Assembly: GCA_030706745.1 (NCBI GenBank) | Contig: JAUZNX010000004.1 | Coordinates: 1-64,000 of the forward strand | DNA length: 64,000 bases | Source: Bacteroidota bacterium | GTDB lineage: Bacteria; Bacteroidota; Ignavibacteria; Palsa-1295 | Reading direction: 5' to 3' | Shown here: one piece after another, positions 1 to 64,000 of the stretch | How positions within the stretch are numbered: position 1 is the first letter of the stretch | Layout of the letters: every line of letters begins with the position of its first letter | Position numbers and translations under genes: made by a program | Notes under the pieces: model-generated | The model's input: the letters and a program-made list of their open reading frames with translations, nothing else | Told to the model about the DNA's origin: nothing | The model's database searches: none

Positions 1-264
1 TCCGGAACAGGGTCGATAATGCATCTAACAGTATCGCCGCTAAGGAACGGTGAAGTTCACCACGCTTCTGCTACACTCCGTCTGTTGCGGTTTATATACC
101 GTAACAAAGGCTGCTACAGAATGTGAGCAGTATACAAGGGATGAAGGAGGAAGGAGGAAGGATGAAGGATGAAGGATGAAGGGGCCTGGATTCCCGGCTC
201 GCGCCAACGCTTCGCGGGAATGACAATTGGAGGCAGACATTTCGCGGGAATGACAAATTGGGAG
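1..264. other. intergenic, repeat-bearing
   Basis: No convincing gene. The first ~53 nt are open in a plus-strand frame ending at 51-53 and could be the last codons of a gene lying left of the window, but that is too short to support. Positions 138-184 are a purine-rich tandem repeat of GGATGAAG/GGAGGAA units. Positions 189-254 hold a REP-like palindrome: ATTCCCG (190-196) faces CGGGAAT (216-222), and the right half, TTCGCGGGAATGAC, recurs at 241-254. Confidence 0.6.
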
Positions 265-1347
265 CTACTCCCCTTTACGCTTCCACTTGGGTTGATCGAG
301 GAGGAAGGAGAGGCTGACACGGTGGGTGGCGCCGAGTTGGTCCTGGCCGTTGAATCCGAGATAGGCGTAGTCGATGTGGAGCTTTGAAAAACTGATGCCG
401 GCGCCGACGCTCCACATGTTCATGTCATTGTATCCGCCGCGCAGTGCAAAAAGATTTTTGAACTGGTACTCGAGGCCTTCATGGAGATCGGCGGAAATCG
501 GTCCGGCATGGACCTGCGCGATGGAGCCACGCGACTCGAATCGCAAGTCGGCATCGAGTGTGGGCATCAGGCGGTGCGCGCCATCGGCAGTGATTTGCCA
601 GGTATACGCCGCGCCAAGTTTGAGGGTCGGCGAGACGAGTTCTTTGCGGCCCGTCGAGTAGGAAAGCAGGGTGGTCGTGATGTCCTGCGCGACGGCCCCG
701 AGCGTGAGAGCGTCCCACGGCTTGTATCGGGCCGCGAGATCGAAACCGAGGCCCGATGCGGTGGTCTGCGGATCGAGTCGGCGGTAGACGATCTTGGCGT
801 TGACGCCCCACGACAGCGTGGGATCGACGGCCCGAGCAAAAGAGAGCAACGCGACCCAGTCGTAGTTGCTGAATTGCGAGACCTTGTTGTAATCAAGGTA
901 CTCGGTGGGATCGAGCTGACCGTTCAGGTTGGCATCGACCAGGGCATTGCGGGTATCGAGGATGCCGCTAATGCCGATGTGAAGGATTGAGAGGCCCGCG
1001 GTTGTCCGGGCATCGAGCGGTACGGCGAGCGCGCCATAGTTGTACTGCACGGTGCCATCGAAGCGGGACTCATGCATGGCAGTGACCATGGGGAAGGTCA
1101 GCGCGCCGAGTCCGGCGGCGTTCCAGTATCCGGCCGTGGCGTCCTCGCTAATGGCGGCACCAGCACCGCCGAGCGCAAGCGATCGGGCTCCGACGCCAAG
1201 CTGGAGGAACTCGCCGGAGTAGTTGGCGACGGTCTGGGCGCGGGTGCTAATGACGAATGACAAATGACAAATGACAAGCGTCAGCAGCACTCTGGCGCTA
1301 CGGAACGTGTTCGACGATGTGACCGACTTCCAATTGTCATTTGTCAT
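265..1347 (-). CDS. PorV/PorQ family outer-membrane beta-barrel protein
   Basis: 360 aa. An N-terminal signal sequence (hydrophobic run ending ...STRAQT near residue 38) is followed by the family's opening signature GEFLQLGVGARSLALGGAGA, then WNAAGL and a barrel-like alternation to the C-terminus. Proteins of this family act in the outer membrane, either as T9SS accessory proteins (PorV shuttles cargo) or as generic transporters. T9SS cargo genes elsewhere in the window fit the former, but the exact role is not proven. The start codon and the hydrophobic core of the signal peptide lie in a degenerate GAATGACAAATGAC repeat that continues over the divergent neighbour, so the true start could be downstream of 1347. 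Confidence 0.8.
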   Translation of the reverse strand: MTNDNWKSVTSSNTFRSARVLLTLVICHLSFVISTRAQTVANYSGEFLQLGVGARSLALGGAGAAISEDATAGYWNAAGLGALTFPMVTAMHESRFDGTVQYNYGALAVPLDARTTAGLSILHIGISGILDTRNALVDANLNGQLDPTEYLDYNKVSQFSNYDWVALLSFARAVDPTLSWGVNAKIVYRRLDPQTTASGLGFDLAARYKPWDALTLGAVAQDITTTLLSYSTGRKELVSPTLKLGAAYTWQITADGAHRLMPTLDADLRFESRGSIAQVHAGPISADLHEGLEYQFKNLFALRGGYNDMNMWSVGAGISFSKLHIDYAYLGFNGQDQLGATHRVSLSFLLDQPKWKRKGE

Positions 1348-1355
1348 TCGTCATT
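1249..1355. repeat. 22-bp perfect inverted repeat made of GAATGAC units
   Basis: Left arm 1249-1270 (AATGACGAATGACAAATGAC...) and right arm 1334-1355 are exact reverse complements with a 63-nt loop. Each arm consists of short ATGAC(A/G)A units. The arms lie in the 5' end of the PorV-like gene and upstream of the divergent SprT-like gene. They supply the ATG of the former and much of its signal-peptide core. Confidence 0.9.
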
Positions 1356-2013
1356 GAACATTTCGTCTCGCTGGCTGGCTCCGCGCCGACAGGTCAAAAA
1401 GAAATCCCCTGCCGGCGGCAGATCGGAGATTGAGCTATTGCAGGCCTATCGCAAGAAGCTCGAACGGCTGAACATCGAGCCGGAGAAGATCGAGCATCTC
1501 GATCTCGGCAACGATTTCTACTGGCTGTTTCGGCTGAGCGGGATTCTGGCCGGGGCATACCACCAATTCGATCGGCTGAACGAGAAGCATTTCGCCGGTC
1601 GGTACCCGAGACCGGTGATTCGGTTCTGCAATCGCTCGACCGGAGGCTACTACAACAAGACGCGGCACGAGATCGGTATTTCGTTCGCGATGACTGTCGA
1701 GCACGGTGAGGGGGAGTTCAACGAGACGCTATTGCATGAGATCGCCCATATCGTGTATCAGGCACATTCGGCGGCATTCTATGAATTGCTCGTCAGAATC
1801 GGTGGCAGCGGAAGAAAAGCGCCGATGACGCTGTTGCTTGCCGCGAAGCGAGTGCGGTACGTCGAGCGGAATTATCCGGTCATCGTACACTGTCCGAACT
1901 GCAAGCGGGAGCATCGCTATAAAACGCGCCGCGCATTGCGCTATGCCTGCCGCCCCTGTTGCGTGAAGTTCGCGGGCGGGAAGTATGACAGCAGGTTTAA
2001 GTTTATCGTCTGA
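1264..2013 (+). CDS. SprT-like zinc metallopeptidase-fold protein
   Basis: The open frame is 249 aa, but the first ~45 residues come from the inverted repeat and are not family-like. The true start is probably internal, e.g. the TTG at 1438. The core has the SprT-like HExxH zinc site (LLHEIAHIVYQAHSAAFYELL, near residues 155-175) and a C-terminal zinc ribbon with CPNC and CRPCC. SprT/Spartan-like proteins are predicted Zn proteases, and this product is probably cytoplasmic. The stop overlaps the polA start (TGATG), so the two are translationally coupled. A link to DNA repair, as for eukaryotic Spartan, is inference from the polA neighbour. Confidence 0.8.
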   Translation: MTNDKRQQHSGATERVRRCDRLPIVICHSSLNISSRWLAPRRQVKKKSPAGGRSEIELLQAYRKKLERLNIEPEKIEHLDLGNDFYWLFRLSGILAGAYHQFDRLNEKHFAGRYPRPVIRFCNRSTGGYYNKTRHEIGISFAMTVEHGEGEFNETLLHEIAHIVYQAHSAAFYELLVRIGGSGRKAPMTLLLAAKRVRYVERNYPVIVHCPNCKREHRYKTRRALRYACRPCCVKFAGGKYDSRFKFIV

Positions 2014-4937
2014 TGAAGCTACCCAACCACACCACTGATGGCCGTCCGCTCGTCGTATTATTCGATGCGATGGCGCTTGCCTATCGGGCGTATTTTGCGT
2101 TTATCACGCGGCCGCTGACGAATGCGCGAGGCGAGAACACGAGTGCGGTCTATGGCTTCATGACGGCGTTGTTCCAATTTCTCGATCATCATGCGCCGGC
2201 TTATGCTGCGGTTTGCTTCGATACGCCACATCCTACGTTTCGGCACAAGCGGTTCGAGGCTTACAAGGCAACACGGCAGGCGATGCCTGACGATCTTCCT
2301 CCGCAGTTGGAGAAGATCAAAGAGATCATCCGCGCCTTCCGGATCCCGATGATTGAAGTGCCGGGCTTCGAGGCGGATGACATCATCGGCACGCTGGCCC
2401 GCATGGCGGAGCAAGCGGGAATGGAATCGTTGCTCGTCACGCCGGATAAAGATTTCTGCCAGTTGGTTGGGGATCACGTCAAGATTCTGCGTCCATCTCG
2501 TGATGGTGGCGCAATGGAAATTTACGATACCGAGATGGTCCGGCAAAAGTACGGCCTCGAGCCAAAGCAGATCATCGACTATCTCGCGCTCGTTGGCGAT
2601 GCCAGCGATAATATTCCTGGTGTGCGCGGCATTGGCGAAAAGACTGCTGCGCCACTATTGCAAAAGTTTGGCTCGCTTGCGAATCTATACGAACACATTG
2701 CTGAAGTCGACAAGAAGGGCATCAAGGACAAGCTCACAAACGAGCGCGACAATGCATTCCTTTCTTATGAACTTGCGACGATCGACACGAGCGTTACGCT
2801 ACCGCTCACGCTCGAAGGTATTCGGTATGGTGTCCTGCCCGATTTCGATGCGCTCGACCTGCTGGTGCACGATCTTGGGTTTAAGTCGCTGGCAAACCGG
2901 CTGCACCAACTGAAGGAGGACTTGCTCAAATCGGAATCTTCCCAAACGCTGGAAATGGCGCTTGCGCCGGAGGACACAACTAAAGAGCGTACCGAAGAGG
3001 AGCAACTCGAAGCGTTCGATTTCGCAGTTGGACCATCGACGGAGGAACAGGATATTCACTCGTGGCCGCATGCCTATGTGATGATCCGCACGATTGAAGG
3101 CGTGCATGAGCTTGCGAAGCTCCTAGCCGAACAGCACGAATTCTGCGTCGATCTGGAATCGACCGGACAAGATGCGAACACGGCGGAGATCATCGGTATC
3201 TCGTTCGCAGTCAAGCCGGGGGAGGCATTCTATATTCCGATTCACTTGCCGGATATCGGCTCGGACATCGATGCCACATCGCTATTCGAACATACTCCGC
3301 CATCGAGCGCCGAAAATGCGCTCACAATGGGCCTGCCGCTTGCCGACGTATTGAATGTGCTGCGGCCTGTGCTGGAAAACGAGCATATCGGGAAGGTTGG
3401 ACAGAATATCAAGTACGATGCGCTCTTGCTGCGGCATAATGGCGTCCATATGCGGCCGCTGACCTTCGACACGATGATCGCGGCCTATCTCTATCGGTTC
3501 GATGGTTCGCATTCGATGGACGCATTATCGATCGAGCATCTGAAATATCGGCCCGTGCCGCTGGCGGATGTGGTCGGGCAACTAAAGGATGGCACGGCCC
3601 GTCGCAGCATGGCCATCGCGCCGACTGTGAAGCTGGCCAAATATGGCGCTGAGGATGCGGACGTCACGCTCCGGTTGCGGCATGTCCTGGCTCCGAAGCT
3701 CGAAGAAGTGAATGTTGCAAAGCTTTGTAAGGACGTAGAATTCCCGCTGGTAGAGGTACTGACGCAAATGGAATATCACGGCGTCAAGATCGATTCGGAA
3801 CTACTCGGACTTGCAAGCAAGGAGATGGAGCGCGAAGCCGAGAACCTTTGCCGGCAGATCTACGAGTATGCAGGTGGGCCATTCAATATCGATTCGCCGA
3901 AACAGCTTCAGGAGATACTCTTCACAAAGCTCGGACTGCAATCGGGACGCAAGACAAAGACGGGTCTTTCGACGGCCGCCAACGTACTCGAAGACTTACG
4001 GCACGAGCATCCAATTGCCGAGTGTCTTCTTTCCTACCGGCAGTATCAGAAGTTGCGTGGGACGTATGTCGATGCACTTCCTCGCATGGTGAACCCAAAG
4101 ACGGGTATGGTGCACACGAGCTACAATCAGGCGGTCGTCGCCACGGGTCGTATTTCATCGACCGATCCTAACCTTCAGAATATTCCGATCAAGACGGAGA
4201 TGGGCCGCGACATTCGTAAGGCGTTCGTATCGCGGTTCAAGCATGGCCAGATTCTTTCGGCGGATTACTCACAGATCGAGCTTCGAATCATGGCGCATGT
4301 CACGCGCGATGCCGGTCTGATCGAAGCATTCTCGCAAGGTCAGGATATCCACACTCGCACGGCCGCAGGAATTTTTGGTGTGCCGCTCGAAGAGGTTACG
4401 CGCGAAATGCGGGGCAAGGCAAAGGGTGTGAACTACGGTATCATGTACGGGATCGGTGCATTCGGTCTTGCGAGGAACGTCCGCATTACCCAGAAGGAAG
4501 CATCCGAGATCATCCAGAAATACTTCGCGGCGTTTCCGCTGATTCGGAAGTACATGGACGACACGATCAAGTTCGCACGCACGAACGGTTACGTGGAAAC
4601 ACTACTTGGACGCCGTCGGTACATGCGAAATATCTCGGCAGCAAATCAGGCCGTCCGTTCGGCCGATGAGCGCGCTGCGATCAATGCGCCCATTCAGGGT
4701 ACGGCTGCCGACATGATGAAGCTCGCGATGATTGACATCCATCGTGAAATGGCCCGCCGCAACATGCGGAGCATCATGATCATGCAGGTCCACGATGAGC
4801 TAGTATTCGATGTTGTGCCAGAAGAAGCCGACGAGATGATGCCCCTGGTCAAGGGACTCATGTCGAACGCGATGCCGATGGTCGTGCCGATCGATGTCGA
4901 AGCGGGCATCGGGCCGACATGGTTCGAGGCACACTAA
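2013..4937 (+). CDS. polA: DNA polymerase I
   Basis: 974 aa, three domains. The 5'-nuclease occupies about residues 10-300 (FDTPHPTFRH, FEADDIIGTLA, VGDASDNIPGVRGIGEKTA). The 3'-5' exonuclease (about 360-560) looks intact: D379/E381 in VDLES, the QNIKYD motif and Y-G-A-E-D. The polymerase has motif A SADYSQIELR (~750), motif B R800-K804-Y808-Y812 and motif C QVHDE (~926). It repairs DNA and removes Okazaki primers. Unusually, the motif B aromatic residue equivalent to E. coli Phe762 is Tyr808 (NYGIMYG). The start overlaps the SprT-like stop. It converges on the M16 gene across a 19-bp inverted repeat. Confidence 0.97.
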   Translation: MKLPNHTTDGRPLVVLFDAMALAYRAYFAFITRPLTNARGENTSAVYGFMTALFQFLDHHAPAYAAVCFDTPHPTFRHKRFEAYKATRQAMPDDLPPQLEKIKEIIRAFRIPMIEVPGFEADDIIGTLARMAEQAGMESLLVTPDKDFCQLVGDHVKILRPSRDGGAMEIYDTEMVRQKYGLEPKQIIDYLALVGDASDNIPGVRGIGEKTAAPLLQKFGSLANLYEHIAEVDKKGIKDKLTNERDNAFLSYELATIDTSVTLPLTLEGIRYGVLPDFDALDLLVHDLGFKSLANRLHQLKEDLLKSESSQTLEMALAPEDTTKERTEEEQLEAFDFAVGPSTEEQDIHSWPHAYVMIRTIEGVHELAKLLAEQHEFCVDLESTGQDANTAEIIGISFAVKPGEAFYIPIHLPDIGSDIDATSLFEHTPPSSAENALTMGLPLADVLNVLRPVLENEHIGKVGQNIKYDALLLRHNGVHMRPLTFDTMIAAYLYRFDGSHSMDALSIEHLKYRPVPLADVVGQLKDGTARRSMAIAPTVKLAKYGAEDADVTLRLRHVLAPKLEEVNVAKLCKDVEFPLVEVLTQMEYHGVKIDSELLGLASKEMEREAENLCRQIYEYAGGPFNIDSPKQLQEILFTKLGLQSGRKTKTGLSTAANVLEDLRHEHPIAECLLSYRQYQKLRGTYVDALPRMVNPKTGMVHTSYNQAVVATGRISSTDPNLQNIPIKTEMGRDIRKAFVSRFKHGQILSADYSQIELRIMAHVTRDAGLIEAFSQGQDIHTRTAAGIFGVPLEEVTREMRGKAKGVNYGIMYGIGAFGLARNVRITQKEASEIIQKYFAAFPLIRKYMDDTIKFARTNGYVETLLGRRRYMRNISAANQAVRSADERAAINAPIQGTAADMMKLAMIDIHREMARRNMRSIMIMQVHDELVFDVVPEEADEMMPLVKGLMSNAMPMVVPIDVEAGIGPTWFEAH

Positions 4938-4945
4938 ACCTGGAT

Positions 4946-5022
4946 TACGCTGATTTTAGCTGATCAATCTGATAGGCTGTTCACTACCCGGCCATCGGCT
5001 CAATCAGCTAGAATCAGCGTAC
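4946..5022. terminator. inverted repeat between convergent genes
   Basis: TACGCTGATTTTAGCTGAT (4946-4964) pairs with 5004-5022 with a single T/C difference, giving a 19-bp stem around a 39-nt loop. It lies between the 3' ends of polA (+) and the M16 peptidase gene (-). It would fold on either transcript, but no clear T-tract follows. A bidirectional terminator or a small repeat element are both possible. The arms are built from GCTGATT units, like the other short-unit repeats in this window. Confidence 0.55.
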
Positions 5023-5029
5023 TGGTGGT

Positions 5030-7972
5030 CTAATACCCAAATATCTCGTCCAAGCTTAACTCCTGCACATCGCCATACTTCGCAAGATCTTTCATATCAA
5101 CCTTGCTCTTGGATCCGAGCACGGCGATCGTATAATGGTGACCCTGAATATTTTGTTTTTGGAATGCCTCGATGTCATCGAACGTAAGCTTCGGGGCTTG
5201 TTCGAAGACATCCTTTCGGAGGTCATGGTCCAACCCCATCTTACGAGCGCGTTCGTAGGCGAAGAGGATACCTTCACGTGTCGTCCGCTCGGTTGAGAGG
5301 GTGTTCACGAGTGCTTCCTTCGATTGCTCGAAAAGCTTGTCTGCCCGTGGCATATCATTCAGGAGTTCGAACATGCTCTTCATTGTCTCCGGGGATTTAT
5401 CGGCCTGCGAGCCAACATAGGCGAAAATCGAGTATGGCTCATCCTTCTTGTTGCCAACTTGATAGCTGCTCCATACCGCGTAGGCCAGCGCTTTGGATTC
5501 GCGGATCGTTTGGAACGTGATCGAAGCCATCGAGCCACCGTAATACTCGTTGAACAAACCAATCACAGGCTGCTTGTTCGGTTCAAAATGCGGCATCCCT
5601 TTCGAAACCATGATGACTTCCGCTTGCGCCATGTCATAATCGACGAAGTAGACTTTGTTAGTCTTCGTATCTTGATGGACATAATCCACCGGAGTTGGCG
5701 CAATGCGGCCAGCATTCGGGAAGTGGTGTCGATGATCTAATACTGTGACGAGCGCATTCACTTGTGCCGGACCATAATACAGCACGCGGTGCTTGTATGA
5801 CGTCAGCGTGTGAATGCGGTCGACAAGTTCGCTTGCAGATAAATGTTGCAGCTCGTTGTTGGTTAAATCATACGTCTGTGGATTCGTCTTGCCATAGACG
5901 GCATAATTGCGGAGCGCCGACCAAAGGATGGTCCCCTTATTCTTTTTGCCATCCATGCGGGACTTGATCGTCCGGCCAACGTAATCCTTCAAGGCGGTTT
6001 CGTTGGGTTGAGCGTTTGCAAGAAGTGATTCGAACAACTCGACGCTTGGCGCGAAGTTCTTCTGCAAGCCTGTCAGTGAAACGGAGACCTCGTCGTTATC
6101 GGCATTGACATTGAAGCTCGATCCGAGTGCAAAGAATTTCTTTTTGATGTCTTCTGGCGCCAGCTTATCGGTGCCAAGATAGTTCAGATAATCCAGCGCA
6201 TACTTCAGCTTCTTATCATTCCGGCGACCCATTTCCACGACGTAATACAACGTAAACCGATCGTTCTCGTTGTTGTGCAAGTAATAAACCGGGATGCCAC
6301 TGGCCAGCTTGGTCTCGGTGATGTCATGCTTGAAATCGAGAAAGTGTGGCGTAACCGGAAGGGCCGGCATGTCCAGAATCGATTTCAGAAAGGAGGACTG
6401 CGACGTACGATTTGTTTCGACGGGCGTGATCGCGGGCTTCGTCACTTTTTCGATCCCGCGATGCTCGCCGGAGCGCTTATATACGATCGCATAGTCATCG
6501 CCGTAATACTTGTTCGCAAAAGCGACGATCTCCTGCTTCGTGATCTTCGCGAGTGCATTGATATGCTCCACCTCGTCCGTCCAGTCCGTATGCCGAATGA
6601 ATGCGTCCATCATTGTGAAGGCCCGCCCACCGTTGTCTTCATTCGTTCGCAACCGGCTGATCGTGAAATCATTGATGATCGCGGGCAGTAAGCTTTCGTC
6701 GAATTGTCCCTTCTTGACCAATTCGAGCTGCGACAGCAACAGATCGCGGACCTGATCGAGCGATTGGCCTTCCTTGGGTTTGCCACCCAGAATATGAACG
6801 CTGTAATCGTTCATGGCCTGCTGATACGAATACGCATTCAAGACCTTTTGCTGTTGGTTTAAATTCAGATCGATCAGTCCGGCGGTGGAGTTGGACAGGA
6901 TCATGTCCATCATCTGCATAAGATCGGCTTCGTGCGTGTTGACGCGTGGCAGGCGCCAGGCCATCTGCACGAATTCGGCGTCCGGGCCATAGACCTCGCG
7001 GACTGCGGGTTGTTTGAGATCGACTTCCGTAGGCGAAACCCAATCGGGCAAGGACTTCGATTGCCACTCGCTCATGTGCGCATCGATCATGCGTATGACC
7101 TGGTCCGGATCGAAATCGCCAGACATGACGAGCGCCATGTTGTTCGGCACATACCACTTGGAATAGAACTCTTTGATCTTCTTGATCGAAGGATTCTTCA
7201 AGTGTTCGATCGTGCCAATCGTTGTCTGCTGACCATACGGATGCTTCTGGAATATTGCGGCCATGAGCGCCTCGTTCGCGAGTTCGTTATCGTTATCGAG
7301 GCCGCGGTTCTTCTCCTCATAGACGGCTTCGAGTTCCGTGTGGAACAGTCGCAGCACCGGATGGCGAAATCGCTCCGCTTCGATGGTCAGCCATTTATCG
7401 ATCTGGTTCGATGGAATGTCATTGATATAGACGGTCTGCTCATCCGAGGTGAAGGCATTCGTGCCGGTGGCGCCAAGCGCGGATAGCATTTTGTCATACT
7501 CATTCGCGATCGCCCACTTCGCAGCAACTCCACTGACGGAATCGATCGCATGATAGATCGCCTTGCGCTGCATGGTATCGCGTGTTCCGCGATATGTCTC
7601 GTAGAGACTCTCGATCTCGTCGAGATATGGCCCTTCTTTTGCGTAATCCAGCGAGCCGTATTTATCCGTCCCCTTGAATAGCAGGTGCTCGAGATAGTGC
7701 GCGAGTCCTGTCGCATCCGGTGGGTCCATTTTCGAACCGGCGCGGACCGCGATCATGGTTTGAATGCGCGGCTCGGTCTTGTTCACGCTGAGATAGACCG
7801 TCAGGCCGTTCTTCAGTGTGTAAATCCGGGCGCCCAGAGGATCGCCAGTAACGGAAACATATTTGTATCCGCCCGACGTGTGCGATTCAGCCTTGAATTG
7901 GGCCGAGGCCGTGCCCGCAAAAACAAATGCGGACGCAAGAATGAGTAGGACGCAACTGCGTAGGAATTTCAT
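5030..7972 (-). CDS. M16 family zinc peptidase, double-length (pitrilysin-like)
   Basis: 980 aa with a signal peptide (MKFLRSCVLLILASAFVFAGTASA), so it acts in the periplasm or beyond. The inverted zinc motif H92-YLE-H96 is in the first M16 domain, with the distal glutamate in the EEKNRGLDN region. Two M16 N/C pairs are present, the second lacking HxxEH, as is normal for single-chain pitrilysin-type enzymes. Probably degrades peptides. It is unrelated by position to the two-gene M16 pair at 27.9-30.5 kb. No co-transcribed partner is evident. Confidence 0.9.
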   Translation of the reverse strand: MKFLRSCVLLILASAFVFAGTASAQFKAESHTSGGYKYVSVTGDPLGARIYTLKNGLTVYLSVNKTEPRIQTMIAVRAGSKMDPPDATGLAHYLEHLLFKGTDKYGSLDYAKEGPYLDEIESLYETYRGTRDTMQRKAIYHAIDSVSGVAAKWAIANEYDKMLSALGATGTNAFTSDEQTVYINDIPSNQIDKWLTIEAERFRHPVLRLFHTELEAVYEEKNRGLDNDNELANEALMAAIFQKHPYGQQTTIGTIEHLKNPSIKKIKEFYSKWYVPNNMALVMSGDFDPDQVIRMIDAHMSEWQSKSLPDWVSPTEVDLKQPAVREVYGPDAEFVQMAWRLPRVNTHEADLMQMMDMILSNSTAGLIDLNLNQQQKVLNAYSYQQAMNDYSVHILGGKPKEGQSLDQVRDLLLSQLELVKKGQFDESLLPAIINDFTISRLRTNEDNGGRAFTMMDAFIRHTDWTDEVEHINALAKITKQEIVAFANKYYGDDYAIVYKRSGEHRGIEKVTKPAITPVETNRTSQSSFLKSILDMPALPVTPHFLDFKHDITETKLASGIPVYYLHNNENDRFTLYYVVEMGRRNDKKLKYALDYLNYLGTDKLAPEDIKKKFFALGSSFNVNADNDEVSVSLTGLQKNFAPSVELFESLLANAQPNETALKDYVGRTIKSRMDGKKNKGTILWSALRNYAVYGKTNPQTYDLTNNELQHLSASELVDRIHTLTSYKHRVLYYGPAQVNALVTVLDHRHHFPNAGRIAPTPVDYVHQDTKTNKVYFVDYDMAQAEVIMVSKGMPHFEPNKQPVIGLFNEYYGGSMASITFQTIRESKALAYAVWSSYQVGNKKDEPYSIFAYVGSQADKSPETMKSMFELLNDMPRADKLFEQSKEALVNTLSTERTTREGILFAYERARKMGLDHDLRKDVFEQAPKLTFDDIEAFQKQNIQGHHYTIAVLGSKSKVDMKDLAKYGDVQELSLDEIFGY

Positions 7973-8011
7973 GGGAAAGTTGGGTTTGGAATGGGGGAGG
8001 GTTAACCCTTA

Positions 8012-8095
8012 TTGTAGCGGCGAGGTTTCCCCGTCTAACTCAGACATGATACGATGTCCTGCCTGTAGTGGCGCGGTTTCCGCGCCTGCCTCGGA
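8012..8095 (+). repeat. REP-like palindromes (two direct heads)
   Basis: A degenerate head at 8012-8034 (TTGTAGCGGCGAGGTTTCC then CCGTC) and an intact head at 8064-8095 contain the palindrome GGCGCGG-TTT-CCGCGCC preceded by TGTAGT. The second head plus its tail (TGCCTCGGA) is repeated in inverted orientation at 8689-8722, on the other side of the transposase remnant. Confidence 0.85.
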
Positions 8096-8197
8096 ATAGA
8101 CTCGGCCTAGATCTGGCAGAAGAGAATCTCTAACTCTTCGTCGAGATTCGGCCTCTCGAAGACGAGCAAGATTGATCGGGTTTTCAATCTCGTCGAA

Positions 8198-8672
8198 CTA
8201 AGCCCCTGGATTATTTTCAATATATGCTCGAATCAGTCGCAATTCGCCTTCATTTCGAATGACATGCTCGAACATGTTAGATCGCCACACCGGTGCAATC
8301 TCTCCTCGCTGGGCGTTGATGGCCTTTGCTGATTGATACTTCCAGTATCCGACGACCTGACCAAGAGCAGCTCGACCGGCAAACGGTTTAGGATCAGCGC
8401 TTATCGTCCGTTCGTCTTCCTCAATGATTATGATTGCATGGACATGGTTCGGCATTATCTGCATCCAATCGATAGAGACGTTTAGAAAATGCTGGGGGGG
8501 TATGCCAGATGCGATTGACGATATTACCGAACTCATTCAAGACCATTTTACCATTAGGAACCTCCCCAAGGATGCATTCTCTGTTTTGAGTGCAGAACGT
8601 ACCATAATAATAACCGGGCGAGCGGTAGTCGCAATCTTTCAATCTGAAATTCTTCCGGCGCTTGTCTTCCAT
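8198..8672 (-). pseudogene. REP-associated tyrosine transposase (RAYT, IS200-like Y1 family), frameshifted
   Basis: The 5' part (8672 to about 8500) encodes a RAYT N-terminus (MEDKRRKNFRLKDCDYRSPG, then YYYGTFCTQNRECILGEV). The family then continues in another frame with QIMPNHVHAIIIIEED (the HxH of the HUH nuclease), WRSNMFEHVIRNE and IRAYIENNP. The frames switch at a run of seven G on the plus strand (8494-8500). The C-terminus stops right after NNP, short of the usual length. Inverted REP-like palindromes flank it (8064-8095 and 8689-8722), the expected RAYT/REP arrangement. It is a decayed gene unless slippage on the homopolymer restores the frame. Confidence 0.8.
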
Positions 8673-8688
8673 AGGAAGCTTCCGCTAC

Positions 8689-8722
8689 TCCGAAGCAGGC
8701 GCGGAAACCGCGCCACTACAAT
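8689..8722 (-). repeat. REP-like palindrome, inverted copy
   Basis: The reverse complement reads AATTGTAGTGGCGCGGTTTC then CGCGCCTGCTTCGGA. It matches 8064-8095 over about 30 nt and points the opposite way. With that copy it brackets the RAYT remnant, in the short gap before the 3' end of cysS. Confidence 0.85.
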
Positions 8723-8776
8723 TGAAACGCGATTGCCGCAAACTGTTGGGGTGGCGTTTCTTCGCACTCTCGATAA

Positions 8777-10210
8777 TCATTTCAACCGCCAAGTCGTCCC
8801 CTCTTTGTTATCTTCGAGAATGATGCCGGCAGCGTCCAACTCGTTTCGAATCGCATCGCTCGCTGCAAAGTCGCGCCGGGCGCGGGCGTCTTTGCGCTGG
8901 CGAATCAGGAGTTGGATAACGCTGTCGAACTTATCGGACAAATCAGAATGACCGGAGGTGTTGGTTGGAAGAATGCCGAGGACATCACCAGCAAGTGCTT
9001 TCCAAATCTGATGCAGTTTGGAGAGCGCATCCTTCGCGCCGGACGTCAGCGCGTTATTCGTTTCCGTCGCAAGCTCATAAATAACGGCAATTGCCTTGGC
9101 CGTGTTGAAGTCATCATCCATCGCCTCGATAAATTGCCGAACGATCGGATGATTTCGATCCAGCGATGCAATTTCAGTTGGCTCCGTCGCTTCAGCAAGC
9201 CTTCCATAGCTTCCGAGAAGTTTTTGGTAGCCTGCATCTGCCGAAGCTATCGCCGCGGGCACGAACTCCGTCGTCCCGCGATAGTGTGACTGCAGAATTG
9301 TGAACCGCAATGAGAGCGGATCGTATTGCTTGTAGAGATCGCGCAAGTACGCCGAATTTCCCAGCGACTTGCCCATCTTTACGCCGCCGGTCGTCACCAT
9401 GTTATTGTGCATCCAATAGCGGACGAACGGCTTACCATTCGCGCATTCGGATTGGGCGATCTCGCACTCGTTGTGCGGAAAAGAATTTTCGAGTCCGGCG
9501 CCATGAATATCGAATGTCTCACCGAGGTACTTCATGGACATTGCGGAGCACTCGATATGCCAGCCCGGAAATCCTTCGCCCCAAGGCGATGGCCAGTGAA
9601 GGATATGACCCTTCTCGGCGCGCTTCCACAGTGCGAAGTCATTGGGCGAGCGCTTGTCGGTCCGGGCCTCGACTCTCCCGCTCGATTCCTGGTCTTCGGT
9701 CTTGCGGCCGGAGAGCTTGCCGTATTCTTTGTCCTTCGCGACATCGAAATAGACGTTGCCCTCCACCTCGTATGCAAAACCTTTTGCGATCAACTCCTTG
9801 ACCATCTCGATCTGCTCGATGATGTGGCCGGTGGCGCGCGGCGCGATGTCGGGACGCTGCACGTTCAGTGCATCCATGTCCTCGTAGTATCGCCGCGTGT
9901 AATACTCGGCGATCTCCATCGGATGCTTTTTCTCCTTGCGGCTTTGGACTTCGAGTTTGTCTTCGCCGGAGACATCATCGTTATCGGTCATGTGGCCGAC
10001 ATCGGTGATGTTCTGCACGTAGGTTACATCATATCCCAGGAATTCGAGATAACGATGAACGATGTCGGCCGTGATATACGCCTTCGCATGTCCGACATGA
10101 GCATCCCCATAGACCGTCGGCCCGCAAAAGTACATGCCGACGTGCCCCTCGCGCAATGGCACGAAGCGTTCTTTCTTGCGAGAGAGCGTATTGTATATTT
10201 CGAGGGGCAT
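8777..10210 (-). CDS. cysS: cysteine--tRNA ligase
   Basis: 477 aa, normal length for class I CysRS. The HIGH motif is HVGH (38-41), the zinc ligand Cys29 is in YFCGPT, further zinc-site residues are in GWHIECSAM and HNECEIAQ, and KMSKS is represented by KMGKS. The product charges tRNA-Cys in the cytoplasm. It starts 5 nt after the tig stop, so it is probably co-transcribed with trigger factor. Confidence 0.97.
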
Positions 10211-10215
10211 TCCGT

Positions 10216-11502
10216 TTATGCGGCTACTTCTACCGGCTTCTCCACAAGCTTCACCATCTCACGCAGTCGATTGCCGAGTTTATCGCTGACGATGCGGTTT
10301 TTGATCGAGTCCTGTTTATGATAATACTTAAGCAGATTCTCTTTTGGCAGGCCGTACTTGGCGGCTTCTTCCTCCGCAAGCTTTTCAAAGTCTTCGTCAG
10401 TTGCTTCGATCGCTTCGGACTCGACCAGTTTATCGCGCAGTAACACCCATTTGCCGCGCGCCTCGGCAATGGGACGATTTCGCTCGCGGAATTCCTCCTC
10501 GTCAATGCCATAATTCGGCGGGAAATTGCGCTGAACGTTCATCTGCTGCCGCTCTTCGAGCATCTGATCGAGAATGGCACGCACGATGGTCAGGGGCACT
10601 TCGAACTGATGCAGCTCGAGCATCTTCGCAACAATGCGTTCCTCCACGTCTTCTTTTGCGGCGCGGTCGCGGGCTTCCGTGAGTTCTTTGCGGACATCCT
10701 GACGAAGTTCCAACTCAGTGGCAGCCTTGCCACCCGATAGGTCCTTAATCAAGTCTTCGGTTAGCTCGGGCAACTCCACGCGCTCCGCGCCAAGGATCGT
10801 AATTTCCGCAGGCTCCGGAGTGTGATCGTGCGGGCCGCTATGATCGCGGTGCTGGGTCGGCAAATCGATCGTCAGCGTCTCGCCAACTTCTTTGCCAATG
10901 AGCGCCTGCTTTAGCTCTGGCAAAATATCGTGCTCGGCGAGATAGATTTCATCTTCCGAGGCCGAGCGCGGTTGGCCTTCTGCAGCATTGACCATCATGA
11001 AGCTCAGCTTCGCGATTGTCTGCTCTGTCTCGATCTTGGCGACGGGAATCCGCTCGGCACGCCGGAAACGGAGTCGATCGATAGCGCGCGTCACATCCTC
11101 ATCGCCCACGGGATACTCGCGGGTTTCGATTTCGATGCCACTCATATCCTGCAATTCGATCGTTGGTGCGATCTCGTACATGATATGAAAATGCGCGCCT
11201 TCACCGGCATGCCGATGCAAATCGGTCATGACGGGCGCGCCGATGGGTTCGATCTTGAGTTCTTCGACCGCCTCGCGAAATTTCTCCTGTGCCAGACGCT
11301 CGAGCGCATCACCTTCGATGGCATCGCCGTGCAATTTCTTCACCATGCTGATCGGCGCTTTGCCAGGACGAAATCCCGGCAGTGCCACGCGCGATCGCAT
11401 AGTCTTGTAGGCTTCGTCGAAGGCTGTTTGAAGTTCAGCCTCATCGACGGTGATCTCAAGCTCGCGCTGAATCGCCGAGCGCTCGTGTATAGTAGTTGTC
11501 AA
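10216..11502 (-). CDS. tig: trigger factor
   Basis: 428 aa ribosome-associated chaperone. The N-terminal ribosome-binding domain carries the signature GFRPGKAP (43-50). A PPIase-like middle domain and a helical C-terminal domain follow. The start codon is TTG (11500-11502). The PPIase region carries a His-rich segment (HRDHSGPHDHTPEP) where most trigger factors have none. tig is paired with cysS rather than the usual clpP/clpX. It binds nascent chains at the ribosome exit. Confidence 0.95.
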   Translation of the reverse strand: MTTTIHERSAIQRELEITVDEAELQTAFDEAYKTMRSRVALPGFRPGKAPISMVKKLHGDAIEGDALERLAQEKFREAVEELKIEPIGAPVMTDLHRHAGEGAHFHIMYEIAPTIELQDMSGIEIETREYPVGDEDVTRAIDRLRFRRAERIPVAKIETEQTIAKLSFMMVNAAEGQPRSASEDEIYLAEHDILPELKQALIGKEVGETLTIDLPTQHRDHSGPHDHTPEPAEITILGAERVELPELTEDLIKDLSGGKAATELELRQDVRKELTEARDRAAKEDVEERIVAKMLELHQFEVPLTIVRAILDQMLEERQQMNVQRNFPPNYGIDEEEFRERNRPIAEARGKWVLLRDKLVESEAIEATDEDFEKLAEEEAAKYGLPKENLLKYYHKQDSIKNRIVSDKLGNRLREMVKLVEKPVEVAA

Positions 11503-11522
11503 TATCGTAGTTGATCGAAAAA

Positions 11523-11615
11523 AGTGGATAGAGGATAGTTGATAGTGGATAGTTAATGGTGGATAGTGGTAGCACGGTGTGCGAAGGCTTTATCCATTCT
11601 CCACTATCAACTATC
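11523..11615. repeat. GGATAGTTGATAGTGG simple repeat with inverted arm
   Basis: Positions 11523-11575 are a degenerate tandem of GGATAGT/TGATAGT units. GATAGTTGATAGTGGA (11534-11549) is exactly complementary to 11600-11615, giving a 16-bp stem. The right arm overlaps the last codons and the stop (TGA) of the four-helix-bundle gene. Confidence 0.85.
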
Positions 11616-11969
11616 TTTGGGTCCGGCTTTCGCGGTTTTGATGGAGGCAGTAAGCATTTTGAGCAATTCTTCGCAGTCCGTTAGCAGAGAAGTGGCTTCC
11701 ACAGCGGTTAGCACATCTCCTTCCTTAAAAAGTCGAATCCAATAATGTGTTTCAAACGCCTCTTTGTGGGCGATGCTGAGCTTGTGGATGAAATCGGCTC
11801 GCGATTCCGCCTGTGAAGCCTCTTCGACGTTCGCGCCAATAGAAGTCCCGGAGCGGTAGAGTTGCTTCGAAAGCGTGTATTCCTTCCTCACTTCTACAAA
11901 GTGCTTGTGAAGCTTCAGAATTCTCACTGCGAACTTAAACGATTTGTCTCTTAGTACGCTCGCCGACAT
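11607..11969 (-). CDS. four-helix bundle protein (S23/IVS-encoded family)
   Basis: About 120 aa from the ATG at 11969; an in-frame TTG lies 12 nt upstream. The characteristic pattern is DKSFKFAVRILKLHKHF..., then LSKQLYRSGTSIGANVEEAS, then FIHKLSIAHKEAFETHYWIRL, as in the family first found in 23S rRNA intervening sequences and related to the Avd proteins of diversity-generating retroelements. Molecular function is unknown; family members form homo-oligomeric helical bundles. There is no rRNA or reverse transcriptase in the window. The gene is bracketed by inverted GGATAGT/ACTATCC repeats (11523-11615 and 11997-12043). The last residues (KDS-stop) are encoded by the repeat. It may be a small mobile cassette. 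Confidence 0.85.
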   Translation of the reverse strand: MSASVLRDKSFKFAVRILKLHKHFVEVRKEYTLSKQLYRSGTSIGANVEEASQAESRADFIHKLSIAHKEAFETHYWIRLFKEGDVLTAVEATSLLTDCEELLKMLTASIKTAKAGPKDS

Positions 11970-11996
11970 GGCCGCCCTCAAAATACTTCCAATGAT

Positions 11997-12043
11997 TACT
12001 ATCCACTATCATCTATCCACTATCATCTATCCACTATCCACTA
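11997..12043. repeat. CCACTATCATCTAT tandem repeat
   Basis: About four copies of an ACTATCCACTATCATCT-type unit lie immediately between the four-helix-bundle gene and tRNA-Leu. The unit is the complement of the repeat at 11523-11575, so the two repeat blocks flank the gene in inverted orientation. Confidence 0.85.
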
Positions 12044-12048
12044 GGTGG

Positions 12049-12133
12049 TGGTGCCGGAGACAGGACTTGAACCTGCACATCTTGCGATACGAGATCCTAA
12101 GTCTCGCGCGTCTGCCAATTTCGCCACTCCGGC
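12049..12133 (-). tRNA. tRNA-Leu (UAG)
   Basis: The minus strand reads GCCGGAGTGGCGAAATTGGC and ends in TCTCCGGCACCA. The acceptor stem GCCGGAG pairs with CTCCGGC, the anticodon loop CTTAGGA gives anticodon UAG, a long class II variable arm is present, and the T-arm is GCAGG-TTCAAGT-CCTGT. The 3' CCA is encoded. It reads CUN leucine codons, mainly CUA. Confidence 0.95.
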
Positions 12134-12570
12134 TTCTGCCAATCCACTACGGTCGCCTCACGGCTTAGCGGGTTATCGACTCGATTTCATGACGAATCGC
12201 CTGCAACACAGCGAAAGGGGAGAGGGTTTTGCCGCTGTAGTATGGCCTTCAGGCCAGCGCTCGGGATTCTGCGGAAGTGAGGGTCGGTGAGTACAACTCG
12301 CCGGTACACCATCCAGCTGATAAAAAGTTGCAGAATTCATCTAAAATATGCGATGCCGGATGGGTCGAACCTCGTTATATTAGGTGGAGGGGGTTCTCTT
12401 CATCAATGACGAATTACGAATGACGAATTACGAAAATTGAAGCGGGAGCTGCATATTTGCAATGCGAAAAGTTGTAACTGTCCAAGCGACACCGTAAACT
12501 GCTTCATGAATAATTTCCCAAAACGTAATATAAAATAATTGGACGTGTCTGGAAGACAGCACGATTCAGG
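12134..12570. other. 437-nt intergenic region
   Basis: No supported gene. It contains a short GGCCTTCAGGCC palindrome near 12243 and a tandem of GAATTACGAATGAC units at 12405-12436, another member of the short-unit repeats seen across the window. It becomes AT-rich towards 12540. It probably includes the tRNA-Leu promoter on the minus strand, but no distinct promoter boxes could be assigned. Confidence 0.6.
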
Positions 12571-13146
12571 TCACGCTGGCTGCTCGGCGCGGAGGCGCTT
12601 CTGGAGTTCAAGGGCGACGTAATGGAAGATCACCGAGTGGACGCTTTCGGACGTACACATGTCATTAAGCGGGACGTGGACGGAAGACTGGGCGATCTGC
12701 TTGAGCTTGCCACCACCAAAGCCTGTTATACCGACCGTATGCATCCCATTGGCATTGGCCCATTCGATCGCATGGATGATATTGGGGCTATTGCCGGAGC
12801 CCGAAATGGCTATGAGGATGTCATTGGGGCGGGCCAGGGTGCGCAGTTGCTGCTCGAAGATTGTATGGTAGCCATCATCGTTGCCATACGCTGTCATGAG
12901 GGCGACGTTGTCCGTGAGCGAGAGTGCTCGGAGCCGCTTGGGCTGGTCCTTGGAGTAGAGGGTGCCTTTGGCAAGGTCATTCGCAAAGTGCGAGGCATTG
13001 GCAGCGCTGCCACCGTTGCCGATGACGAACACCGTGCGATCATGATCGTAGGCGTCCATAAGCAACTCGATGAATCGGGCGACTTCTGTGGAGTCGAGGG
13101 AACTGAGCGACTGATTGAAATAGCTGAGGTATTCTGGAAAGGTCAT
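12571..13146 (-). CDS. gmhA: phosphoheptose isomerase (SIS domain)
   Basis: 191 aa, single SIS domain: FVIGNGGSAANASHFANDLAKG near residues 40-61 and ISGSGNSPNIIHAIEWA near 113-129. It converts sedoheptulose 7-phosphate to glycero-manno-heptose 7-phosphate, the first step of nucleotide-heptose synthesis for surface polysaccharide. The heptose kinase and phosphatase genes at 13.5-15.1 kb make this assignment stronger than a generic SIS call. It is separated from them by a ~370-nt gap carrying a possible small plus-strand gene. Confidence 0.88.
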   Translation of the reverse strand: MTFPEYLSYFNQSLSSLDSTEVARFIELLMDAYDHDRTVFVIGNGGSAANASHFANDLAKGTLYSKDQPKRLRALSLTDNVALMTAYGNDDGYHTIFEQQLRTLARPNDILIAISGSGNSPNIIHAIEWANANGMHTVGITGFGGGKLKQIAQSSVHVPLNDMCTSESVHSVIFHYVALELQKRLRAEQPA

Positions 13147-13324
13147 GGGTGTAGGATTGGCAACAGGCTGGATGAGCTAAATCATCCCAATGCAAACTTC
13201 AGTGGAAAAAGGCCATACAGTACAGCTAAAGTTTCGCTGAATGTTTATATTTTAACGGATTCTCGGTGCGGTTTGGCCCTGGAGTTGAGGAATTACGGCT
13301 TAGTTAATAGACCAATCATTCAAT

Positions 13325-13495
13325 ATGGAACCGTCGAATACGAATTCTAACTGGGAGGCCTCTGACCGGGTGGAGCGAATTCTGCGAATTCAAAATGTTG
13401 CGACGCAACTCGCTTTATTGGTCATCCAGACCCGTCAGCGAAACGAAGAATCCGATGATCGCCGCGAAACGAACAACGATCGCGAGGCGGATTGA
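13325..13495 (+). CDS. possible small protein, 56 aa
   Basis: ATG at 13325 to TGA at 13493-13495. The predicted product has an amphipathic middle (VERILRIQNVATQLALLVIQ) and a strongly charged tail rich in Glu, Arg and Asp. It fills the gap between gmhA and the histidine phosphatase gene, which both lie on the minus strand. No family is recognised and no clear ribosome-binding site is seen. The call rests on its protein-like composition and position only. Confidence 0.35.
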   Translation: MEPSNTNSNWEASDRVERILRIQNVATQLALLVIQTRQRNEESDDRRETNNDREAD

Positions 13496-13516
13496 AAGAG
13501 GCTATGCGCCAAAGAT

Positions 13517-14155
13517 TTATGTGCCGGGAAGATTTTTGAGCTGCTCGCTTAGATGTGAGCGGTCACCGATTTGCTCGATGAGCGGACCATGCGCTCCAAA
13601 CTGAACAATACTCACCGAACCAACCGGGCATGCGAGACGATAACGAAATCGTCCGACATCAATGCCGATGAGTGCGCAGAGCGCGATTCGAATGGTGGCT
13701 TTATGTGAGACGATGAGGACCTTCCCATCCTGAAATGCATCTCGAATTTCCTGAATAACAGAGAGTGCGCGCCGAGAGACAGCAATGGCCGACTCGCCGT
13801 CAGTCGGTGGATACCACGCGGGATCGGCGATCCAACTCACGTGCTCATCATGATATGTTCGGTCAACTTCCTCGACCGATTTTCCTTCCCACGCTCCGTA
13901 ACCAATTTCGGTCAGATTGTCGCGTTGCTGCAACTGGATGCCGGAATTTGTAGTGATGATCTCGGCTGTCACCCGAGTTCGTTCGAGTGGCGAATGGTAG
14001 ATTGCTTTCCATGCAGTATCCTTGTAGAATTCCGCGAACTCGCGAGCCATTACCTGGCCCGGCTCGGTCAGCGGGATATCTGTTCCGGAGCCACAGAAGA
14101 GGTTCTCGCGGCTGGACGCTGTTTGACCGTGTCGCAAAAAATAAATCTGGAGCAT
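13517..14155 (-). CDS. histidine phosphatase family protein
   Basis: 212 aa, phosphoglycerate-mutase-like fold. The catalytic LRHGQT (R8-H9-G10) is at the N-terminus, HSPLERTRVTAE follows, and the second catalytic His is in VLIVSHKATIR. It directly follows the hddA-like kinase gene, whose stop codon abuts this start, so the two are co-translated. The context suggests it dephosphorylates a sugar phosphate, possibly the heptose 1,7-bisphosphate made by its neighbour, replacing the usual HAD phosphatase GmhB. That role is inference; alternatives are a general phosphomonoesterase or a cobalamin-type phosphatase. Confidence 0.85.
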   Translation of the reverse strand: MLQIYFLRHGQTASSRENLFCGSGTDIPLTEPGQVMAREFAEFYKDTAWKAIYHSPLERTRVTAEIITTNSGIQLQQRDNLTEIGYGAWEGKSVEEVDRTYHDEHVSWIADPAWYPPTDGESAIAVSRRALSVIQEIRDAFQDGKVLIVSHKATIRIALCALIGIDVGRFRYRLACPVGSVSIVQFGAHGPLIEQIGDRSHLSEQLKNLPGT

Positions 14156-15145
14156 CTACCACTGATAGCGTCGTTGATTGAAAATAATTGTCGCGCCAAA
14201 ATTATCGAGCATAAACGGCATCTGCCGGTATGTGGAAAGGGCGTCGCGGACTTTGGCTTGATTCTCCGGCTTGACATAGAGCAGCAAGAAGCCACCACCG
14301 CCAGCGCCGGCAAGCTTTCCTCCAAGCGCCCCGGCTTTCCGAGCGCGATCGTACATCTGATCGATTTCGGAAGTTGTTATTCCGCTTGCGAGTTGTTTTT
14401 TCAGCCTCCAATTTTCGTCGAGTACCTCGCCGATCTCATCGAATCGCTTAGCTCGAACAGCAATTTCGACCTTTTTGCCGAGTGCGTGGATCGCCTGCAG
14501 ACTTTGGCGATTGTCACCGGTTTTTTCCCGCTGCTCCGTCAAGATTGTCGATGCCTGCCTGGTGATGTTAGTGAAGAACAGCATGAAGTGCTGCCCGAGA
14601 TAGTGGCGCTCGCGCTCGGTGAGGTCCAGGCGCTCGGTCGTGACGCGTTCGGATCCATGAAACGTGATTCCACACAGTCCGCCGTGCGCCGCAATGTATT
14701 GGTCCTGTTTGCCGATTGGCTTCTTCAGAATTTCGATTTCGATCGCGCAGGCTTCTTCGGCCAGCTGATCGTGCGTGACTTGCCGGCCACGGAAAGTATA
14801 CATCGCGTTCAGCAACCCAACGGTCAAACTGCTCGAGGAGCCGAGTCCAGAACCCTCAGATGGAATATCCGCGAAGGTTGCAAGTTCGAAGCCATTCCGC
14901 AGGCCCGCAAAAAGTCCAGCTTCGCGAACGAGTTCATGCTGAATTTCGGAAATGTCATCGACGATTTCCTTGCGCGCGGCATAATTCAGATAGATCTTGT
15001 CGTCAAAGCGCTCCTTGATCAGCACATAGACATACTTATCGAGCGCGGTGGAAACCACGAACCCATCGGAGTCTTTGTAATAGGCTCGAAGGTCCGTACC
15101 GCCTCCGGCGAGGCTAATACGAAGCGGTGTTTGACTAATCAACAT
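14156..15145 (-). CDS. hddA: GHMP kinase, D-glycero-D-manno-heptose 7-phosphate kinase-like
   Basis: 329 aa. GHMP motifs: SQTPLRISLAGGGTDL at the N-terminus, the ATP loop PSEGSGLGSSSSLTVGLL near residues 93-110, KQDQYIAAHGG, and the C-terminal KLAGAGGGGFLLLYV. HddA-type kinases phosphorylate heptose 7-phosphate at the 1 position on the route to GDP- or ADP-heptose. The operon order is HIT protein, kinase, histidine phosphatase. Related fucose or arabinose kinases share the motifs, but gmhA nearby favours heptose. Confidence 0.85.
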   Translation of the reverse strand: MLISQTPLRISLAGGGTDLRAYYKDSDGFVVSTALDKYVYVLIKERFDDKIYLNYAARKEIVDDISEIQHELVREAGLFAGLRNGFELATFADIPSEGSGLGSSSSLTVGLLNAMYTFRGRQVTHDQLAEEACAIEIEILKKPIGKQDQYIAAHGGLCGITFHGSERVTTERLDLTERERHYLGQHFMLFFTNITRQASTILTEQREKTGDNRQSLQAIHALGKKVEIAVRAKRFDEIGEVLDENWRLKKQLASGITTSEIDQMYDRARKAGALGGKLAGAGGGGFLLLYVKPENQAKVRDALSTYRQMPFMLDNFGATIIFNQRRYQW

Positions 15146-15577
15146 TTAGGCAGGAGTCCTTTCTATTTCAGCACGAATCCTTCGGGCAATATCGGCCATC
15201 TCATGGTCCGGAATCTCCCGCAAGATTTTTGGATCGGGAAGTTCACCGTGGCCATCATCCTCGAACCTCGGGACAAGATGCACGTGCGCATGGGGAACAC
15301 CAATACCACCCGTATCTGCGATGACCCACTCCGTGTTGAATACCGTTTGGAGGGCCCTTGCAACTCGCCGGACCTTCATAAACAAGAACCCGATATCCGC
15401 CCGGTCCATATCCCACACCCAGCGAACATGGTGCTTCGGAATGAACTGTGTATGTCCGGGATTTAGAGGATATCGATCGAGAAAGCCGAGATATTCAGCG
15501 TCCTCATAAATGATCTCATGCGGATTCCGACCTGCGATAATATCGCAAAAGACGCAATCGGGGTCGGGGCTTGGCAT
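15146..15577 (-). CDS. HIT family protein
   Basis: About 143 aa from the ATG at 15577 (residues MPSPDPDCVFCDII). An in-frame ATG 54 nt upstream adds a non-family leader. Zinc-type CVFC at the start, then the histidine triad GVPHAHVHLVPR. HIT proteins hydrolyse or transfer nucleoside monophosphates from dinucleotides. Its stop abuts the heptose kinase start, so a role with nucleotide sugars is possible but not shown. Confidence 0.88.
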   Translation of the reverse strand: MPSPDPDCVFCDIIAGRNPHEIIYEDAEYLGFLDRYPLNPGHTQFIPKHHVRWVWDMDRADIGFLFMKVRRVARALQTVFNTEWVIADTGGIGVPHAHVHLVPRFEDDGHGELPDPKILREIPDHEMADIARRIRAEIERTPA

Positions 15578-15614
15578 AGCGGAGTGTGACAAATTGGTGT
15601 GCAAAAATACGCCA

Positions 15615-16634
15615 TTACGCTCGAACCGCACCAGAACGGTTCACGAGAATGACTTTCGAATCCGAATATGTTTCGCCAGTCACGAATGAAGCCGTCGAAA
15701 GTGCATCGGCATCCAGTCCGCATTTGGCGATGACTGTTGCGGATAATACGCGGTCCGCCGAGTGGCCAACGCGGGGATCCATGATATGCCCATACTTCTG
15801 CGCCTGAAAGACCACGTACGACATGTAATTACCACTGGTCGCAAGTGCCTCGTTGGAGATTCGGGTTCTGTATATGAGCTTCCTCGTGTCGCGCGGATCG
15901 GGTACGGCAACATCCCAACCATCGTGTCCGTGCGGCGCACCAAGTGCGAACATGTCGCCCGAGATGTCGATGAAGGCACGTTCAATTCCGGCATGCTTGA
16001 TGATGGCGATCATGGCATCGAGTGCATAACCAACTGCAATGCCACCCAAATCGATCTTGGCCCCTTCGTTACGCAGGCGTGCGGCAGGAGTGGTCTGTGT
16101 TGCGCGTAACTCGATTTGATTCGAACCGATCAGTCTAACTGCAGAGGCAATCGCGTCGGCGGAGGGGAGTTGCGTCAGGATATTCGAATTATTTCGAAAT
16201 CCCCATAACCGCATCAGAGGCTCAACGGTAACGTCAAATGCCTTATCGGTTATTTTTGAAACCTCAACGGATTTAGATAGAATAGATGAGACCTCTGATG
16301 AAATGCTGAGATACCGACCGCCAGCTTCTGCGTTGAGTTTCGAAATCTCGCTGGAGGCATCGAAAATGGTGAACAGTGCTTCGAGTCGCTTGAGCTCGTT
16401 AAATGCCTCGGTAATAACATGGTTCGCTTCCTCTTCACTCGCTGCGTAGACGCCCATGCGTGCTGTTGTGCCCATCGCAAGGATTGTATGCTCGTAATAT
16501 GCTGCACAGGCGTGATTCCGCGCGTCACTCATACTTAGCTTGCCGATACTCCTTGCCGCCGGAAGCATGACGAGAACTCCGCATGCTTGCGAAGCTCGTT
16601 TCAAGAATATTCGTCGCGTCAGTACTTCTTTCAT
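15615..16634 (-). CDS. apbE: ApbE-family FAD:protein FMN transferase
   Basis: About 339 aa from the ATG at 16634. A twin-arginine-type leader (RRIFLKRASQACG) predicts export. ApbE motifs include HTILAMGTTARMGVYA, the flavin-binding region KIDLGGIAVGYALD, DISGDMFALG and the C-terminal YGHIMDPRVGHSAD. It transfers FMN from FAD to a Ser/Thr of a periplasmic acceptor. The likely substrate, an FMN-binding domain protein, is encoded two genes upstream (17215-17757). The start overlaps the stop of the membrane-protein gene (ATGA), so it is co-translated. Confidence 0.92.
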   Translation of the reverse strand: MKEVLTRRIFLKRASQACGVLVMLPAARSIGKLSMSDARNHACAAYYEHTILAMGTTARMGVYAASEEEANHVITEAFNELKRLEALFTIFDASSEISKLNAEAGGRYLSISSEVSSILSKSVEVSKITDKAFDVTVEPLMRLWGFRNNSNILTQLPSADAIASAVRLIGSNQIELRATQTTPAARLRNEGAKIDLGGIAVGYALDAMIAIIKHAGIERAFIDISGDMFALGAPHGHDGWDVAVPDPRDTRKLIYRTRISNEALATSGNYMSYVVFQAQKYGHIMDPRVGHSADRVLSATVIAKCGLDADALSTASFVTGETYSDSKVILVNRSGAVRA

Positions 16635-17218
16635 CGAGTGCGCAATTCCCTGATGAGCGCAAGACATTGTCCGGCAAATGCAAGCGCCATGACGGTCCCG
16701 GAAAGCGAGACGAGCCAACTAAATGCCGGGTGCACATACCTCATCAACCAAAGCCCAGCAAATGTAATGAGGATTCCGATAAATGGCTCGAGGACAATTA
16801 ACTTCCGCAATTGACTATTGAGCGAATCGGTCATTAGTGTAATAAATCCGGACAGTGCGAAGATGAACGTCATCGTTAGGATGTGCGTGTGGATGATGTT
16901 CAGCATCTCGGCGAGCGATTTCTGATACTCGATTTCGCCGGTACCAGTTTTACTAGCTGATTGGATGGTCTGGGTCGTATCCTCGGCTTCTTCAGACGAA
17001 AGTTCAGATGATGGGGATGTATTGGAGGCAGAGGCTGCTTGCGATTCTGTCCCACGATAGCGTTCTTCGATACCTGCGGGGATCATGCGCGTCGTTTGAT
17101 AGACGTATGCCAGCGCATGGGCGTACCCGACACCAAGCACGAGCATAATCAGCGCAGCAAACAGTTGTGCTTCGCGCGGAAGATTCCGTAGCAATGGTAG
17201 CGAGCGGACTTCCCTCAT
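16631..17218 (-). CDS. four-TM membrane protein with conserved-looking histidines
   Basis: 195 aa. TM helices at about 17-40, 107-130, 138-160 and 167-188, with a Ser/Thr/Glu-rich loop (55-100) between the first two. Histidines sit at helix positions H34, H110, H112 and H163, which could ligate heme or bind quinone (inference only). No family is identified with certainty. It lies between the FMN-binding and ApbE genes with ATGA overlaps on both sides, so it is probably the membrane part of the same electron-transfer unit. Confidence 0.75.
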   Translation of the reverse strand: MREVRSLPLLRNLPREAQLFAALIMLVLGVGYAHALAYVYQTTRMIPAGIEERYRGTESQAASASNTSPSSELSSEEAEDTTQTIQSASKTGTGEIEYQKSLAEMLNIIHTHILTMTFIFALSGFITLMTDSLNSQLRKLIVLEPFIGILITFAGLWLMRYVHPAFSWLVSLSGTVMALAFAGQCLALIRELRTR

Positions 17219-17757
17219 AGCTTACCGGCCTTTCGAAGCTCATCGAAGAGCACGGCAATCTTTTTCGCCCCGTGAGTAATGGCTTTGCTGGAGATAGTCG
17301 CACCGGCAATATTCTCGATGTCCGCACCGACCCGCAACGGTGATGACGCCTGCTTGCCACGAAATTGCCTGCGAAAGGACTCATATTGTATCTCGCCGCC
17401 ATATGGCTCACGATAGATCAGCACTTCGATCTCGGCGATCTTGCCATCGGGGCGAAACAGTGTCACATAGGTGATCGGCTGCGCTTTACCACGAACATCA
17501 TCTACAATGCCATAGCCGATAACCTTACCATCGAGCACAGCTTCGTGAATGATCGCTTTGTCGTGCACGGCTTCGCCGGAACGAGCAGCGACATGCGCGG
17601 CCACCACGTTATCGATCATGATTGTCTCCTTCTTCATCTCGCACTTCTCGCCAAAAACACGGCGTATGGATGCATCGGCCTTTTGCGCGATGGATTGCGC
17701 ATTCGCGGTTGGTGTAGCAACGACAAAGAAAATCCCAAGCGCCCGGAGAAATCTCAA
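17215..17757 (-). CDS. periplasmic FMN-binding domain protein
   Basis: 180 aa with a signal peptide ending ...TANAQ near residue 21. FMN-binding domain with the flavinylation motif AGATIS (151-156); Ser156 is the predicted covalent FMN acceptor, equivalent to Thr in NqrC/RnfG SGATxT. The start is TTG at 17757 and overlaps the porin stop. With apbE two genes on, this is a covalently flavinylated extracytosolic redox carrier. Placement downstream of Fur and FTR1 suggests ferric reduction during iron uptake (inference). Confidence 0.9.
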   Translation of the reverse strand: MRFLRALGIFFVVATPTANAQSIAQKADASIRRVFGEKCEMKKETIMIDNVVAAHVAARSGEAVHDKAIIHEAVLDGKVIGYGIVDDVRGKAQPITYVTLFRPDGKIAEIEVLIYREPYGGEIQYESFRRQFRGKQASSPLRVGADIENIAGATISSKAITHGAKKIAVLFDELRKAGKL

Positions 17758-18950
17758 AACGCAAATCCTCCACCCAGACTAAATTGTTTGTAATCGGCCT
17801 TACCATCGATGCTCGTGATGCGATAATCAATTTTGAAAATGATAGCATCGAGTGGTTTGAATGCAATCCCAGCCACGAATGATGAAGTGACAATATCACC
17901 GGCACCCGCCACCAGATTATCACCTTCGAGGATAAGAGTCGAACCGGTAGCACGACGATAGGCTGTCATGTGCTCGTATCGCACGAATGGCAGCAACTCC
18001 GCTTCGTGATTCGGCCATAAGCTCAGCACATTGTATGCTGCCTCGAAATAACCACCGGAAAAATACTTTGGACCCGGATTGACAACAGAATCAACGAGAT
18101 GCACGAACCCAACTTCTCCTCGAACGTGAAGTGGTCCGTGTTCATAGCGTGCGTCGAGGATTGCCATTCCGAGCGTTCGACTTACGGCCATGGGGGTGTC
18201 GATTGGCTGCATTTCCGCAAATGCATTGGGCTGAACATACCCTGCGAGACCCACGCGAAGTCCTGCCAGGGGCAAGTAGTCGAGCTTCATGGAAAGTGCC
18301 GGATGCGAAGCATCACTCCCGGCAACGAGGTCGCTTGTCGCATCTCCGGCAGAGCCTTCCTGCTTGCCGCCATCAAGCCCCCCCATAGTGATATCAGCCG
18401 CCTGCAATCCCTCGGTCAGATAGAGTTGGTACTTCACGCCTTCCGTGATGTCGCCATAGATTCCCGTTCCAATTTCACGCCATGTTGTGGGAATAACCTG
18501 CTGATCGAAGAGCGGACGTTCGACACTATAGAACGTATTCGGTTCATGCGTTTGATTGATGATCCCCATCGGAATCAGGATCAAGCCGCCGCGCCAGCCA
18601 ATATGCTGATTCGCGTGGTAATCGAGGAACGCCTGCTCGAATCCAAGCTCGCCGCCGGCGGCGCGTTCGAGCTTCACGTTTTCGACCTCGAACTCCGACT
18701 TAAAGACCCATCGATCGCTGAAGTCGTGATCGATGTAAAGCACGATGCGGGGAAGATTGAGCCGAGGCACATCACCCACACTCGGCCGTTTGTAAGTCAT
18801 CTCGCCGTATCCACCCAGATGGGTCTGATCGAGAAACGTTTGAAGATTCGACGGGGCCGGACGCGAAGAATCTTCGCTCGATTGCCCAAATGCCGAAGAA
18901 GCGATGAGCGCAAACGGGAGCACGAATAGAATCAACTTATTAAGACTCAT
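17754..18950 (-). CDS. porin-like outer-membrane beta-barrel (OprP/OprO-like)
   Basis: About 398 aa from the ATG at 18950 (MSLNKLILFVLPFALIASSAFGQ signal peptide); an in-frame ATG 33 nt upstream is less likely. The mature part has GGYGEMTYKRP, IDHDFSDRWVFKSEFEVENV and a C-terminal aromatic residue (GGGFAF), as in phosphate-selective porin-like barrels. The substrate is unknown. Overlap with the FMN-binding gene and position in the Fur/FTR1 run make it a candidate outer-membrane entry for iron. Confidence 0.82.
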   Translation of the reverse strand: MSLNKLILFVLPFALIASSAFGQSSEDSSRPAPSNLQTFLDQTHLGGYGEMTYKRPSVGDVPRLNLPRIVLYIDHDFSDRWVFKSEFEVENVKLERAAGGELGFEQAFLDYHANQHIGWRGGLILIPMGIINQTHEPNTFYSVERPLFDQQVIPTTWREIGTGIYGDITEGVKYQLYLTEGLQAADITMGGLDGGKQEGSAGDATSDLVAGSDASHPALSMKLDYLPLAGLRVGLAGYVQPNAFAEMQPIDTPMAVSRTLGMAILDARYEHGPLHVRGEVGFVHLVDSVVNPGPKYFSGGYFEAAYNVLSLWPNHEAELLPFVRYEHMTAYRRATGSTLILEGDNLVAGAGDIVTSSFVAGIAFKPLDAIIFKIDYRITSIDGKADYKQFSLGGGFAF

Positions 18951-19037
18951 TCGTCGCAATCGGGCAGAGCCATGAGGATTCATTGGGTCAGGTTTTTTGA
19001 AGTGACAGGCTAAAGAAACTCGGTGTGCGGAGTTGAC

Positions 19038-20258
19038 CTACTCGGTCCAGTCCGCGACAAAAATGTTCGTGTTGTGTGGATGCGACCCATTGCGATTCGA
19101 GCAAAAGACGAGTTTTTTGCCGTCGCGGGTAAACATTGGGAAGCTGTTGAACCCGCCGCCGGTGGTGACACGCTTCAGATGCGTGCCATCTTTATCGATC
19201 ATAAACAGCTCGAAATCGCGATGATGCTTTTTGTCGAGATAATTCGAAGAGAAAATGATGCGCTTGCCATCGGGATGCCAGTATGGCGCGAAGCTCGCTG
19301 CGTTCAAGTGCGTGACCTGCCGCTTATTACTCCCATCGGCATTCATCACCCAAATCTCGAGTTCCGTCGGCTTGACCAGTCCTTTCTTCAGGAGCGCCCG
19401 ATATTCGGTGAGGGCTTCTCCTTGCGGACGCGATGCGCGGTATACGATTTCTTTGCCGTCCGGCGAAAAGTATGCGCCACCATCATATCCCTCTTCGTGC
19501 GTGAGTTGTCGGAGGCCCGTACCATCGAGCTTCATCGACCAGAGTTCGATATCGCCGGAGCGCGTGCTGGTAAAGACAATTCGGTCGCCCTTTGGGGAGA
19601 CCGTTGCCTCAGCGTCGTAAATACCCTCGTTGTGAGTAAGCTGACCAATTTGCTTTCCGGTTGTATCGGCGAGATAAATATCGTAGCCGCCATCGAGCGG
19701 CCAGACATAGCCCTGCGACATATCGGGTTGTGGCGGGCAGGCACCATCATAATGCTCGTGTGTCGATGCGTAGAGAATCGTGTCGCCACCCGGATAAAAA
19801 TACGAACAGGTTGTCCGTCCTTTACCAGTCGAGATCCGCTTGACGTTCTTCCCGTCAATTGTCATCATGTAAATCTGATCGCAGGTGTTTGGCTTGACAC
19901 CATGAGCCTGGAAGGTCAGATACTTATCGTCTGGACTCAGATAGGCTTCGGCATTTTCACCCTCGAAGGTCAACTGCATAATGTTTTGGAGGTACTGCTC
20001 GCCGATATAGTGACAAGAATCAGGTAACGGCTTTGCGCCGGCGAACTGCCGCGAAGCATCAATGCCACCATTGTCATCGGCGCTCAACACATAGATAGGC
20101 GACATCTTCAGTGTGCGAAGCGTGTAAGAGCTGCTGCTCATGATGCTTCGTCTGGAGGTGTCCGCCGGAGGAGCCGAGGGTTTTGGCGCCGAGAATTGTG
20201 CCTGAGCAATAAAGGGAAAAAGCAGGAGGAGTAAGGTTGCTACTAGGAATGCCTTCAT
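19038..20258 (-). CDS. TolB-like beta-propeller exported protein
   Basis: 406 aa. Signal peptide MKAFLVATLLLLLFPFIAQAQ, then PD40/TolB-type blades: AYLSPDDKYLTFQAHG, TVSPKGDRIVFTSTRSGDIELW, YFSPDGKEIVYRA, YWHPDGKRIIFSSN, MFTRDGKKLVFCSNRNGSHP. The sequence between the second and third blades contains several Cys and His (TTCSYF, HEHYDGACPP). Periplasmic; such propellers mediate protein-protein contacts. It lies between FTR1 and the porin on the same strand, so it may belong to the iron operon. Confidence 0.85.
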   Translation of the reverse strand: MKAFLVATLLLLLFPFIAQAQFSAPKPSAPPADTSRRSIMSSSSYTLRTLKMSPIYVLSADDNGGIDASRQFAGAKPLPDSCHYIGEQYLQNIMQLTFEGENAEAYLSPDDKYLTFQAHGVKPNTCDQIYMMTIDGKNVKRISTGKGRTTCSYFYPGGDTILYASTHEHYDGACPPQPDMSQGYVWPLDGGYDIYLADTTGKQIGQLTHNEGIYDAEATVSPKGDRIVFTSTRSGDIELWSMKLDGTGLRQLTHEEGYDGGAYFSPDGKEIVYRASRPQGEALTEYRALLKKGLVKPTELEIWVMNADGSNKRQVTHLNAASFAPYWHPDGKRIIFSSNYLDKKHHRDFELFMIDKDGTHLKRVTTGGGFNSFPMFTRDGKKLVFCSNRNGSHPHNTNIFVADWTE

Positions 20259-20308
20259 CTTGATCGAATGGGTTCTATGAAATCAATGGGTTCAAGATAA
20301 TCGTCTGG

Positions 20309-21109
20309 TCATGCTCCCGCATTCGCAAGTCGATGCTTTCGTCGGCCGGTTTGCAGCGCGTGCCCAAAATGATAAATAACCAGCGCGAAGAACAGCACAA
20401 GTCCGGCATAGGAGAAAACCGGTACCTGATCGTGCAAAAAATCGATCGCATTGTTCAGAGCCTGACTGGAGAATGGCGGAATGAATCCGCCTTCGCCAGC
20501 TTCGTGCAACACATCGAAGACAAGTTGCACGACGAAGAACAACAAAACGAATGCTGTTGATTGCAGAAACTTGCCAATATTAACCTTGACGAGGCCGCGC
20601 GAGAGCCCGTATGCGAGCAACACTGCACAGCCAATGCCTGCGAGCATTGCGAGTACATAAAAATGTCCGCCAACGCCAGCGCCAAAGGCAAGCAGCATGA
20701 GCACCATCTCGAATCCTTCACGGGAAATCATAAAGAATACAAACGCGAACATTCCGAGCATTGCCATTTTGCTTGGCGCTGCACCGTAGCGATCGAGCCT
20801 TGACTCGATATTGCCTTTCAGCTTCTTTCCGGCTCGCATCATCCAAAAGACCATCGTCGCGACGGTCACGGCTGCGGCGGAATACAGCGCAAGTTCGACA
20901 CCATGATTGTTTACAAGTGCGACCGATCCCAACGCGATGCCGCCGATGGTACACGCCGCGATTGCGGACCAAATTCCAGCTTTCGCCACCCGCCGCAATT
21001 CCATTTCGCCACGTTTACGGAGCGCGACGAGTACAGTCATGATAATGAGCGAAGCCTCGATACCTTCCCGGAAGGCGATGACGAATTGATTGAAGAGTTG
21101 GTCGAGCAT
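20309..21109 (-). CDS. FTR1-family iron permease
   Basis: 266 aa, about seven TM helices. The two iron-path motifs are R14-EGI-E18 and R130-EGF-E134 (REXXE). FTR1/EfeU proteins move ferric iron across the inner membrane. No EfeO/EfeB or P19 partner is encoded nearby; instead the same strand carries a flavinylated protein, ApbE and a porin. It starts 17 nt after the fur stop, so it is co-transcribed with the regulator. Confidence 0.93.
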   Translation of the reverse strand: MLDQLFNQFVIAFREGIEASLIIMTVLVALRKRGEMELRRVAKAGIWSAIAACTIGGIALGSVALVNNHGVELALYSAAAVTVATMVFWMMRAGKKLKGNIESRLDRYGAAPSKMAMLGMFAFVFFMISREGFEMVLMLLAFGAGVGGHFYVLAMLAGIGCAVLLAYGLSRGLVKVNIGKFLQSTAFVLLFFVVQLVFDVLHEAGEGGFIPPFSSQALNNAIDFLHDQVPVFSYAGLVLFFALVIYHFGHALQTGRRKHRLANAGA

Positions 21110-21126
21110 AGCGTTCGTGCTAAGTG

Positions 21127-21720
21127 TTATCGATTATTACGGACCTCATCGAGCGAAAGGATACCGCCGGATCCGGGAATACCGGTCACCGCGGCAGCTT
21201 GAATGGCGTGGGGTCGCGTTGTCGCAGTTGCTGCTACAGCAGAGGAGCCCGTCCTGCAATCCGCACAGATACCAAAGATCTGAAACGAGTGGTACGTTGG
21301 GGTAAAGCCGTATTGCGCGCAGGAATCGTCCTGCATGCGCTCGACGCGAGAATTTTCGAATTCGATGATCTTTCCACACCGAGTACAGACCATGTGGTCG
21401 TGATGCGGGCGGTCCGTGGTCTTCTCGTATTGCGCGTGACCTTGCGAAAACCGGTAGCGCGAGACGAGCCCGCACTCATGTAATAGGTTCAGGGTTTTAT
21501 AAACTGTGGCCCGGGATACTTTCGACCCGCTGTTCTTGAGATATATAAACAGGTTGTCGGCGTCGAAATGGTCGTTCCATGCGAGGACGGCATCCAATAC
21601 CTCGAACCGCTCGGGGGTAATGCGATACTGACCATCCTGTAAGAATTTGCGGAAATGTTCGTGGGGTTTGGTCCCGGCCATGACCGGTTTCTTTCGAGTT
21701 GTTTTGGGGAGTGTCTTCAT
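21127..21720 (-). CDS. fur: Fur-family transcriptional regulator
   Basis: 197 aa, longer than typical Fur (~150) because of a low-complexity Ala/Thr-rich C-terminal tail. Winged helix (RITPERFEVLDAVLA, VSRATVYKTLNLL) then the metal site HHDHMVCTRCGKIIEFE and C-terminal CADC. Probably an iron-responsive repressor controlling its own operon with FTR1: a 17-bp palindrome ends 8 nt upstream of its start region (21729-21745). Confidence 0.92.
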   Translation of the reverse strand: MKTLPKTTRKKPVMAGTKPHEHFRKFLQDGQYRITPERFEVLDAVLAWNDHFDADNLFIYLKNSGSKVSRATVYKTLNLLHECGLVSRYRFSQGHAQYEKTTDRPHHDHMVCTRCGKIIEFENSRVERMQDDSCAQYGFTPTYHSFQIFGICADCRTGSSAVAATATTRPHAIQAAAVTGIPGSGGILSLDEVRNNR

Positions 21721-21728
21721 GCTGTTTA

Positions 21729-21745
21729 TTAAGACTCAGTCTCAA
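21729..21745. promoter_or_regulatory. candidate Fur box
   Basis: TTAAGACT-C-AGTCTCAA, an 8-1-8 palindrome with one mismatch, directly upstream of fur. It also lies about 120 nt upstream of the divergent Rieske gene. The shape (inverted AGACT half-sites) resembles Fur operators. Autoregulation of the fur-FTR1 operon is the natural reading; binding is not shown. Confidence 0.6.
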
Positions 21746-21866
21746 TACAATCTTCGGTCCCGGGAAGTTCCAAAAGAACAAAGGGCGGAGCCACAACCGA
21801 TACGTCACATGAATTCCCTCGCGCCGCCTCAGAAACGGCTTCGATATAGTTTGGGGTTATCGCAAC

Positions 21867-22424
21867 ATGAAGCGTAGGAAATTTCTGGAGGTAGTCTGCT
21901 CGGCTAGCGCGGGACTCGTCATTGCCGGCTCTGCGATCGACCTGGCTAGTATCGGAACGCTCCGAGCGCGCTCGCGTCTTGCCGCGAATGATGTGCGCGA
22001 AGTGCCGATTAGTCTTGAGGATACCCCTGATCTGAAGCCAGTAGGAGGCACCTATCATCTCTCGGTCGAGGACCTTGAGCGCGAAATCCTAGTCGTGCAT
22101 GTCAGCAAAGACCAGTACATTGCGGTCGATATCAAGTGTAAGCACAAAGGCTGCGACATTAATTATGAAGCCGCGCAGAAAAAATTCATTTGCCCGTGCC
22201 ATGGCTCGGAATACGATCTTGCTGGAGCCAACCTGAAAGGCCCATCCGTAAAGCCCTTGAACTACTACCATGCGGAGTTGCGTGGTAACGAGGTCGTCGT
22301 GACCGTCTATGGGCCGGACGATAAGCCGCCGGAAAACGCGACCCCACCGAAAGACACCACGCACAGAGAAGCTGTCTCCGATTCGAGCGTGGACATACCA
22401 GCAAACTCGCCCTTCTCGAAGTGA
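21867..22424 (+). CDS. Rieske [2Fe-2S] protein
   Basis: 185 aa. Twin-arginine-like leader MKRRKFLEVVCSASAGLVIAG (an RR near the start). Cluster ligands C91-x-H93 (CKHKGC) and C109/H112 (CPCHGS), plus the disulfide cysteines C96 and C111 typical of bc-type Rieske proteins. Electron carrier on the periplasmic side. No cytochrome b gene is adjacent, so its complex is unknown. It is divergent from fur and could share the palindrome at 21729-21745. Confidence 0.9.
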   Translation: MKRRKFLEVVCSASAGLVIAGSAIDLASIGTLRARSRLAANDVREVPISLEDTPDLKPVGGTYHLSVEDLEREILVVHVSKDQYIAVDIKCKHKGCDINYEAAQKKFICPCHGSEYDLAGANLKGPSVKPLNYYHAELRGNEVVVTVYGPDDKPPENATPPKDTTHREAVSDSSVDIPANSPFSK

Positions 22425-22443
22425 TCGCTTTCCTTCATAGCGG

Positions 22444-24345
22444 ATGAAGATTTCCGACCAGCAGATCGAGCAGATTCGCGAGGCGACGAACATCGTCGAT
22501 CTCGTGGGCGAGCACGTGCATTTGCGCAAAAGCGGACGCAACTTGAAAGGACTGTGCCCATTCCATACCGAGAAGACACCTTCCTTCAACGTCCTCGAAG
22601 ACCGCGGAATCTTCAAGTGTTTTGGTTGCGGCAAAGGTGGCGATGTGTTCTCGTTCGTCATGCAGATGGAAGGCTTAACCTTCCCCGAGGCCGCCGAGCG
22701 ACTTGCCAAGCGTGCGAACATCGAACTCCAGAATGTGTCATCAGACGAAGATGATCGCATCAAAAGCGAGCGCGAAGCGATCTTCGAAGCACTCCGTGCC
22801 GCCGCGGGATTCTACTACCGACTCCTCCGCGCACCAGAAGGGAAGCGAGCGATGGACTACCTCAAAGGGCGTGGCCTCGAAGATGAAATTCTCCGCAAAT
22901 TCGGTCTTGGTTATTCGCCCGAAACAAGTGGTGTGCTTACCGCAGCTTTGACGAAGCAAGGTTTCTCGACCGAAGTCCTCGAAGCCGCCGGAATTCTTGC
23001 GCATCGCGATTCCGGAGATGCACATGACCGGTCATCTACGTATGAGCGATTCCGCGGCCGGGTCATCTTTCCTGTCTTTGGCGCGACCGGTCGCATCGTC
23101 GGCTTTGGCGGTCGCATCATGCCAGGTACCTCGAAGGAGGTTGCCAAGTACATCAACTCCCCCGATACATCGGTCTATCATAAGTCGCAAATCCTCTATG
23201 GCCTGTTTCAGGCGAAGGATGCGGTCCGTCGCAGGGGCTTTGCAGTGCTCGTAGAAGGCTACGCCGATGTCCTCGCGGTATTCCAGTCGGGTGTCGAGAA
23301 TGTCGTCGCGGCCTCCGGCACGTCACTCACAATCGATCAGCTTGGGCTGCTCAAACGGTACACGACTGACGTTGTCTTGCTCTTCGATGCCGACGCCGCT
23401 GGCAAGAATGCGACGAATCGTGGCATCGAACTCGCCATCGAAGCTGGGTTCGATGTCAATACGGTCGTACTGCCGGCTGGAGAAGATCCAGATAGCTTCA
23501 TCCGTGCAAATGGTGCTGCGGCATTTGAAGCGGCAATCGAACGACGCCAGTCCTTCATCGAGACCAAAGCGCAGTACTTCGAAGAGCAGGGGGCCTTCCG
23601 CGATCCAGGTCGGATGGCCATCGCGCTCCGCTCGATCGTCGAGACCATCGCCAAGGTCCCAGATGCAATCAAGCGCGCACTTTATATCCAGAAGCTTGGG
23701 GAGCGGTTCCATCTAAGCGAGCAAATGCTTACAATCGAACTGCAAAAAATACTCTCGACAGAGCGGCGAACACCACCAACCCGAGTGGCCCAAGTTGAAA
23801 CCATACCCGATGATCTTCCGGCGAACGAGGCTCCGCCACAGCCTCAAGAGGTACCGCGATCGGAAGCCAGCTTGCTCGAAGCGATGATAGAGGATCCGCA
23901 TGTTGTCGCGCATGTCATTGACGAAGTTGGGTTCAATCTCGATTTAGTCCGGCATCCATCCGTTCGAGAAGTGATCAGTTTCCTCATGCAGGAGATCGAG
24001 TCCGGCGAAACACCAACGATAGCGCAGCTTCTCGACGAGTACCGCGATAAGCCAGAGCGAGACCTGCTCATCCGCTTCGGCATGACGCAGAATACCTTTA
24101 GCGATCGATGGGAAGCCCCGATCGAAGATGGGCCATCCGTGCCCGAAATCAAAGCTCGGCAAGCCATGGCGAAGATCGAACTGGCAACGACGGAACGACA
24201 TCTGCAAGACCTCAGAAAACAGTTGATTGGCGCCATCGATCAACATGAGGTTGCCGAGCTTCAACGAGAAACACTTGCACTCGCCCAACGCATCCAGGTT
24301 CTCAAGCAGTGGACTACCGCGCCTCCAGTACAAACGACCCCATGA
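22444..24345 (+). CDS. dnaG: DNA primase
   Basis: 633 aa. N-terminal CHC2 zinc finger (C38, H41, C59, C62 in LCPFHTEKTPSF and FKCFGCG), catalytic core, TOPRIM domain with VLVEGYADVLA and VLLFDADAAGKNA, and a C-terminal helicase-binding region. It makes RNA primers at the replication fork. It follows the Rieske gene by 19 nt. The end overlaps the methyltransferase start (ATGA). Confidence 0.97.
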   Translation: MKISDQQIEQIREATNIVDLVGEHVHLRKSGRNLKGLCPFHTEKTPSFNVLEDRGIFKCFGCGKGGDVFSFVMQMEGLTFPEAAERLAKRANIELQNVSSDEDDRIKSEREAIFEALRAAAGFYYRLLRAPEGKRAMDYLKGRGLEDEILRKFGLGYSPETSGVLTAALTKQGFSTEVLEAAGILAHRDSGDAHDRSSTYERFRGRVIFPVFGATGRIVGFGGRIMPGTSKEVAKYINSPDTSVYHKSQILYGLFQAKDAVRRRGFAVLVEGYADVLAVFQSGVENVVAASGTSLTIDQLGLLKRYTTDVVLLFDADAAGKNATNRGIELAIEAGFDVNTVVLPAGEDPDSFIRANGAAAFEAAIERRQSFIETKAQYFEEQGAFRDPGRMAIALRSIVETIAKVPDAIKRALYIQKLGERFHLSEQMLTIELQKILSTERRTPPTRVAQVETIPDDLPANEAPPQPQEVPRSEASLLEAMIEDPHVVAHVIDEVGFNLDLVRHPSVREVISFLMQEIESGETPTIAQLLDEYRDKPERDLLIRFGMTQNTFSDRWEAPIEDGPSVPEIKARQAMAKIELATTERHLQDLRKQLIGAIDQHEVAELQRETLALAQRIQVLKQWTTAPPVQTTP

Positions 24346-25046
24346 AGACTGTCGAGTTCTTTTCCGAAGCAGCTTACAACTGGGAAACGCATTATGCAAG
24401 CGATCCCCGCTTTCGCCGCCGATTCCTTCGCATCACACATTTGCTCGATCGCATACTTCCCAGAACGCCGGGGCGGGCGTTGGATATGGGGTGTGGGACG
24501 GGCGTCTTCAGTCGAGAGCTCGCATCGCGCGGCTGGCGGGTGACGGCGGTCGATTCGTCGGAGAACATGATCGAGCAAGCGCGTTCGATACCGCATGTTG
24601 GAGAGATTGAATTCTCAACCAGCACCATCGAAGCATATCAAGCGGCACCATCGAGCTATGAAGTAATTGTTGCGTTCAGCATGCTCGAATATGTTGAGGA
24701 TGATGAAGCGGCCATCGCGAAATTGGTCGCGATGCTAGCACCACACGGAATACTCATTGTCAGTGTCCCAAACCGCGTTGGACTGCTTCGCAGATTGGAG
24801 GGACTTGTCTTCGGCATCCGTGAAATCAGTCGTGATCGGGTCTTCAGCAATCGCGGAGAATATCTGAAACATCAGAAGCGTCAGTACTCACCGTTCGAGC
24901 TCGATCTGATGATGCGTCAGACCGGACTTCGAAAGAAACGCGCGATTTTTCTCAATGGAGGAATCACCAGTCCGGCGTGGCTGCTGCCGCTGGCCGAACG
25001 TCGCTTGGTTGCCGCGATGTATTGTGCCTGTTATGAGAAAGTCTAA
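24342..25046 (+). CDS. SAM-dependent class I methyltransferase
   Basis: About 234 aa from the ATG at 24342, which overlaps the dnaG stop; an upstream in-frame ATG at 24309 is less likely. Motif I ALDMGCGTGVFSRELA, acidic loop VTAVDSSENMIEQA, motif IV-like YEVIVAFSMLEYVEDD and VSVPNRVGLLRRLE. The substrate is unknown; UbiG/UbiE-like and sugar or lipid methylases share this layout. Coupling to dnaG is probably only positional. Confidence 0.82.
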   Translation: MKTVEFFSEAAYNWETHYASDPRFRRRFLRITHLLDRILPRTPGRALDMGCGTGVFSRELASRGWRVTAVDSSENMIEQARSIPHVGEIEFSTSTIEAYQAAPSSYEVIVAFSMLEYVEDDEAAIAKLVAMLAPHGILIVSVPNRVGLLRRLEGLVFGIREISRDRVFSNRGEYLKHQKRQYSPFELDLMMRQTGLRKKRAIFLNGGITSPAWLLPLAERRLVAAMYCACYEKV

Positions 25047-25082
25047 GGCCTATAGCTTGAGACCAAAATCCTTCGTACTTGT

Positions 25083-27515
25083 TTAGAATCCTCTTCCAAA
25101 CTGGAAGTGAGTATGCCATCCCGCAGGAGCGCCGAATGCAGTTCTGGGATCGAAGCCGTAGCCGAAGTCCAGACCGATCATACCAACGGCTGGTACCTGT
25201 ACGCGTCCACCAACTCCAATGGCCCGCTTGAGATCGAAGAGATCGGCGTGCGAGAAATCGGCCCAGACGTTGCCCGCCTCTGCAAACGAGAGAAAATAAA
25301 TCGGGATCGGCTCGAGACTAATAATAAACCGAAGTTCGGCGACATAACGCGAATAGGCTTCGCCGCCCGGCGCATAGATCGATGTGGTGGCCACACCCTT
25401 TTGGACGCCAATCGAGGCATCGTCATAGCCCCGAAGCGGAATACTGTAGATGCCGGTGGCCAGTCCGCTACCGCCCATGACGAACAACTCCGTTGGCGGC
25501 ACAAACGGGGTCGACCCGACGCCGCCTAATTGACCGATGTCCGCGCTCGTCATGAGGACTAACTTGTTCTGTCCGCCGATCGCGAGCATCGGGGTGTAAA
25601 ACTTCATCGTGAAGTTGTTGCGGAAATAATTCGCCGGCTGATTCGGCGCGATGGAAGTGAGGGGAAGATAGGCGATGCGCGTCAGGAAGGAGAACTCGGA
25701 GCCGGAGGTCGGGAAGACCGGGTTGTCGCTCGAGATGCGGGAAATCACTTGCTGGATGCTCGTTTCATCGTGAATACCCGGAATGTAAATGCCGCCGCCA
25801 TTCGAGATGTTGGAATGCGAGGCCGAGAGTGTCCAGTCGGCGCGGAAGTAATCATCCGGCCATCGGAATCGGCGTCCGAGCGAAAGGGAAGCGCCAGAGC
25901 GGTCGGCCACGTATATATATTCTGAGTGCGTCGTATAGACCTGGAAGCCGAGCGATGTTGGCCGTTGGTTCAGCCATGGCTCCGTGAAGTTCAAGGAGAG
26001 TGTTCGATATGAAGATGCGCCGATCTCTGCGGAAATCGAGAGCACCTCTCCGCCGCCACCGTGCAGCGGATCGGTGATGTCGAAGTTGTTGAACGATACA
26101 CCGACCGAACCCGTCAGCCCAAGGGTGCCACCGTAGCCAATGGACGCATTGAACGTGTCACTCGAGCGCTCCTCCACGTTATATGTGACATCGACTTCCG
26201 GTGCCTCTGGCTGGAAGTTGACATCCGGAGTGAGTTTCTCCTGATTGAAGTAGTTCAGTTGTGAGAGTTGCCGAAGCGACCGGATAATTGCCGCACGGCT
26301 AAACGCATCGCCCGGTCGCGTAAACAGCTCACGCCGGACGACGTAATCCTTTGTCTTCGTATTTCCCTTGATGTCAACATACCGGAAGAAATGCTGCTTG
26401 CCTTCGACAACGCGCAGGACTAGATCGATCGAGTCGCCCGGCAAAACCGTTTCCTCTTTCGCAATATTTGCAATGTAGCCACGATCGTAGTATAGCGAGC
26501 CGACGTCCGAATAGTCCGGGGTCGGACCGTGCAGATTCATTTCCAGTCGAACGAGATCATAGATGTCACCTTTGTGGAATCCCAAATGCTCCCGGATTTC
26601 ATCGGGAGTGAAGACATCCGCCCCGATAACGGCGATGTTCCGAACGTGGTATTCATGTCCCTCGCTGACTGTGATCAGGATACTCAGATCGTTATCGCTC
26701 GTCGTCGCGCCACTTGCCCAAACCGAGTCGCTGACGATTGCTGCGTCGCGATAGCCTTTGGAGTGGTAGTAATCGATGAGTTTGCGCTTATCATCTTCGT
26801 ATTTCTTCTCGTCAAATGTGCTGCTCGAGAAAATTCTCCACCACTTCTTCTCTTTGGTGTCTTCCATGGCACTCCGCAGGTCGCTCGAGGAAACATGCTC
26901 GTTGCCGACGAAGTCGATGTGCCGGACGACCATTTCCTTGCCTTCGTTGATGACGATGGAAAGATCGACCGTGCCGGAATCCTTTGCCGGAACCTGGGTC
27001 ATGGTTACCGTGGCAAAATGATAGCCTTGCTTTTCATAAAGGGCCTTCACTCGGTTGCGGGCGCTTTCAACTTCCCAGGGCCGGAGGAAATCACCATCTT
27101 TCAATCCCATTGCCTTTTCAAGCTCCGGCGTTTTGATTTCCTTGTTGCCGATAATCGTGTAGGTGCCGAGGTGTGGTAACTCGCGCACGTGAATCGAAAG
27201 AAAGAGCCCGATCGTCGAATCGCTCTGGGGCAACTCACGGTCGATCACGATCTCGACATCCGAGAATATCCCCATGGACCACAACTGCTGCGTGGCAGAA
27301 TGGATAACATCACCAGTAAGGGTGACACGTTCACCTTTATACAATCCGCTTTGGCCGATGATCGTCTGGGCGTCGCCGGTGCGATTGCCCACGATCGAGA
27401 GACCGAGAATCGTGTATTGCTGCTCAGGTGCCCCGGGTGCCTGAGCCAATGAAATGCCGGTCGAGAGTAACAGGAAAAGAAGCGCGAAAGCCAGGCGCAT
27501 GAGTTTTATGAGCAT
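25083..27515 (-). CDS. bamA: outer-membrane assembly protein BamA
   Basis: About 810 aa from the ATG at 27515, preceded by AGGTG; the in-frame codon at 27522-27524 is GTG. Signal peptide, then about five POTRA domains (TILGLSIVGNRTGDAQ; YTIIGNKEIKTPELEKA; VRHIDFVGNEHVSSSDLR; RNIAVIGADVFTPDEIRE; RYVDIKGNTKTKDYVV), then a 16-strand barrel domain ending in Phe (FQFGRGF). It inserts beta-barrel proteins into the outer membrane. It converges on the methyltransferase gene. Confidence 0.95.
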   Translation of the reverse strand: MLIKLMRLAFALLFLLLSTGISLAQAPGAPEQQYTILGLSIVGNRTGDAQTIIGQSGLYKGERVTLTGDVIHSATQQLWSMGIFSDVEIVIDRELPQSDSTIGLFLSIHVRELPHLGTYTIIGNKEIKTPELEKAMGLKDGDFLRPWEVESARNRVKALYEKQGYHFATVTMTQVPAKDSGTVDLSIVINEGKEMVVRHIDFVGNEHVSSSDLRSAMEDTKEKKWWRIFSSSTFDEKKYEDDKRKLIDYYHSKGYRDAAIVSDSVWASGATTSDNDLSILITVSEGHEYHVRNIAVIGADVFTPDEIREHLGFHKGDIYDLVRLEMNLHGPTPDYSDVGSLYYDRGYIANIAKEETVLPGDSIDLVLRVVEGKQHFFRYVDIKGNTKTKDYVVRRELFTRPGDAFSRAAIIRSLRQLSQLNYFNQEKLTPDVNFQPEAPEVDVTYNVEERSSDTFNASIGYGGTLGLTGSVGVSFNNFDITDPLHGGGGEVLSISAEIGASSYRTLSLNFTEPWLNQRPTSLGFQVYTTHSEYIYVADRSGASLSLGRRFRWPDDYFRADWTLSASHSNISNGGGIYIPGIHDETSIQQVISRISSDNPVFPTSGSEFSFLTRIAYLPLTSIAPNQPANYFRNNFTMKFYTPMLAIGGQNKLVLMTSADIGQLGGVGSTPFVPPTELFVMGGSGLATGIYSIPLRGYDDASIGVQKGVATTSIYAPGGEAYSRYVAELRFIISLEPIPIYFLSFAEAGNVWADFSHADLFDLKRAIGVGGRVQVPAVGMIGLDFGYGFDPRTAFGAPAGWHTHFQFGRGF

Positions 27516-27855
27516 GTGTTGCACCTAAATACGCAGGGCGGGGCTCAGGTTCCACGCAAGAGAAGGCCGATGGGTGTCTGAATCATAATTTTTACGAAAT
27601 TCCGCATCTACTAGAGACCGCTTTTTGAGCCAATCAAGCTCCACCACGAGCAGATCCCAGGATGTCGAATCTGGTTGCATCCTCCGATTGGATGAACCCA
27701 CGCGGCTTAAAATATCCAATTACTAAGGTCGGATTATGTGGAAAAGCCTTGATGCCACACGGCACCCGAGGGGAGGCTGACCTGTTTCCCTGCGCGACTT
27801 TTCCGAGCGCGACTATGGGGATACCCTGGTTGTGCGAACCAACCTAACGTAAACT
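27516..27855. other. 340-nt divergent intergenic region
   Basis: It separates bamA (-) from the M16 gene pair (+) and must contain both promoters. No clear promoter boxes, repeats or RNA gene could be assigned. A 64-codon open frame on the minus strand and a 61-codon one on the plus strand lack protein-like features. Confidence 0.6.
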
Positions 27856-29250
27856 ATGCGAGAACATACATTCCGCAGATGGGGGGCTGGCGCGTTGCTG
27901 ACTGCTACGCTACTCCTTCCGCTTGCCGCTCACGCCCAGGATCTTCCGTATTCTAAAAAGACACTTTCGAATGGGCTCGATGTGATCGTCGTCCAAAACC
28001 ATATGGTACCGCTGGCGACAATCGAATTGGTCGCCCGCAATGGCGGCTTCACGGAACCACCCGAATACAGCGGACTTTCGCACTTGTATGAGCATATGTT
28101 CTTCAAGGCGAACAAGACTCATCCTTCGCAGGCGGCCTTCCTGGAAGGCCTCGAAAGTCTCGGCGGCTCCCTGGGAGTCAGCAACGCGCAGACCCATCAG
28201 GAGCACGTCAACTACTTCATCGTAATCCCAAAGAAGAATCTGTCCGGTGGTCTCGACTTTATGTCCGCTGCAATTCGGACACCGCTCTTCGATACCGCGG
28301 AGATTCGCAAAGAGCGTTATGTGGTGCTTGGCGAATTCGATCGGAATGAGGCCGAGCCCACCTTCAAGCTTCGATATGCAATGGATAGCGCCGTGTGGTC
28401 GCCCGCGCTTTTTTCTCGAAAGGAACAACTTGGACTTCGACCGACGATCCTCTCGGCAACGCCCGAAATGATGCGGACGATCGAACACCGCTTTTATATT
28501 CCCAACAACATGGCGCTGGTTGTTGCCGGCGATGTGAACCCGGAAGAAGTATTCAAGCAGGCGGAGAAGTATTTCGGACCAAAGCTGTGGCCAGCAGGTC
28601 CGCCACCGTTTCCGACCTATAATCCGCCACCATTTCCTCCGATCACCAAGCAACTGGTGGTTCGTGAGGCGCCGAACCTACCCTATACTTATATCAATTT
28701 CGTGTGGCACGGCCCGAGCCTCGGTAAGGACAATGAAGATACCTACGCGGCGGACGTCTTTCACACGATCATCAATCAAGCCAACAGCCGCTTCCAGAAG
28801 GATCTGGTCGATAAGCGATTGGCGTATCAAGTTCAAAGCGGTTATTTCTCTCAGAAGAACGTCGGGCCGATCGAGATCAACGCGTACGTGCCTATTCCTG
28901 CTACCAAAAAGGCGATCAGTGCTATCGAGGATGAGATCGCTGCCTGGAACGGTCAGACTTATTTTACTGACGATGAGTTGACAACCGCCAAGCGGATTCT
29001 CGAAGGTGACAGACTCTACGAGACGGAATCAGCCAGCGAGTTTGCCACCAGTTCGCTCCCGCTCTGGTGGGCATCGGCTGGTCTCGACTATTACGTCCAC
29101 TACATCGAGAATGTAAAGCGCGTGACACGCGCGGACATCCAGCGGTATCTCGATCGATGGATCAAAGGCAAGAACTATGTGCTTGGAGTCGCTACAAATC
29201 AAACATCGCTCGATAAATTGAATCTTAAGGCCGAGGAGGTATTACGATGA
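27856..29250 (+). CDS. M16 family zinc peptidase, catalytic subunit
   Basis: 464 aa with signal peptide (ALLTATLLLPLAAHAQ). Inverted zinc motif H76-LYE-H80 with the downstream glutamates in VVLGEFDRNEAEP, so predicted active. Half-length (one N/C pair), as in mitochondrial-processing-peptidase-type heterodimers. The next gene overlaps by ATGA and encodes the non-catalytic partner. Periplasmic peptide degradation or processing is likely. Confidence 0.9.
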   Translation: MREHTFRRWGAGALLTATLLLPLAAHAQDLPYSKKTLSNGLDVIVVQNHMVPLATIELVARNGGFTEPPEYSGLSHLYEHMFFKANKTHPSQAAFLEGLESLGGSLGVSNAQTHQEHVNYFIVIPKKNLSGGLDFMSAAIRTPLFDTAEIRKERYVVLGEFDRNEAEPTFKLRYAMDSAVWSPALFSRKEQLGLRPTILSATPEMMRTIEHRFYIPNNMALVVAGDVNPEEVFKQAEKYFGPKLWPAGPPPFPTYNPPPFPPITKQLVVREAPNLPYTYINFVWHGPSLGKDNEDTYAADVFHTIINQANSRFQKDLVDKRLAYQVQSGYFSQKNVGPIEINAYVPIPATKKAISAIEDEIAAWNGQTYFTDDELTTAKRILEGDRLYETESASEFATSSLPLWWASAGLDYYVHYIENVKRVTRADIQRYLDRWIKGKNYVLGVATNQTSLDKLNLKAEEVLR

Positions 29251-30548
29251 AACGGACACTCATAGTTTTTAGCGCGATTTTGCTTGCCGCAACTCTGCAT
29301 GCCCAGACGCCAAATGACGTGCAGGATTTTCACAGCCACGGCATTCACGTGATCCTTCGCTCGTCCAAAGCGAATCAGGTTGTCAGCGCTGTGCTTGGCA
29401 TTCAAGGGGGACTGGCCTACGGCGAAACCGATAATCCAGCCATTTCTGGCTTGACGGCGGCTGTGCTTACTGAAAGTGGCAGCGATAAATATCCCAAGGA
29501 AGCCTACCGAGATTCGCTTGCGCGGCTTTCGACTACAATCGCAGGCTCCGGCGATTTGTATCATATGGGCTTCACGTTGCAGACCATCCGGCCAAATTTC
29601 AAATCGGCCTGGAGCATTTTCAACGATCTCTTGCTCCATCCGCACTTTGACACCCTCGAATCCTCCAAGATCACCGAGCAGACGATCAAGTCGATCCAAT
29701 CTCGGGAGACGGAACCTGAGGCCTATTCCATGTTCCTCGCGGATAGTCTCTGGTGGGGAGCCTCCAAGCTCAACCATGCTGCCAGTGTATCGGATGTCGA
29801 GAAGGTCTCCATTCCTGATTATCGGGCCTATCGCGACCATCAGTTCGAGCGTTCGCGCATGCTGCTCGTCGTGGTCGGTAACGTTACCCGTGCAGAACTT
29901 GAATCACAATTGGCGGCGCTCGAGACATTGCCGCAGGGTAGCTTCGGCTGGCCAAAAGTCGAACACATCACACCGGTCACCGGCACATTCCGGTTCATCC
30001 CAAAGCCACCCGAATTCCCAACGACGTACCTCGAGATGCGTGCGCCTTCAGCAAACGTGCTGGATAAGGATTGGTGGGCTGAGCGCATTTTGTACGAAAT
30101 TCTCGATAAGCGGCTCTTCGATGAAGTCCGCACGAAGCGAAATCTGGCCTATTCGCCAGAAATATACGCGAATGGCAATTTCTCCAATTTCAGTACGCGT
30201 ATCGCGCTTCAATCCGTGTTGCCGGATAGCGCTGCGCACGTCGTATTCGATGAAATTCGGAAGACCCAAACCACGCTTGTCCCGCATGATGAGCTCGAAC
30301 ACTCGAAGGAAGGCCGCATAACAACTTATTTCTTTGCGACGCAGAAGAATCTTCGTCAGGCCCAGGCGCTCTATAGCGATCAGGTAGAATTCGGCGACTG
30401 GCGCCTGTTCTTCCAAATTGTGCCGAATACGGAAAAGGTAACTGCCGCCGAAGTCAAGAGTGCCGCGCAGAAATATTTGCATGGTCTCTCCTTTACGCTG
30501 ATGGGGCCAGAAGGCAAATCTTCCCAGGGAGTGTATAAGTTCGAATAG
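29247..30548 (+). CDS. M16 family protein, non-catalytic subunit
   Basis: 433 aa, signal peptide MKRTLIVFSAILLAATLHAQ. Same fold as the preceding gene, but the HxxEH position reads SGLTAAVLTESG, so the zinc site is missing. It begins inside the last codon of the catalytic partner (ATGA), implying equal synthesis and a heterodimer, as in PqqL/MPP-like pairs. Probably helps bind substrate. Confidence 0.88.
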   Translation: MKRTLIVFSAILLAATLHAQTPNDVQDFHSHGIHVILRSSKANQVVSAVLGIQGGLAYGETDNPAISGLTAAVLTESGSDKYPKEAYRDSLARLSTTIAGSGDLYHMGFTLQTIRPNFKSAWSIFNDLLLHPHFDTLESSKITEQTIKSIQSRETEPEAYSMFLADSLWWGASKLNHAASVSDVEKVSIPDYRAYRDHQFERSRMLLVVVGNVTRAELESQLAALETLPQGSFGWPKVEHITPVTGTFRFIPKPPEFPTTYLEMRAPSANVLDKDWWAERILYEILDKRLFDEVRTKRNLAYSPEIYANGNFSNFSTRIALQSVLPDSAAHVVFDEIRKTQTTLVPHDELEHSKEGRITTYFFATQKNLRQAQALYSDQVEFGDWRLFFQIVPNTEKVTAAEVKSAAQKYLHGLSFTLMGPEGKSSQGVYKFE

Positions 30549-30582
30549 GAATTGGCATTTGCCTTGCTCTTTGCGATGCGTC

Positions 30583-30825
30583 ATGAAAGACCCTATCGTT
30601 GAAGAGATCCTGCGCAAAGAAATCCAGCGCGAACAGTTGTTGCATGATATCGCGCACGCCAACAAATATGACTTTCCGGCCAAGCGGGCGCCGATCGTGC
30701 ACCGCCATCCCACGCCGGCGAGAGTCCCGGCCACGCGCTACCATCCATCGGTAGCGCGTGCTGAACTGGAATCTGCCCGCCAGCCCTGGAATCGCAGTGG
30801 TGGCGGCGCGGTTCGCAATGCTTGA
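30583..30825 (+). CDS. small protein with DPIVEEILRKE-type N-terminus
   Basis: 80 aa from the ATG at 30583. The start (MKDPIVEEILRKEIQREQLL) resembles a widespread family of small proteins beginning MxDPIVEEVRR that often accompany toxin-antitoxin genes. Beyond about residue 35 the sequence is Pro/Arg-rich and less convincing. It carries a perfect 11-bp inverted repeat at 30732-30760, so the C-terminus may be a REP-type insertion into a shorter gene. Function unknown. Confidence 0.5.
   Translation: MKDPIVEEILRKEIQREQLLHDIAHANKYDFPAKRAPIVHRHPTPARVPATRYHPSVARAELESARQPWNRSGGGAVRNA
30732..30760. repeat. perfect 11-bp hairpin
   Basis: CACGCGCTACC (30732-30742) and GGTAGCGCGTG (30750-30760) pair exactly around a 7-nt loop ATCCATC. 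It lies in the 3' part of the small gene at 30583-30825, about 90 nt before the next lipoprotein gene, without a T-tract. Confidence 0.7.
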
Positions 30826-30851
30826 TATCCAAATTACATATAAATATCACA

Positions 30852-31349
30852 ATGAAGATCGCCGCTATTCTTGCTATCGTTTTTATCGTTGGTTGCAAAG
30901 CTTCGACCAGTCCGAATGGGACGACCTCAACCGAAGGAAGCATGACCGCAACCGTTAATGGGTCGGCATGGTCAACGATTGGTTTGCCCGGGGCGCAAAC
31001 CGCCCGCGCGACACGCGACACCAGCAGCGGCACCGTGACCGTGACAGGTCTCAACGCGAATCTCGAGAACCTGACGAACCCATCGAGCATCACGCTCATT
31101 CTGCTTCGTCCAAGTGTCGGTACCGTCACGCTCGGCACGACCGGAAACGAAGGCATCTTCGCCTACGGGACCGTGCCCAAGGATGGCTATATTTCGACAT
31201 CGGGCTCGGTTTCGATCACGAAATTCGACACCGTAAATAGACTCATCAGCGGCAATTTCAATTTTACCGGGACTCAGATCTTGGACACGATCAGCAAATC
31301 CGTGACGGTGACGAATGGCTCGTTCCTCGATGTAGAGTGGTCGAAATAG
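30852..31349 (+). CDS. small lipoprotein (DUF6252-like)
   Basis: 165 aa from the ATG at 30852. Lipoprotein signal MKIAAILAIVFIVGC with lipobox VGC. The mature part begins with GSMTATVNGSAWST, the typical opening of FCB-group lipoproteins of the DUF6252 type, followed by a beta-rich Thr/Ser-rich domain. Surface or periplasmic; function unknown. Confidence 0.75.
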   Translation: MKIAAILAIVFIVGCKASTSPNGTTSTEGSMTATVNGSAWSTIGLPGAQTARATRDTSSGTVTVTGLNANLENLTNPSSITLILLRPSVGTVTLGTTGNEGIFAYGTVPKDGYISTSGSVSITKFDTVNRLISGNFNFTGTQILDTISKSVTVTNGSFLDVEWSK

Positions 31350-31428
31350 GGCCAGCGGCGCTGCAATGGTCGCCTGAAACTATTAGTCCTGTTCCCCGTT
31401 GGCTTTATCCAAGCTATTCTTGATCTTT

Positions 31429-32151
31429 ATGAAGCAATCCGTTCTAAAGTCATTCGTTTCCGCCGTACTCTTTTCAATCGCTGTTGCGGGATGCTCCTCG
31501 AGCACGACGTCGCAGCCGCCAACGCAGGTAACGCCCGGCAAGGCTAGCACTTTTACAACAACGGAAACCGATACCGCTTCGGGTGGCGGGACCTCGCAGA
31601 GGTCCACGCGTGACTCTGTGCTTGCAACCGGCCTGACCGTTGGTGCGAAGACCAACGTGATGAAGTCCGTCACCATGGATGCTACGGGGCATTCGGGGCC
31701 TCTGGATACATCCTACACCGTCTATGAGGCGAATGGTGATGTGAGCACGATGGGCCCTCAGACGCTTTCGCTGAGCGCGGAGTTTCCGGGTTTTACCTGG
31801 CTGACGCTCACGGTAGCCTCGCAAAAGACTGACACGCTGGTGACGAAGGATTCCACTATCACGATCGCTGGCTTCCCGGTCACAGCGCACTTTGCCTTGA
31901 TCTCGATGGGCGCGGGGACTGGATCGGCCACTATCAAGGGAAAGACGTTCTCGACGGAGAGCGCAACAGTGCTGCTTACTGCCTCTGCGCCCGGTCTCGG
32001 ACCTTACGCCTTGCGGAAATCAACCATCACGTTTGCACCGGGGCTTGGATGGGCTGTGAGTCAGGATAGTCCTGCACTCGCTCCTGTCTTTGGTCTTGCT
32101 CTTCAGCCTACCGGTTTCCACGTGCAACTGACGGACTACACGGAGTTCTGA
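31429..32151 (+). CDS. lipoprotein of unknown function
   Basis: About 240 aa from the ATG at 31429 (MKQSVLKSFVSAVLFSIAVAGC; lipobox VAGC). A Ser/Thr/Gly-rich linker is followed by a beta-rich domain. No family is recognised. It lies downstream of another lipoprotein gene on the same strand and converges on msrB with no gap. Confidence 0.75.
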   Translation: MKQSVLKSFVSAVLFSIAVAGCSSSTTSQPPTQVTPGKASTFTTTETDTASGGGTSQRSTRDSVLATGLTVGAKTNVMKSVTMDATGHSGPLDTSYTVYEANGDVSTMGPQTLSLSAEFPGFTWLTLTVASQKTDTLVTKDSTITIAGFPVTAHFALISMGAGTGSATIKGKTFSTESATVLLTASAPGLGPYALRKSTITFAPGLGWAVSQDSPALAPVFGLALQPTGFHVQLTDYTEF

Positions 32152-32544
32152 TCACTTCTTCTCGAAGTCGAGCGACGCCGAGTTGATGCAATAGCGCAAT
32201 CCCGTCGGGTTCGGACCGTCATCGAAGACGTGGCCTAAGTGCGCGCCGCAATTCGAGCACGTCACCTCGGTGCGCTGCATGCCAAGCGATCGATCAGTAT
32301 GCTCTTCGATATTTTCCGCTACTTCGGGTGCGGAGAAGCTTGGCCAGCCGCAGCCCGCATCGAATTTCGTCTCGCTCGAAAAGAGTGGAGCGCCGCACGC
32401 GCCACATTTGTAAACGCCTTCTTCCCAGAACGTCTCATATTTCCCTGTAAACGGTCGCTCCGTTCCCTTCTCCCGCATAACACGATATTGTTCCGGAGTC
32501 AACTCGCGACGCCATTCCTCTTCGGTCTTCTTGATTTTCGGCAT
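32152..32544 (-). CDS. msrB: peptide-methionine (R)-S-oxide reductase
   Basis: 130 aa. Zinc-binding CGACG and CSNCG pairs, central [11 protein letters not shown], and the C-terminal catalytic RYCINSASL. It reduces methionine-R-sulfoxide in proteins. No signal peptide, so cytoplasmic. Single gene, separated from the LigD-type polymerase by 111 nt on the same strand. Confidence 0.95.
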
Positions 32545-32655
32545 GACTATTATTGAAGTCGTGATCGATCAAGACAAAGGCTCTTATTTCACGAAAGATG
32601 CCACACCCTGTTTCATTGATTGTGTGATATGATATTGCAGACTAATAGCCTGCAA

Positions 32656-33630
32656 TTATTTTGCCTTCTTCATTGCCGCTGTCAAGCTTTGCCGCTTAGT
32701 GAGTACTTCGGAATATAGATCGCCCTTTTTCTTCAGCCGGGCGGGCATGTTCTGCATTGTGAATTGCTCGATGGAGAGCTTCTTCGTGATCTCACTCCAG
32801 GTAATCGGCGCAGAAACGGGCGCCCCAGGCTTTTCGCGAACGGCATAGGCGGCAGCGAGAGATTTACCTTCGATGTTCTGCAGGTAATCGACATAAACTT
32901 CGGTCGATTTCCGGTCGGCCGTCATACGGCGGACCGTCGCATCTTTTGGATTCCGTTCGGCCACGATTGTCGCGAGCTTCTTCGCAAACGGGACAATCTG
33001 TTTATAGGTGTATTGCGGCTTGATCGGAACATAGATGTGAATGCCGGACGAACCCGATGTCTTTGGATAACCTGTCAGTCCAAATTCTTCGAGCACGGCC
33101 TTCACCTCCCGCGCCACAACTTTGACTTGTTCGAACGTTGCGTTGTCACCTGGATCGAGATCGAACGCAAAATAATCGGGCATTGAGATCGATTGAACGC
33201 GCGAAAACCAGGGATTTTGCGTGATTGTACCAAGATTCACAATGTAGAGTAGTGCCGCGAGATTATTCGCAACCGGATTATGCACGAGCTTCCCCGTGCT
33301 TTCGCGCGTTTCGAAGATTTCGACGAATTCCGGCGCATTTTCCAGGTTGTGCTGGTAAAACATCTGTCCCGTAATCCCATTCGGATAGCGCTTCAGGATG
33401 AGCGGACGATCCTTCAGATACGGCAGAATCGTTTTCGAGATCAGATAATAATACTTGAGCAAGTCAAATTTCGTATAGCCTTCATTCGGCCAGTAAACCT
33501 TGTTGAGATTGGTAAGTGGGACATCAACGCCATCGACAGAAATCGTCACATCACCGCGTTGACTCTTCTCTGCGAAGAACTCCGTGTCCGAAACAGAGTC
33601 AGTCTTATTCGTTTTTGACATCGACTTCAT
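32656..33630 (-). CDS. ligD: LigD-type primase-polymerase (PolDom), stand-alone
   Basis: 324 aa. Archaeo-eukaryotic primase fold of LigD: NLNKVYWPNEGYTKFDLLKYY, RPLILKRYPNG, catalytic D157-L-D159 in FDLDPGD, SGSSGIHIYVPI and EVYVDYLQN. It fills gaps and adds nucleotides at broken ends in non-homologous end joining. Here it is a separate protein; the ligase and phosphoesterase parts are the next two genes upstream. No Ku gene is in the window. A REP doublet (33632-33707) lies immediately before its start. Confidence 0.9.
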   Translation of the reverse strand: MKSMSKTNKTDSVSDTEFFAEKSQRGDVTISVDGVDVPLTNLNKVYWPNEGYTKFDLLKYYYLISKTILPYLKDRPLILKRYPNGITGQMFYQHNLENAPEFVEIFETRESTGKLVHNPVANNLAALLYIVNLGTITQNPWFSRVQSISMPDYFAFDLDPGDNATFEQVKVVAREVKAVLEEFGLTGYPKTSGSSGIHIYVPIKPQYTYKQIVPFAKKLATIVAERNPKDATVRRMTADRKSTEVYVDYLQNIEGKSLAAAYAVREKPGAPVSAPITWSEITKKLSIEQFTMQNMPARLKKKGDLYSEVLTKRQSLTAAMKKAK

Positions 33631-33631
33631 A

Positions 33632-33707
33632 TTGTAGTGGCGCGGTTTCCGCGCCTGTTGTATTGACGTTGACTCGATCCCGAAGGCGGGGAAACCCCGC
33701 CACTACA
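33632..33707. repeat. REP doublet (REPIN-like) between ligase and polymerase genes
   Basis: TTGTAGTGGCGCGGTTTCCG continuing to 33657 faces an inverted variant GGCGGGGAAACCCCGCCAC continuing to 33707. Each is itself a palindrome and the two are inverted relative to each other, the REPIN pattern. The right copy overlaps the stop codon region of the ligase gene (33703). Same family as 8064-8095 and 8689-8722. Confidence 0.85.
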
Positions 33708-34734
33708 CATGCTGCGCCTGTTCGAACGTGCATTCGCTTGCTTTCTTGTCAAACCGGAGTCCCTCGAAGACGGGATGCCGAAAGCTACCTTCACCAGTGC
33801 GTTCTGAGAACTTCACTTCACACACCAATTTGGGTTTCAGCCACTGAATGTCCTCGATGCGGCCGCGCCATCGCGAACTCTTCCTGAATTCTCGATCGAA
33901 TGGTGCTTTGTCAATCCTGAATGGCTGCATCGCGTCATAGATCTCTTTCAGTCGTGCACGATCGAAACCCGTGCCGACTTTGCCGACGGAGACCAATTGC
34001 TTGCCATCATAGAGTCCCAGGTGTAACGCGCCGAAATACTCTCGGCTGCCCTGCGGCTTTGTATAGCCGACGATGATCGCCTCCTGTCGCATCGTCGTCT
34101 TGATCTTCAGCCATTCTCGGCTTCGGCGTTGTTCGTAATGACTTGCGCCGTTCTTGGCCATGATACCTTCGAGATGCTTACGCTCGGCGGCATGAAAGCG
34201 CTTCAGGCCGTCTCCCAAAGTGTGTGGCGCAACCTGGAAGATCGTTCGTTCCTGGACGATCTTCGTCAGCAAAGTCTTGCGATCCAATAGTGTCGCACCC
34301 ATGATGTCATATCCATCCAGATATAGGAGATCGAACACATAGAGTACGATCTTTTGCGTCTTGCTCAGCCGTTCGATCTCATCTATGTTCTTCAGTCCGA
34401 ACCGCGCCTGCAATTCCTGGAAGCTTGCATGGCCGTGTTTGTTGAGCACGATGATTTCGCCATCGAGAATTGCCTCCTTAGCCGCAATCCACTTCGGCAT
34501 CTCTGAAAGCTCGGGATAGCGAATCGTCATCTCTTTCTGATTGCGCGAAAACAACCTCACTTTGCCATTCAGAATAAAGCAGAGCGTTCGGATGCCGTCG
34601 TACTTGTCTTCGAACATCCAGCCGGCCCGATCGAATGGCGCATCCACCAGGACAGCCTTCATCGGCTCGATCCATTGTGGCCTGGCGGCCTTGCGCGCCC
34701 CCGCAGTCTTGGCGATCGCTGTACCCTTGATCAT
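33703..34734 (-). CDS. ligD: ATP-dependent DNA ligase (LigD ligase domain), stand-alone
   Basis: 343 aa. Nucleotidyltransferase motif I K44-YDGIR, motif III-like VRLFSRNQKEMT, LDGEIIVL, LEGIMAK and EWLKIK, then an OB domain (GALHLGLYDGKQLVSVGKVGTGF). Seals breaks using ATP. Its start overlaps the phosphoesterase stop (ATGA). The C-terminal residues (QAQHV) are next to the REP doublet. Confidence 0.92.
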   Translation of the reverse strand: MIKGTAIAKTAGARKAARPQWIEPMKAVLVDAPFDRAGWMFEDKYDGIRTLCFILNGKVRLFSRNQKEMTIRYPELSEMPKWIAAKEAILDGEIIVLNKHGHASFQELQARFGLKNIDEIERLSKTQKIVLYVFDLLYLDGYDIMGATLLDRKTLLTKIVQERTIFQVAPHTLGDGLKRFHAAERKHLEGIMAKNGASHYEQRRSREWLKIKTTMRQEAIIVGYTKPQGSREYFGALHLGLYDGKQLVSVGKVGTGFDRARLKEIYDAMQPFRIDKAPFDREFRKSSRWRGRIEDIQWLKPKLVCEVKFSERTGEGSFRHPVFEGLRFDKKASECTFEQAQHV

Positions 34735-35456
34735 CTTGCATGCGGCTTCGTAACAGTGGCCTTTAGGCCACGGGGCTGCTTCCGGTCACGTGTGCTCTTC
34801 ACGGAGGGCCTTGATGTACTACGCGCACGAGGCTTAGAGGCCGCGGCTGCACTCTTCGTCTTAGACTTTTCGACCAACCGTTCGAGCGCATGTTCACCAA
34901 TATCGGCGTTCTTCTTTTTGCCAGGTGCCTGAGTACGCGAGCCATAGTGCAGGATAGGGTCCAATTCCCAATTCGGATCTGCATACTCGTCCTTATGCTT
35001 GAAGAGCAGCCAGTTATTCTCGCCGCGGCCCTTCATTTCAACCATATGGAATTCACCCTTGAGCTTTTTGCCCATCAGAATAAACGTGAGTTTGCCCTCC
35101 TTGATCTGTTCTTCGACTGGAGTATCACCGACCGGTTCATAGGTCCCCTTATCCCATATGCGAACTTCGCCAGCGCCGTACTCGCCTTCCGGTATGGTGC
35201 CTTCGAACGAGCCATACTCGATCGGATGGTCCTCGACCATCACAGCAAGGTGCTTGTCATTCGGATTCATGGAAGGACCCTTCGGCACAGCCCATGATTT
35301 CAGGACGCCCTCCATCTCCATCCGGAAATCGAAGTGTAGCTGTGTCGCGTGATGCTCGTGGATGAGAAATCGGCGTTTATTCGAAGCTTGTTTTTTGCCC
35401 TTTGGCTCCGAAGTCTTCGCGAAATTTCGCTTTTTATGGTAGAGATTCAGTGGCAT
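34731..35456 (-). CDS. ligD: DNA 3'-phosphoesterase (LigD PE domain), stand-alone
   Basis: About 241 aa from the ATG at 35456 (MPLNLYHKKRNFAKTSEPKG). PE-domain motif FLIHEHHATQLHFDFRMEME, AVPKGPSMNP and AVMVEDHPIEYGSFEGTIP. It removes 3' phosphates or ribonucleotides at ends. A Lys/Arg/Ala/Ser-rich tail (from about residue 190) follows the domain. The tail's coding DNA includes a GTGGCCTTTAGGCCAC palindrome (34756-34771). First gene of the three-gene end-joining operon. Confidence 0.9.
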   Translation of the reverse strand: MPLNLYHKKRNFAKTSEPKGKKQASNKRRFLIHEHHATQLHFDFRMEMEGVLKSWAVPKGPSMNPNDKHLAVMVEDHPIEYGSFEGTIPEGEYGAGEVRIWDKGTYEPVGDTPVEEQIKEGKLTFILMGKKLKGEFHMVEMKGRGENNWLLFKHKDEYADPNWELDPILHYGSRTQAPGKKKNADIGEHALERLVEKSKTKSAAAASKPRARSTSRPSVKSTRDRKQPRGLKATVTKPHAR

Positions 35457-35527
35457 GGTAAAGAATGATGAAACGAGAGTCCATTCTACGTGCCAAGTGC
35501 CTCCAAACTTCAATCCCGGAAATTGAG

Positions 35528-35535
35528 TAACTTTG
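35528..35535 (+). promoter_or_regulatory. TAnnTTTG promoter element
   Basis: TAACTTTG, matching the -7 element of FCB-group promoters, 45 nt before the ATG of the T9SS cargo gene. No good TTG -33 element is at the expected spacing, so this is suggestive only. The same octamer occurs at 39791 before another exported-protein gene. Confidence 0.45.
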
Positions 35536-35579
35536 CAGCGACGGTACGTCATTTCTCACAGTCAATTTCTCTTACGATC

Positions 35580-36641
35580 ATGAAAAGAATCATCACAATT
35601 CTCATCCTTGCATCGCTTTCATCGGCGGTGAGGGCACAAATCACCATTTCCGAAGCCGACTTTCTCTCGCTCGGGACACGGGGAGGGACCGACTTCAGCT
35701 CTACGGATACGACCGGCGTACGCGCGCTCGAAAATCTGAGCGGAGTGGCCGCGACCTGGGATTTCGGCGGACGAGCATACACGCAAAGCGAAACCGCCGG
35801 GACCGACTTGCTACCATACCCCAGCGGTGCTGCCCTGGCCAACGATCCTGACTTCACTTCCGCGACGAATGTCATCAAGCTCGTTGCTTCCGATGGGACG
35901 ATCACCTGGGACTTTCTCAAGCTCGATGCGACGGGTCTTTGGATCCTTGGCGCAAGTCAGGATAGTCTCGGAAATCAATCCAAGGTTCTGGCATATCAGC
36001 CTCCGCTGCAACAGTTTGCCTTTCCACTGACCTACGGCACGACGTGGCAATCTTCTTCATCGGTCGTGAGTCCTATGCTTCCACCCGGTGCAACGATAAC
36101 GCAATCCAGCCACGCTCGCGTCGATGGATACGGTACCCTTATTGCCGGAGGAGTCAGCAGTCAAACCCTCCGTCTGCGGGAGAAGGACATCATGTCCACA
36201 TCCGCGAGTTTCGGTGGGTTCACGTTTACCCAAACGGACACGACCTACAATTTCAGTTGGATCACGAAGGGCGCATATAGTGCCAGCATCTCCGCCGATT
36301 CAGCGTTGCGACCACAGGGCGTGAGCTATTCCGTGGCCAGCGCCAATTCTGCGGTGAACCAAGGCGCGGTATTGGATGATCCGCTGACGCTCCGCCTATC
36401 CATCAATCCTGCGTCGAACACGGAAACGCAGTTGTCCTATTCAATGAAGGACGCTGGCCCGGTCGAGGTAGCGCTCATGGATTATCTCGGGCGGAACGTG
36501 CGAATGGTGGTGGATGGCTGGGCGCAGGCTGGCCAGAACATCATACCGATCGATCCGAAGACGCTTGAGCCCGGCACGTACTTTATTCACCTCATGGCCA
36601 ATGGAATGAACGCCACGCAAAAGCTGGTGATTACGAGATAG
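35580..36641 (+). CDS. exported protein with T9SS C-terminal sorting domain
   Basis: About 353 aa from the ATG at 35580 (MKRIITILILASLSSAVRAQ signal). An Asp/Ser/Thr-rich beta body, then a type A sorting domain in the last ~85 residues (LSINPASNTETQLSYSM, VEVALMDYLGRNVRMV, GTYFIHLMANG, KLVITR). Expected to be exported by Sec, then by T9SS across the outer membrane. The passenger function is not recognised. The last 11 nt overlap the 3' end of the convergent CNNM gene. Confidence 0.85.
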   Translation: MKRIITILILASLSSAVRAQITISEADFLSLGTRGGTDFSSTDTTGVRALENLSGVAATWDFGGRAYTQSETAGTDLLPYPSGAALANDPDFTSATNVIKLVASDGTITWDFLKLDATGLWILGASQDSLGNQSKVLAYQPPLQQFAFPLTYGTTWQSSSSVVSPMLPPGATITQSSHARVDGYGTLIAGGVSSQTLRLREKDIMSTSASFGGFTFTQTDTTYNFSWITKGAYSASISADSALRPQGVSYSVASANSAVNQGAVLDDPLTLRLSINPASNTETQLSYSMKDAGPVEVALMDYLGRNVRMVVDGWAQAGQNIIPIDPKTLEPGTYFIHLMANGMNATQKLVITR

Positions 36642-38001
36642 TAGGAGAAGCGTCGATCGAAGGCACAGGAAGCTGCTCGATCTTGATTTGTTCGAGCTTG
36701 TGCCGCACTTTGCGGGTCACGGTGAAACGCAATCCGTTCACCGTGATCGCATCACCGATCGCGGGGATGCGACCGGCATGCTTCTGTACGTAACCGGAAA
36801 TGGTCTGGTAATCGCCACTCTCTTCGAGCGTCGGGAGCCGGGAATCGAATTGCTGGTTGAATTCCGCGACGGTCATTGTGGGATCGATATAGATCGCACC
36901 ATCTTTCTCGATTACATCGGGTGCTTCACTGGTGTCGGACTCGTCCCGAATTTCGCCGACGAGTTCTTCCAGAATATCTTCGAGTGTGACAATTCCCTCG
37001 ACGCCACCGTGTTCGCTGGCGACAACACCCATGTGGACGCGACGCTTTTGAAACTCGAGCAGAAGTTGTGAAATCGGTTGCGTTTCACTTACGAATAGAG
37101 CCGGTCGGATGGACCGTTCCAGAAGCGCGCGAAAGTCCTTATCGGCTTCGTGGCTTGGCACGCTCAGCCGTTCAAGCTGTCCGATGACCGGGAACAGGTC
37201 CTTGACGTGCAACACGCCAACGATGTGGTCGAAGGAATCGCGAAAGACTGGCAAACGCGAATAGCCTTCATCCTCGATCACTCGCAAAATCTGGCGCGGC
37301 TCCATGTCGAGATCGATGGCGACAACTTCCGAACGATGGACCATGATCTCTCGCACGGTTTTCTCGCCAAACTCGAAGAGCGATTCCATGATCGTTGATT
37401 CTTCGCGTTCCACAACTCCACGCCGGGCCGATTCGAGGAAAACATTCCGCAACTCTTCGCGCGTGTGTCCGCCTTCTTCGGAAGCTTTTGGCAAACCAAA
37501 TAAGTTGAGAACGGCATCGACCATTTTGTTGAGTCCCCAAATCAGAGGGAAGAAGATCCGATAGTATATTACCAGTGGCCGCGCTGCCACGAGCGCCACT
37601 TCCACCTCATAATTGATTGCCAGCACCTTCGCGATCTGCTCGCCGAAGACGATGTGGATCGAGGTCAGTATAAGGAAACCAAGGCCAAAGCTGACGGAGT
37701 GGAGCACCCCAGGAGAAATATTAAAGAGCGCGAAGAATGGTTCAATCAGTAGTGACATAAGCGGCTCGCCAATCCAGCCGAGGGCGAGGCTCGCGAGTGT
37801 AATACCGACTTGTGTCGCCGAAAGAAAGCTGTCGATATGATCGCGCACATGTTTCGCAGCGTGGGCGCGTCTATCGCCCAGCGCAAGCAGATCCTCGAGC
37901 TGAGATGTGCGCAGCTTCACCGCGGAATACTCCGCCATTACGAAGAAGCCATTCAGAAAAACCAGAATGAGAACAAGGAATATTTCAGCAAGCGTGGTCA
38001 T
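36631..38001 (-). CDS. CNNM/CorC family (hemolysin-like) transporter-associated protein
   Basis: 456 aa. N-terminal CNNM (DUF21) membrane domain with three to four TM helices (LAEIFLVLILVFLNGFFVMAEYSAVK; SATQVGITLASLALGWIGEP), a CBS pair (around 225-345: VREIMVHRSEVVAID, YSRLPVFRD, GIVTLEDILEELVGEI), and a C-terminal CorC/HlyC domain. Such proteins take part in magnesium/cobalt efflux. No operon partner is seen. Confidence 0.92.
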   Translation of the reverse strand: MTTLAEIFLVLILVFLNGFFVMAEYSAVKLRTSQLEDLLALGDRRAHAAKHVRDHIDSFLSATQVGITLASLALGWIGEPLMSLLIEPFFALFNISPGVLHSVSFGLGFLILTSIHIVFGEQIAKVLAINYEVEVALVAARPLVIYYRIFFPLIWGLNKMVDAVLNLFGLPKASEEGGHTREELRNVFLESARRGVVEREESTIMESLFEFGEKTVREIMVHRSEVVAIDLDMEPRQILRVIEDEGYSRLPVFRDSFDHIVGVLHVKDLFPVIGQLERLSVPSHEADKDFRALLERSIRPALFVSETQPISQLLLEFQKRRVHMGVVASEHGGVEGIVTLEDILEELVGEIRDESDTSEAPDVIEKDGAIYIDPTMTVAEFNQQFDSRLPTLEESGDYQTISGYVQKHAGRIPAIGDAITVNGLRFTVTRKVRHKLEQIKIEQLPVPSIDASPTIS

Positions 38002-38039
38002 AGAAGTACCGGCAATTTACGAAATATTTCAGCTCTGGG

Positions 38040-38067
38040 AATTATGAATGCTCAATGATGAATTATG
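38040..38067. repeat. short AATTATGAATG-type repeat
   Basis: GAATTATGAATGCTCAATGA followed by TGAATTATG precedes the P-loop kinase gene and overlaps its most upstream possible start (ATG 38065). This is one more member of the degenerate short-unit repeats in the window. Confidence 0.5.
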
Positions 38068-38076
38068 CTCGCTCGA

Positions 38077-38616
38077 ATGGACGATTATGATACGCTCCAA
38101 AAAGTCTGTGTGATTGGCTCGTCAGCCAGCGGAAAGACGACCTTTGCGCGGGCGCTTGCCGCCCGAATAGGCTGCGAGCACATCGAGCTCGACGCATTGT
38201 ACCACGATCCGAACTGGACGGCCGTGCCGTGGGACGTGTTTCGCGAGCGGGCCCAGGCACGACTCGCTAGCGAGCGATGGGTCTGCGATGGGTACTACGA
38301 CAATCAGGCCGGACACTTCGATCGTGCCGATCTGATCGTCTGGCTTGACTATCCATTCCGCATTGTGCTTTCGCGCGTGTTGCGCCGGACCGTGCGGCGG
38401 GTGTTCATCCACGAGGAATTGTGGAACGGCAATCGCGAAACGCTCCGGAAGACGTTTTCCCGAGAGAGTATCGTCGTGTGGGTCTTCCAGACGTATTGGA
38501 AACGGCGGCGCCAGATTCCAATGCGATTGAGCCTCTGCGGTACGCCGGTCGTTCGGTTTCGGCATCCCCGCGAGGCAAGCGCCTGGATGCGACAAATAAA
38601 AAGCCCCTCGAATTGA
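38077..38616 (+). CDS. P-loop kinase-like ATPase (FlaR/topology-modulation family)
   Basis: About 179 aa from the ATG at 38077; another ATG is at 38065, in a repeat. Walker A GSSASGKTTFARAL, then HIELDALYHDPNW, WVCDGYYD, LIVWLDYPF and RRxRR-type Arg clusters, typical of adenylate-kinase-like proteins labelled FlaR or DNA topology modulation protein. Probably phosphorylates a small molecule; the substrate is unknown. Its stop codon lies inside the terminator hairpin of the convergent gene. Confidence 0.82.
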   Translation: MDDYDTLQKVCVIGSSASGKTTFARALAARIGCEHIELDALYHDPNWTAVPWDVFRERAQARLASERWVCDGYYDNQAGHFDRADLIVWLDYPFRIVLSRVLRRTVRRVFIHEELWNGNRETLRKTFSRESIVVWVFQTYWKRRRQIPMRLSLCGTPVVRFRHPREASAWMRQIKSPSN

Positions 38617-38623
38617 GGGGCTT
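38594..38623 (-). terminator. intrinsic terminator
   Basis: On the minus strand AAGCCCCTC-AATTC-GAGGGGCTT is followed by TTTATTTG. It ends the T9SS gene at 38669-39199. The hairpin overlaps the stop codon of the convergent P-loop kinase gene. Confidence 0.85.
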
Positions 38624-38668
38624 GTAAAGGATGAATTCATCCTTCTCTCTTCGAAATAACCTCGGTAA

Positions 38669-39199
38669 TCATTTCAGGAGCACCATGCGCTTGGAGGCGG
38701 TAAAGGTACCGGCATCCATGCGGTAAATGTATGTCCCTGAGGGTAGATTGTCCGCGTCGCTGAATTCGATCGAGTATGTACCCGGATCCTTGACTTCATC
38801 CACTAACGCCGAGTGCACTTCTTCGCCCAGGAGGTTCATGACACGAATTGTTACCTTCGTGCGCTCCGGAACGGAGAATTTAATCGTCGTTGACGGGTTG
38901 AATGGATTCGGATAGTTCTGCTCGAGCGCGAAACCCTCGGCGTTTGCGTCATAGTTGATCTTCACGCCACCAGTGGGCCGGAATGTATACCAGAACCCCT
39001 GATAGTTTGTGAAGACGCCTGACTGCGCAATCCCGATAACCGCCTGGCCGATCGTACCATCTACTGCGTACGTGCCATTCGACATCGGGGTCGCACCCGC
39101 CGCGATTACGCTTCTCACGATTTGATAATTCTGAGCACGAACGGTAAAGCTCGTCCCCAAAAATACCAATCCTGCGATGACTAATGCGCGAATGTTCAT
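38669..39199 (-). CDS. small exported protein with T9SS sorting domain
   Basis: 176 aa from the ATG at 39199 (MNIRALVIAGLVFLGTSFTVRAQ). A short N-terminal segment (YQIVRSVIAAGATPMSNGTYAVDGT, repeated in similar FCB proteins) and then a classic type A sorting domain with FALEQNYPNPFNPSTTIKFS, VMNLLGEEV, GTYIYRM and KRMVLLK. Nearly all sorting domain with little passenger. Function unknown. Confidence 0.88.
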   Translation of the reverse strand: MNIRALVIAGLVFLGTSFTVRAQNYQIVRSVIAAGATPMSNGTYAVDGTIGQAVIGIAQSGVFTNYQGFWYTFRPTGGVKINYDANAEGFALEQNYPNPFNPSTTIKFSVPERTKVTIRVMNLLGEEVHSALVDEVKDPGTYSIEFSDADNLPSGTYIYRMDAGTFTASKRMVLLK

Positions 39200-39336
39200 G
39201 TTAGATTGATCCCTTCGATTGTTTTCGTCGAGAGAGAGTTCACATAATGATACAAGAAATCCTATGGAAAGCTTCCCGAATTCTGGATTAATTATTAATG
39301 CTGAATCATTCAAATTAAGTGCCCCATAGAAAGAAT

Positions 39337-39753
39337 ATGCTTCCGCGCGTGATTTCGGCAGGTGGCGTCGTAATAAACCGGAATGGCGAGATTCTTTTTT
39401 GCCATCCGACCAGCGCCCGGTGGACTCAATGGTCCATGCCGAAGGGGTTGGTCGAGCCGGACGAACCGATCGAGAAGGCCGCGTTGCGGGAAGTCCTCGA
39501 GGAATCCGGATGGAAGTGCCGGATCATCAAACGGCTGGAAACCGAGACTGAGTACCGCACTGCTCGCGATGGCCGAAGCGTGATGAAGACGCTCGTCCTC
39601 TTCCTCATGAAGCCGATCGCCAAGACTTCAGAGCCCGACGACGAACACGATTCATTCCGTTGGGTCCCGTTTGAGAAGGTGGAAAAATACGCCTCGGCAC
39701 GGGAGCTTCCGCTCATTCTTGAAGCCATCGAGATTTTTCGTATTCAAAGGTGA
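39337..39753 (+). CDS. Nudix hydrolase
   Basis: 138 aa from the ATG at 39337; an upstream GTG at 39319 is possible. The Nudix box is complete, GLVEPDEPIEKAALREVLEE then SGW (Gx5Ex7REUxEExGU). WSMPKG and the size resemble diadenosine-polyphosphate or (d)NTP-cleaning hydrolases. Cytoplasmic; substrate not determined. Confidence 0.92.
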   Translation: MLPRVISAGGVVINRNGEILFCHPTSARWTQWSMPKGLVEPDEPIEKAALREVLEESGWKCRIIKRLETETEYRTARDGRSVMKTLVLFLMKPIAKTSEPDDEHDSFRWVPFEKVEKYASARELPLILEAIEIFRIQR

Positions 39754-39790
39754 TTGAAACCTTTCGCAAGCAGAGTGGCGTCTTATGACG

Positions 39791-39798
39791 TAACTTTG
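39791..39798 (+). promoter_or_regulatory. TAnnTTTG promoter element
   Basis: TAACTTTG 20 nt upstream of the lipoprotein ATG at 39818, identical to the element at 35528. The -33 region has TTTC rather than TTG, at about 25 nt spacing. Suggestive. Confidence 0.45.
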
Positions 39799-39817
39799 CA
39801 GGTCGTAATTTTTTGGA

Positions 39818-40063
39818 ATGTCAATGAATAAGACACTACTCGCTATTTTCTGCCTCCTGCTGCTGCCGCTTGCTTCATGCGCCGACAAGATGACCGATCG
39901 CCATAGTGAAATGGTCGGTGGCGGTCAAGGCGTAACCAATATCCACGAAGTGACTCCTGCGAATTCCGACGGCATGGGAAAACCAATTGCCGGCGGCAAG
40001 ATCAATACGACTCCAGACTCAATGTGGAATCAGGCCTCGCCGCTCGAAGCGAAGCCGTTCTAA
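39818..40063 (+). CDS. small lipoprotein, 81 aa
   Basis: Lipoprotein signal MNKTLLAIFCLLLLPLASC with lipobox LASC; the start is ATG 39818 or 39824. The mature peptide is ~60 aa, polar, without a recognised domain. It is preceded by a promoter-like TAACTTTG. Function unknown. Confidence 0.7.
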   Translation: MSMNKTLLAIFCLLLLPLASCADKMTDRHSEMVGGGQGVTNIHEVTPANSDGMGKPIAGGKINTTPDSMWNQASPLEAKPF

Positions 40064-40140
40064 GTGTGACGCGTAGTTGGCAGCGCGTATCGCATGGGAA
40101 CGCCAGCAGGCTGCGCGTTACGCATCGCGCGCGTTACGAT

Positions 40141-40365
40141 TTACAGGTCCTTAAACTCGGCATCCTTCATGCCGGAGCGATCTATCTTTGGAGTTTCCTT
40201 TTTTTGGCGGTGGAACCACCGTTCTTGCGATCGCTCCCGTTCGCGTTCGTCATAGCCGCGACGAAACGGCGCGGCAATCCGCTTGACCACCATGTAGAAG
40301 AGGTATGCGAAGAAGAGAAATTCAATAAGCCGCGCCACGAAGCACCGAACACCAGAACGCGCCAA
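40141..40365 (-). CDS. DUF4834-like small membrane protein
   Basis: 74 aa. One TM helix (RLIEFLFFAYLFYMVVKRIAAPF) then a very charged Arg/Glu/Lys tail ending GMKDAEFKDL, the layout of small DUF4834-type proteins common in FCB bacteria. Function unknown. It is divergent from the propeller gene at 40397. Confidence 0.6.
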   Translation of the reverse strand: MARSGVRCFVARLIEFLFFAYLFYMVVKRIAAPFRRGYDERERERSQERWFHRQKKETPKIDRSGMKDAEFKDL

Positions 40366-40396
40366 TGAAATTCAGTTGGACCGCGTTCCAATTCAA

Positions 40397-41881
40397 ATGA
40401 AGCGACTCCTTGCGCTCGTATTAATTCTCGCGGCAACTCAGGCCTCCGCCCAATTCGTGAAGCAAAAGCTGATAGTCCCACCTCGTTTCCTTCCACTCTA
40501 CGATTCGAGCAGGACTATCATGCTTCCCGCTGAATATCAAATTCAGGTATTCTACGCAGGCAGCCCATTCGTTCGCCCACGCTTCATGGCGATGGGTCCA
40601 AATAATACAATCTACATTGCCGATCTCACGCCCGGTCGCATTTACGCCATCGAGGATACCAACCGTGATGGCGTGGCCGACACAGCGCGGTTGGCCTCGA
40701 TGGTCGTGGACTCCGCGCATAGCCTGGCTTTCCACGACAACGCGTTGTACGTCGCTATCCCCGACGGGGTGAGAAAATTTCGTGATACGGACCACGATGG
40801 TTTTTACGAAACCGAGGATCCATTTATCTCCGGTATCGGAGCTACGGGCGTGTACAATCACTTTACTCGCACAGTTCTATTCGATACTCTCTCGCGTTGC
40901 GTGTATCTTGGCGTCGGCGCTTCATGCAACGCTTGCCGAGAATCTGACACCGAGCGAGCAGCGATTCTCCGATTCAATCTGGATGGTTCTGGCAAGAGCA
41001 TTTACGCCTCAGGTTTGCGGAATCCACTCGGCTTGGCGATCAATCCCGTCAATAGTAAACTTTGGTGCGCGAATGCCGATCGCGATGGGCTCTCGGACAG
41101 CACACCACCGGAAATTATCACCTCTGTCACACCCAGTGGATTCTATGGCTGGCCGTTTGCGTATGGGACAGGACAGTGGGATAATTTTCAGGCGCGTCCT
41201 GAGTATACCGCGATGCTTCCGATCACAGCCTCCGATAGCGCAAGGGTTGCCTCGATGACAGTCGGCGACCTCCAACTGGTCGCACATTGCACTCCAATGG
41301 CGATCATGTTTTACCGCGATCCCCGCATCTACATCAAACCTCCACCACAAACTGCGCTCGTCGCGATTCACGGCTCCTCACCCGGCGGCAGGTCTATTGC
41401 GGTAGGATACAAAGTTATTCAGCTTACATTCGATGATGCAGGACGCCTCGATAGTACATCCGATTTCCTGACCGGCTTCCTCACCGATTCGATCAACTAC
41501 AAATTCTGGGGCCGGCCGTGTGGCTTAGTGCAGGATTCTGCAGGCGACATCTATCTTTCCAGCGATCTCGGTATTCCGGCTATTTACAGAATTTGCCTTC
41601 GTAACTCCAGCTCGGTCGGCTCGCCAAAGCCATTGCCCGCATCGATCTCGGTTTATCCTAATCCCGCGAGTGACTTGATCTCCGTATCGCTGCCATCAAA
41701 CTTGGTCGACGCGCATTCTCGACTTCAGTTGCTCGATGCGCTCGGCCGAACGATCAGACAGATCCAATTTGATCGGTCGCCGATCTCGATCGATGTCCAT
41801 GACATCGCGAACGGACAATGTTTTCTTCGGGTCGTTGGTGGTGAGTCCAGTATTACGTGCCCGATCGTGATTGCGAAGTAA
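40397..41881 (+). CDS. secreted beta-propeller (sorbosone-dehydrogenase-like) with T9SS sorting domain
   Basis: 494 aa from the ATG at 40397 (signal MKRLLALVLILAATQASA). A six-blade glucose/sorbosone-dehydrogenase-type propeller (RPRFMAMGPNNTIYIADL, IYAIEDTNRDGVAD, ASGLRNPLGLAINPVNSKLW, GFYGWPFAYG). Then a T9SS type A sorting domain in the last ~80 residues (ISVYPNPASDLISVSL, LLDALGRTIRQIQF). Secreted or cell-surface. Catalysis is not shown; PQQ-site conservation was not verified. Confidence 0.85.
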   Translation: MKRLLALVLILAATQASAQFVKQKLIVPPRFLPLYDSSRTIMLPAEYQIQVFYAGSPFVRPRFMAMGPNNTIYIADLTPGRIYAIEDTNRDGVADTARLASMVVDSAHSLAFHDNALYVAIPDGVRKFRDTDHDGFYETEDPFISGIGATGVYNHFTRTVLFDTLSRCVYLGVGASCNACRESDTERAAILRFNLDGSGKSIYASGLRNPLGLAINPVNSKLWCANADRDGLSDSTPPEIITSVTPSGFYGWPFAYGTGQWDNFQARPEYTAMLPITASDSARVASMTVGDLQLVAHCTPMAIMFYRDPRIYIKPPPQTALVAIHGSSPGGRSIAVGYKVIQLTFDDAGRLDSTSDFLTGFLTDSINYKFWGRPCGLVQDSAGDIYLSSDLGIPAIYRICLRNSSSVGSPKPLPASISVYPNPASDLISVSLPSNLVDAHSRLQLLDALGRTIRQIQFDRSPISIDVHDIANGQCFLRVVGGESSITCPIVIAK

Positions 41882-41884
41882 TCC

Positions 41885-42550
41885 TCACAACGAAAAGAAC
41901 TTCTCGTCAACGACCGAAATATATTCCACCGGTGGATGTGGATCGCGGTAGATCGCATCAATCACAAGATCGACGTGCTCGGGATTGTGGGCAAAATCCA
42001 TGCGGTTCGAATCGACGACGATAAGTCGCGTTGCCCGATAGTGATAGAAGAAGTGGTTGTAGGCCTCCACGACACTGTGCAGATACTCGCGTGAGATTTG
42101 TTTTTCGAAATCCCGGCCACGCTTCTGAATATTCTCAAGTAGCGACGGAACGCCGGCCTGCAAATAGATGACAACATCCGGCAATGGGATTTCGCGATTC
42201 AGCGTCTGCTCGATCTCCTCATAAAGCTTTAGCTCATCATCCGAAAGATTGATCGAAGCAAAGATCCGGTCCTTTGCAAAAATGTAGTCGCTCGTCCACC
42301 GCTCGACGAATAAGTCGGGCTGAAGTAGTTCGCGCTGCTGCCGGTAGCGCGAGAGCAAGAAGAAGATTTGCGTTTGAAACGCGAGCCGTTTCGGGTCTTC
42401 GTAGAAGTTTGATAAAAACGGGTTCTCCTCGAATCGCTCGAGCACCGGCTGTGCATCGATGCGCGCGGCAATCGCCTTGGCAAGCGTGGTCTTGCCGGCT
42501 CCAATGGCCCCTTCGACCGCGATATACCGCGGTGCGTTTTCCTCAGTCAT
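41885..42550 (-). CDS. deoxynucleoside kinase
   Basis: 221 aa. P-loop AVEGAIGAGKTTLA (near residues 10-24), VERWTSDYIF, lid region RGRDFEKQISREYL. It phosphorylates deoxynucleosides for salvage. It starts 4 nt after the folK stop, a common pairing in FCB genomes. Last gene of the thiolase-folB-folK run. Confidence 0.9.
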   Translation of the reverse strand: MTEENAPRYIAVEGAIGAGKTTLAKAIAARIDAQPVLERFEENPFLSNFYEDPKRLAFQTQIFFLLSRYRQQRELLQPDLFVERWTSDYIFAKDRIFASINLSDDELKLYEEIEQTLNREIPLPDVVIYLQAGVPSLLENIQKRGRDFEKQISREYLHSVVEAYNHFFYHYRATRLIVVDSNRMDFAHNPEHVDLVIDAIYRDPHPPVEYISVVDEKFFSL

Positions 42551-42553
42551 TCC

Positions 42554-43063
42554 TTAGGCGAGTGCGATGTCTGTCTTGTGAATACCGGAGCAGTCAACGT
42601 CCTTCAGTAATTCCCAAATCGTTCTATGCAACACAGGATGCACAAAATTAACATCCAAATCGGCGAGCGGCGCAAGAACGAACGCGCGATGCGAAATCTC
42701 CGGATGTGGAATCATGAGATCCGCACTGTTCAAAATCAGATCTTCATAGAACAAAATATCGAAGTCGATCTCGCGTTCGTGCCATCGCGGGCGATCTTTG
42801 CGACCGATCTTGTGCTCGAAACTCTTCAGCTTCGCAAGCAACTCGAGCGGACCTTCCTGCGTCAACAATTCCACAACGGCATTCAGGTACATCGGCTGCA
42901 AATGTTCACCGATAGGCTCCGTCTCATATACCGGACTGATCTTCGCAACCTCGCCCGCACTTCTTAGCAGTGCGACCGCCGACTCAATATGCTCTGATCT
43001 CGGCTCGATGTTCGAACCAAGACCAATGAAGACCCGTGCGAGTTCGATTCCTTCATCCCTCAT
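42554..43063 (-). CDS. folK: 2-amino-4-hydroxy-6-hydroxymethyldihydropteridine pyrophosphokinase
   Basis: 169 aa. HPPK motifs VFIGLGSNIEPR, ISPVYETEPIG, KSFEHKIGRKDRPRWHEREIDFDIL and IPHPEISHRAFVLAPLADL. It transfers pyrophosphate to the pterin in folate synthesis. The first codons (MRDEG) are encoded by a GGATGAAG-type repeat that also encodes the end of folB, so the exact start is uncertain by a few residues (alternative: VFIGLGSN just inside). Confidence 0.93.
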   Translation of the reverse strand: MRDEGIELARVFIGLGSNIEPRSEHIESAVALLRSAGEVAKISPVYETEPIGEHLQPMYLNAVVELLTQEGPLELLAKLKSFEHKIGRKDRPRWHEREIDFDILFYEDLILNSADLMIPHPEISHRAFVLAPLADLDVNFVHPVLHRTIWELLKDVDCSGIHKTDIALA

Positions 43064-43087
43064 CCCTCAGCCTTCATCCTTCTTCAG
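43050..43087. repeat. GGATGAAG repeat at the folB/folK junction
   Basis: The minus strand reads GAAGAAGGATGAAGGCTGAG then GGATGAGGGATGAAGG. It spans the last codons and stop of folB, the gap and the first codons of folK. Same unit as 138-184. Confidence 0.85.
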
Positions 43088-43429
43088 GCGGTGGCATTCT
43101 ACCTCAACACTATCGAGCACACCGCCAATCGCCGCACCAGGTTTGCGAACTCGAACGATTACCTCCTCGGCGGGAAAATCCGAAAGCAATCGCCTTGCGA
43201 TCACATCCGCAAGCGATTCAATCAAGCGATGTTTCGTCGAACTGAGCTCCTCGACCGTTCGCTGTAGCTTCACATAATCGACCGTATCGGCCAGATCATC
43301 ACTTTTCGCCGCTTGCTCCAGATCGGCTCGCAACTCCACATCGATCTCGAAACGCCCGCCATGCTCGCGCTCGTGCGCGTGCGCGCCGTGATAACCGTAG
43401 ACCTGAATGTTCTTGAGGCGAATCCACAT
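43067..43429 (-). CDS. folB: dihydroneopterin aldolase
   Basis: 120 aa from the ATG at 43429 (MWIRLKNIQVYGYHGAHAHE). DHNA motifs YGYHGAHAHEREHGGRFEIDVEL, DTVDYVKL, and C-terminal VIVRVRKPGAAIGGVLDSVEVE. Converts dihydroneopterin to the hydroxymethylpterin used by FolK, whose gene follows. The C-terminal residues (KKDEG) come from the GGATGAAG repeat. Starts 2 nt after the thiolase stop region. Confidence 0.92.
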   Translation of the reverse strand: MWIRLKNIQVYGYHGAHAHEREHGGRFEIDVELRADLEQAAKSDDLADTVDYVKLQRTVEELSSTKHRLIESLADVIARRLLSDFPAEEVIVRVRKPGAAIGGVLDSVEVECHRLKKDEG

Positions 43430-43431
43430 AA

Positions 43432-44634
43432 CTAATCTCGCTCGAAAACGGCCGCGATGCCTTGTCCCACACCGATGCACATCGTCGCCACGCCACGACG
43501 GAGCTTCTTGCGGCGCATCTCATACAGCAACGTGCCGACCAACCGGCCACCGCTTGCACCAAGTGGATGCCCGATCGCGATCGCGCCGCCGTTCGGGTTC
43601 ACCTTTGCCGCGTCAAGACCCAAATCGCGAATCACCGGCAAGCTCTGCGCGGCGAATGCCTCGTTCAGCTCGAAGAGATCGATGTCTTTCACATCCAACT
43701 TCGCTCTCGTGAGTGCCTTCCGTGTCGCGTAAATCGGACCCAGCCCCATGCAGCGCGGCGAAAGACCCTCGACGCCACTCGACACATAACGCCCGAGCGG
43801 CTCGATGCCGAGTCGCTTAATGACCGCTTCACTGACGACGACGACGGCGCTCGCGCCATCATTCAGGCTGCTCGAATTCCCAGCCGTGACCGATCCGCCT
43901 TTGCGGAAGGCGGGCTTGAGTGTCGCGAGCTTTTCGATTGTGGTATCGGCACGCGGCTGCTCGTCTTGTGTAACGAGGGTCGAGCTTTTTCGCGTCACAA
44001 CTTCGACGGGCACCAACTCCTCGGCATAGTCGCCGCGCTCCTGCGCCGCTACTGCCCGTTGATGCGATTCAAAGGCAAATGCATCCTGATCTTCACGCGA
44101 GACTTTCCACTGCTCTGCAACATTCTCGGCGGTCTCGCCCATGGATTCGAGCGGGAACATCGCCTCCATCTTCTGATTCGGATAGCGCCAGCCAAGCGCC
44201 GTATCGTATGCAGGGATGTTGCCAAAGACTGCACCGCCCGTGACATTTTTCGGCAGCGAGTACGGCGCGCGCGTCATGCTCTCGACGCCACCGGCCACGA
44301 TGATATCCGCTTCGCCGGCGCGGATTGCCCGCGCGGCCTGAATCACCGCGTCCATCGAGGATCCACACAAACGGTTGAGCGTCACGGCCGGCACCCGCTC
44401 CGGAAAACCCGCGAGCAACGCGCCCATGCGGGCGACGTTCCGGTTATCCTCGCCGGCCTGATTCGCGCAGCCGAACATCACGTCATCGATCTCCGCGGCA
44501 TCGATTCCGGCGCGCCGGACGGCCTCCTTCATCACCAAAGCGGCCATATCGTCCGGACGGACATCCTTCAGCGCACCCCCATATTTTCCAAACGGTGTCC
44601 GGCAAGCGGAGAGAATAAAAGCTTCTGACATCAA
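43432..44634 (-). CDS. acetyl-CoA C-acyltransferase (thiolase)
   Basis: 400 aa. Active-site Cys in [43 protein letters not shown] (His) and C-terminal [14 protein letters not shown] (second Cys). The N-terminal [20 protein letters not shown] is like 3-oxoadipyl-CoA/beta-ketoadipyl thiolases (PcaF/PaaJ) and FadA. Degradative or biosynthetic direction cannot be told. Enoyl-CoA hydratase and acyl-CoA dehydrogenase are at 59-62 kb. Confidence 0.93.
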
Positions 44635-44903
44635 ATTCTTTCTTATTGCTACTTATGACTTGAAGAATTGAGTTTGTTTTTCATAAAACTCATTCACCGG
44701 GAAAGAAAAACTCGGTCCATTTGAATATTTGAGTCTAATATTCATAATGGCACCATTTTCTTGAAAACTTCGAAACCCGTGTTCCCGAAAATTCAAAAAT
44801 CTTTAGAATGCGGCACGAGAACATCCGGCGTACCCTGCCCGTGCCGAAGAGCAGCCATCGCTTCGGAATTGTGAAAAAGGTGTGACTTCGTTGCCAGCGC
44901 GGA
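44635..44903. other. AT-rich intergenic; in-frame extension of HEPN gene
   Basis: Noticeably AT-rich (44640-44800). On the minus strand the frame of the HEPN-like gene stays open past its amber stop for 36 more codons, ending at TGA 44793-44795. The encoded segment (ALATKSHLFHNSEAMAALRH, GTPDVLVPHSKDF) looks protein-like. This may be a former C-terminus, a readthrough product, or chance. Nothing else was seen. Confidence 0.5.
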
Positions 44904-45689
44904 CTACTGTGTTGACTCGGCATTCGTCACAAGAGGTTGCGTCGACAACCCAAATTTCGCAACCGCCGCAGCATCCGACTTTTGCACAACAGTGCCGAGC
45001 AATGAGGCAGCTGAAGCAATGTCGTCGACGGTCAGACTTCGCTTCTCACCTATTCTGAATTGAGACGCCGGTACCGCTTCCAAATACCGCTCATCAACGA
45101 TACAACGGTTATGAGCAACAATGTTACGGCAGGCTATTAACTCGACAATAGCGGCAAGGTCTTCTGGTTCAACTTCAATCGGAATGCCCCTCTCATTGCA
45201 CCAATCGCGAACGCTCCCGAAGCCTTCGTACGACAAGGATGATACTTTTCGCTCAACGATAGCTTGAACCAATTCATCGATGCTACTAAATTGCAGCAAG
45301 TCATCGACTGTAAGCGTCTCCTTTCGCGTGCGTAAGATTGAAGGAGTACTACGTAGAATTTCCCGAATGAGATCGACGAGATATTTTTGGAAGTTGTCAA
45401 TCTGTCGGCCAAGAAACATCTCTAACAAAGCTTGGCTGTTCTTCCTCAGAAACAGTGTTCTGTGACCGGGTTGAGATGTAGCAAGCTCGCTTGGCGTCAT
45501 GTTCTTGTCATACTCCACACCATCCAGGGCGCGCCGGGCGGTGAAGGTAACAAAGTCACTTCGTAAAACGGTATCAATAAGAAAATGAAAGAATGAGTGA
45601 TCGGCCAGCATGGCCGCGTGGTAGTCGAAGCACGCTAATGTGACTTCTATGACTGCTTCTGATGGAAGAGGATCGGATAGTTCGGCCAT
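44904..45689 (-). CDS. HEPN-like protein (RNxxxH motif), accessory cluster
   Basis: 261 aa, no signal peptide or TM helix, helix-rich. The C-terminal half contains R188-N-IVA-H193 (CRNIVAHNRCIV), matching the Rx4-6H motif of HEPN RNases with the usual Asn after Arg. The rest (long helices, 80-190) is compatible with a HEPN bundle preceded by an unknown N-terminal region. Last of three minus-strand genes with a CHAT/caspase-like protease and a second HEPN-like protein. By analogy a candidate RNase effector or toxin; not shown. Ends in TAG with 36 further in-frame codons. Confidence 0.6.
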   Translation of the reverse strand: MAELSDPLPSEAVIEVTLACFDYHAAMLADHSFFHFLIDTVLRSDFVTFTARRALDGVEYDKNMTPSELATSQPGHRTLFLRKNSQALLEMFLGRQIDNFQKYLVDLIREILRSTPSILRTRKETLTVDDLLQFSSIDELVQAIVERKVSSLSYEGFGSVRDWCNERGIPIEVEPEDLAAIVELIACRNIVAHNRCIVDERYLEAVPASQFRIGEKRSLTVDDIASAASLLGTVVQKSDAAAVAKFGLSTQPLVTNAESTQ

Positions 45690-45715
45690 TTCTTTTTGGC
45701 AAAGATGCTTCGGGA

Positions 45716-45733
45716 CGAACCTTTGAAGGTTCG
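45716..45733. repeat. short palindrome between CHAT and HEPN genes
   Basis: CGAACCTTTGAAGGTTCG, a perfect 8-bp-arm palindrome in the 76-nt gap between the two genes. No T-tract follows, so it could be an RNA processing site or an operator. Confidence 0.5.
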
Positions 45734-45765
45734 CTCGTCTGCACTAGTTGATCGGATCGACATTC

Positions 45766-46398
45766 TTAGGAGAACATGCTCGTAAACTTGTCCTTGTCTT
45801 GAAAGTAGATGTTGAATCCATATTTGCTGTGAGCACCAGAAATAAGGTTGACGAGTTGGCTAGCCGCCTCATGCGCCATATTGCGACACGACATCTTCCC
45901 CCTTCTCTTCTTTTCGTTCTTGACGTATAGTTCGGCAAGCTTGCTCATGAAGACCATGTCAATGGCGCTCCCATCAAGCCAGTCGACACTTTCTCGATAG
46001 CCTGCGACCCAAACTAGATTCGTGCCAGAGTTATTTAGCAAGAACTTGGCGGTGGCTACGTTCCCGGTGAGGCATGTGCCAAGGAACAACCCGTTGAGTT
46101 GTGCTCCGGAGTTAGCATCTTTGATGAGATTGCGAAACTCTGCACGGCTGACCGAGTTGTTGGCCGTCGGGCCGATATTGTTCTCGTCGCCGTGACTTGC
46201 GAGATAAATAATTTCCGTAGTCTTGTCCTGTGCTCTCGTGTGCAGGACAGTGTTGAGCGAGGTTTTGTCTGCGAACATGTCGTAGAAAAATGCTGATGGG
46301 TTCCCATAGTGGATGGCCGCCACGGATTCAAACAGGTTGCGGACGCTGTGGTTACCTGTGCTCCACCAGCGCGATTCGACTATTGCAATTGGTCCCAT
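45766..46398 (-). CDS. stand-alone caspase/CHAT-like protease
   Basis: 210 aa, no signal peptide. Caspase-fold dyad: His69 in TEIIYLASHGDENNIG and Cys109 in LNGLFLGTCLTGN, with a hydrophobic strand before each, and the following VWVAGYRESVDWLDGSAIDM as in CHAT/C14-type proteins. CHAT proteases usually carry TPRs or sensor domains; here the catalytic unit is alone, so regulation must come from partners. Neighbours on the same strand are HEPN-like proteins. Cleavage of one of them as an activation step is a plausible inference. A C11/C25-type clostripain-like relative is the main alternative. Confidence 0.68.
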   Translation of the reverse strand: MGPIAIVESRWWSTGNHSVRNLFESVAAIHYGNPSAFFYDMFADKTSLNTVLHTRAQDKTTEIIYLASHGDENNIGPTANNSVSRAEFRNLIKDANSGAQLNGLFLGTCLTGNVATAKFLLNNSGTNLVWVAGYRESVDWLDGSAIDMVFMSKLAELYVKNEKKRRGKMSCRNMAHEAASQLVNLISGAHSKYGFNIYFQDKDKFTSMFS

Positions 46399-46454
46399 GC
46401 GGTTATGGATAAAGTGTGGAAGCGTCTAACGAGCAGTCAGCTAGCATGCGCCGT

Positions 46455-46487
46455 AGTCACCTTCAGCCCGGGTCTGAAGGAGTGACT
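46455..46487. repeat. hairpin upstream of CHAT-like gene
   Basis: AGTCAC-CTTCAG (46455-46466) pairs with CTGAAG-(GA)-GTGACT (46474-46487) around CCCGGGT: 12 bp with a 2-nt bulge. It lies in the 181-nt gap between the HEPN/zinc-ribbon gene and the CHAT-like gene. It could terminate, attenuate or regulate. Confidence 0.6.
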
Positions 46488-46579
46488 GATGTCCAAAGGG
46501 TTAGTTCGTCACGTCCAAATCAGTTCAGGGCATGGTTGGTTCACTTCTTTGAAGGCAATCGTCCTCCAAAGACCAACTG

Positions 46580-47296
46580 TCAACCTAAGTGTCCGAGTTG
46601 TCGCCCTTCGTTAACGAAGGCTTCGAGCTTCTGGTGAAGCTCCTGACAAAACTCTCCGACGGGCTTTTGCTTCCAAACAGACCGAAAGACATCCTCGAAG
46701 CTCTGCACGGGCGTTACTTCGATCGGGGTGTTGCCTCGAAAATCAATGTCAAAAACAAGTTTCAGTCGCTCTTTTTCTGTCGTGTAAGTCTCAATGGCAT
46801 TCTGTAGCTCAGCAACATTCGAAGCCGTAAAGGTTTGCGAGCCAGAGCATTCAAAACCTAAGCATCTCGCCACGTACACTTCACCCACTCTCTCGATCTT
46901 GTGCTCCATTTCTCGGTCGCAGCAGCTGCAGTACACACTCTGCTCAATACTCCCGTCTCCTCGCGTAACGTACATTGCAGTGTCAGATCCTTTCACTACA
47001 TACATGCCGGCTGATACCGTCATCCGGTGATTCCGTAAGGTCGTGAGTGGTTGCTCGTGGGTGTCCTCGTCTCGCAGGTCTCTAGCGTATTGAAGATGCC
47101 TGTCCTTCATCTGTTTTTGAAACCAAGTTTGTCCCTTTCCGCCCTTCGTTTCTGCTTCGGCATATTGTAGGATTGAGCGTGAAGAGAACAGAAATGCGCG
47201 CAACTCATAGTGGAAGGCATCTCTGTCTTCCCTTCGTTGCTCCATCTGCATGAGGTGATACTTTGCTTCGCTTAGCTTCTCTTGGTATTTGTCCAT
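46580..47296 (-). CDS. HEPN-like protein with zinc-ribbon, accessory cluster
   Basis: 238 aa, cytoplasmic. The N-terminus has the HEPN-type pattern DAFHYELRAFLFSSRSILQY, W58, and R75-DEDT-H80 (Rx4H) in ARDLRDEDTHEQP. Then a probable zinc ribbon with C123/C126 (YCSCC) and C145/C150 (CLGFEC), and a helical C-terminal tail. First gene of the three-gene minus-strand cluster. A role as RNase or sensor is inference from HEPN proteins in toxin and phage-defence systems. Confidence 0.6.
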   Translation of the reverse strand: MDKYQEKLSEAKYHLMQMEQRREDRDAFHYELRAFLFSSRSILQYAEAETKGGKGQTWFQKQMKDRHLQYARDLRDEDTHEQPLTTLRNHRMTVSAGMYVVKGSDTAMYVTRGDGSIEQSVYCSCCDREMEHKIERVGEVYVARCLGFECSGSQTFTASNVAELQNAIETYTTEKERLKLVFDIDFRGNTPIEVTPVQSFEDVFRSVWKQKPVGEFCQELHQKLEAFVNEGRQLGHLG

Positions 47297-47397
47297 CGGT
47301 TACTCCGCAAGTTATGACCATATTGCTGATGAAGAAATTCCCGATGCAGCTCCCGTTTGGCCCAATAATTGTTACGCGGGCGAGTCCAAGTTGGGGC

Positions 47398-47428
47398 TTG
47401 CATTTGAGTACAAGTCTTCTTATATTTG
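47398..47428 (+). promoter_or_regulatory. FCB-type promoter TTG-N20-TAnnTTTG
   Basis: TTG at 47398-47400, 20 nt spacer, TATATTTG at 47421-47428, and 37 nt to the ATG at 47466. This is the best match in the window to the Bacteroidota -33/-7 consensus. It drives the repetitive secreted protein. Confidence 0.65.
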
Positions 47429-47465
47429 TGCTTGCCAGTTTTGTCTTAATCTAATTTAGTTTGCC

Positions 47466-49655
47466 ATGAACATATACAAACAGCTTGCATTCCTGTTATT
47501 GCGAGCCCTGGGAGGCGTCTTGCTTCCGGCGCTCATTGCTTCTACATCTACCGCGCAGCAAGTAATCTCCTATCAGGGGACAGTGACCAACAGTGGCGCG
47601 CCTTTGACAGGACCGCACACCATTGTGCTGTCCATTTACTCCACCGCAACTGGCGGTACTGCATTACACACCGAGACACAGAGCGTCACGTTCACCAACG
47701 GACTTTTCAACGTCCTGCTCGGCTCAGACCACGCGAACCCGCTACCAATGTTCGATGCGGGTGATGTGAGCGGGACCGTCCGTCCCGCCGCCGACTATTT
47801 TCTCGGCATTTCGATCGATGCCGGCGCCGAACTGACACCGCGTGCAAAGCTTGGCGCTGCCGCAACGGCATGGAGCAGCCGCGTTGCCGATTCCGCTCGG
47901 ACAGCCGGCATGGCGCTCACGTTGGATCCGGGAGCCGGCGGAGTTGTGCGCTCCCTCAATAGCCTATCGGGTGTGGTAACACTTGCCGGAGCAGGAGGGA
48001 CAACGATTACCAATACCGGCCAGACGATTACCATCAGTTCCTCCGGCAGTGGCGGAACAGGAATTCTCGGAGTTCAGAATATCGACGGGACGATCAACGT
48101 TATCGGACCCACGGGTCCGACTGCGACGATCAGCCTTGCGGATGGTGCTGTTTCATCTGCCAAGATTCAATCCGGTGCTGTAACTACGGCCAAGATCGCG
48201 GCGGGTGCAGTGACCAATGCTGTTGTCGGTTCGGGCTCGGCCACGAACGGTCAAGTGCTTACGGCGAACGGAACTGGCGGTGCGACGTGGGTCACGCCCG
48301 GCGCGTTGTCGTTGCCTTACTCGAACTCACTTTCATCGAACTCGACATTGTTTGCGCTCACTAATTCGGGGTCCGGTATGGCGATCAGCGGCGCGGCATC
48401 CGCGGCGGCAACGGCTGGAGTGAATGGCAGCACATCGAGCGCGACCGGCGTTGGTGTGATGGGCATTACTTCGGATGGGAGCGGTGTCGGCATTATGACA
48501 AACACCGGTGTCTTCGGGGCCTCTTCGACCGCGCGAGGGGTGGCGGGTTTGACCAACTCGGGTTATGGCGTTGAGGGAGCAGTTGCGAGTACTGGTGTGG
48601 GAATCTACGGCACGGCCGGTGCCGGTGCAGTAACGGCGCGTGCCGGACTGTTCGAGATCACCAACTCCGCCTCAACGGCAAACGCGGTTGAAGTCAATAC
48701 TCCAGGGACAGGCAGTGCCATCAAAGCAGTTGCGAGTTCAACGAGTAGCACAAGTCCGGCGATTCTCGGGCAGACCGCCTCGACCGGAGCTGCATCTGGT
48801 ATTCAGGGCGAACTGACTTCCTCTACTCCGTCCCTGGTTGCTGCTGGTGTCTATGGCGTCAACGATGGCAGTAACGGCAGTGGCATCGGTGTTTATGGAC
48901 ACTGCTTGGCCAACGGTATCGGCGTGTATGGCCGAACGGAGACGGGAGGCATTGCCATCGAAGGAGTCACGAATGGAAATGGTGACGCCATTTACGGCGA
49001 AGGAGACGGTACCGGCAATGGTGTGCATGGACTTGGCTGGCAGGGTGGCACAGGAGTCCTTGCCGAAGCCAACTCCACGGGCACTGCATGCAATGCATTC
49101 ATTGCCAACATGATGGGTTCGACAACCTCGACAGTTGGAGCAAACAACTGTGCGATTTTCGAATCTGCCGGCACCCATGTCGCGCGTATCGACCGGACCG
49201 GCAAGGGCTTCTTCAACGGCGGTACGCAAACCGGCGGTGCTGACGTGGCGGAGGAATTCGATGTGCCGGGCGATCGCTCGAGCTACTCGCCGGGCGATGT
49301 TCTTGTGATATCGCAGACCGGCACGCGCGAAGTCGAAAAATCATCAAAGGCATACTCGCGCCTCGTCGCGGGCGTCTATGCTACAAAGCCCGGCGTGATT
49401 CTCACGAATGTGATGATGGATGGCGACCACTCTGCCAAAGTGCCGTTGGGCGTGATCGGTGTCATACCGACGAAAGTGACATTGGAGAACGGCCCGATTT
49501 CAGCGGGGGACCTGCTGGTAACATCGTCAACGCCAGGTCATGCGATGAAAGCTGACCTGAGCAAATTGCAGATCGGTCAGGCGCTTGGTAAGGCGCTCGG
49601 GAATTTCTCAGGGCCTGGTACCGGAGTGATCGAAGTATTAGTAGGAAAGTACTAA
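47466..49655 (+). CDS. large repetitive secreted protein (tail-fibre-like)
   Basis: 729 aa. Signal peptide ending near STSTAQQ. An N-terminal beta-domain (VISYQGTVTNSGAPLTGPHT, FNVLLGSD, DYFLGISIDAGAELTPRAKL) is followed by a long Gly/Ser/Thr-rich region with irregular GVxGxxSSxxGxGVxG / GVYGxxxxGxGVYG repeats (about 310-540). A C-terminal module (GGADVAEEFDVPGD, SPGDVLVIS, RLVAGVYATKPGV, SAGDLLVTSSTPGHAMKADL, GVIEVLVGKY) recurs at the end of many bacterial repeat-rich exported proteins. Likely a surface fibre; function unknown. No T9SS domain is seen. Confidence 0.78.
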   Translation: MNIYKQLAFLLLRALGGVLLPALIASTSTAQQVISYQGTVTNSGAPLTGPHTIVLSIYSTATGGTALHTETQSVTFTNGLFNVLLGSDHANPLPMFDAGDVSGTVRPAADYFLGISIDAGAELTPRAKLGAAATAWSSRVADSARTAGMALTLDPGAGGVVRSLNSLSGVVTLAGAGGTTITNTGQTITISSSGSGGTGILGVQNIDGTINVIGPTGPTATISLADGAVSSAKIQSGAVTTAKIAAGAVTNAVVGSGSATNGQVLTANGTGGATWVTPGALSLPYSNSLSSNSTLFALTNSGSGMAISGAASAAATAGVNGSTSSATGVGVMGITSDGSGVGIMTNTGVFGASSTARGVAGLTNSGYGVEGAVASTGVGIYGTAGAGAVTARAGLFEITNSASTANAVEVNTPGTGSAIKAVASSTSSTSPAILGQTASTGAASGIQGELTSSTPSLVAAGVYGVNDGSNGSGIGVYGHCLANGIGVYGRTETGGIAIEGVTNGNGDAIYGEGDGTGNGVHGLGWQGGTGVLAEANSTGTACNAFIANMMGSTTSTVGANNCAIFESAGTHVARIDRTGKGFFNGGTQTGGADVAEEFDVPGDRSSYSPGDVLVISQTGTREVEKSSKAYSRLVAGVYATKPGVILTNVMMDGDHSAKVPLGVIGVIPTKVTLENGPISAGDLLVTSSTPGHAMKADLSKLQIGQALGKALGNFSGPGTGVIEVLVGKY

Positions 49656-49676
49656 CAACACCGCGAGAGAGAGTTT

Positions 49677-49720
49677 AAAAGGGGCCGAACGTGGATGATC
49701 GCTCATCCGCGTTCGGCCCC
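49677..49720. terminator. bidirectional terminator hairpin
   Basis: GGGGCCGAACGTGGATGA (49681-49698) pairs with TCATCCGCGTTCGGCCCC (49703-49720) with one mismatch. AAAA precedes it, so the minus transcript ends in TTTT. It lies between the convergent repetitive-protein and lipoprotein genes. Confidence 0.85.
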
Positions 49721-49745
49721 ATCGCTTATCAGTTTTGCCTGGTCC

Positions 49746-50636
49746 TTAGCCAATGTGATCATCTCGAAGCCAGATTCCTTTGCGCACATCGATCGTAATG
49801 GTATCGACGGTGCCATTGGCGCTGGTCCGCGTGATCGTCAGCGTGGCGGTGCCGTCCCCATGGAAGACGATTGCGGTCTGACGTTCAAAGCTCCTGCCAT
49901 TGAAGTTCGTGACTTTGAAATCGCTCGATGCATTACCGAGCAAATATGCGACGGTGTCGTCGTTGTCACGGTCAAGTCCCTTGACAAGAACATCATTGGT
50001 GAAGTCGACAGTGAACAGATGCGACATGGTTGAGCCGTTCTTGAGCCGGGTGCGATCGCCAAACCGTGTTAGCGAGCCATTGAGTGTCGCGGAGTCTGGG
50101 TGCGCCACGAGTCCCGAAATTGTCCAACTACCGCGCGAGGAGTCGTCTGTCGAAATTCGCGGGTTTGTCAAGCTGTGCTGTCCGTATGAGGTAATGACGA
50201 TCTTGTCGGTCTGTCCCTTGATGAATCGCGGCATCGTATCGCCGTTCACATCGAGGTATGCCCAGGTGTGCGTCCATGTGCCCGAGTAGCTGACCTTTCC
50301 GTTCGAGCGAGTGCGCGTGACGGTCACGGTGTGAAGAGTGCTATCGCTTAGCGGCACTTGACCCTTGATGATGGCTCCGTCGATTCTTCCGCCCTCAGCG
50401 AGTGTGAGGGCATCGAGAAAGACCATTCCGGCCCCTCCGGACTCGGTGCCGACGGCTGCTGCGGTCATATCGGCAGCAGTCTCGGAGTTCGCGGCCTGCA
50501 CCGATGCCGGCTGCGCAGCTTCTGCATTGTTGGTCGTAGGCGCGCTTGGTTGTGCGCAACTGGCCAGCCCGATCGCGAGCGCCCCCGCCATCGTAAACAG
50601 GAGCTTCTTCCAGGTGTGATCGAAGGTATTATTCAT
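49746..50636 (-). CDS. lipoprotein of unknown function
   Basis: 296 aa. Lipoprotein signal with lipobox LASC (LLFTMAGALAIGLASC). An Ala/Thr/Glu-rich low-complexity linker, then a ~200-aa beta-rich domain with TVTVTRTRSNGKVSYSGTW and ATLTITRTSANGTVDTITID, suggesting two related beta repeats. No family recognised. Periplasmic or outer-membrane-anchored. Confidence 0.78.
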   Translation of the reverse strand: MNNTFDHTWKKLLFTMAGALAIGLASCAQPSAPTTNNAEAAQPASVQAANSETAADMTAAAVGTESGGAGMVFLDALTLAEGGRIDGAIIKGQVPLSDSTLHTVTVTRTRSNGKVSYSGTWTHTWAYLDVNGDTMPRFIKGQTDKIVITSYGQHSLTNPRISTDDSSRGSWTISGLVAHPDSATLNGSLTRFGDRTRLKNGSTMSHLFTVDFTNDVLVKGLDRDNDDTVAYLLGNASSDFKVTNFNGRSFERQTAIVFHGDGTATLTITRTSANGTVDTITIDVRKGIWLRDDHIG

Positions 50637-50880
50637 GGCAATCTAAGAATATGGATGTAAAATTGTGATGCTGCAGGCCTTGCGTTTGGATACCGCTGGT
50701 TGCCCGTCGCTATGGTTCGAGCACATCCAGACAGGAAAGTTTAAGGGAGGGCGGATTACTTCTTATTCAGCTTGCCGGGCATGAAACTATTTTCAGCAAT
50801 TGCGGTTCGTCATTGAACTTCAGACACCGTCACCAGTCTGGTTAGTTTGCCAAACAGTCCACTTTTTCCATTCGATTGAT

Positions 50881-52035
50881 ATGAAACACATTGCCATCGT
50901 TTTACTCTGTGTCTCGCCGATTATTCTGGCGAGTTGTAATCAGTCTCCGGCGCCCACGAGCGCCAATCAAACACCGATACCGAACGTGATTGCGCCGGCG
51001 GCGAGTTATCACGCCGACTGGTCCAATCAGCCGGCATTCATTCAGGCGGCCCTCGCGGTGCAGGATCAGCACACGCCCGACCTGATGGCTATTCCCGGCG
51101 TGATTGGGACCGGCACCGGTCTCGATCTGACCAATCCAGGCCAGGCGGCGATTCTTGTATTCACCGAACATCCCGGTGTCGCGGGTATTCCGGCATTTGT
51201 AGGTGGCGTGAAGACGCGCGTCGAAATGATCGGGACCGTCTCAGCATTTTCTGGGTATACTGGTACGTATCGCACGCCATGCCCGGCCGGCGTGAGTGTT
51301 GGCGATAACGATGAGTGCGCATCAGGCTCGATCGGCGCGCTCGTTACGACGAGTCGGCTGACAAGCTCTGGTAGCTATTCCGGTACCTACGAGGCGAGCG
51401 GTTCGAGCAAAGACGTGCTGAACGTTTACGGCTACAGCTATGCACCGAGTAGTTTTAGCGATGGCACGCCCAAGTTCATGCTAAGCTGCAATCACGTCTT
51501 TGCCAACGAGAATTCGGCAACCAGCGCTGACCAGATGGATCAGCCCGGACGCTATGATGTGAGTTGCGGTACTTCCGGCGCGATCGGAAAGCTCTATGCA
51601 TGGAATTACATCGACAGCCGTCACAACAATTACTACGATGCCGCGCTCGCCGAGTGCAATCCGGGCCTTTCCGGCGGATGGAATCCGCAAATGTCACCGG
51701 ATAACTGGTACACGCCGACGACGACCGTCGTCTCGCCGAGTGCGGGACTTTCGGTCAAGAAAGTAGGCCGTACGACTGGCTATACCACGGGTTCCATCGC
51801 CGGCATCAACGTGACGATCACCGTTTCGTATACGCATTTCAAGGCCAAGTTTGTCGATCAGATTTACGTAAGTGGCCAGTTCATTCAGGCCGGAGACTCG
51901 GGCTCGATGATGGTCGATGCTAACGGTAATCCCGTCGGACTGAACTTTGCCGGATCGAGCACCAGTTCGTTCGCAAACCGGATGGACCACATCGCGCAGG
52001 ACTTCGGTCTTGGCTTCGTGACTTCCGGATTCTAA
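50881..52035 (+). CDS. trypsin-like serine protease lipoprotein
   Basis: 384 aa from the ATG at 50881 (MKHIAIVLLCVSPIILASC, lipobox LASC). After a linker, a ~75-aa N-terminal domain (LAVQDQHTPDLMAIPGVIGT then GTGL through VEMIGTVSAF) precedes a chymotrypsin-fold domain with His in LSCNHVFAN, Asp in NNYYDAALAE and Ser in QAGDSGSMMV. Predicted active, anchored in a membrane and facing the periplasm or surface. The N-terminal domain recurs alone in the next gene. Confidence 0.82.
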   Translation: MKHIAIVLLCVSPIILASCNQSPAPTSANQTPIPNVIAPAASYHADWSNQPAFIQAALAVQDQHTPDLMAIPGVIGTGTGLDLTNPGQAAILVFTEHPGVAGIPAFVGGVKTRVEMIGTVSAFSGYTGTYRTPCPAGVSVGDNDECASGSIGALVTTSRLTSSGSYSGTYEASGSSKDVLNVYGYSYAPSSFSDGTPKFMLSCNHVFANENSATSADQMDQPGRYDVSCGTSGAIGKLYAWNYIDSRHNNYYDAALAECNPGLSGGWNPQMSPDNWYTPTTTVVSPSAGLSVKKVGRTTGYTTGSIAGINVTITVSYTHFKAKFVDQIYVSGQFIQAGDSGSMMVDANGNPVGLNFAGSSTSSFANRMDHIAQDFGLGFVTSGF

Positions 52036-52090
52036 TCCAGAGGAATAACTTGCTCTGCCCCCCTTGAAAAGGAGGGGGGAATAAATCAGT

Positions 52091-52130
52091 AGGGTTTAGG
52101 GTATAGTCATTATGCTACACCCTAAACCCT
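52091..52130 (+). promoter_or_regulatory. 12-bp hairpin enclosing a start codon
   Basis: AGGGTTTAGGGT (52091-52102) is the exact complement of ACCCTAAACCCT (52119-52130). The 16-nt loop contains the ATG (52112-52114) of the next lipoprotein gene. A pyrimidine tract (TCTTCTTTTTT) follows, so it also resembles an intrinsic terminator for the protease gene. It could attenuate transcription or restrict translation initiation. Confidence 0.65.
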
Positions 52131-52438
52131 TCTTCTTTTTTATCGCGATGCTTGTGGCATGCACTCCTCGTCCCACAGAGCAGAATAGTGCAGCATTAGA
52201 CGATTCTCTTAATATGCATCGGCGATCGATCACGGATGTACTTGCAGCACATACGGATGCCTGGATGAGAATCGAAGGTGTGACCGGTACCGGCGAAACG
52301 CAAAAAGCGGGCAAGCCCGCTGTGATGATTTTGGTCGATTCCCTTACCGATAGTCTGCGCAATAAATTGCCGGCAACGGTCGAGGGCTATCCGGTGGTGA
52401 TTGAAACCACCGGATCCATTAAGGCATATAAGCGATAG
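52112..52438 (+). CDS. small lipoprotein, stand-alone copy of the protease N-terminal domain
   Basis: 108 aa. Short lipoprotein signal MLHPKPFFFFIAMLVAC. The mature part SITDVLAAHTDAWMRIEGVT, GTGETQKAGKPAVMILVDSL, LPATVEGYPVVIETTGSIKAY aligns by eye with the N-terminal domain of the preceding serine protease (VLAVQ..H..DLM.I.GV.GTG; VEMIGTVSAF). Possibly an inhibitor or regulator of it, or a duplication product. Confidence 0.68.
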   Translation: MLHPKPFFFFIAMLVACTPRPTEQNSAALDDSLNMHRRSITDVLAAHTDAWMRIEGVTGTGETQKAGKPAVMILVDSLTDSLRNKLPATVEGYPVVIETTGSIKAYKR

Positions 52439-52441
52439 AAT

Positions 52442-52550
52442 ACGTCATTGTGAGGAGGCCAAAGGCCGACGTAGCAATCCCGCGTACGAAGTCCTCGACT
52501 TCCTGGATGAGATTGCTTCGTCGTGCTTCGCACTCCTCGCAATGACTAAT
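52442..52550. repeat. complex inverted-repeat element (GTCATTGCGAGGAG family)
   Basis: Nested arms: GTCATTGTGAGGAG (52444-52457) with CTCCTCGCAATGAC (52533-52546), CGACGTAGCAATC with GATTGCTTCGTCG, and GAAGTC-CTC-GACTTC at the centre. It forms a branched palindromic element between the small lipoprotein gene and the flippase gene. Similar GTCATTGCGAGGAG palindromes occur as dispersed repeats in many bacterial genomes. Confidence 0.75.
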
Positions 52551-52554
52551 TGGC

Positions 52555-54144
52555 CTAACCGCCTTCGCGACGTCGTGCGGCGGCTTCGAGGGGCTCAGGC
52601 GGAACATTCACGGGCACGGTAGGACCCGAGAAACGGAGCATCTGTCGCAGCGCCTGAATTTCTCCCTTCGAGAAAAATCCGAAGAGAAACAGCGCACCAA
52701 CGACGAGCAGAAAGATAGCGAGTTGATCGAGAATCATCGGTCCGATCGGTCCGATCAGCCTGATTGCTTTCGTTAAGCCGAACCCAGCCAGCGTTAGCGC
52801 CCCTACCAGCCCCACGCGTCGCCAATCATACTTCACGTAATACACTTTTTGTACCTGCCAGTAAATCGCGGCGGCCATCGCCACGTAGGCGAAGAGCGTC
52901 GCCAAAGCGGCGCCCATAATACCGATGCTTGGAATGAGCAAGATGTTTGCGATGATATTCACCGCCGCGCCGAGCCCCGTGATGAACGGCAGGACTTTAT
53001 TGTGCTCCTTGATATAAATGCCGGCGATGAAATTCGTATACATTCCCTGGAAGATATACGCCGCGAGCACGACCGGAATAATATCGAGTCCTAACAGATA
53101 ATCTTTGTTCTGGAAAATCGCGTGATGGAAGAGAGGTATCCGTACCGTGAGCACTTCCGGCAAGAACAACGAGAGCGCAAGAAACGCAAGACAAGCGATC
53201 AGCATGAAGTAGGTGAATACGCGCGAGAAGAGCAGTCGCGCGCGCTCATCATTCGTTCGCGACTCGCGCAGGAAGAATGGCCGCCAAGCGTATTCGAATA
53301 AGCTCACGAAGACCATCATCACAATCCCCATCCGGTAGTTCGCCTGATACACACCGAGCATAGCCAGTCCCAAATACGCCTGCACGATTGGTCGATCGAT
53401 CACCTGCACCATCATCGCGCTGAGATAGGCCGGAACATTCGTGAGCCCGAAGGGCATCAGCTTCTTCATCACGGGGCGCGAGATCGAGAACTCGAAGCGC
53501 CTCGCAATTGTCGGCGCTAGCATCACGAGCATGGCGGCGGAAGCGATAAGATTCGCGAAGAAAATCGCGACGACGCCCTTGTGCAGAACGACAATCAGAA
53601 CGATGTTGAGCACTAGCGTGATCACAATTCCGGTGAGACGGATCGCGCCGAACCATTTGGCGCGGCGGTCGATGCGCAACGCGGCAAACGGGATTACGTT
53701 CAGGCTATCGAGCAGAACGATCAGTGCGCTCCAACGCAGGATTTGGGTGAACGCCGGAATCCACTGCGTGATATTGACTTTCGGATCGTGGAAGACCGGC
53801 TGGACGATCCACGGTGCGATGAAGATAATCAAGGCACTTAGCATACCGCCAAAAATCAGGACGAAGAGAAACGGGCCGCTGAAGAGGCGCTTCTCTTCTT
53901 CCGCGCTTCGCTGTTCGCCATCGCCACGCGAAGCATAGCGGAAGTAAGCGGCTTCAAGCCCCATCGTGTAAAAGATACCAGCAAAGCTGATGTACGTATA
54001 CATCGAGGCAGAAACACCATACATCTTCGGATCGAGCACGCTGACATAGAACGGGACGAGCAGGAAATTCAAGAACCGGCCAACGACCGTCGTCGCGCCG
54101 TAGATCAGCGTCTCCCGTGACAGGGCCTTGATTTGCTCGCGCAT
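52555..54144 (-). CDS. polysaccharide flippase (Wzx/MATE-like)
   Basis: 529 aa, about 12-14 TM helices. Starts with the family pattern LSRETLIYGATTVVGRFLNFLLVPFY, and has Arg in membrane-proximal loops. Likely moves lipid-linked sugars across the inner membrane. The C-terminal ~30 residues are Pro/Arg-rich and cytoplasmic. No glycosyltransferase genes are adjacent except the membrane protein at the right edge. Confidence 0.87.
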   Translation of the reverse strand: MREQIKALSRETLIYGATTVVGRFLNFLLVPFYVSVLDPKMYGVSASMYTYISFAGIFYTMGLEAAYFRYASRGDGEQRSAEEEKRLFSGPFLFVLIFGGMLSALIIFIAPWIVQPVFHDPKVNITQWIPAFTQILRWSALIVLLDSLNVIPFAALRIDRRAKWFGAIRLTGIVITLVLNIVLIVVLHKGVVAIFFANLIASAAMLVMLAPTIARRFEFSISRPVMKKLMPFGLTNVPAYLSAMMVQVIDRPIVQAYLGLAMLGVYQANYRMGIVMMVFVSLFEYAWRPFFLRESRTNDERARLLFSRVFTYFMLIACLAFLALSLFLPEVLTVRIPLFHHAIFQNKDYLLGLDIIPVVLAAYIFQGMYTNFIAGIYIKEHNKVLPFITGLGAAVNIIANILLIPSIGIMGAALATLFAYVAMAAAIYWQVQKVYYVKYDWRRVGLVGALTLAGFGLTKAIRLIGPIGPMILDQLAIFLLVVGALFLFGFFSKGEIQALRQMLRFSGPTVPVNVPPEPLEAAARRREGG

Positions 54145-54251
54145 CTTGGCTTAACGAGGGTATGGGACAGAGGGTTTAGATTAGTCCTATCCAACAGTTG
54201 ATCCCGTCAACAGCGACCGAGGCCTAAAGGCTGCAACAACCTGGTCACACA

Positions 54252-55181
54252 CTACAAATTCAGCGTCAACCCAAAGACCAGTGTTTGGCTGAGCTGCCGG
54301 CGGAGTGAGATATTGGGGTCATAAACCAGATGACCAGAATAGTCGAGGCTCACGATCTTGTATTGCAGTCCTGCGAGCAAGAGTGAAGTCACGCGGGCGT
54401 TCTCGAAGTTAGTGAAGAATTCTTCCTTCTTCATCGCGACTGTTTTCCAGCCCGAGTGAAATCCGAAGCCATCACCCAGTGCGGTCTGGTAATTCATATC
54501 AATAATCCCAGCGATGCCCGACTCGAACGTTACCTGGTCCTGCACACTCGAAAGCGGACTCTTATCGGTCACGACAAAATTCCGATGCGATTGCAGGACG
54601 AACGAGTTCGCGACTGTTTGTTCCAGCGCGTATCCCACACCGGCCGTGAGATCGAACGTGGTGTTCCCATCCGCTGATAGCGAGGAGAGCCGTTTGCCAA
54701 GAAATAACGATTGATAGAGGAATAGCGGATCGAGGAAATCGGTCTTCGCGGTATCAATGATACCGGGCCGGAACTGGGTCTCGCCGGTTACTTCAAGGAA
54801 CAGCCGTATCCCCAGCGCAGGCAAAACTGTATAGGATGGTGTGATGCTCGCGATGAGATCGTCTTGCGTCTTTTGAGGCTCTTCATGGGCCGTCGCAACT
54901 TGTCCGTACTTCGCATAGACGCTTGCACCGATCTGGAACGGCTCGCCATCCATGAAGATCTTGGCCTCCAAGCCGGTCAAAATATCGGCGGAGAAGGCCT
55001 CGTCGCCTGCCTTACTATCGCTTTGGACGGTTACCCCCAGTGAGAGAGAGACCGAGTGCGTCGTTGGATGGGCCGGTGCCAGGGTTGCAGTATCCGCGGC
55101 ATGCGTTGTATCCTGCGCGCGGGCCGATGCCGCCGTCAATAAGGCCAAACAAGCAATCAAACAGATTACACGAAGACGCAT
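54252..55181 (-). CDS. outer-membrane beta-barrel protein
   Basis: 309 aa. Signal peptide MRLRVICLIACLALLTAASARA, then amphipathic beta strands (HSVSLSLGVTVQSDS, FQIGASVYAKYGQVA, FDLTAGVGYALEQ, LLAGLQYKIVSLDYSGHLVY) ending LVFGLTLNL, as expected for an outer-membrane barrel of the DUF3078-like kind. Function unknown. Confidence 0.72.
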   Translation of the reverse strand: MRLRVICLIACLALLTAASARAQDTTHAADTATLAPAHPTTHSVSLSLGVTVQSDSKAGDEAFSADILTGLEAKIFMDGEPFQIGASVYAKYGQVATAHEEPQKTQDDLIASITPSYTVLPALGIRLFLEVTGETQFRPGIIDTAKTDFLDPLFLYQSLFLGKRLSSLSADGNTTFDLTAGVGYALEQTVANSFVLQSHRNFVVTDKSPLSSVQDQVTFESGIAGIIDMNYQTALGDGFGFHSGWKTVAMKKEEFFTNFENARVTSLLLAGLQYKIVSLDYSGHLVYDPNISLRRQLSQTLVFGLTLNL

Positions 55182-55297
55182 AGCGGTTGAGACAATCTAT
55201 TACTGCAGATGCGAAAATTGCGACTAGACTCTTTTTTGCAACAAACACCCCCGGCTTTTAGGTTTACTCCGTCCATGCACCCGTAGCGGATCACTAA

Positions 55298-55332
55298 GAG
55301 TGGATAGTATCCCCCACGAACCACTATTCACT
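55298..55332. repeat. inverted GGATAGT-type repeat
   Basis: GAGTGGATAGT (55298-55308) faces ACTATTCACTC (55322-55332) with one mismatch; more ATTCACT units follow to 55357. It lies directly upstream of the DedA gene. Same unit family as 11523-11615 and 11997-12043. Confidence 0.65.
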
Positions 55333-55357
55333 CTCGATATTCATTCTATTCACTCGT

Positions 55358-56008
55358 ATGAGTTTTTTCCACGATCTCTTCAATCCTGAAGGACTGAAGC
55401 ACCTCGTCGTCGAGGGTGGCTACATCGCCTTGGCAGCGATCATTTTTGCGGAGAATGGCCTCCTCGTTGGATTTTTCCTTCCGGGTGATTCTCTGCTGAT
55501 TACGGCCGGGATCCTGATAGGCTCGGGCGCGGTCGAGCTCCATTTTGGCTGGCTCGCAGCTCTGCTGGTTGCCTCAGCCATTGCTGGCGAGGGTGTCGGC
55601 TATTTCATCGGCAAGAAGACGGGCGAGCGGCTCTATAGCCGTCCGGACTCTCGATTGTTCAAGCGGGAGCACTTGATGCGCACGCATGCATTTTACGAGA
55701 AGCACGGTGGCAAAACGATTGTTTTTGCGCGATTTATTCCAATCGTCCGGACCTTTGTGCCGGTTGTTGCCGGCGCCGCACAAATGAGCTTTCGGCGATT
55801 CATGCTGTTCAATATCATTGGCGGAGTCGTCTGGATCCTGGCGGGTCTCTTGCTCGGCCTGTGGTTGGGCCGGACAGTGAGTAACATCGGCGACTATCTT
55901 TATCTCGTAATCGGCGTTGTGATCGTCCTTTCCGCGCTGCCGCCAGTGATCGAGTGGCTCCGCGCGCGCGGCAGGGCGCGTGAACGCCTCGCAAAGATGA
56001 AGGAATGA
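55358..56008 (+). CDS. DedA/VTT-family membrane protein
   Basis: 216 aa, four to five TM helices. DedA motifs FFLPGDSLLITAGIL, GYFIGKKTGERLY and FARFIPIVRTFVPVVAGAAQM (FxRxxPxxR). Members act in phospholipid (undecaprenyl phosphate or PE) flipping and envelope homeostasis. Downstream is a PAS histidine kinase on the same strand. Confidence 0.92.
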   Translation: MSFFHDLFNPEGLKHLVVEGGYIALAAIIFAENGLLVGFFLPGDSLLITAGILIGSGAVELHFGWLAALLVASAIAGEGVGYFIGKKTGERLYSRPDSRLFKREHLMRTHAFYEKHGGKTIVFARFIPIVRTFVPVVAGAAQMSFRRFMLFNIIGGVVWILAGLLLGLWLGRTVSNIGDYLYLVIGVVIVLSALPPVIEWLRARGRARERLAKMKE

Positions 56009-56061
56009 AGCACGATGAATCCGTGGTTTAGCTGGGGCCATTGCCTTGCAATCTTGCCCGG

Positions 56062-57711
56062 ATGCACATACTTCAAGACTTAAAAGGATTTTTCTCACGC
56101 CTCGGCGCACACGAACACGGGGAGCACGAGCGTGCGCAAACTGCCCGTGACGCCGAACGCGAGGCGCGCGAATCCACGGCCGAACGCCGGCTCGAAGCCC
56201 TGCTCGATCAGTTGCCCTACGTCATTCTTTACGAGACGGGTGGCGGCCGCGAATACATCTCCCGAAATATCGAACAGCTCCTCGGCTACGAGGCAGATGA
56301 GCTGACGGCAGGCGATGGGCGGTTTACCGCGCTGATTCATCCGAACGACAACGCGAATTTGCAGCAGCGTCTGGCGGAGTGGGCGGAACATGGCCGGCCC
56401 GGGGCGTTTCACGCGCAGTTTCGAGTCCGCAAACGTTCTGGCGAATACATCTGGCTCGAAGACCAGATTGTTGCCGTGGACTATTCTGGCGGCACCGCTG
56501 AGGCGAGACAGGGGATGATCGGCGTGATGGTCGATATTACGCCGCGGCATTCCGCGCAATCGCGCTATCAAGCCATCGTCGAAGCGGCGGATGTCTCTGG
56601 CATTGGCTTGGTGATTATCGTAAGCCGAAACAATCTTCCGGTTGTCCTCTTCATCAATTCCGCGGCGCTTGCCATTACCGCGCATGCACCCAGCGAAGTC
56701 ATCGGCCAACCGATTATGCAGTTCGTCGCCGAGCAAGAGCGGCCCAAGATTGAGCAGATCTGGCAGCAGTTTTTGCAGCACCAATTGGTCCATGATACTA
56801 TGGAGATCGAGGTCATGCACCAGGATGGTCACCTCGTCCCCGTCTCCGCGGGATTCAGTGGAATCGAGCTCGACGAGGAGCCTGCCGTGATCGCGTTTAT
56901 GACGGATAGTACCGAACGTCGAAAAGCCGAGCAAGAGCTCATCCAGGCGAAGATGGAAGCCGAGGAGATCAGTCATATCAAGTCGAATATTCTCTCGAAT
57001 TTCAGCCATGAGTTGCGCACCCCACTGCACTCGATTTTGGGATTTAGCGCGTTGCTTGCCGAAGAAATCAAGGATTCGAGTCTTCGCGAATACGCGCTTT
57101 CGATCGAGCGAAGCGGTCAACGATTGCTCGCAACCGTAACCTCGATCATCGAGATTGCACAGCTCGAGTCAGGAGTCGGTGACCTGGTGCTATATCCCAT
57201 GCCGATCTCGGAAGCACTCGAAACGGAAGTCGAGACATTCAAACCTCAGTTCGACGCGCGCGGACTCGACTTGCAGTTGCTCCTGCATCGACACGATCTC
57301 ATCGTGCTTCTGGAAAAGAACCGGTTCCGAAAGGCGATCGAAAAGGTGATCGGGAATGCGCTCAAGTTCACACATTACGGTTCCGTCCGCATAGATCTTT
57401 CGGTCGAGGAGGAAGTTGGCAAAACGGCTCAGGCGGTCATTCGCGTGCGCGATACCGGGATAGGCATGTCCCCGGAGTTCGTCAAAACGGCGTTCGAGAA
57501 GTTCAAGCAGGAGTCGAGCGGCTTCAATCGGTCCTATGAAGGAACTGGTCTTGGCCTTCCGATTGCCCGGAGTTATATCCGGCAAATGAGCGGGACGATC
57601 GATATTGTCAGCGAGCCGGGAGAAGGTACCGAGGTAACTATTCGATTTCCGATTGTCGCGAAGATCCCCAGCGGAGGGTATTCGTTGCCACCCGGCTCAC
57701 GCGCCAACTAA
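56062..57711 (+). CDS. PAS-domain histidine kinase
   Basis: 549 aa from the ATG at 56062. An N-terminal Arg/Glu-rich coiled region, two PAS domains (about 45-165, PAS/PAC with RYISRNIEQLLGYEADEL type; and 170-290), a HisKA with phospho-acceptor His in SNFSHELRTPLHSI, and a HATPase_c with N box IEKVIGNALKFTHYG, G1 VRDTGIGMS, and G2 GTGLGLPIARSY. No TM segment, so a soluble sensor. No response regulator gene is adjacent. Confidence 0.93.
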   Translation: MHILQDLKGFFSRLGAHEHGEHERAQTARDAEREARESTAERRLEALLDQLPYVILYETGGGREYISRNIEQLLGYEADELTAGDGRFTALIHPNDNANLQQRLAEWAEHGRPGAFHAQFRVRKRSGEYIWLEDQIVAVDYSGGTAEARQGMIGVMVDITPRHSAQSRYQAIVEAADVSGIGLVIIVSRNNLPVVLFINSAALAITAHAPSEVIGQPIMQFVAEQERPKIEQIWQQFLQHQLVHDTMEIEVMHQDGHLVPVSAGFSGIELDEEPAVIAFMTDSTERRKAEQELIQAKMEAEEISHIKSNILSNFSHELRTPLHSILGFSALLAEEIKDSSLREYALSIERSGQRLLATVTSIIEIAQLESGVGDLVLYPMPISEALETEVETFKPQFDARGLDLQLLLHRHDLIVLLEKNRFRKAIEKVIGNALKFTHYGSVRIDLSVEEEVGKTAQAVIRVRDTGIGMSPEFVKTAFEKFKQESSGFNRSYEGTGLGLPIARSYIRQMSGTIDIVSEPGEGTEVTIRFPIVAKIPSGGYSLPPGSRAN

Positions 57712-57822
57712 AGCGTCAGTTTACGCGGCCCTTAATGTTGATGGAAATTCAATCCGACATGATTTAAACCTTCGGGAAGTCCATTCATCTATACGCGGTA
57801 CAAACTCTTTGAGGAGACTTCC

Positions 57823-58266
57823 ATGAGACTGAAGACCTTAGCATTCACATTTGCATTCCTGACAGCACTCGCGACATCAGGCTTCGCACAGGTCCCGACG
57901 ACGCCCGATAACGGTACCACAAACGGAGCGATGCTTACGCCCGAGCAACGTCTCGAAAAACGGCTGGCCCATGCACAAAAGAAATTAGATCTCTCGGACG
58001 ATCAAGTCGCAAAGCTCAAAACCATTCTTGGAGAGAATATGACCAAGCTTCGGACCGATCGGCAAGCGCTCCGCTCAGCGGCGGAAGGCAGCGCCGAGCG
58101 CAAAGCCGCGCGGCAGCAGATGATGTCCGATATGAAGTCCATGCGCGAACAGCTCAAAAGTGTTCTGAGTCCGGAGCAGCTCAAGAAGTTCAAGCAGATG
58201 CGCCTCGACCAGATCGAACGCCAGGAGAAACGGCTGGAGCGGCAAAAGAAAATGTTAAACAAATAG
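57823..58266 (+). CDS. Spy/CpxP-like periplasmic protein
   Basis: 147 aa. Signal peptide MRLKTLAFTFAFLTALATSGFA. LTPEQRLEKRLAHAQKKLDL and VLSPEQLKKFKQMRLD carry two LTxxQ-type motifs, separated by a long charged helix. This is typical of small Spy/CpxP-fold proteins that bind misfolded periplasmic proteins. RBS GAGGAG precedes the ATG. A strong terminator follows at 58285-58323. Confidence 0.83.
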   Translation: MRLKTLAFTFAFLTALATSGFAQVPTTPDNGTTNGAMLTPEQRLEKRLAHAQKKLDLSDDQVAKLKTILGENMTKLRTDRQALRSAAEGSAERKAARQQMMSDMKSMREQLKSVLSPEQLKKFKQMRLDQIERQEKRLERQKKMLNK

Positions 58267-58284
58267 TCGCCTCATTCCTGTCCG

Positions 58285-58323
58285 GAACGCCCTTTTCCCT
58301 CGTGGAGAAGGGCGTTCTTTTTT
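58285..58323 (+). terminator. intrinsic terminator
   Basis: GAACGCCCTT (58285-58294) pairs exactly with AAGGGCGTTC (58308-58317), followed by TTTTTT. It ends the Spy-like gene. The convergent MBL-fold gene ends 15 nt further. Confidence 0.95.
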
Positions 58324-58337
58324 GGGCGGCACCAATG

Positions 58338-59414
58338 TTATCCCGGCCAGTCCGAGGGATAGGTCCAGGTTTGGCCATGCTCGGAAAGTGCAATGGCGTG
58401 CGGCTCATCGACCACTGCATGGAGCCACTGCAATGGCTCAAAACGCGGCTCGGAGGACTGCGTGAAGGTATTCCAATGGACCGGCACGATGGCGCGTGCA
58501 TTCATTTCGCGCGTCATGCGCCAGGCTTGCTCGGGGTTGCAGTGGGTCTCAACCCACGGATTGTAGGTGCCGATCGGCATGATCGCACACTCGATCTCGC
58601 GGCCCGCTGCGCGCATGCGGTCGCCGAGCCGTAGGAAACTGGTTGTATATCCCGTGTCGCCACCAAAGACGATGGCATGCCACTGGCCGCTCGCGTCATG
58701 TTTCTCGATGAAATAAGCGTTGTAACTGAAGCCGTTCTTCTCTTTCCGTGACCGGCACGGGTCCCATGGCATGCGCCATCCGGCATGGCGGGGTTCGATC
58801 GCTTCGATGGTTATCGGCGACTCAGGAGATTCATGGATCTCATGCGACTCATTGGCCGCATAGGTCTTACGCTCGCCCCAATCCAAGACCTGCAAATCCG
58901 GCAAATTGAGGCCCTGATAGACTTTCTGCGTATTCGCAGCAATAATTGCGTGTTTCGCAGGACGCAACGCCCGCAGCGATGGAATGTCCGAATGGTCCAT
59001 GTGGGCATGTGATATCAGAAGCAAGTCGATCGGAGGTAGTTCGTCTGGTTTGAGTGGCGCCTGAACCAGCCGGCGCGGCCCGACCGTGATCGGACCCACG
59101 TGAATCCCGGCGCGCTCGCTAAACACGGGATCGGTCAGGATCCACGTACCATAAAAATTGATCAGGACGGTCGATTGTCCTAACCAGGCGAGCGTCAAGC
59201 GGTCATTTTTCCAGAGGCGCCATTCGGGTTTGAACTTGGCGTCCTCGGGTTTCTGATGTCCAAGAAAATACCGGCTGAACGGAAAGTCAATGAGTTTTTT
59301 TTCAACTCGGACGATCGTGCGTGGTACCTTTTTCTCGATTTCGACCACCTTCTGCTCGATTTCACGGATGCGGTCGAGCGCGTGAGGATGTTCGTGAATT
59401 GTCGTATTGGCCAT
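58338..59414 (-). CDS. MBL-fold hydrolase (NAPE-PLD/UlaG-like)
   Basis: 358 aa from the ATG at 59414 (MANTTIHEHPHALDR). Metallo-beta-lactamase motif ISHAHMDHSDIPSL, a later metal site in VFGGDTGYTTSF, and IVPVHWNTF near the end. The fold and the LTLAWLGQSTVLINF opening resemble the UlaG/NAPE-PLD-type lipid or lactone hydrolases. No signal peptide. An upstream ATG 30 nt away gives a hydrophobic leader that is less family-like. Confidence 0.87.
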   Translation of the reverse strand: MANTTIHEHPHALDRIREIEQKVVEIEKKVPRTIVRVEKKLIDFPFSRYFLGHQKPEDAKFKPEWRLWKNDRLTLAWLGQSTVLINFYGTWILTDPVFSERAGIHVGPITVGPRRLVQAPLKPDELPPIDLLLISHAHMDHSDIPSLRALRPAKHAIIAANTQKVYQGLNLPDLQVLDWGERKTYAANESHEIHESPESPITIEAIEPRHAGWRMPWDPCRSRKEKNGFSYNAYFIEKHDASGQWHAIVFGGDTGYTTSFLRLGDRMRAAGREIECAIMPIGTYNPWVETHCNPEQAWRMTREMNARAIVPVHWNTFTQSSEPRFEPLQWLHAVVDEPHAIALSEHGQTWTYPSDWPG

Positions 59415-59529
59415 AAAAAGGCAATTTATGGTAAAGGCGCACATTTAGCGCACCCAGCTATGATACCTCTTCTATTATCGTGCCGCCTATCGTGCCGCCG
59501 CAGTTTTGTCGTATTTTTACAGGAAATAG

Positions 59530-60339
59530 TTGGCAGTGAATACCGAGAATAAAGAATCATACTACTATTCTGTCGAGCGTGGCATCGCACGCGTAAAATT
59601 CGCGCGGCCCGATACGCTGAACTCGCTGACCTTCAAGGTCTATCGCGATCTGACCGATCTTTTCTATCGGCTCCGGTTCGATGACACGGTGAAGGTCATC
59701 CTGCTCGAAGGCAATGGCCGAGGTTTTTGCTCGGGCGGCGATGTGCATGAGATCATCGGCGAGTTGCTCACGCGCGACGTGAAAGGATTGCTCGAGTTCA
59801 CCCGCATGACCGGCGAACTCATCACGAACATGCGCACGCTCGAAAAGCCGATCGTCGCGGCCATCAATGGAATCGCTGCCGGAGCCGGAGCGGTCATCGC
59901 GCTGGCATCCGACTTCCGAATTTTCGCGCGCGAGGCATCGATCGCATTTCTCTTTCAAAAAGTCGGTCTCACCGCCGCCGATATGGGCGCGGTGTTCCTG
60001 CTGCCGAAAGTCGTGGGCGTTGCCCGCGCGACCGAGATGCTGATGCTCGGCGATAAGATCAGCGCGGATGATGCCTACCGGGTTGGTTTGGCGAACAAAG
60101 TTGTTGAGCTTGCGGAGTTAGAGAAGGAGTCGCTCGCGCTTGCCGAGCGTCTTGCCACGAGCGCAACGATGGCGCTTGGGCTCACGAAGCGGCTCATCAA
60201 CAACGAGTGGAACATGGACATCATATCGGCCATCGAGCAGGAGGCAACCGCGCAGGCGCTCATGCTCCAATCGCGCGACCACCGTGAATTTCACGCGTCG
60301 TTTGCCGAGAAGCGCAAGCCGAAGTTTGAGGGACACTAA
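59530..60339 (+). CDS. enoyl-CoA hydratase/isomerase family protein
   Basis: 269 aa; the start is TTG at 59530 (GTG at 59536 is also possible), with AGGA just upstream. Crotonase motifs GRGFCSGGDVHEII, ANGIAAGAGAVIALASDFRI-type oxyanion loop, and Glu/Asp in ADMGAVFLLPKVVG. Probably hydrates enoyl-CoA in fatty or amino acid catabolism. RDD, RidA and acyl-CoA dehydrogenase genes follow in the same orientation. Confidence 0.9.
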   Translation: MAVNTENKESYYYSVERGIARVKFARPDTLNSLTFKVYRDLTDLFYRLRFDDTVKVILLEGNGRGFCSGGDVHEIIGELLTRDVKGLLEFTRMTGELITNMRTLEKPIVAAINGIAAGAGAVIALASDFRIFAREASIAFLFQKVGLTAADMGAVFLLPKVVGVARATEMLMLGDKISADDAYRVGLANKVVELAELEKESLALAERLATSATMALGLTKRLINNEWNMDIISAIEQEATAQALMLQSRDHREFHASFAEKRKPKFEGH

Positions 60340-60351
60340 CCATACAATACT

Positions 60352-60897
60352 ATGGAATACACAATGACACCCCCGCCGGAACCGCAGGCCGCGACGACAC
60401 CCGCAGCCGCGCCATTTGTGGCCTATGCCGGATTTTGGCGACGCGTTGCCGCATCGATCCTGGACGGGATCGTCGGCGCCGGCGTGGCCGGAATTCTATT
60501 CCTTCTCATTCTGATCTCGAGCGGCGGACTATCCGCTTCGCGGCAAGGTAATGCGCCCGCGGCGTTCGCGAGCATTATGCTTCTTTACGTTGTCTTCGTA
60601 TTCGGTGGATGGCTCTACTGCACACTCATGGAGAGTTCAAAGTATCAGGGGACAATCGGCAAGCTGGCACTCAGCCAGCGCGTGACCGATCTGGAAGGCA
60701 AGCGGATCACCTTCGGCCGCGCGAACGCCCGGTTCTTCGCGAGATTTCTATCCTCGATGACCTGTGGCATCGGTTACATCATGGCGGCCTTTACACAGAA
60801 GAAGCAGACCTTGCATGATATGGTCGCTGGCACGCTGGTGCTCTCGCAGCAATCATCGGTACCACCCAGCGTGGCACAAAACGCATTTCAATCGTGA
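60352..60897 (+). CDS. RDD-family membrane protein
   Basis: 181 aa. Pro/Ala-rich N-terminal ~25 aa, then the RDD domain (AGFWRRVAASILDGIVGAG) with three to four TM helices, KYQGTIGKLALSQRVTDLEG and QTLHDMVAGTLVL. Function unknown, possibly transport. The RidA-like gene overlaps its stop (GTGA). Confidence 0.88.
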   Translation: MEYTMTPPPEPQAATTPAAAPFVAYAGFWRRVAASILDGIVGAGVAGILFLLILISSGGLSASRQGNAPAAFASIMLLYVVFVFGGWLYCTLMESSKYQGTIGKLALSQRVTDLEGKRITFGRANARFFARFLSSMTCGIGYIMAAFTQKKQTLHDMVAGTLVLSQQSSVPPSVAQNAFQS

Positions 60898-61295
60898 AAC
60901 GCATCATCAATCCACCATCCCTGGTCATACCTTCAGGTTATTCGCATGGAATCGAGAGCCAGGGCGGCCGCACGGTCTACTTGGCCGGACAGGTCGCATT
61001 CGATTCGAACGGAAAGCTTGTCCATGAAGGCAATCTTGTTGGGCAGTTCGAGCGGGCGCTTGCGAATCTTCGCGAGACGCTGCATGCCGCGCAGGCGGAA
61101 ATGACGGACATTGTCAAGTTACTCATCTTTGTGAAGGATAAGCAAGATTACCAGAAACATCTCAAAGAGATTGGAGGCGTCTATCGCACGTATTTTGGCC
61201 GGTACTTTCCGGCGATGTCGCTCGTCGAAGTATCGAATTTGTTCGAGGATGGTGCACTCATCGAGATCGAGGGAATTGCGGTGGTAAGTGAGTAG
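60894..61295 (+). CDS. RidA-family deaminase
   Basis: 133 aa. GTG start overlapping the RDD stop. RidA fold with FSHGIESQGGRTVYLAGQVA-type beginning, ANLRETLHAAQAEMTDIVKL and AMSLVEVSNLFEDGALIEIE, near the usual length. Hydrolyses reactive 2-aminoacrylate-type enamines or imines. Neighbours suggest amino-acid/acyl-CoA catabolism. Confidence 0.9.
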   Translation: MKRIINPPSLVIPSGYSHGIESQGGRTVYLAGQVAFDSNGKLVHEGNLVGQFERALANLRETLHAAQAEMTDIVKLLIFVKDKQDYQKHLKEIGGVYRTYFGRYFPAMSLVEVSNLFEDGALIEIEGIAVVSE

Positions 61296-61345
61296 TGGAT
61301 TGATCGACATTATCTCGGAACCTGGGATGCGGTGCAAATAAAATA

Positions 61346-62509
61346 ATGGATTTCAACCTTAACGATCATCAGATCCACTGGCAGTCTGTCGCGCGCGAGT
61401 TCGCGCAGCAGCGCGTCGCGCCCATCGCGCGCGAAATGGATGAGTCTGGCGAAATGCCGCTCACGCTCGTTGGCGAGATGGCATCGCTCGGACTATTGGG
61501 ATCAACACTTCCCAAATCGCTCGGCGGCAGTGAGATGGATAACGTCTCGCTCGCGCTCGTCTATGAGGAGCTTGGTCGTGCTTGCTCCAGCGTACGCGGG
61601 TTTATGACGGTGCATTCGTCGCTCGTCATGCAATGCATCCATCAATGGGGCACCGACGAGCAAAAGCAACGATACTTGCCCGCGATGGCAAAGGGCGAGG
61701 CGATTGGATGCTATGCGCTGACAGAACCCGAGGCTGGCAGCGATGCTGCGAGCATCCAAACAATCGCGAAAAAGAACGCCCTGGGCTACGCCCTGAACGG
61801 CGAGAAGATTTGGATCACGAACGGCAACATCGCGCGAATTGCAGTTGTGTTTGCTCGGCTCGATACGCTTCATAGCAAGAAGCCACACGAACAGGTAACG
61901 GCGTTTCTTGTCCGCCTCAACACTCCGGAAGTCGAACGATTGCGAATGCCTGGCGAGGAGTTGGGCCACCGAGCGAGCGACCACGCCACACTTGTGTTCC
62001 ACGATACATCAGTGACCACTGAACTTCTGCTCGGCGGTGAAGGGATGGGCTTCAAAGTGGCGATGTCGGCGCTGGACCACGGTCGGCTCGGTGTGGCGGC
62101 CGGTGCTCTGGGCGTGCATCAGGCGTGCCTCGATGCGTCGCTGGCGTTTGTCCGGTCGCGCAAGCAGTTCGGTCAGCGCATTGGCGATTTCGAGATGGTG
62201 CAGTCCACGATCGCAGAGATGAAGGCGTCGCTCGATGCGTCACGGTTGCTCGTCTATCGCGCCGCGTGGTTGAAAGATCAGGGTCAGCCCACAAAGCTCG
62301 AAACATCCATCGCGAAGTACTTCGCAACGGAAGCTGCGGCTAAAGCTGCATCGGACGCAGTGCTACTCCACGGTGCACGCGGCTATTCGAACGAGTATCC
62401 GGTCGAGCGATATTACCGTGACATCAAAGGACTTCAGATTTACGAGGGGACGTCGTACATTCAGAAGATTGTAATAGCTCGAGAGGTGATCGGCAAGCCA
62501 AACGGGTAA
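61346..62509 (+). CDS. acyl-CoA dehydrogenase
   Basis: 387 aa. Typical layout with CYALTEPEAGSDAASIQT, EKIWITNG, RKQFGQRIGDFEMVQ and the catalytic-base region IKGLQIYEGTSYIQKIVIAR. Oxidises acyl-CoA to enoyl-CoA with FAD, transferring electrons to ETF. Likely substrate is a short or branched acyl-CoA. Same strand as the preceding enoyl-CoA hydratase, RDD and RidA genes. Confidence 0.94.
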   Translation: MDFNLNDHQIHWQSVAREFAQQRVAPIAREMDESGEMPLTLVGEMASLGLLGSTLPKSLGGSEMDNVSLALVYEELGRACSSVRGFMTVHSSLVMQCIHQWGTDEQKQRYLPAMAKGEAIGCYALTEPEAGSDAASIQTIAKKNALGYALNGEKIWITNGNIARIAVVFARLDTLHSKKPHEQVTAFLVRLNTPEVERLRMPGEELGHRASDHATLVFHDTSVTTELLLGGEGMGFKVAMSALDHGRLGVAAGALGVHQACLDASLAFVRSRKQFGQRIGDFEMVQSTIAEMKASLDASRLLVYRAAWLKDQGQPTKLETSIAKYFATEAAAKAASDAVLLHGARGYSNEYPVERYYRDIKGLQIYEGTSYIQKIVIAREVIGKPNG

Positions 62510-62528
62510 GGGCGATCTCCAGGTCGTC

Positions 62529-64000
62529 CTAGTTGGTCTTCGTGTGTCTTCGTGTCCCGAGCAAGAAGACACATAGGGCTACGAAGGCCCCAAGACTGAT
62601 CCAGCGTCCTAAAGTCTCCGATGAAGACTCCGTAAGCTGTGTTGTGACTGTGTGATGACCAGCAGGAGCTTTGAGTGTCAAGCGTCCGAGTGAGTCGGGG
62701 CTTGTTAGCATACTGCTGCCTTCAATATTCGCTTGCCACAGTGGCCAATACGCCCGATGCAGTGTCAATGTCACGTCATTGGGCGAATCATAGACAATGG
62801 TATCATGATAGGCAACATGTGTCGCGTTCAAAATTGTCGCGCCTTTTACAGTCCAGCCAGTATCCTGAGCCATTCGAGCTTTGGCAAGCGAGTCATATGG
62901 CGGCGACCAGCGTGTGGCATACTCAGGCGGATCGTCGGGCAAGCGAATTTCGCGCGCTCGAAGATGGATGCCCGAAAGCTGAACGATGATCAGTGGGACC
63001 ATGCACAGCGACCACAACAAAACGACGTATGACGTTGTGCGCCAATGTTCTCGGCGGCTGAGATGATCGGCCCAAACCACCGCCATGAGAACCAACAGCA
63101 CGCTATTTAACCGTGCCGGAAGCTGGATGATGGTAAACGGAAAGACGTGAAGAAAGGGGTAAATCGAAAACGGCGGTATCTGCAGCACAACGACGCCAGC
63201 CAGCAACCAAAACCATGACGAGAAGCGGTCGTCGCTCCTGAATGCGTTGCTTCGTGACCGCACGGTAACGAGCAGTCCCAATCCGCCGAGTAGCATCAGA
63301 AGTCCGTAGGCATTGATCATTACTGCCTGCGAAGTGAAGATGCCAAGAATCGGCGTGCTCTGCATAAACGGAAATGGCATCCAGAGCCGGGCAAGCTGCG
63401 CACTGTGATAATACGTTGCGACCGGCCACAGATAGAAAGCCGCGAGAAGTAAACCGACCGTTGCCGCACTCGTTAACAAACCCGTCTTGAACAATTGACC
63501 TTCCCGATCTACTACTAAGTACGTTCCAAGCATGAGCAGCACGCAAGCGGCAGTCGGAAGATTAGTGATGAACAAGAGAGCAATTGATACGCTCAGCAGC
63601 AGGAAGCCAATCGGACTAAATCGCCGCGTTGCTTTTCGCTCCCGGAGGATCATATCCAATCCCCAAAACGCAAGTGGCACAAACATGAACGCGACATGCT
63701 CGGAGAATGCGGCTCGCACCGTCATATTGAAGAAACGATATGGTGCGAATGCAAATATGACTGATGCGAGGAAGAGCATCGACTGCGGTGCGTTCGCATT
63801 CCGCCATCGCAGATAGAGATACATCGCGAGACCTGAAAGCGCGAGTGTAAGCAGTGTCACAATCTTGATGAGTGTCATCGCGCCCACGGCAGGCAGGAGC
63901 AACCCCACCGCGCTCGAGATCATGTACGCAAGCGGCGGATAGAGATAGAAGGATGGCGCGCCGAAACCATGGTATGAGTTTGGAAGCCACCTTGGATAGA
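62529..64000 (-). CDS. large membrane protein (PTPS-related/YfhO-like), 5' end beyond the window
   Basis: Partial: the reading frame is open to the right edge (e.g. NSYHGFGAPSFYLYPPLAYM before the first in-window ATG at 63921-63923), so the N-terminus lies outside. About 10 TM helices, then a C-terminal soluble domain (LTLHRAYWPLWQANIEGSSM, LTLKAPAGHHTVTTQL) and a final TM helix. NSYxGxGxPxFxxYPPL is typical of large membrane glycosyltransferase-like proteins. Probably envelope glycan related; activity unproven. Confidence 0.78.
   Translation of the reverse strand, partial: YPRWLPNSYHGFGAPSFYLYPPLAYMISSAVGLLLPAVGAMTLIKIVTLLTLALSGLAMYLYLRWRNANAPQSMLFLASVIFAFAPYRFFNMTVRAAFSEHVAFMFVPLAFWGLDMILRERKATRRFSPIGFLLLSVSIALLFITNLPTAACVLLMLGTYLVVDREGQLFKTGLLTSAATVGLLLAAFYLWPVATYYHSAQLARLWMPFPFMQSTPILGIFTSQAVMINAYGLLMLLGGLGLLVTVRSRSNAFRSDDRFSSWFWLLAGVVVLQIPPFSIYPFLHVFPFTIIQLPARLNSVLLVLMAVVWADHLSRREHWRTTSYVVLLWSLCMVPLIIVQLSGIHLRAREIRLPDDPPEYATRWSPPYDSLAKARMAQDTGWTVKGATILNATHVAYHDTIVYDSPNDVTLTLHRAYWPLWQANIEGSSMLTSPDSLGRLTLKAPAGHHTVTTQLTESSSETLGRWISLGAFVALCVFLLGTRRHTKTN

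Follow-up and report, generated by a model that had tools for sequence, protein, structure and literature searches.

A Fur-headed gene run linking an FTR1 permease to a porin, a flavoprotein and an undescribed membrane protein: a likely reductive iron-acquisition operon

FTR1 permeases are classically tied to ferric iron, so that a supply of Fe(II) to one is not an obvious arrangement. A locus in which fur and an FTR1 gene are followed by genes for a porin, a flavoprotein and ApbE raises the question of what these products do together, and whether FTR1 is the partner that matters.

Genes of the run and their products

In the window (the whole 64,000-nt stretch of DNA that was analysed), open reading frames and a Pfam scan place seven minus-strand genes at 15615-21720. 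We refer to the FMN-binding protein as FMNp, to the 4TM protein as TM4, to porin-FMNp-TM4(-ApbE) as the block, and to the genome that carries the window as the window genome (G000). The features are as follows.

21728-21746, no strand: Fur box with the palindrome ATTGAGACTGAGTCTTAAT, 8 nt before the fur start codon (ATG)
21127-21720, minus: fur, ferric uptake regulator, 197 aa (PF01475, 6.1e-31)
20309-21109, minus: FTR1 iron permease, 266 aa (PF03239, 2.2e-27; two REXXE motifs)
19038-20258, minus: secreted PD40 beta-propeller, 406 aa (PF07676, 5e-39)
17754-18983, minus: outer-membrane porin, 409 aa (16-strand AlphaFold2 model; OprP/OprO/OmpF type by Foldseek)
17215-17757, minus: FMNp, signal peptide, 180 aa (PF04205, 7.3e-8; AGATIS acceptor site)
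16631-17218, minus: TM4, four-helix inner-membrane protein, 195 aa (invariant HxH; no Pfam, NCBIfam or PDB match)
15615-16634, minus: apbE, FAD:protein FMN transferase, 339 aa, Tat-like signal (PF02424, 2e-69)

Gaps of 17 nt (fur-FTR1), 50 nt (FTR1-propeller) and 54 nt (propeller-porin), in which a weak test found no terminator-like sites, separate the first genes, and there is a 4-nt overlap at each junction of porin, FMNp, TM4 and apbE. The preliminary description had reported seven same-strand genes from fur to apbE with overlaps or short gaps and a propeller between, and all seven open reading frames were indeed present. We infer that fur to apbE are transcribed as one unit, an operon. Past apbE lie HIT, GHMP kinase, phosphatase and SIS genes (12571-15583, minus strand), which look like a heptose-pathway cluster and have the same order in G164, a genome of the same genus.

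The permease belongs to the FTR1 family, with a PF03239 score of 96.5 bits against a cut-off of 25.3 and the motifs REGIE14 and REGFE130. FMNp has an FMN_bind domain, a GAT motif, an extracytosolic signal (a signal peptide, assigned by eye) and a linked ApbE, the features of an ApbE-flavinylated FMN-bind protein. Its AGATIS motif, noted in the preliminary description, was confirmed at residue 151, and GAT and S156 are invariant in 21 homologs. The window motif opens with A (AGAT); the usual flavinylation motif opens with S or T. The family profile aligns with RnfG (9eri_G, 3.7e-12) and at the sequence level FMNp is RnfG-like. The window ApbE is the sole ApbE of its genome and, in a family sample of 13 genomes, FMN_bind and ApbE occur as one copy each in exactly the same three (G000, G164 and G289), so that no FMN_bind substrate other than FMNp was found for the enzyme.

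TM4 has no Pfam, NCBIfam or PDB-sequence match, and its model (four transmembrane helices, pLDDT 87.5) has no significant fold match. Known cytochromes, DUF2871 and CopD were considered and rejected, as they gave insignificant matches only. Pfam, NCBIfam and structural matches to the known flavinylation transmembrane classes (NapH, MsrQ, PepSY, DsbD, NQR/RNF-like and DUF4405) were likewise absent, and TM4 is an undescribed protein family. An alignment of 40 homologs conserves the HxH (H110, H112) and G56 in all. By the positive-inside rule, applied by eye, the HxH is placed on the periplasmic side, at the end of TM2 that faces FMNp. An HxH carried by one helix is not a usual heme site; a heme or metal may be bound there, and TM4, for which no structural relative was found, would be an electron carrier.

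The AlphaFold2 model of the porin (16 strands, pLDDT 81) has OmpT, OprP/OprO and OmpF as its nearest folds by Foldseek. A large MtrB-like electron conduit was not favoured, as the model shows a porin of the usual 16-strand kind. Its likeness to the phosphate porins OprP/OprO lies in the 16-strand barrel and the top Foldseek matches; however, in place of their arginine ladder the conserved residues are acidic, not basic (E61, E97, E99, E101, E112, E116 and E147); H146 and HEP are conserved as well. Neither a basic ladder nor a Porin_O_P match marks the window porin as a phosphate-selective porin O/P, and 10 of 22 homologs match that family, the best at 4e-9. Several of the glutamates probably face the lumen, since their alternation along the strands suggests so. 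The true start of the porin is likely Met12, at 18950.

Conservation of the block and exchange of importers

In the family sample, which includes the window genome, G164 and G289 (another genus), FTR1 is present in 7 of the 13 genomes. The complete seven-gene order recurs in G289. G208 and G282 have fur-FTR1-propeller, and G267 and G273 have fur-FTR1, all four without the block; the propeller follows fur or fur-FTR1 in G208, G164, G289 and G282 and also, with one gene between, in G267. In G164 the order is fur-propeller-porin-FMNp-TM4-ApbE, with FTR1 absent between fur and the propeller. This genome keeps the block without FTR1 and without FeoB; its Nramp gene is preceded by a Fur box (site at 4751 of locus L176), which makes Nramp a possible third inner-membrane importer partner.

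Across the class, TM4 was matched in 36 of the 197 genomes searched. G329, of another family, has fur-FTR1-porin-FMNp-TM4-ApbE, with its FTR1 fused to an FtrD-like domain, and G316 has the order FTR1-porin-FMNp. In G305, G325, G344 and G362, of other families, the block instead follows Fur and FeoB (verified with Pfam), and FeoB is linked to the block in G004. When GTDB contigs were scanned with the FMNp alignment, 80 loci came up, with TM4 in 42 and FTR1 or FeoB flanking 12, in records whose names include Ignavibacteria, Gemmatimonadetes, Marinimicrobia, Nitrospirae, Planctomycetota, Lindowbacteria and Deltaproteobacteria. Linkage of Fur and an importer to porin-FMNp-TM4-ApbE is seen with FTR1 in the window, G289, G329, L086 and L147, and with FeoB in G305, G325, G344, G362, G004, L105, L137 and L145. 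The conservation of this neighbourhood, which the preliminary description had proposed as a check, thus holds in several phyla, in the form of a block linked to either FTR1 or FeoB.

It had also asked whether the block co-occurs with FTR1 more often than expected. Nine class-sample blocks have FTR1 or FeoB within about 5 kb, against about 0.2 expected by chance among about 36 blocks, a figure that is rough arithmetic from 1-3 importer genes in a genome of roughly 3.5 Mb, the loci being non-independent. This comparison takes the two importers together, and the tie is not specific to FTR1. The midpoint root of the FMNp tree has every importer- or Fur-linked copy on the same side, although the tree was made by a quick method and this root is weakly supported. 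On the importer-linked side FTR1 requires seven changes, at least five of them forced by well supported branches, and therefore the importers have been swapped repeatedly. We rejected FTR1 as an obligatory partner based on these exchanges with FeoB and its absence from block-bearing G164: the travelling unit is porin-FMNp-TM4(-ApbE), and FTR1 is merely one of its partners.

Could the two parts of the window run simply abut by chance, with fur-FTR1-propeller and porin-FMNp-TM4-ApbE separate in transcription and function? The genomes G208, G282 and G267, which carry the first module without the second, G164, which lacks FTR1, and the many genomes in which porin-FMNp-TM4 stands alone would agree with this. 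However, the gene grouping is beyond chance, because the seven-gene order recurs in G289 and fur-FTR1-porin-FMNp-TM4-ApbE recurs in another family (G329), with FeoB versions in others. Together with the distribution of Fur boxes described below, this makes chance abutment highly improbable.

Several loci depart from these arrangements. In L136 and L147 a DtxR-FeoA-type regulator is divergent from a cytochrome c-FTR1 fusion that is followed by FMNp-ApbE, L147 also having the porin and TM4, and a regulator of the same type adjoins the block in L162. L069-L073 (genus g133) have ApbE-porin-FMNp with a 314-325 aa membrane protein (no Pfam match) replacing TM4 and no Fur box. In the Bradyrhizobium loci L161, L163 and L164, FMNp-ApbE and a small membrane protein occur without TM4, and a 185 aa cytochrome b561 is encoded close by; Pfam confirms it in L161, and L163 and L164 have genes of the same size.

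Fur boxes at the run and at stand-alone blocks

A palindrome of the form ATTNAGACTNAGTCTNAAT lies directly upstream of fur, at the same place, in seven of the seven family genomes checked (the window genome and six others). It resembles the Fur box of Riemerella anatipestifer, ATTTAGAATTATCCTAAAT, which is supported by EMSA (PMC5609570), the window site itself being predicted from sequence. At two or fewer mismatches the window genome has two sites in total, one heading the run at fur and the other ahead of feoAB; the latter is at 4010 of locus L175 (G000:C12:39000-49000), about 0.5 kb before the feoB domain. G164 has three sites, including that before its Nramp gene, and the same box precedes fur-feoAB in G188, G124 and G255 and feoA in G236. 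The E. coli Fur-box consensus fits just a few loci. With a Fur box at its promoter, the run has the mark of a Fur-regulon member.

To score the 300 nt before each porin we used a matrix trained solely on boxes of fur and feo promoters, with a threshold of 10 bits. Among stand-alone blocks of the Bacteroidota type, porin promoters reached the threshold in 23 of 23 cases versus 6 of 252 other promoters at the same loci (Mann-Whitney p 1.8e-15, which overstates independence as the loci are related). The same was found for three of three porin promoters in Marinimicrobia and three of four in Planctomycetota, and in Gemmatimonadota the scores were shifted upward, with a related motif (p 7e-9). There was no Fur-box signal in proteobacterial FMNp-ApbE loci without TM4 or in the f49 loci. 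Blocks inside fur/importer runs, in contrast, had a porin-promoter box of their own in 0 of 12 cases, which is what one would see if the whole run is served by the box at fur. Since the loci are related, the contrast between these groups, rather than the p values, carries the argument.

A Fur box before the porin in the window run was rejected, the site being just a weak degenerate match of 7.7 bits. At about 18935-18955, by the likely porin start, there is a degenerate half box, AGTCTTAAT, and G164 has a fuller box there; the half box may be what is left of a stand-alone Fur site.

Most stand-alone blocks carry a Fur box yet have no adjoining importer, as would be expected of iron sparing, in which a Fur-induced flavin carrier of the envelope replaces heme or Fe-S carriers, acts on a non-iron substrate and is merely co-regulated with the importers. 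Redundancy of flavinylation and cytochromes in other systems (PMC8238504) points the same way. We nevertheless regard iron sparing as rather unlikely, because, on one side of the FMNp tree, the block is closely joined in operons to importers that replace one another, and because a porin with conserved acidic residues travels with it.

Across the Fur box of the window, divergent from fur, lies a gene for a Rieske protein with a Tat-like signal (21867-22424, plus strand). In G322 (locus L179) fur-FTR1-porin is followed by a Rieske protein that replaces FMNp-TM4-ApbE and, because of this substitution, the Rieske protein and the flavoprotein may be alternatives.

A reductive route and its relation to known systems

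We consider it likely that the run is a Fur-repressed operon for reductive iron acquisition, in which a periplasmic ferric reductase supplies Fe(II) to FTR1 or FeoB. When iron is scarce, Fur would come off its site (21728-21746), allowing expression of the run from fur to apbE. The porin would admit small iron species to the periplasm, ApbE would attach FMN covalently to Thr154 of FMNp, and TM4 would pass electrons to FMNp, probably from the quinol pool via the HxH site. The flavoprotein would then reduce Fe(III) to Fe(II), and import across the inner membrane would fall to FTR1 here and to FeoB in relatives and at the second Fur-box locus of the genome. Fe(III) as the substrate, the electron donor and the passage of iron through the porin are the presumptive steps of this scheme.

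The opposite direction of flow, in which the flavoprotein oxidizes Fe(II) to Fe(III) for FTR1 and TM4 returns electrons to quinone, has a parallel in fungi, where ferroxidases make Fe(III) for an FTR1-type permease, and the cytochrome c-FTR1 fusions of L136 and L147 would suit it. We think it very unlikely, as the block lies at least as often beside FeoB, which imports Fe(II). It is this exchange of FTR1 and FeoB at the same place that argues for a reductive rather than an oxidative function. The proposal in the preliminary description of a flavin-based ferric reductase or iron-redox module feeding FTR1 through a dedicated porin therefore survives in part. The heading box, the FTR1/FeoB linkage and the stand-alone boxes support a flavin redox module that is linked to iron, has a porin of its own and is controlled by Fur; they do not support the specific tie to FTR1, given the FeoB swaps, G164 without FTR1, the lack of an adjoining transporter at most blocks, and four other family genomes with FTR1 but no block. 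More tentatively, and with somewhat less than even confidence, we suggest that TM4 founds a new class of electron-transfer proteins in the membrane, one that reduces periplasmic proteins flavinylated by ApbE, and that the block is a complete Fur-controlled reductive uptake system with a cation-preferring channel, found in several phyla and served by FTR1, FeoB or Nramp. This suggests, in concrete and testable form, where FeoB or FTR1 of some diderm bacteria could obtain Fe(II), a step usually left blank, and names the TM4 and porin families as parts of it.

Among known systems, EfeUOB has an FTR1-family permease in common with the run. However, the window FTR1 scores 104 bits against the EfeU equivalog cut-off of 255, and the run has no EfeO or EfeB, a single M75-family (EfeO-domain) gene being unlinked, at C12. 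A P19-FTR1 system with an FMN-bind gene has been described (PMC8238504) and shares FTR1 and an FMN-binding protein with the run, which differs in having a porin, TM4 and ApbE and no P19 (PF10634 was found in 0 of the 13 family genomes). The DUF4405/FezC flavinylation cytochromes (PMC11334425) resemble TM4 as small membrane proteins with conserved histidines, encoded beside flavinylation genes and linked to iron; they have six transmembrane helices and four central His, whereas TM4 has four helices, one HxH and no Pfam match.

The closest precedent is the report that flavinylation genes colocalize with iron transporters, from which periplasmic iron reduction for uptake was proposed (Meheust et al., 2021, eLife; PMC8238504). 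The ApbE and FMN-bind protein beside iron transporters are as in the window run and, because of that colocalization and the P19-FTR1-FMN link, the connection of flavinylation to iron is already known in kind. The transporters of that study are VIT1, P19/FTR1 and TonB and its electron-transfer classes NapH, MsrQ, PepSY, DsbD and NQR/RNF-like, which exclude TM4; its main text mentions neither porin nor FeoB, and we found no description of the porin/TM4/FeoB/Fur architecture in the open-licence literature. To that colocalization the stand-alone Fur boxes add an independent regulatory argument, by which flavinylation is connected with iron uptake in several phyla through more than the neighbourhood of the genes.
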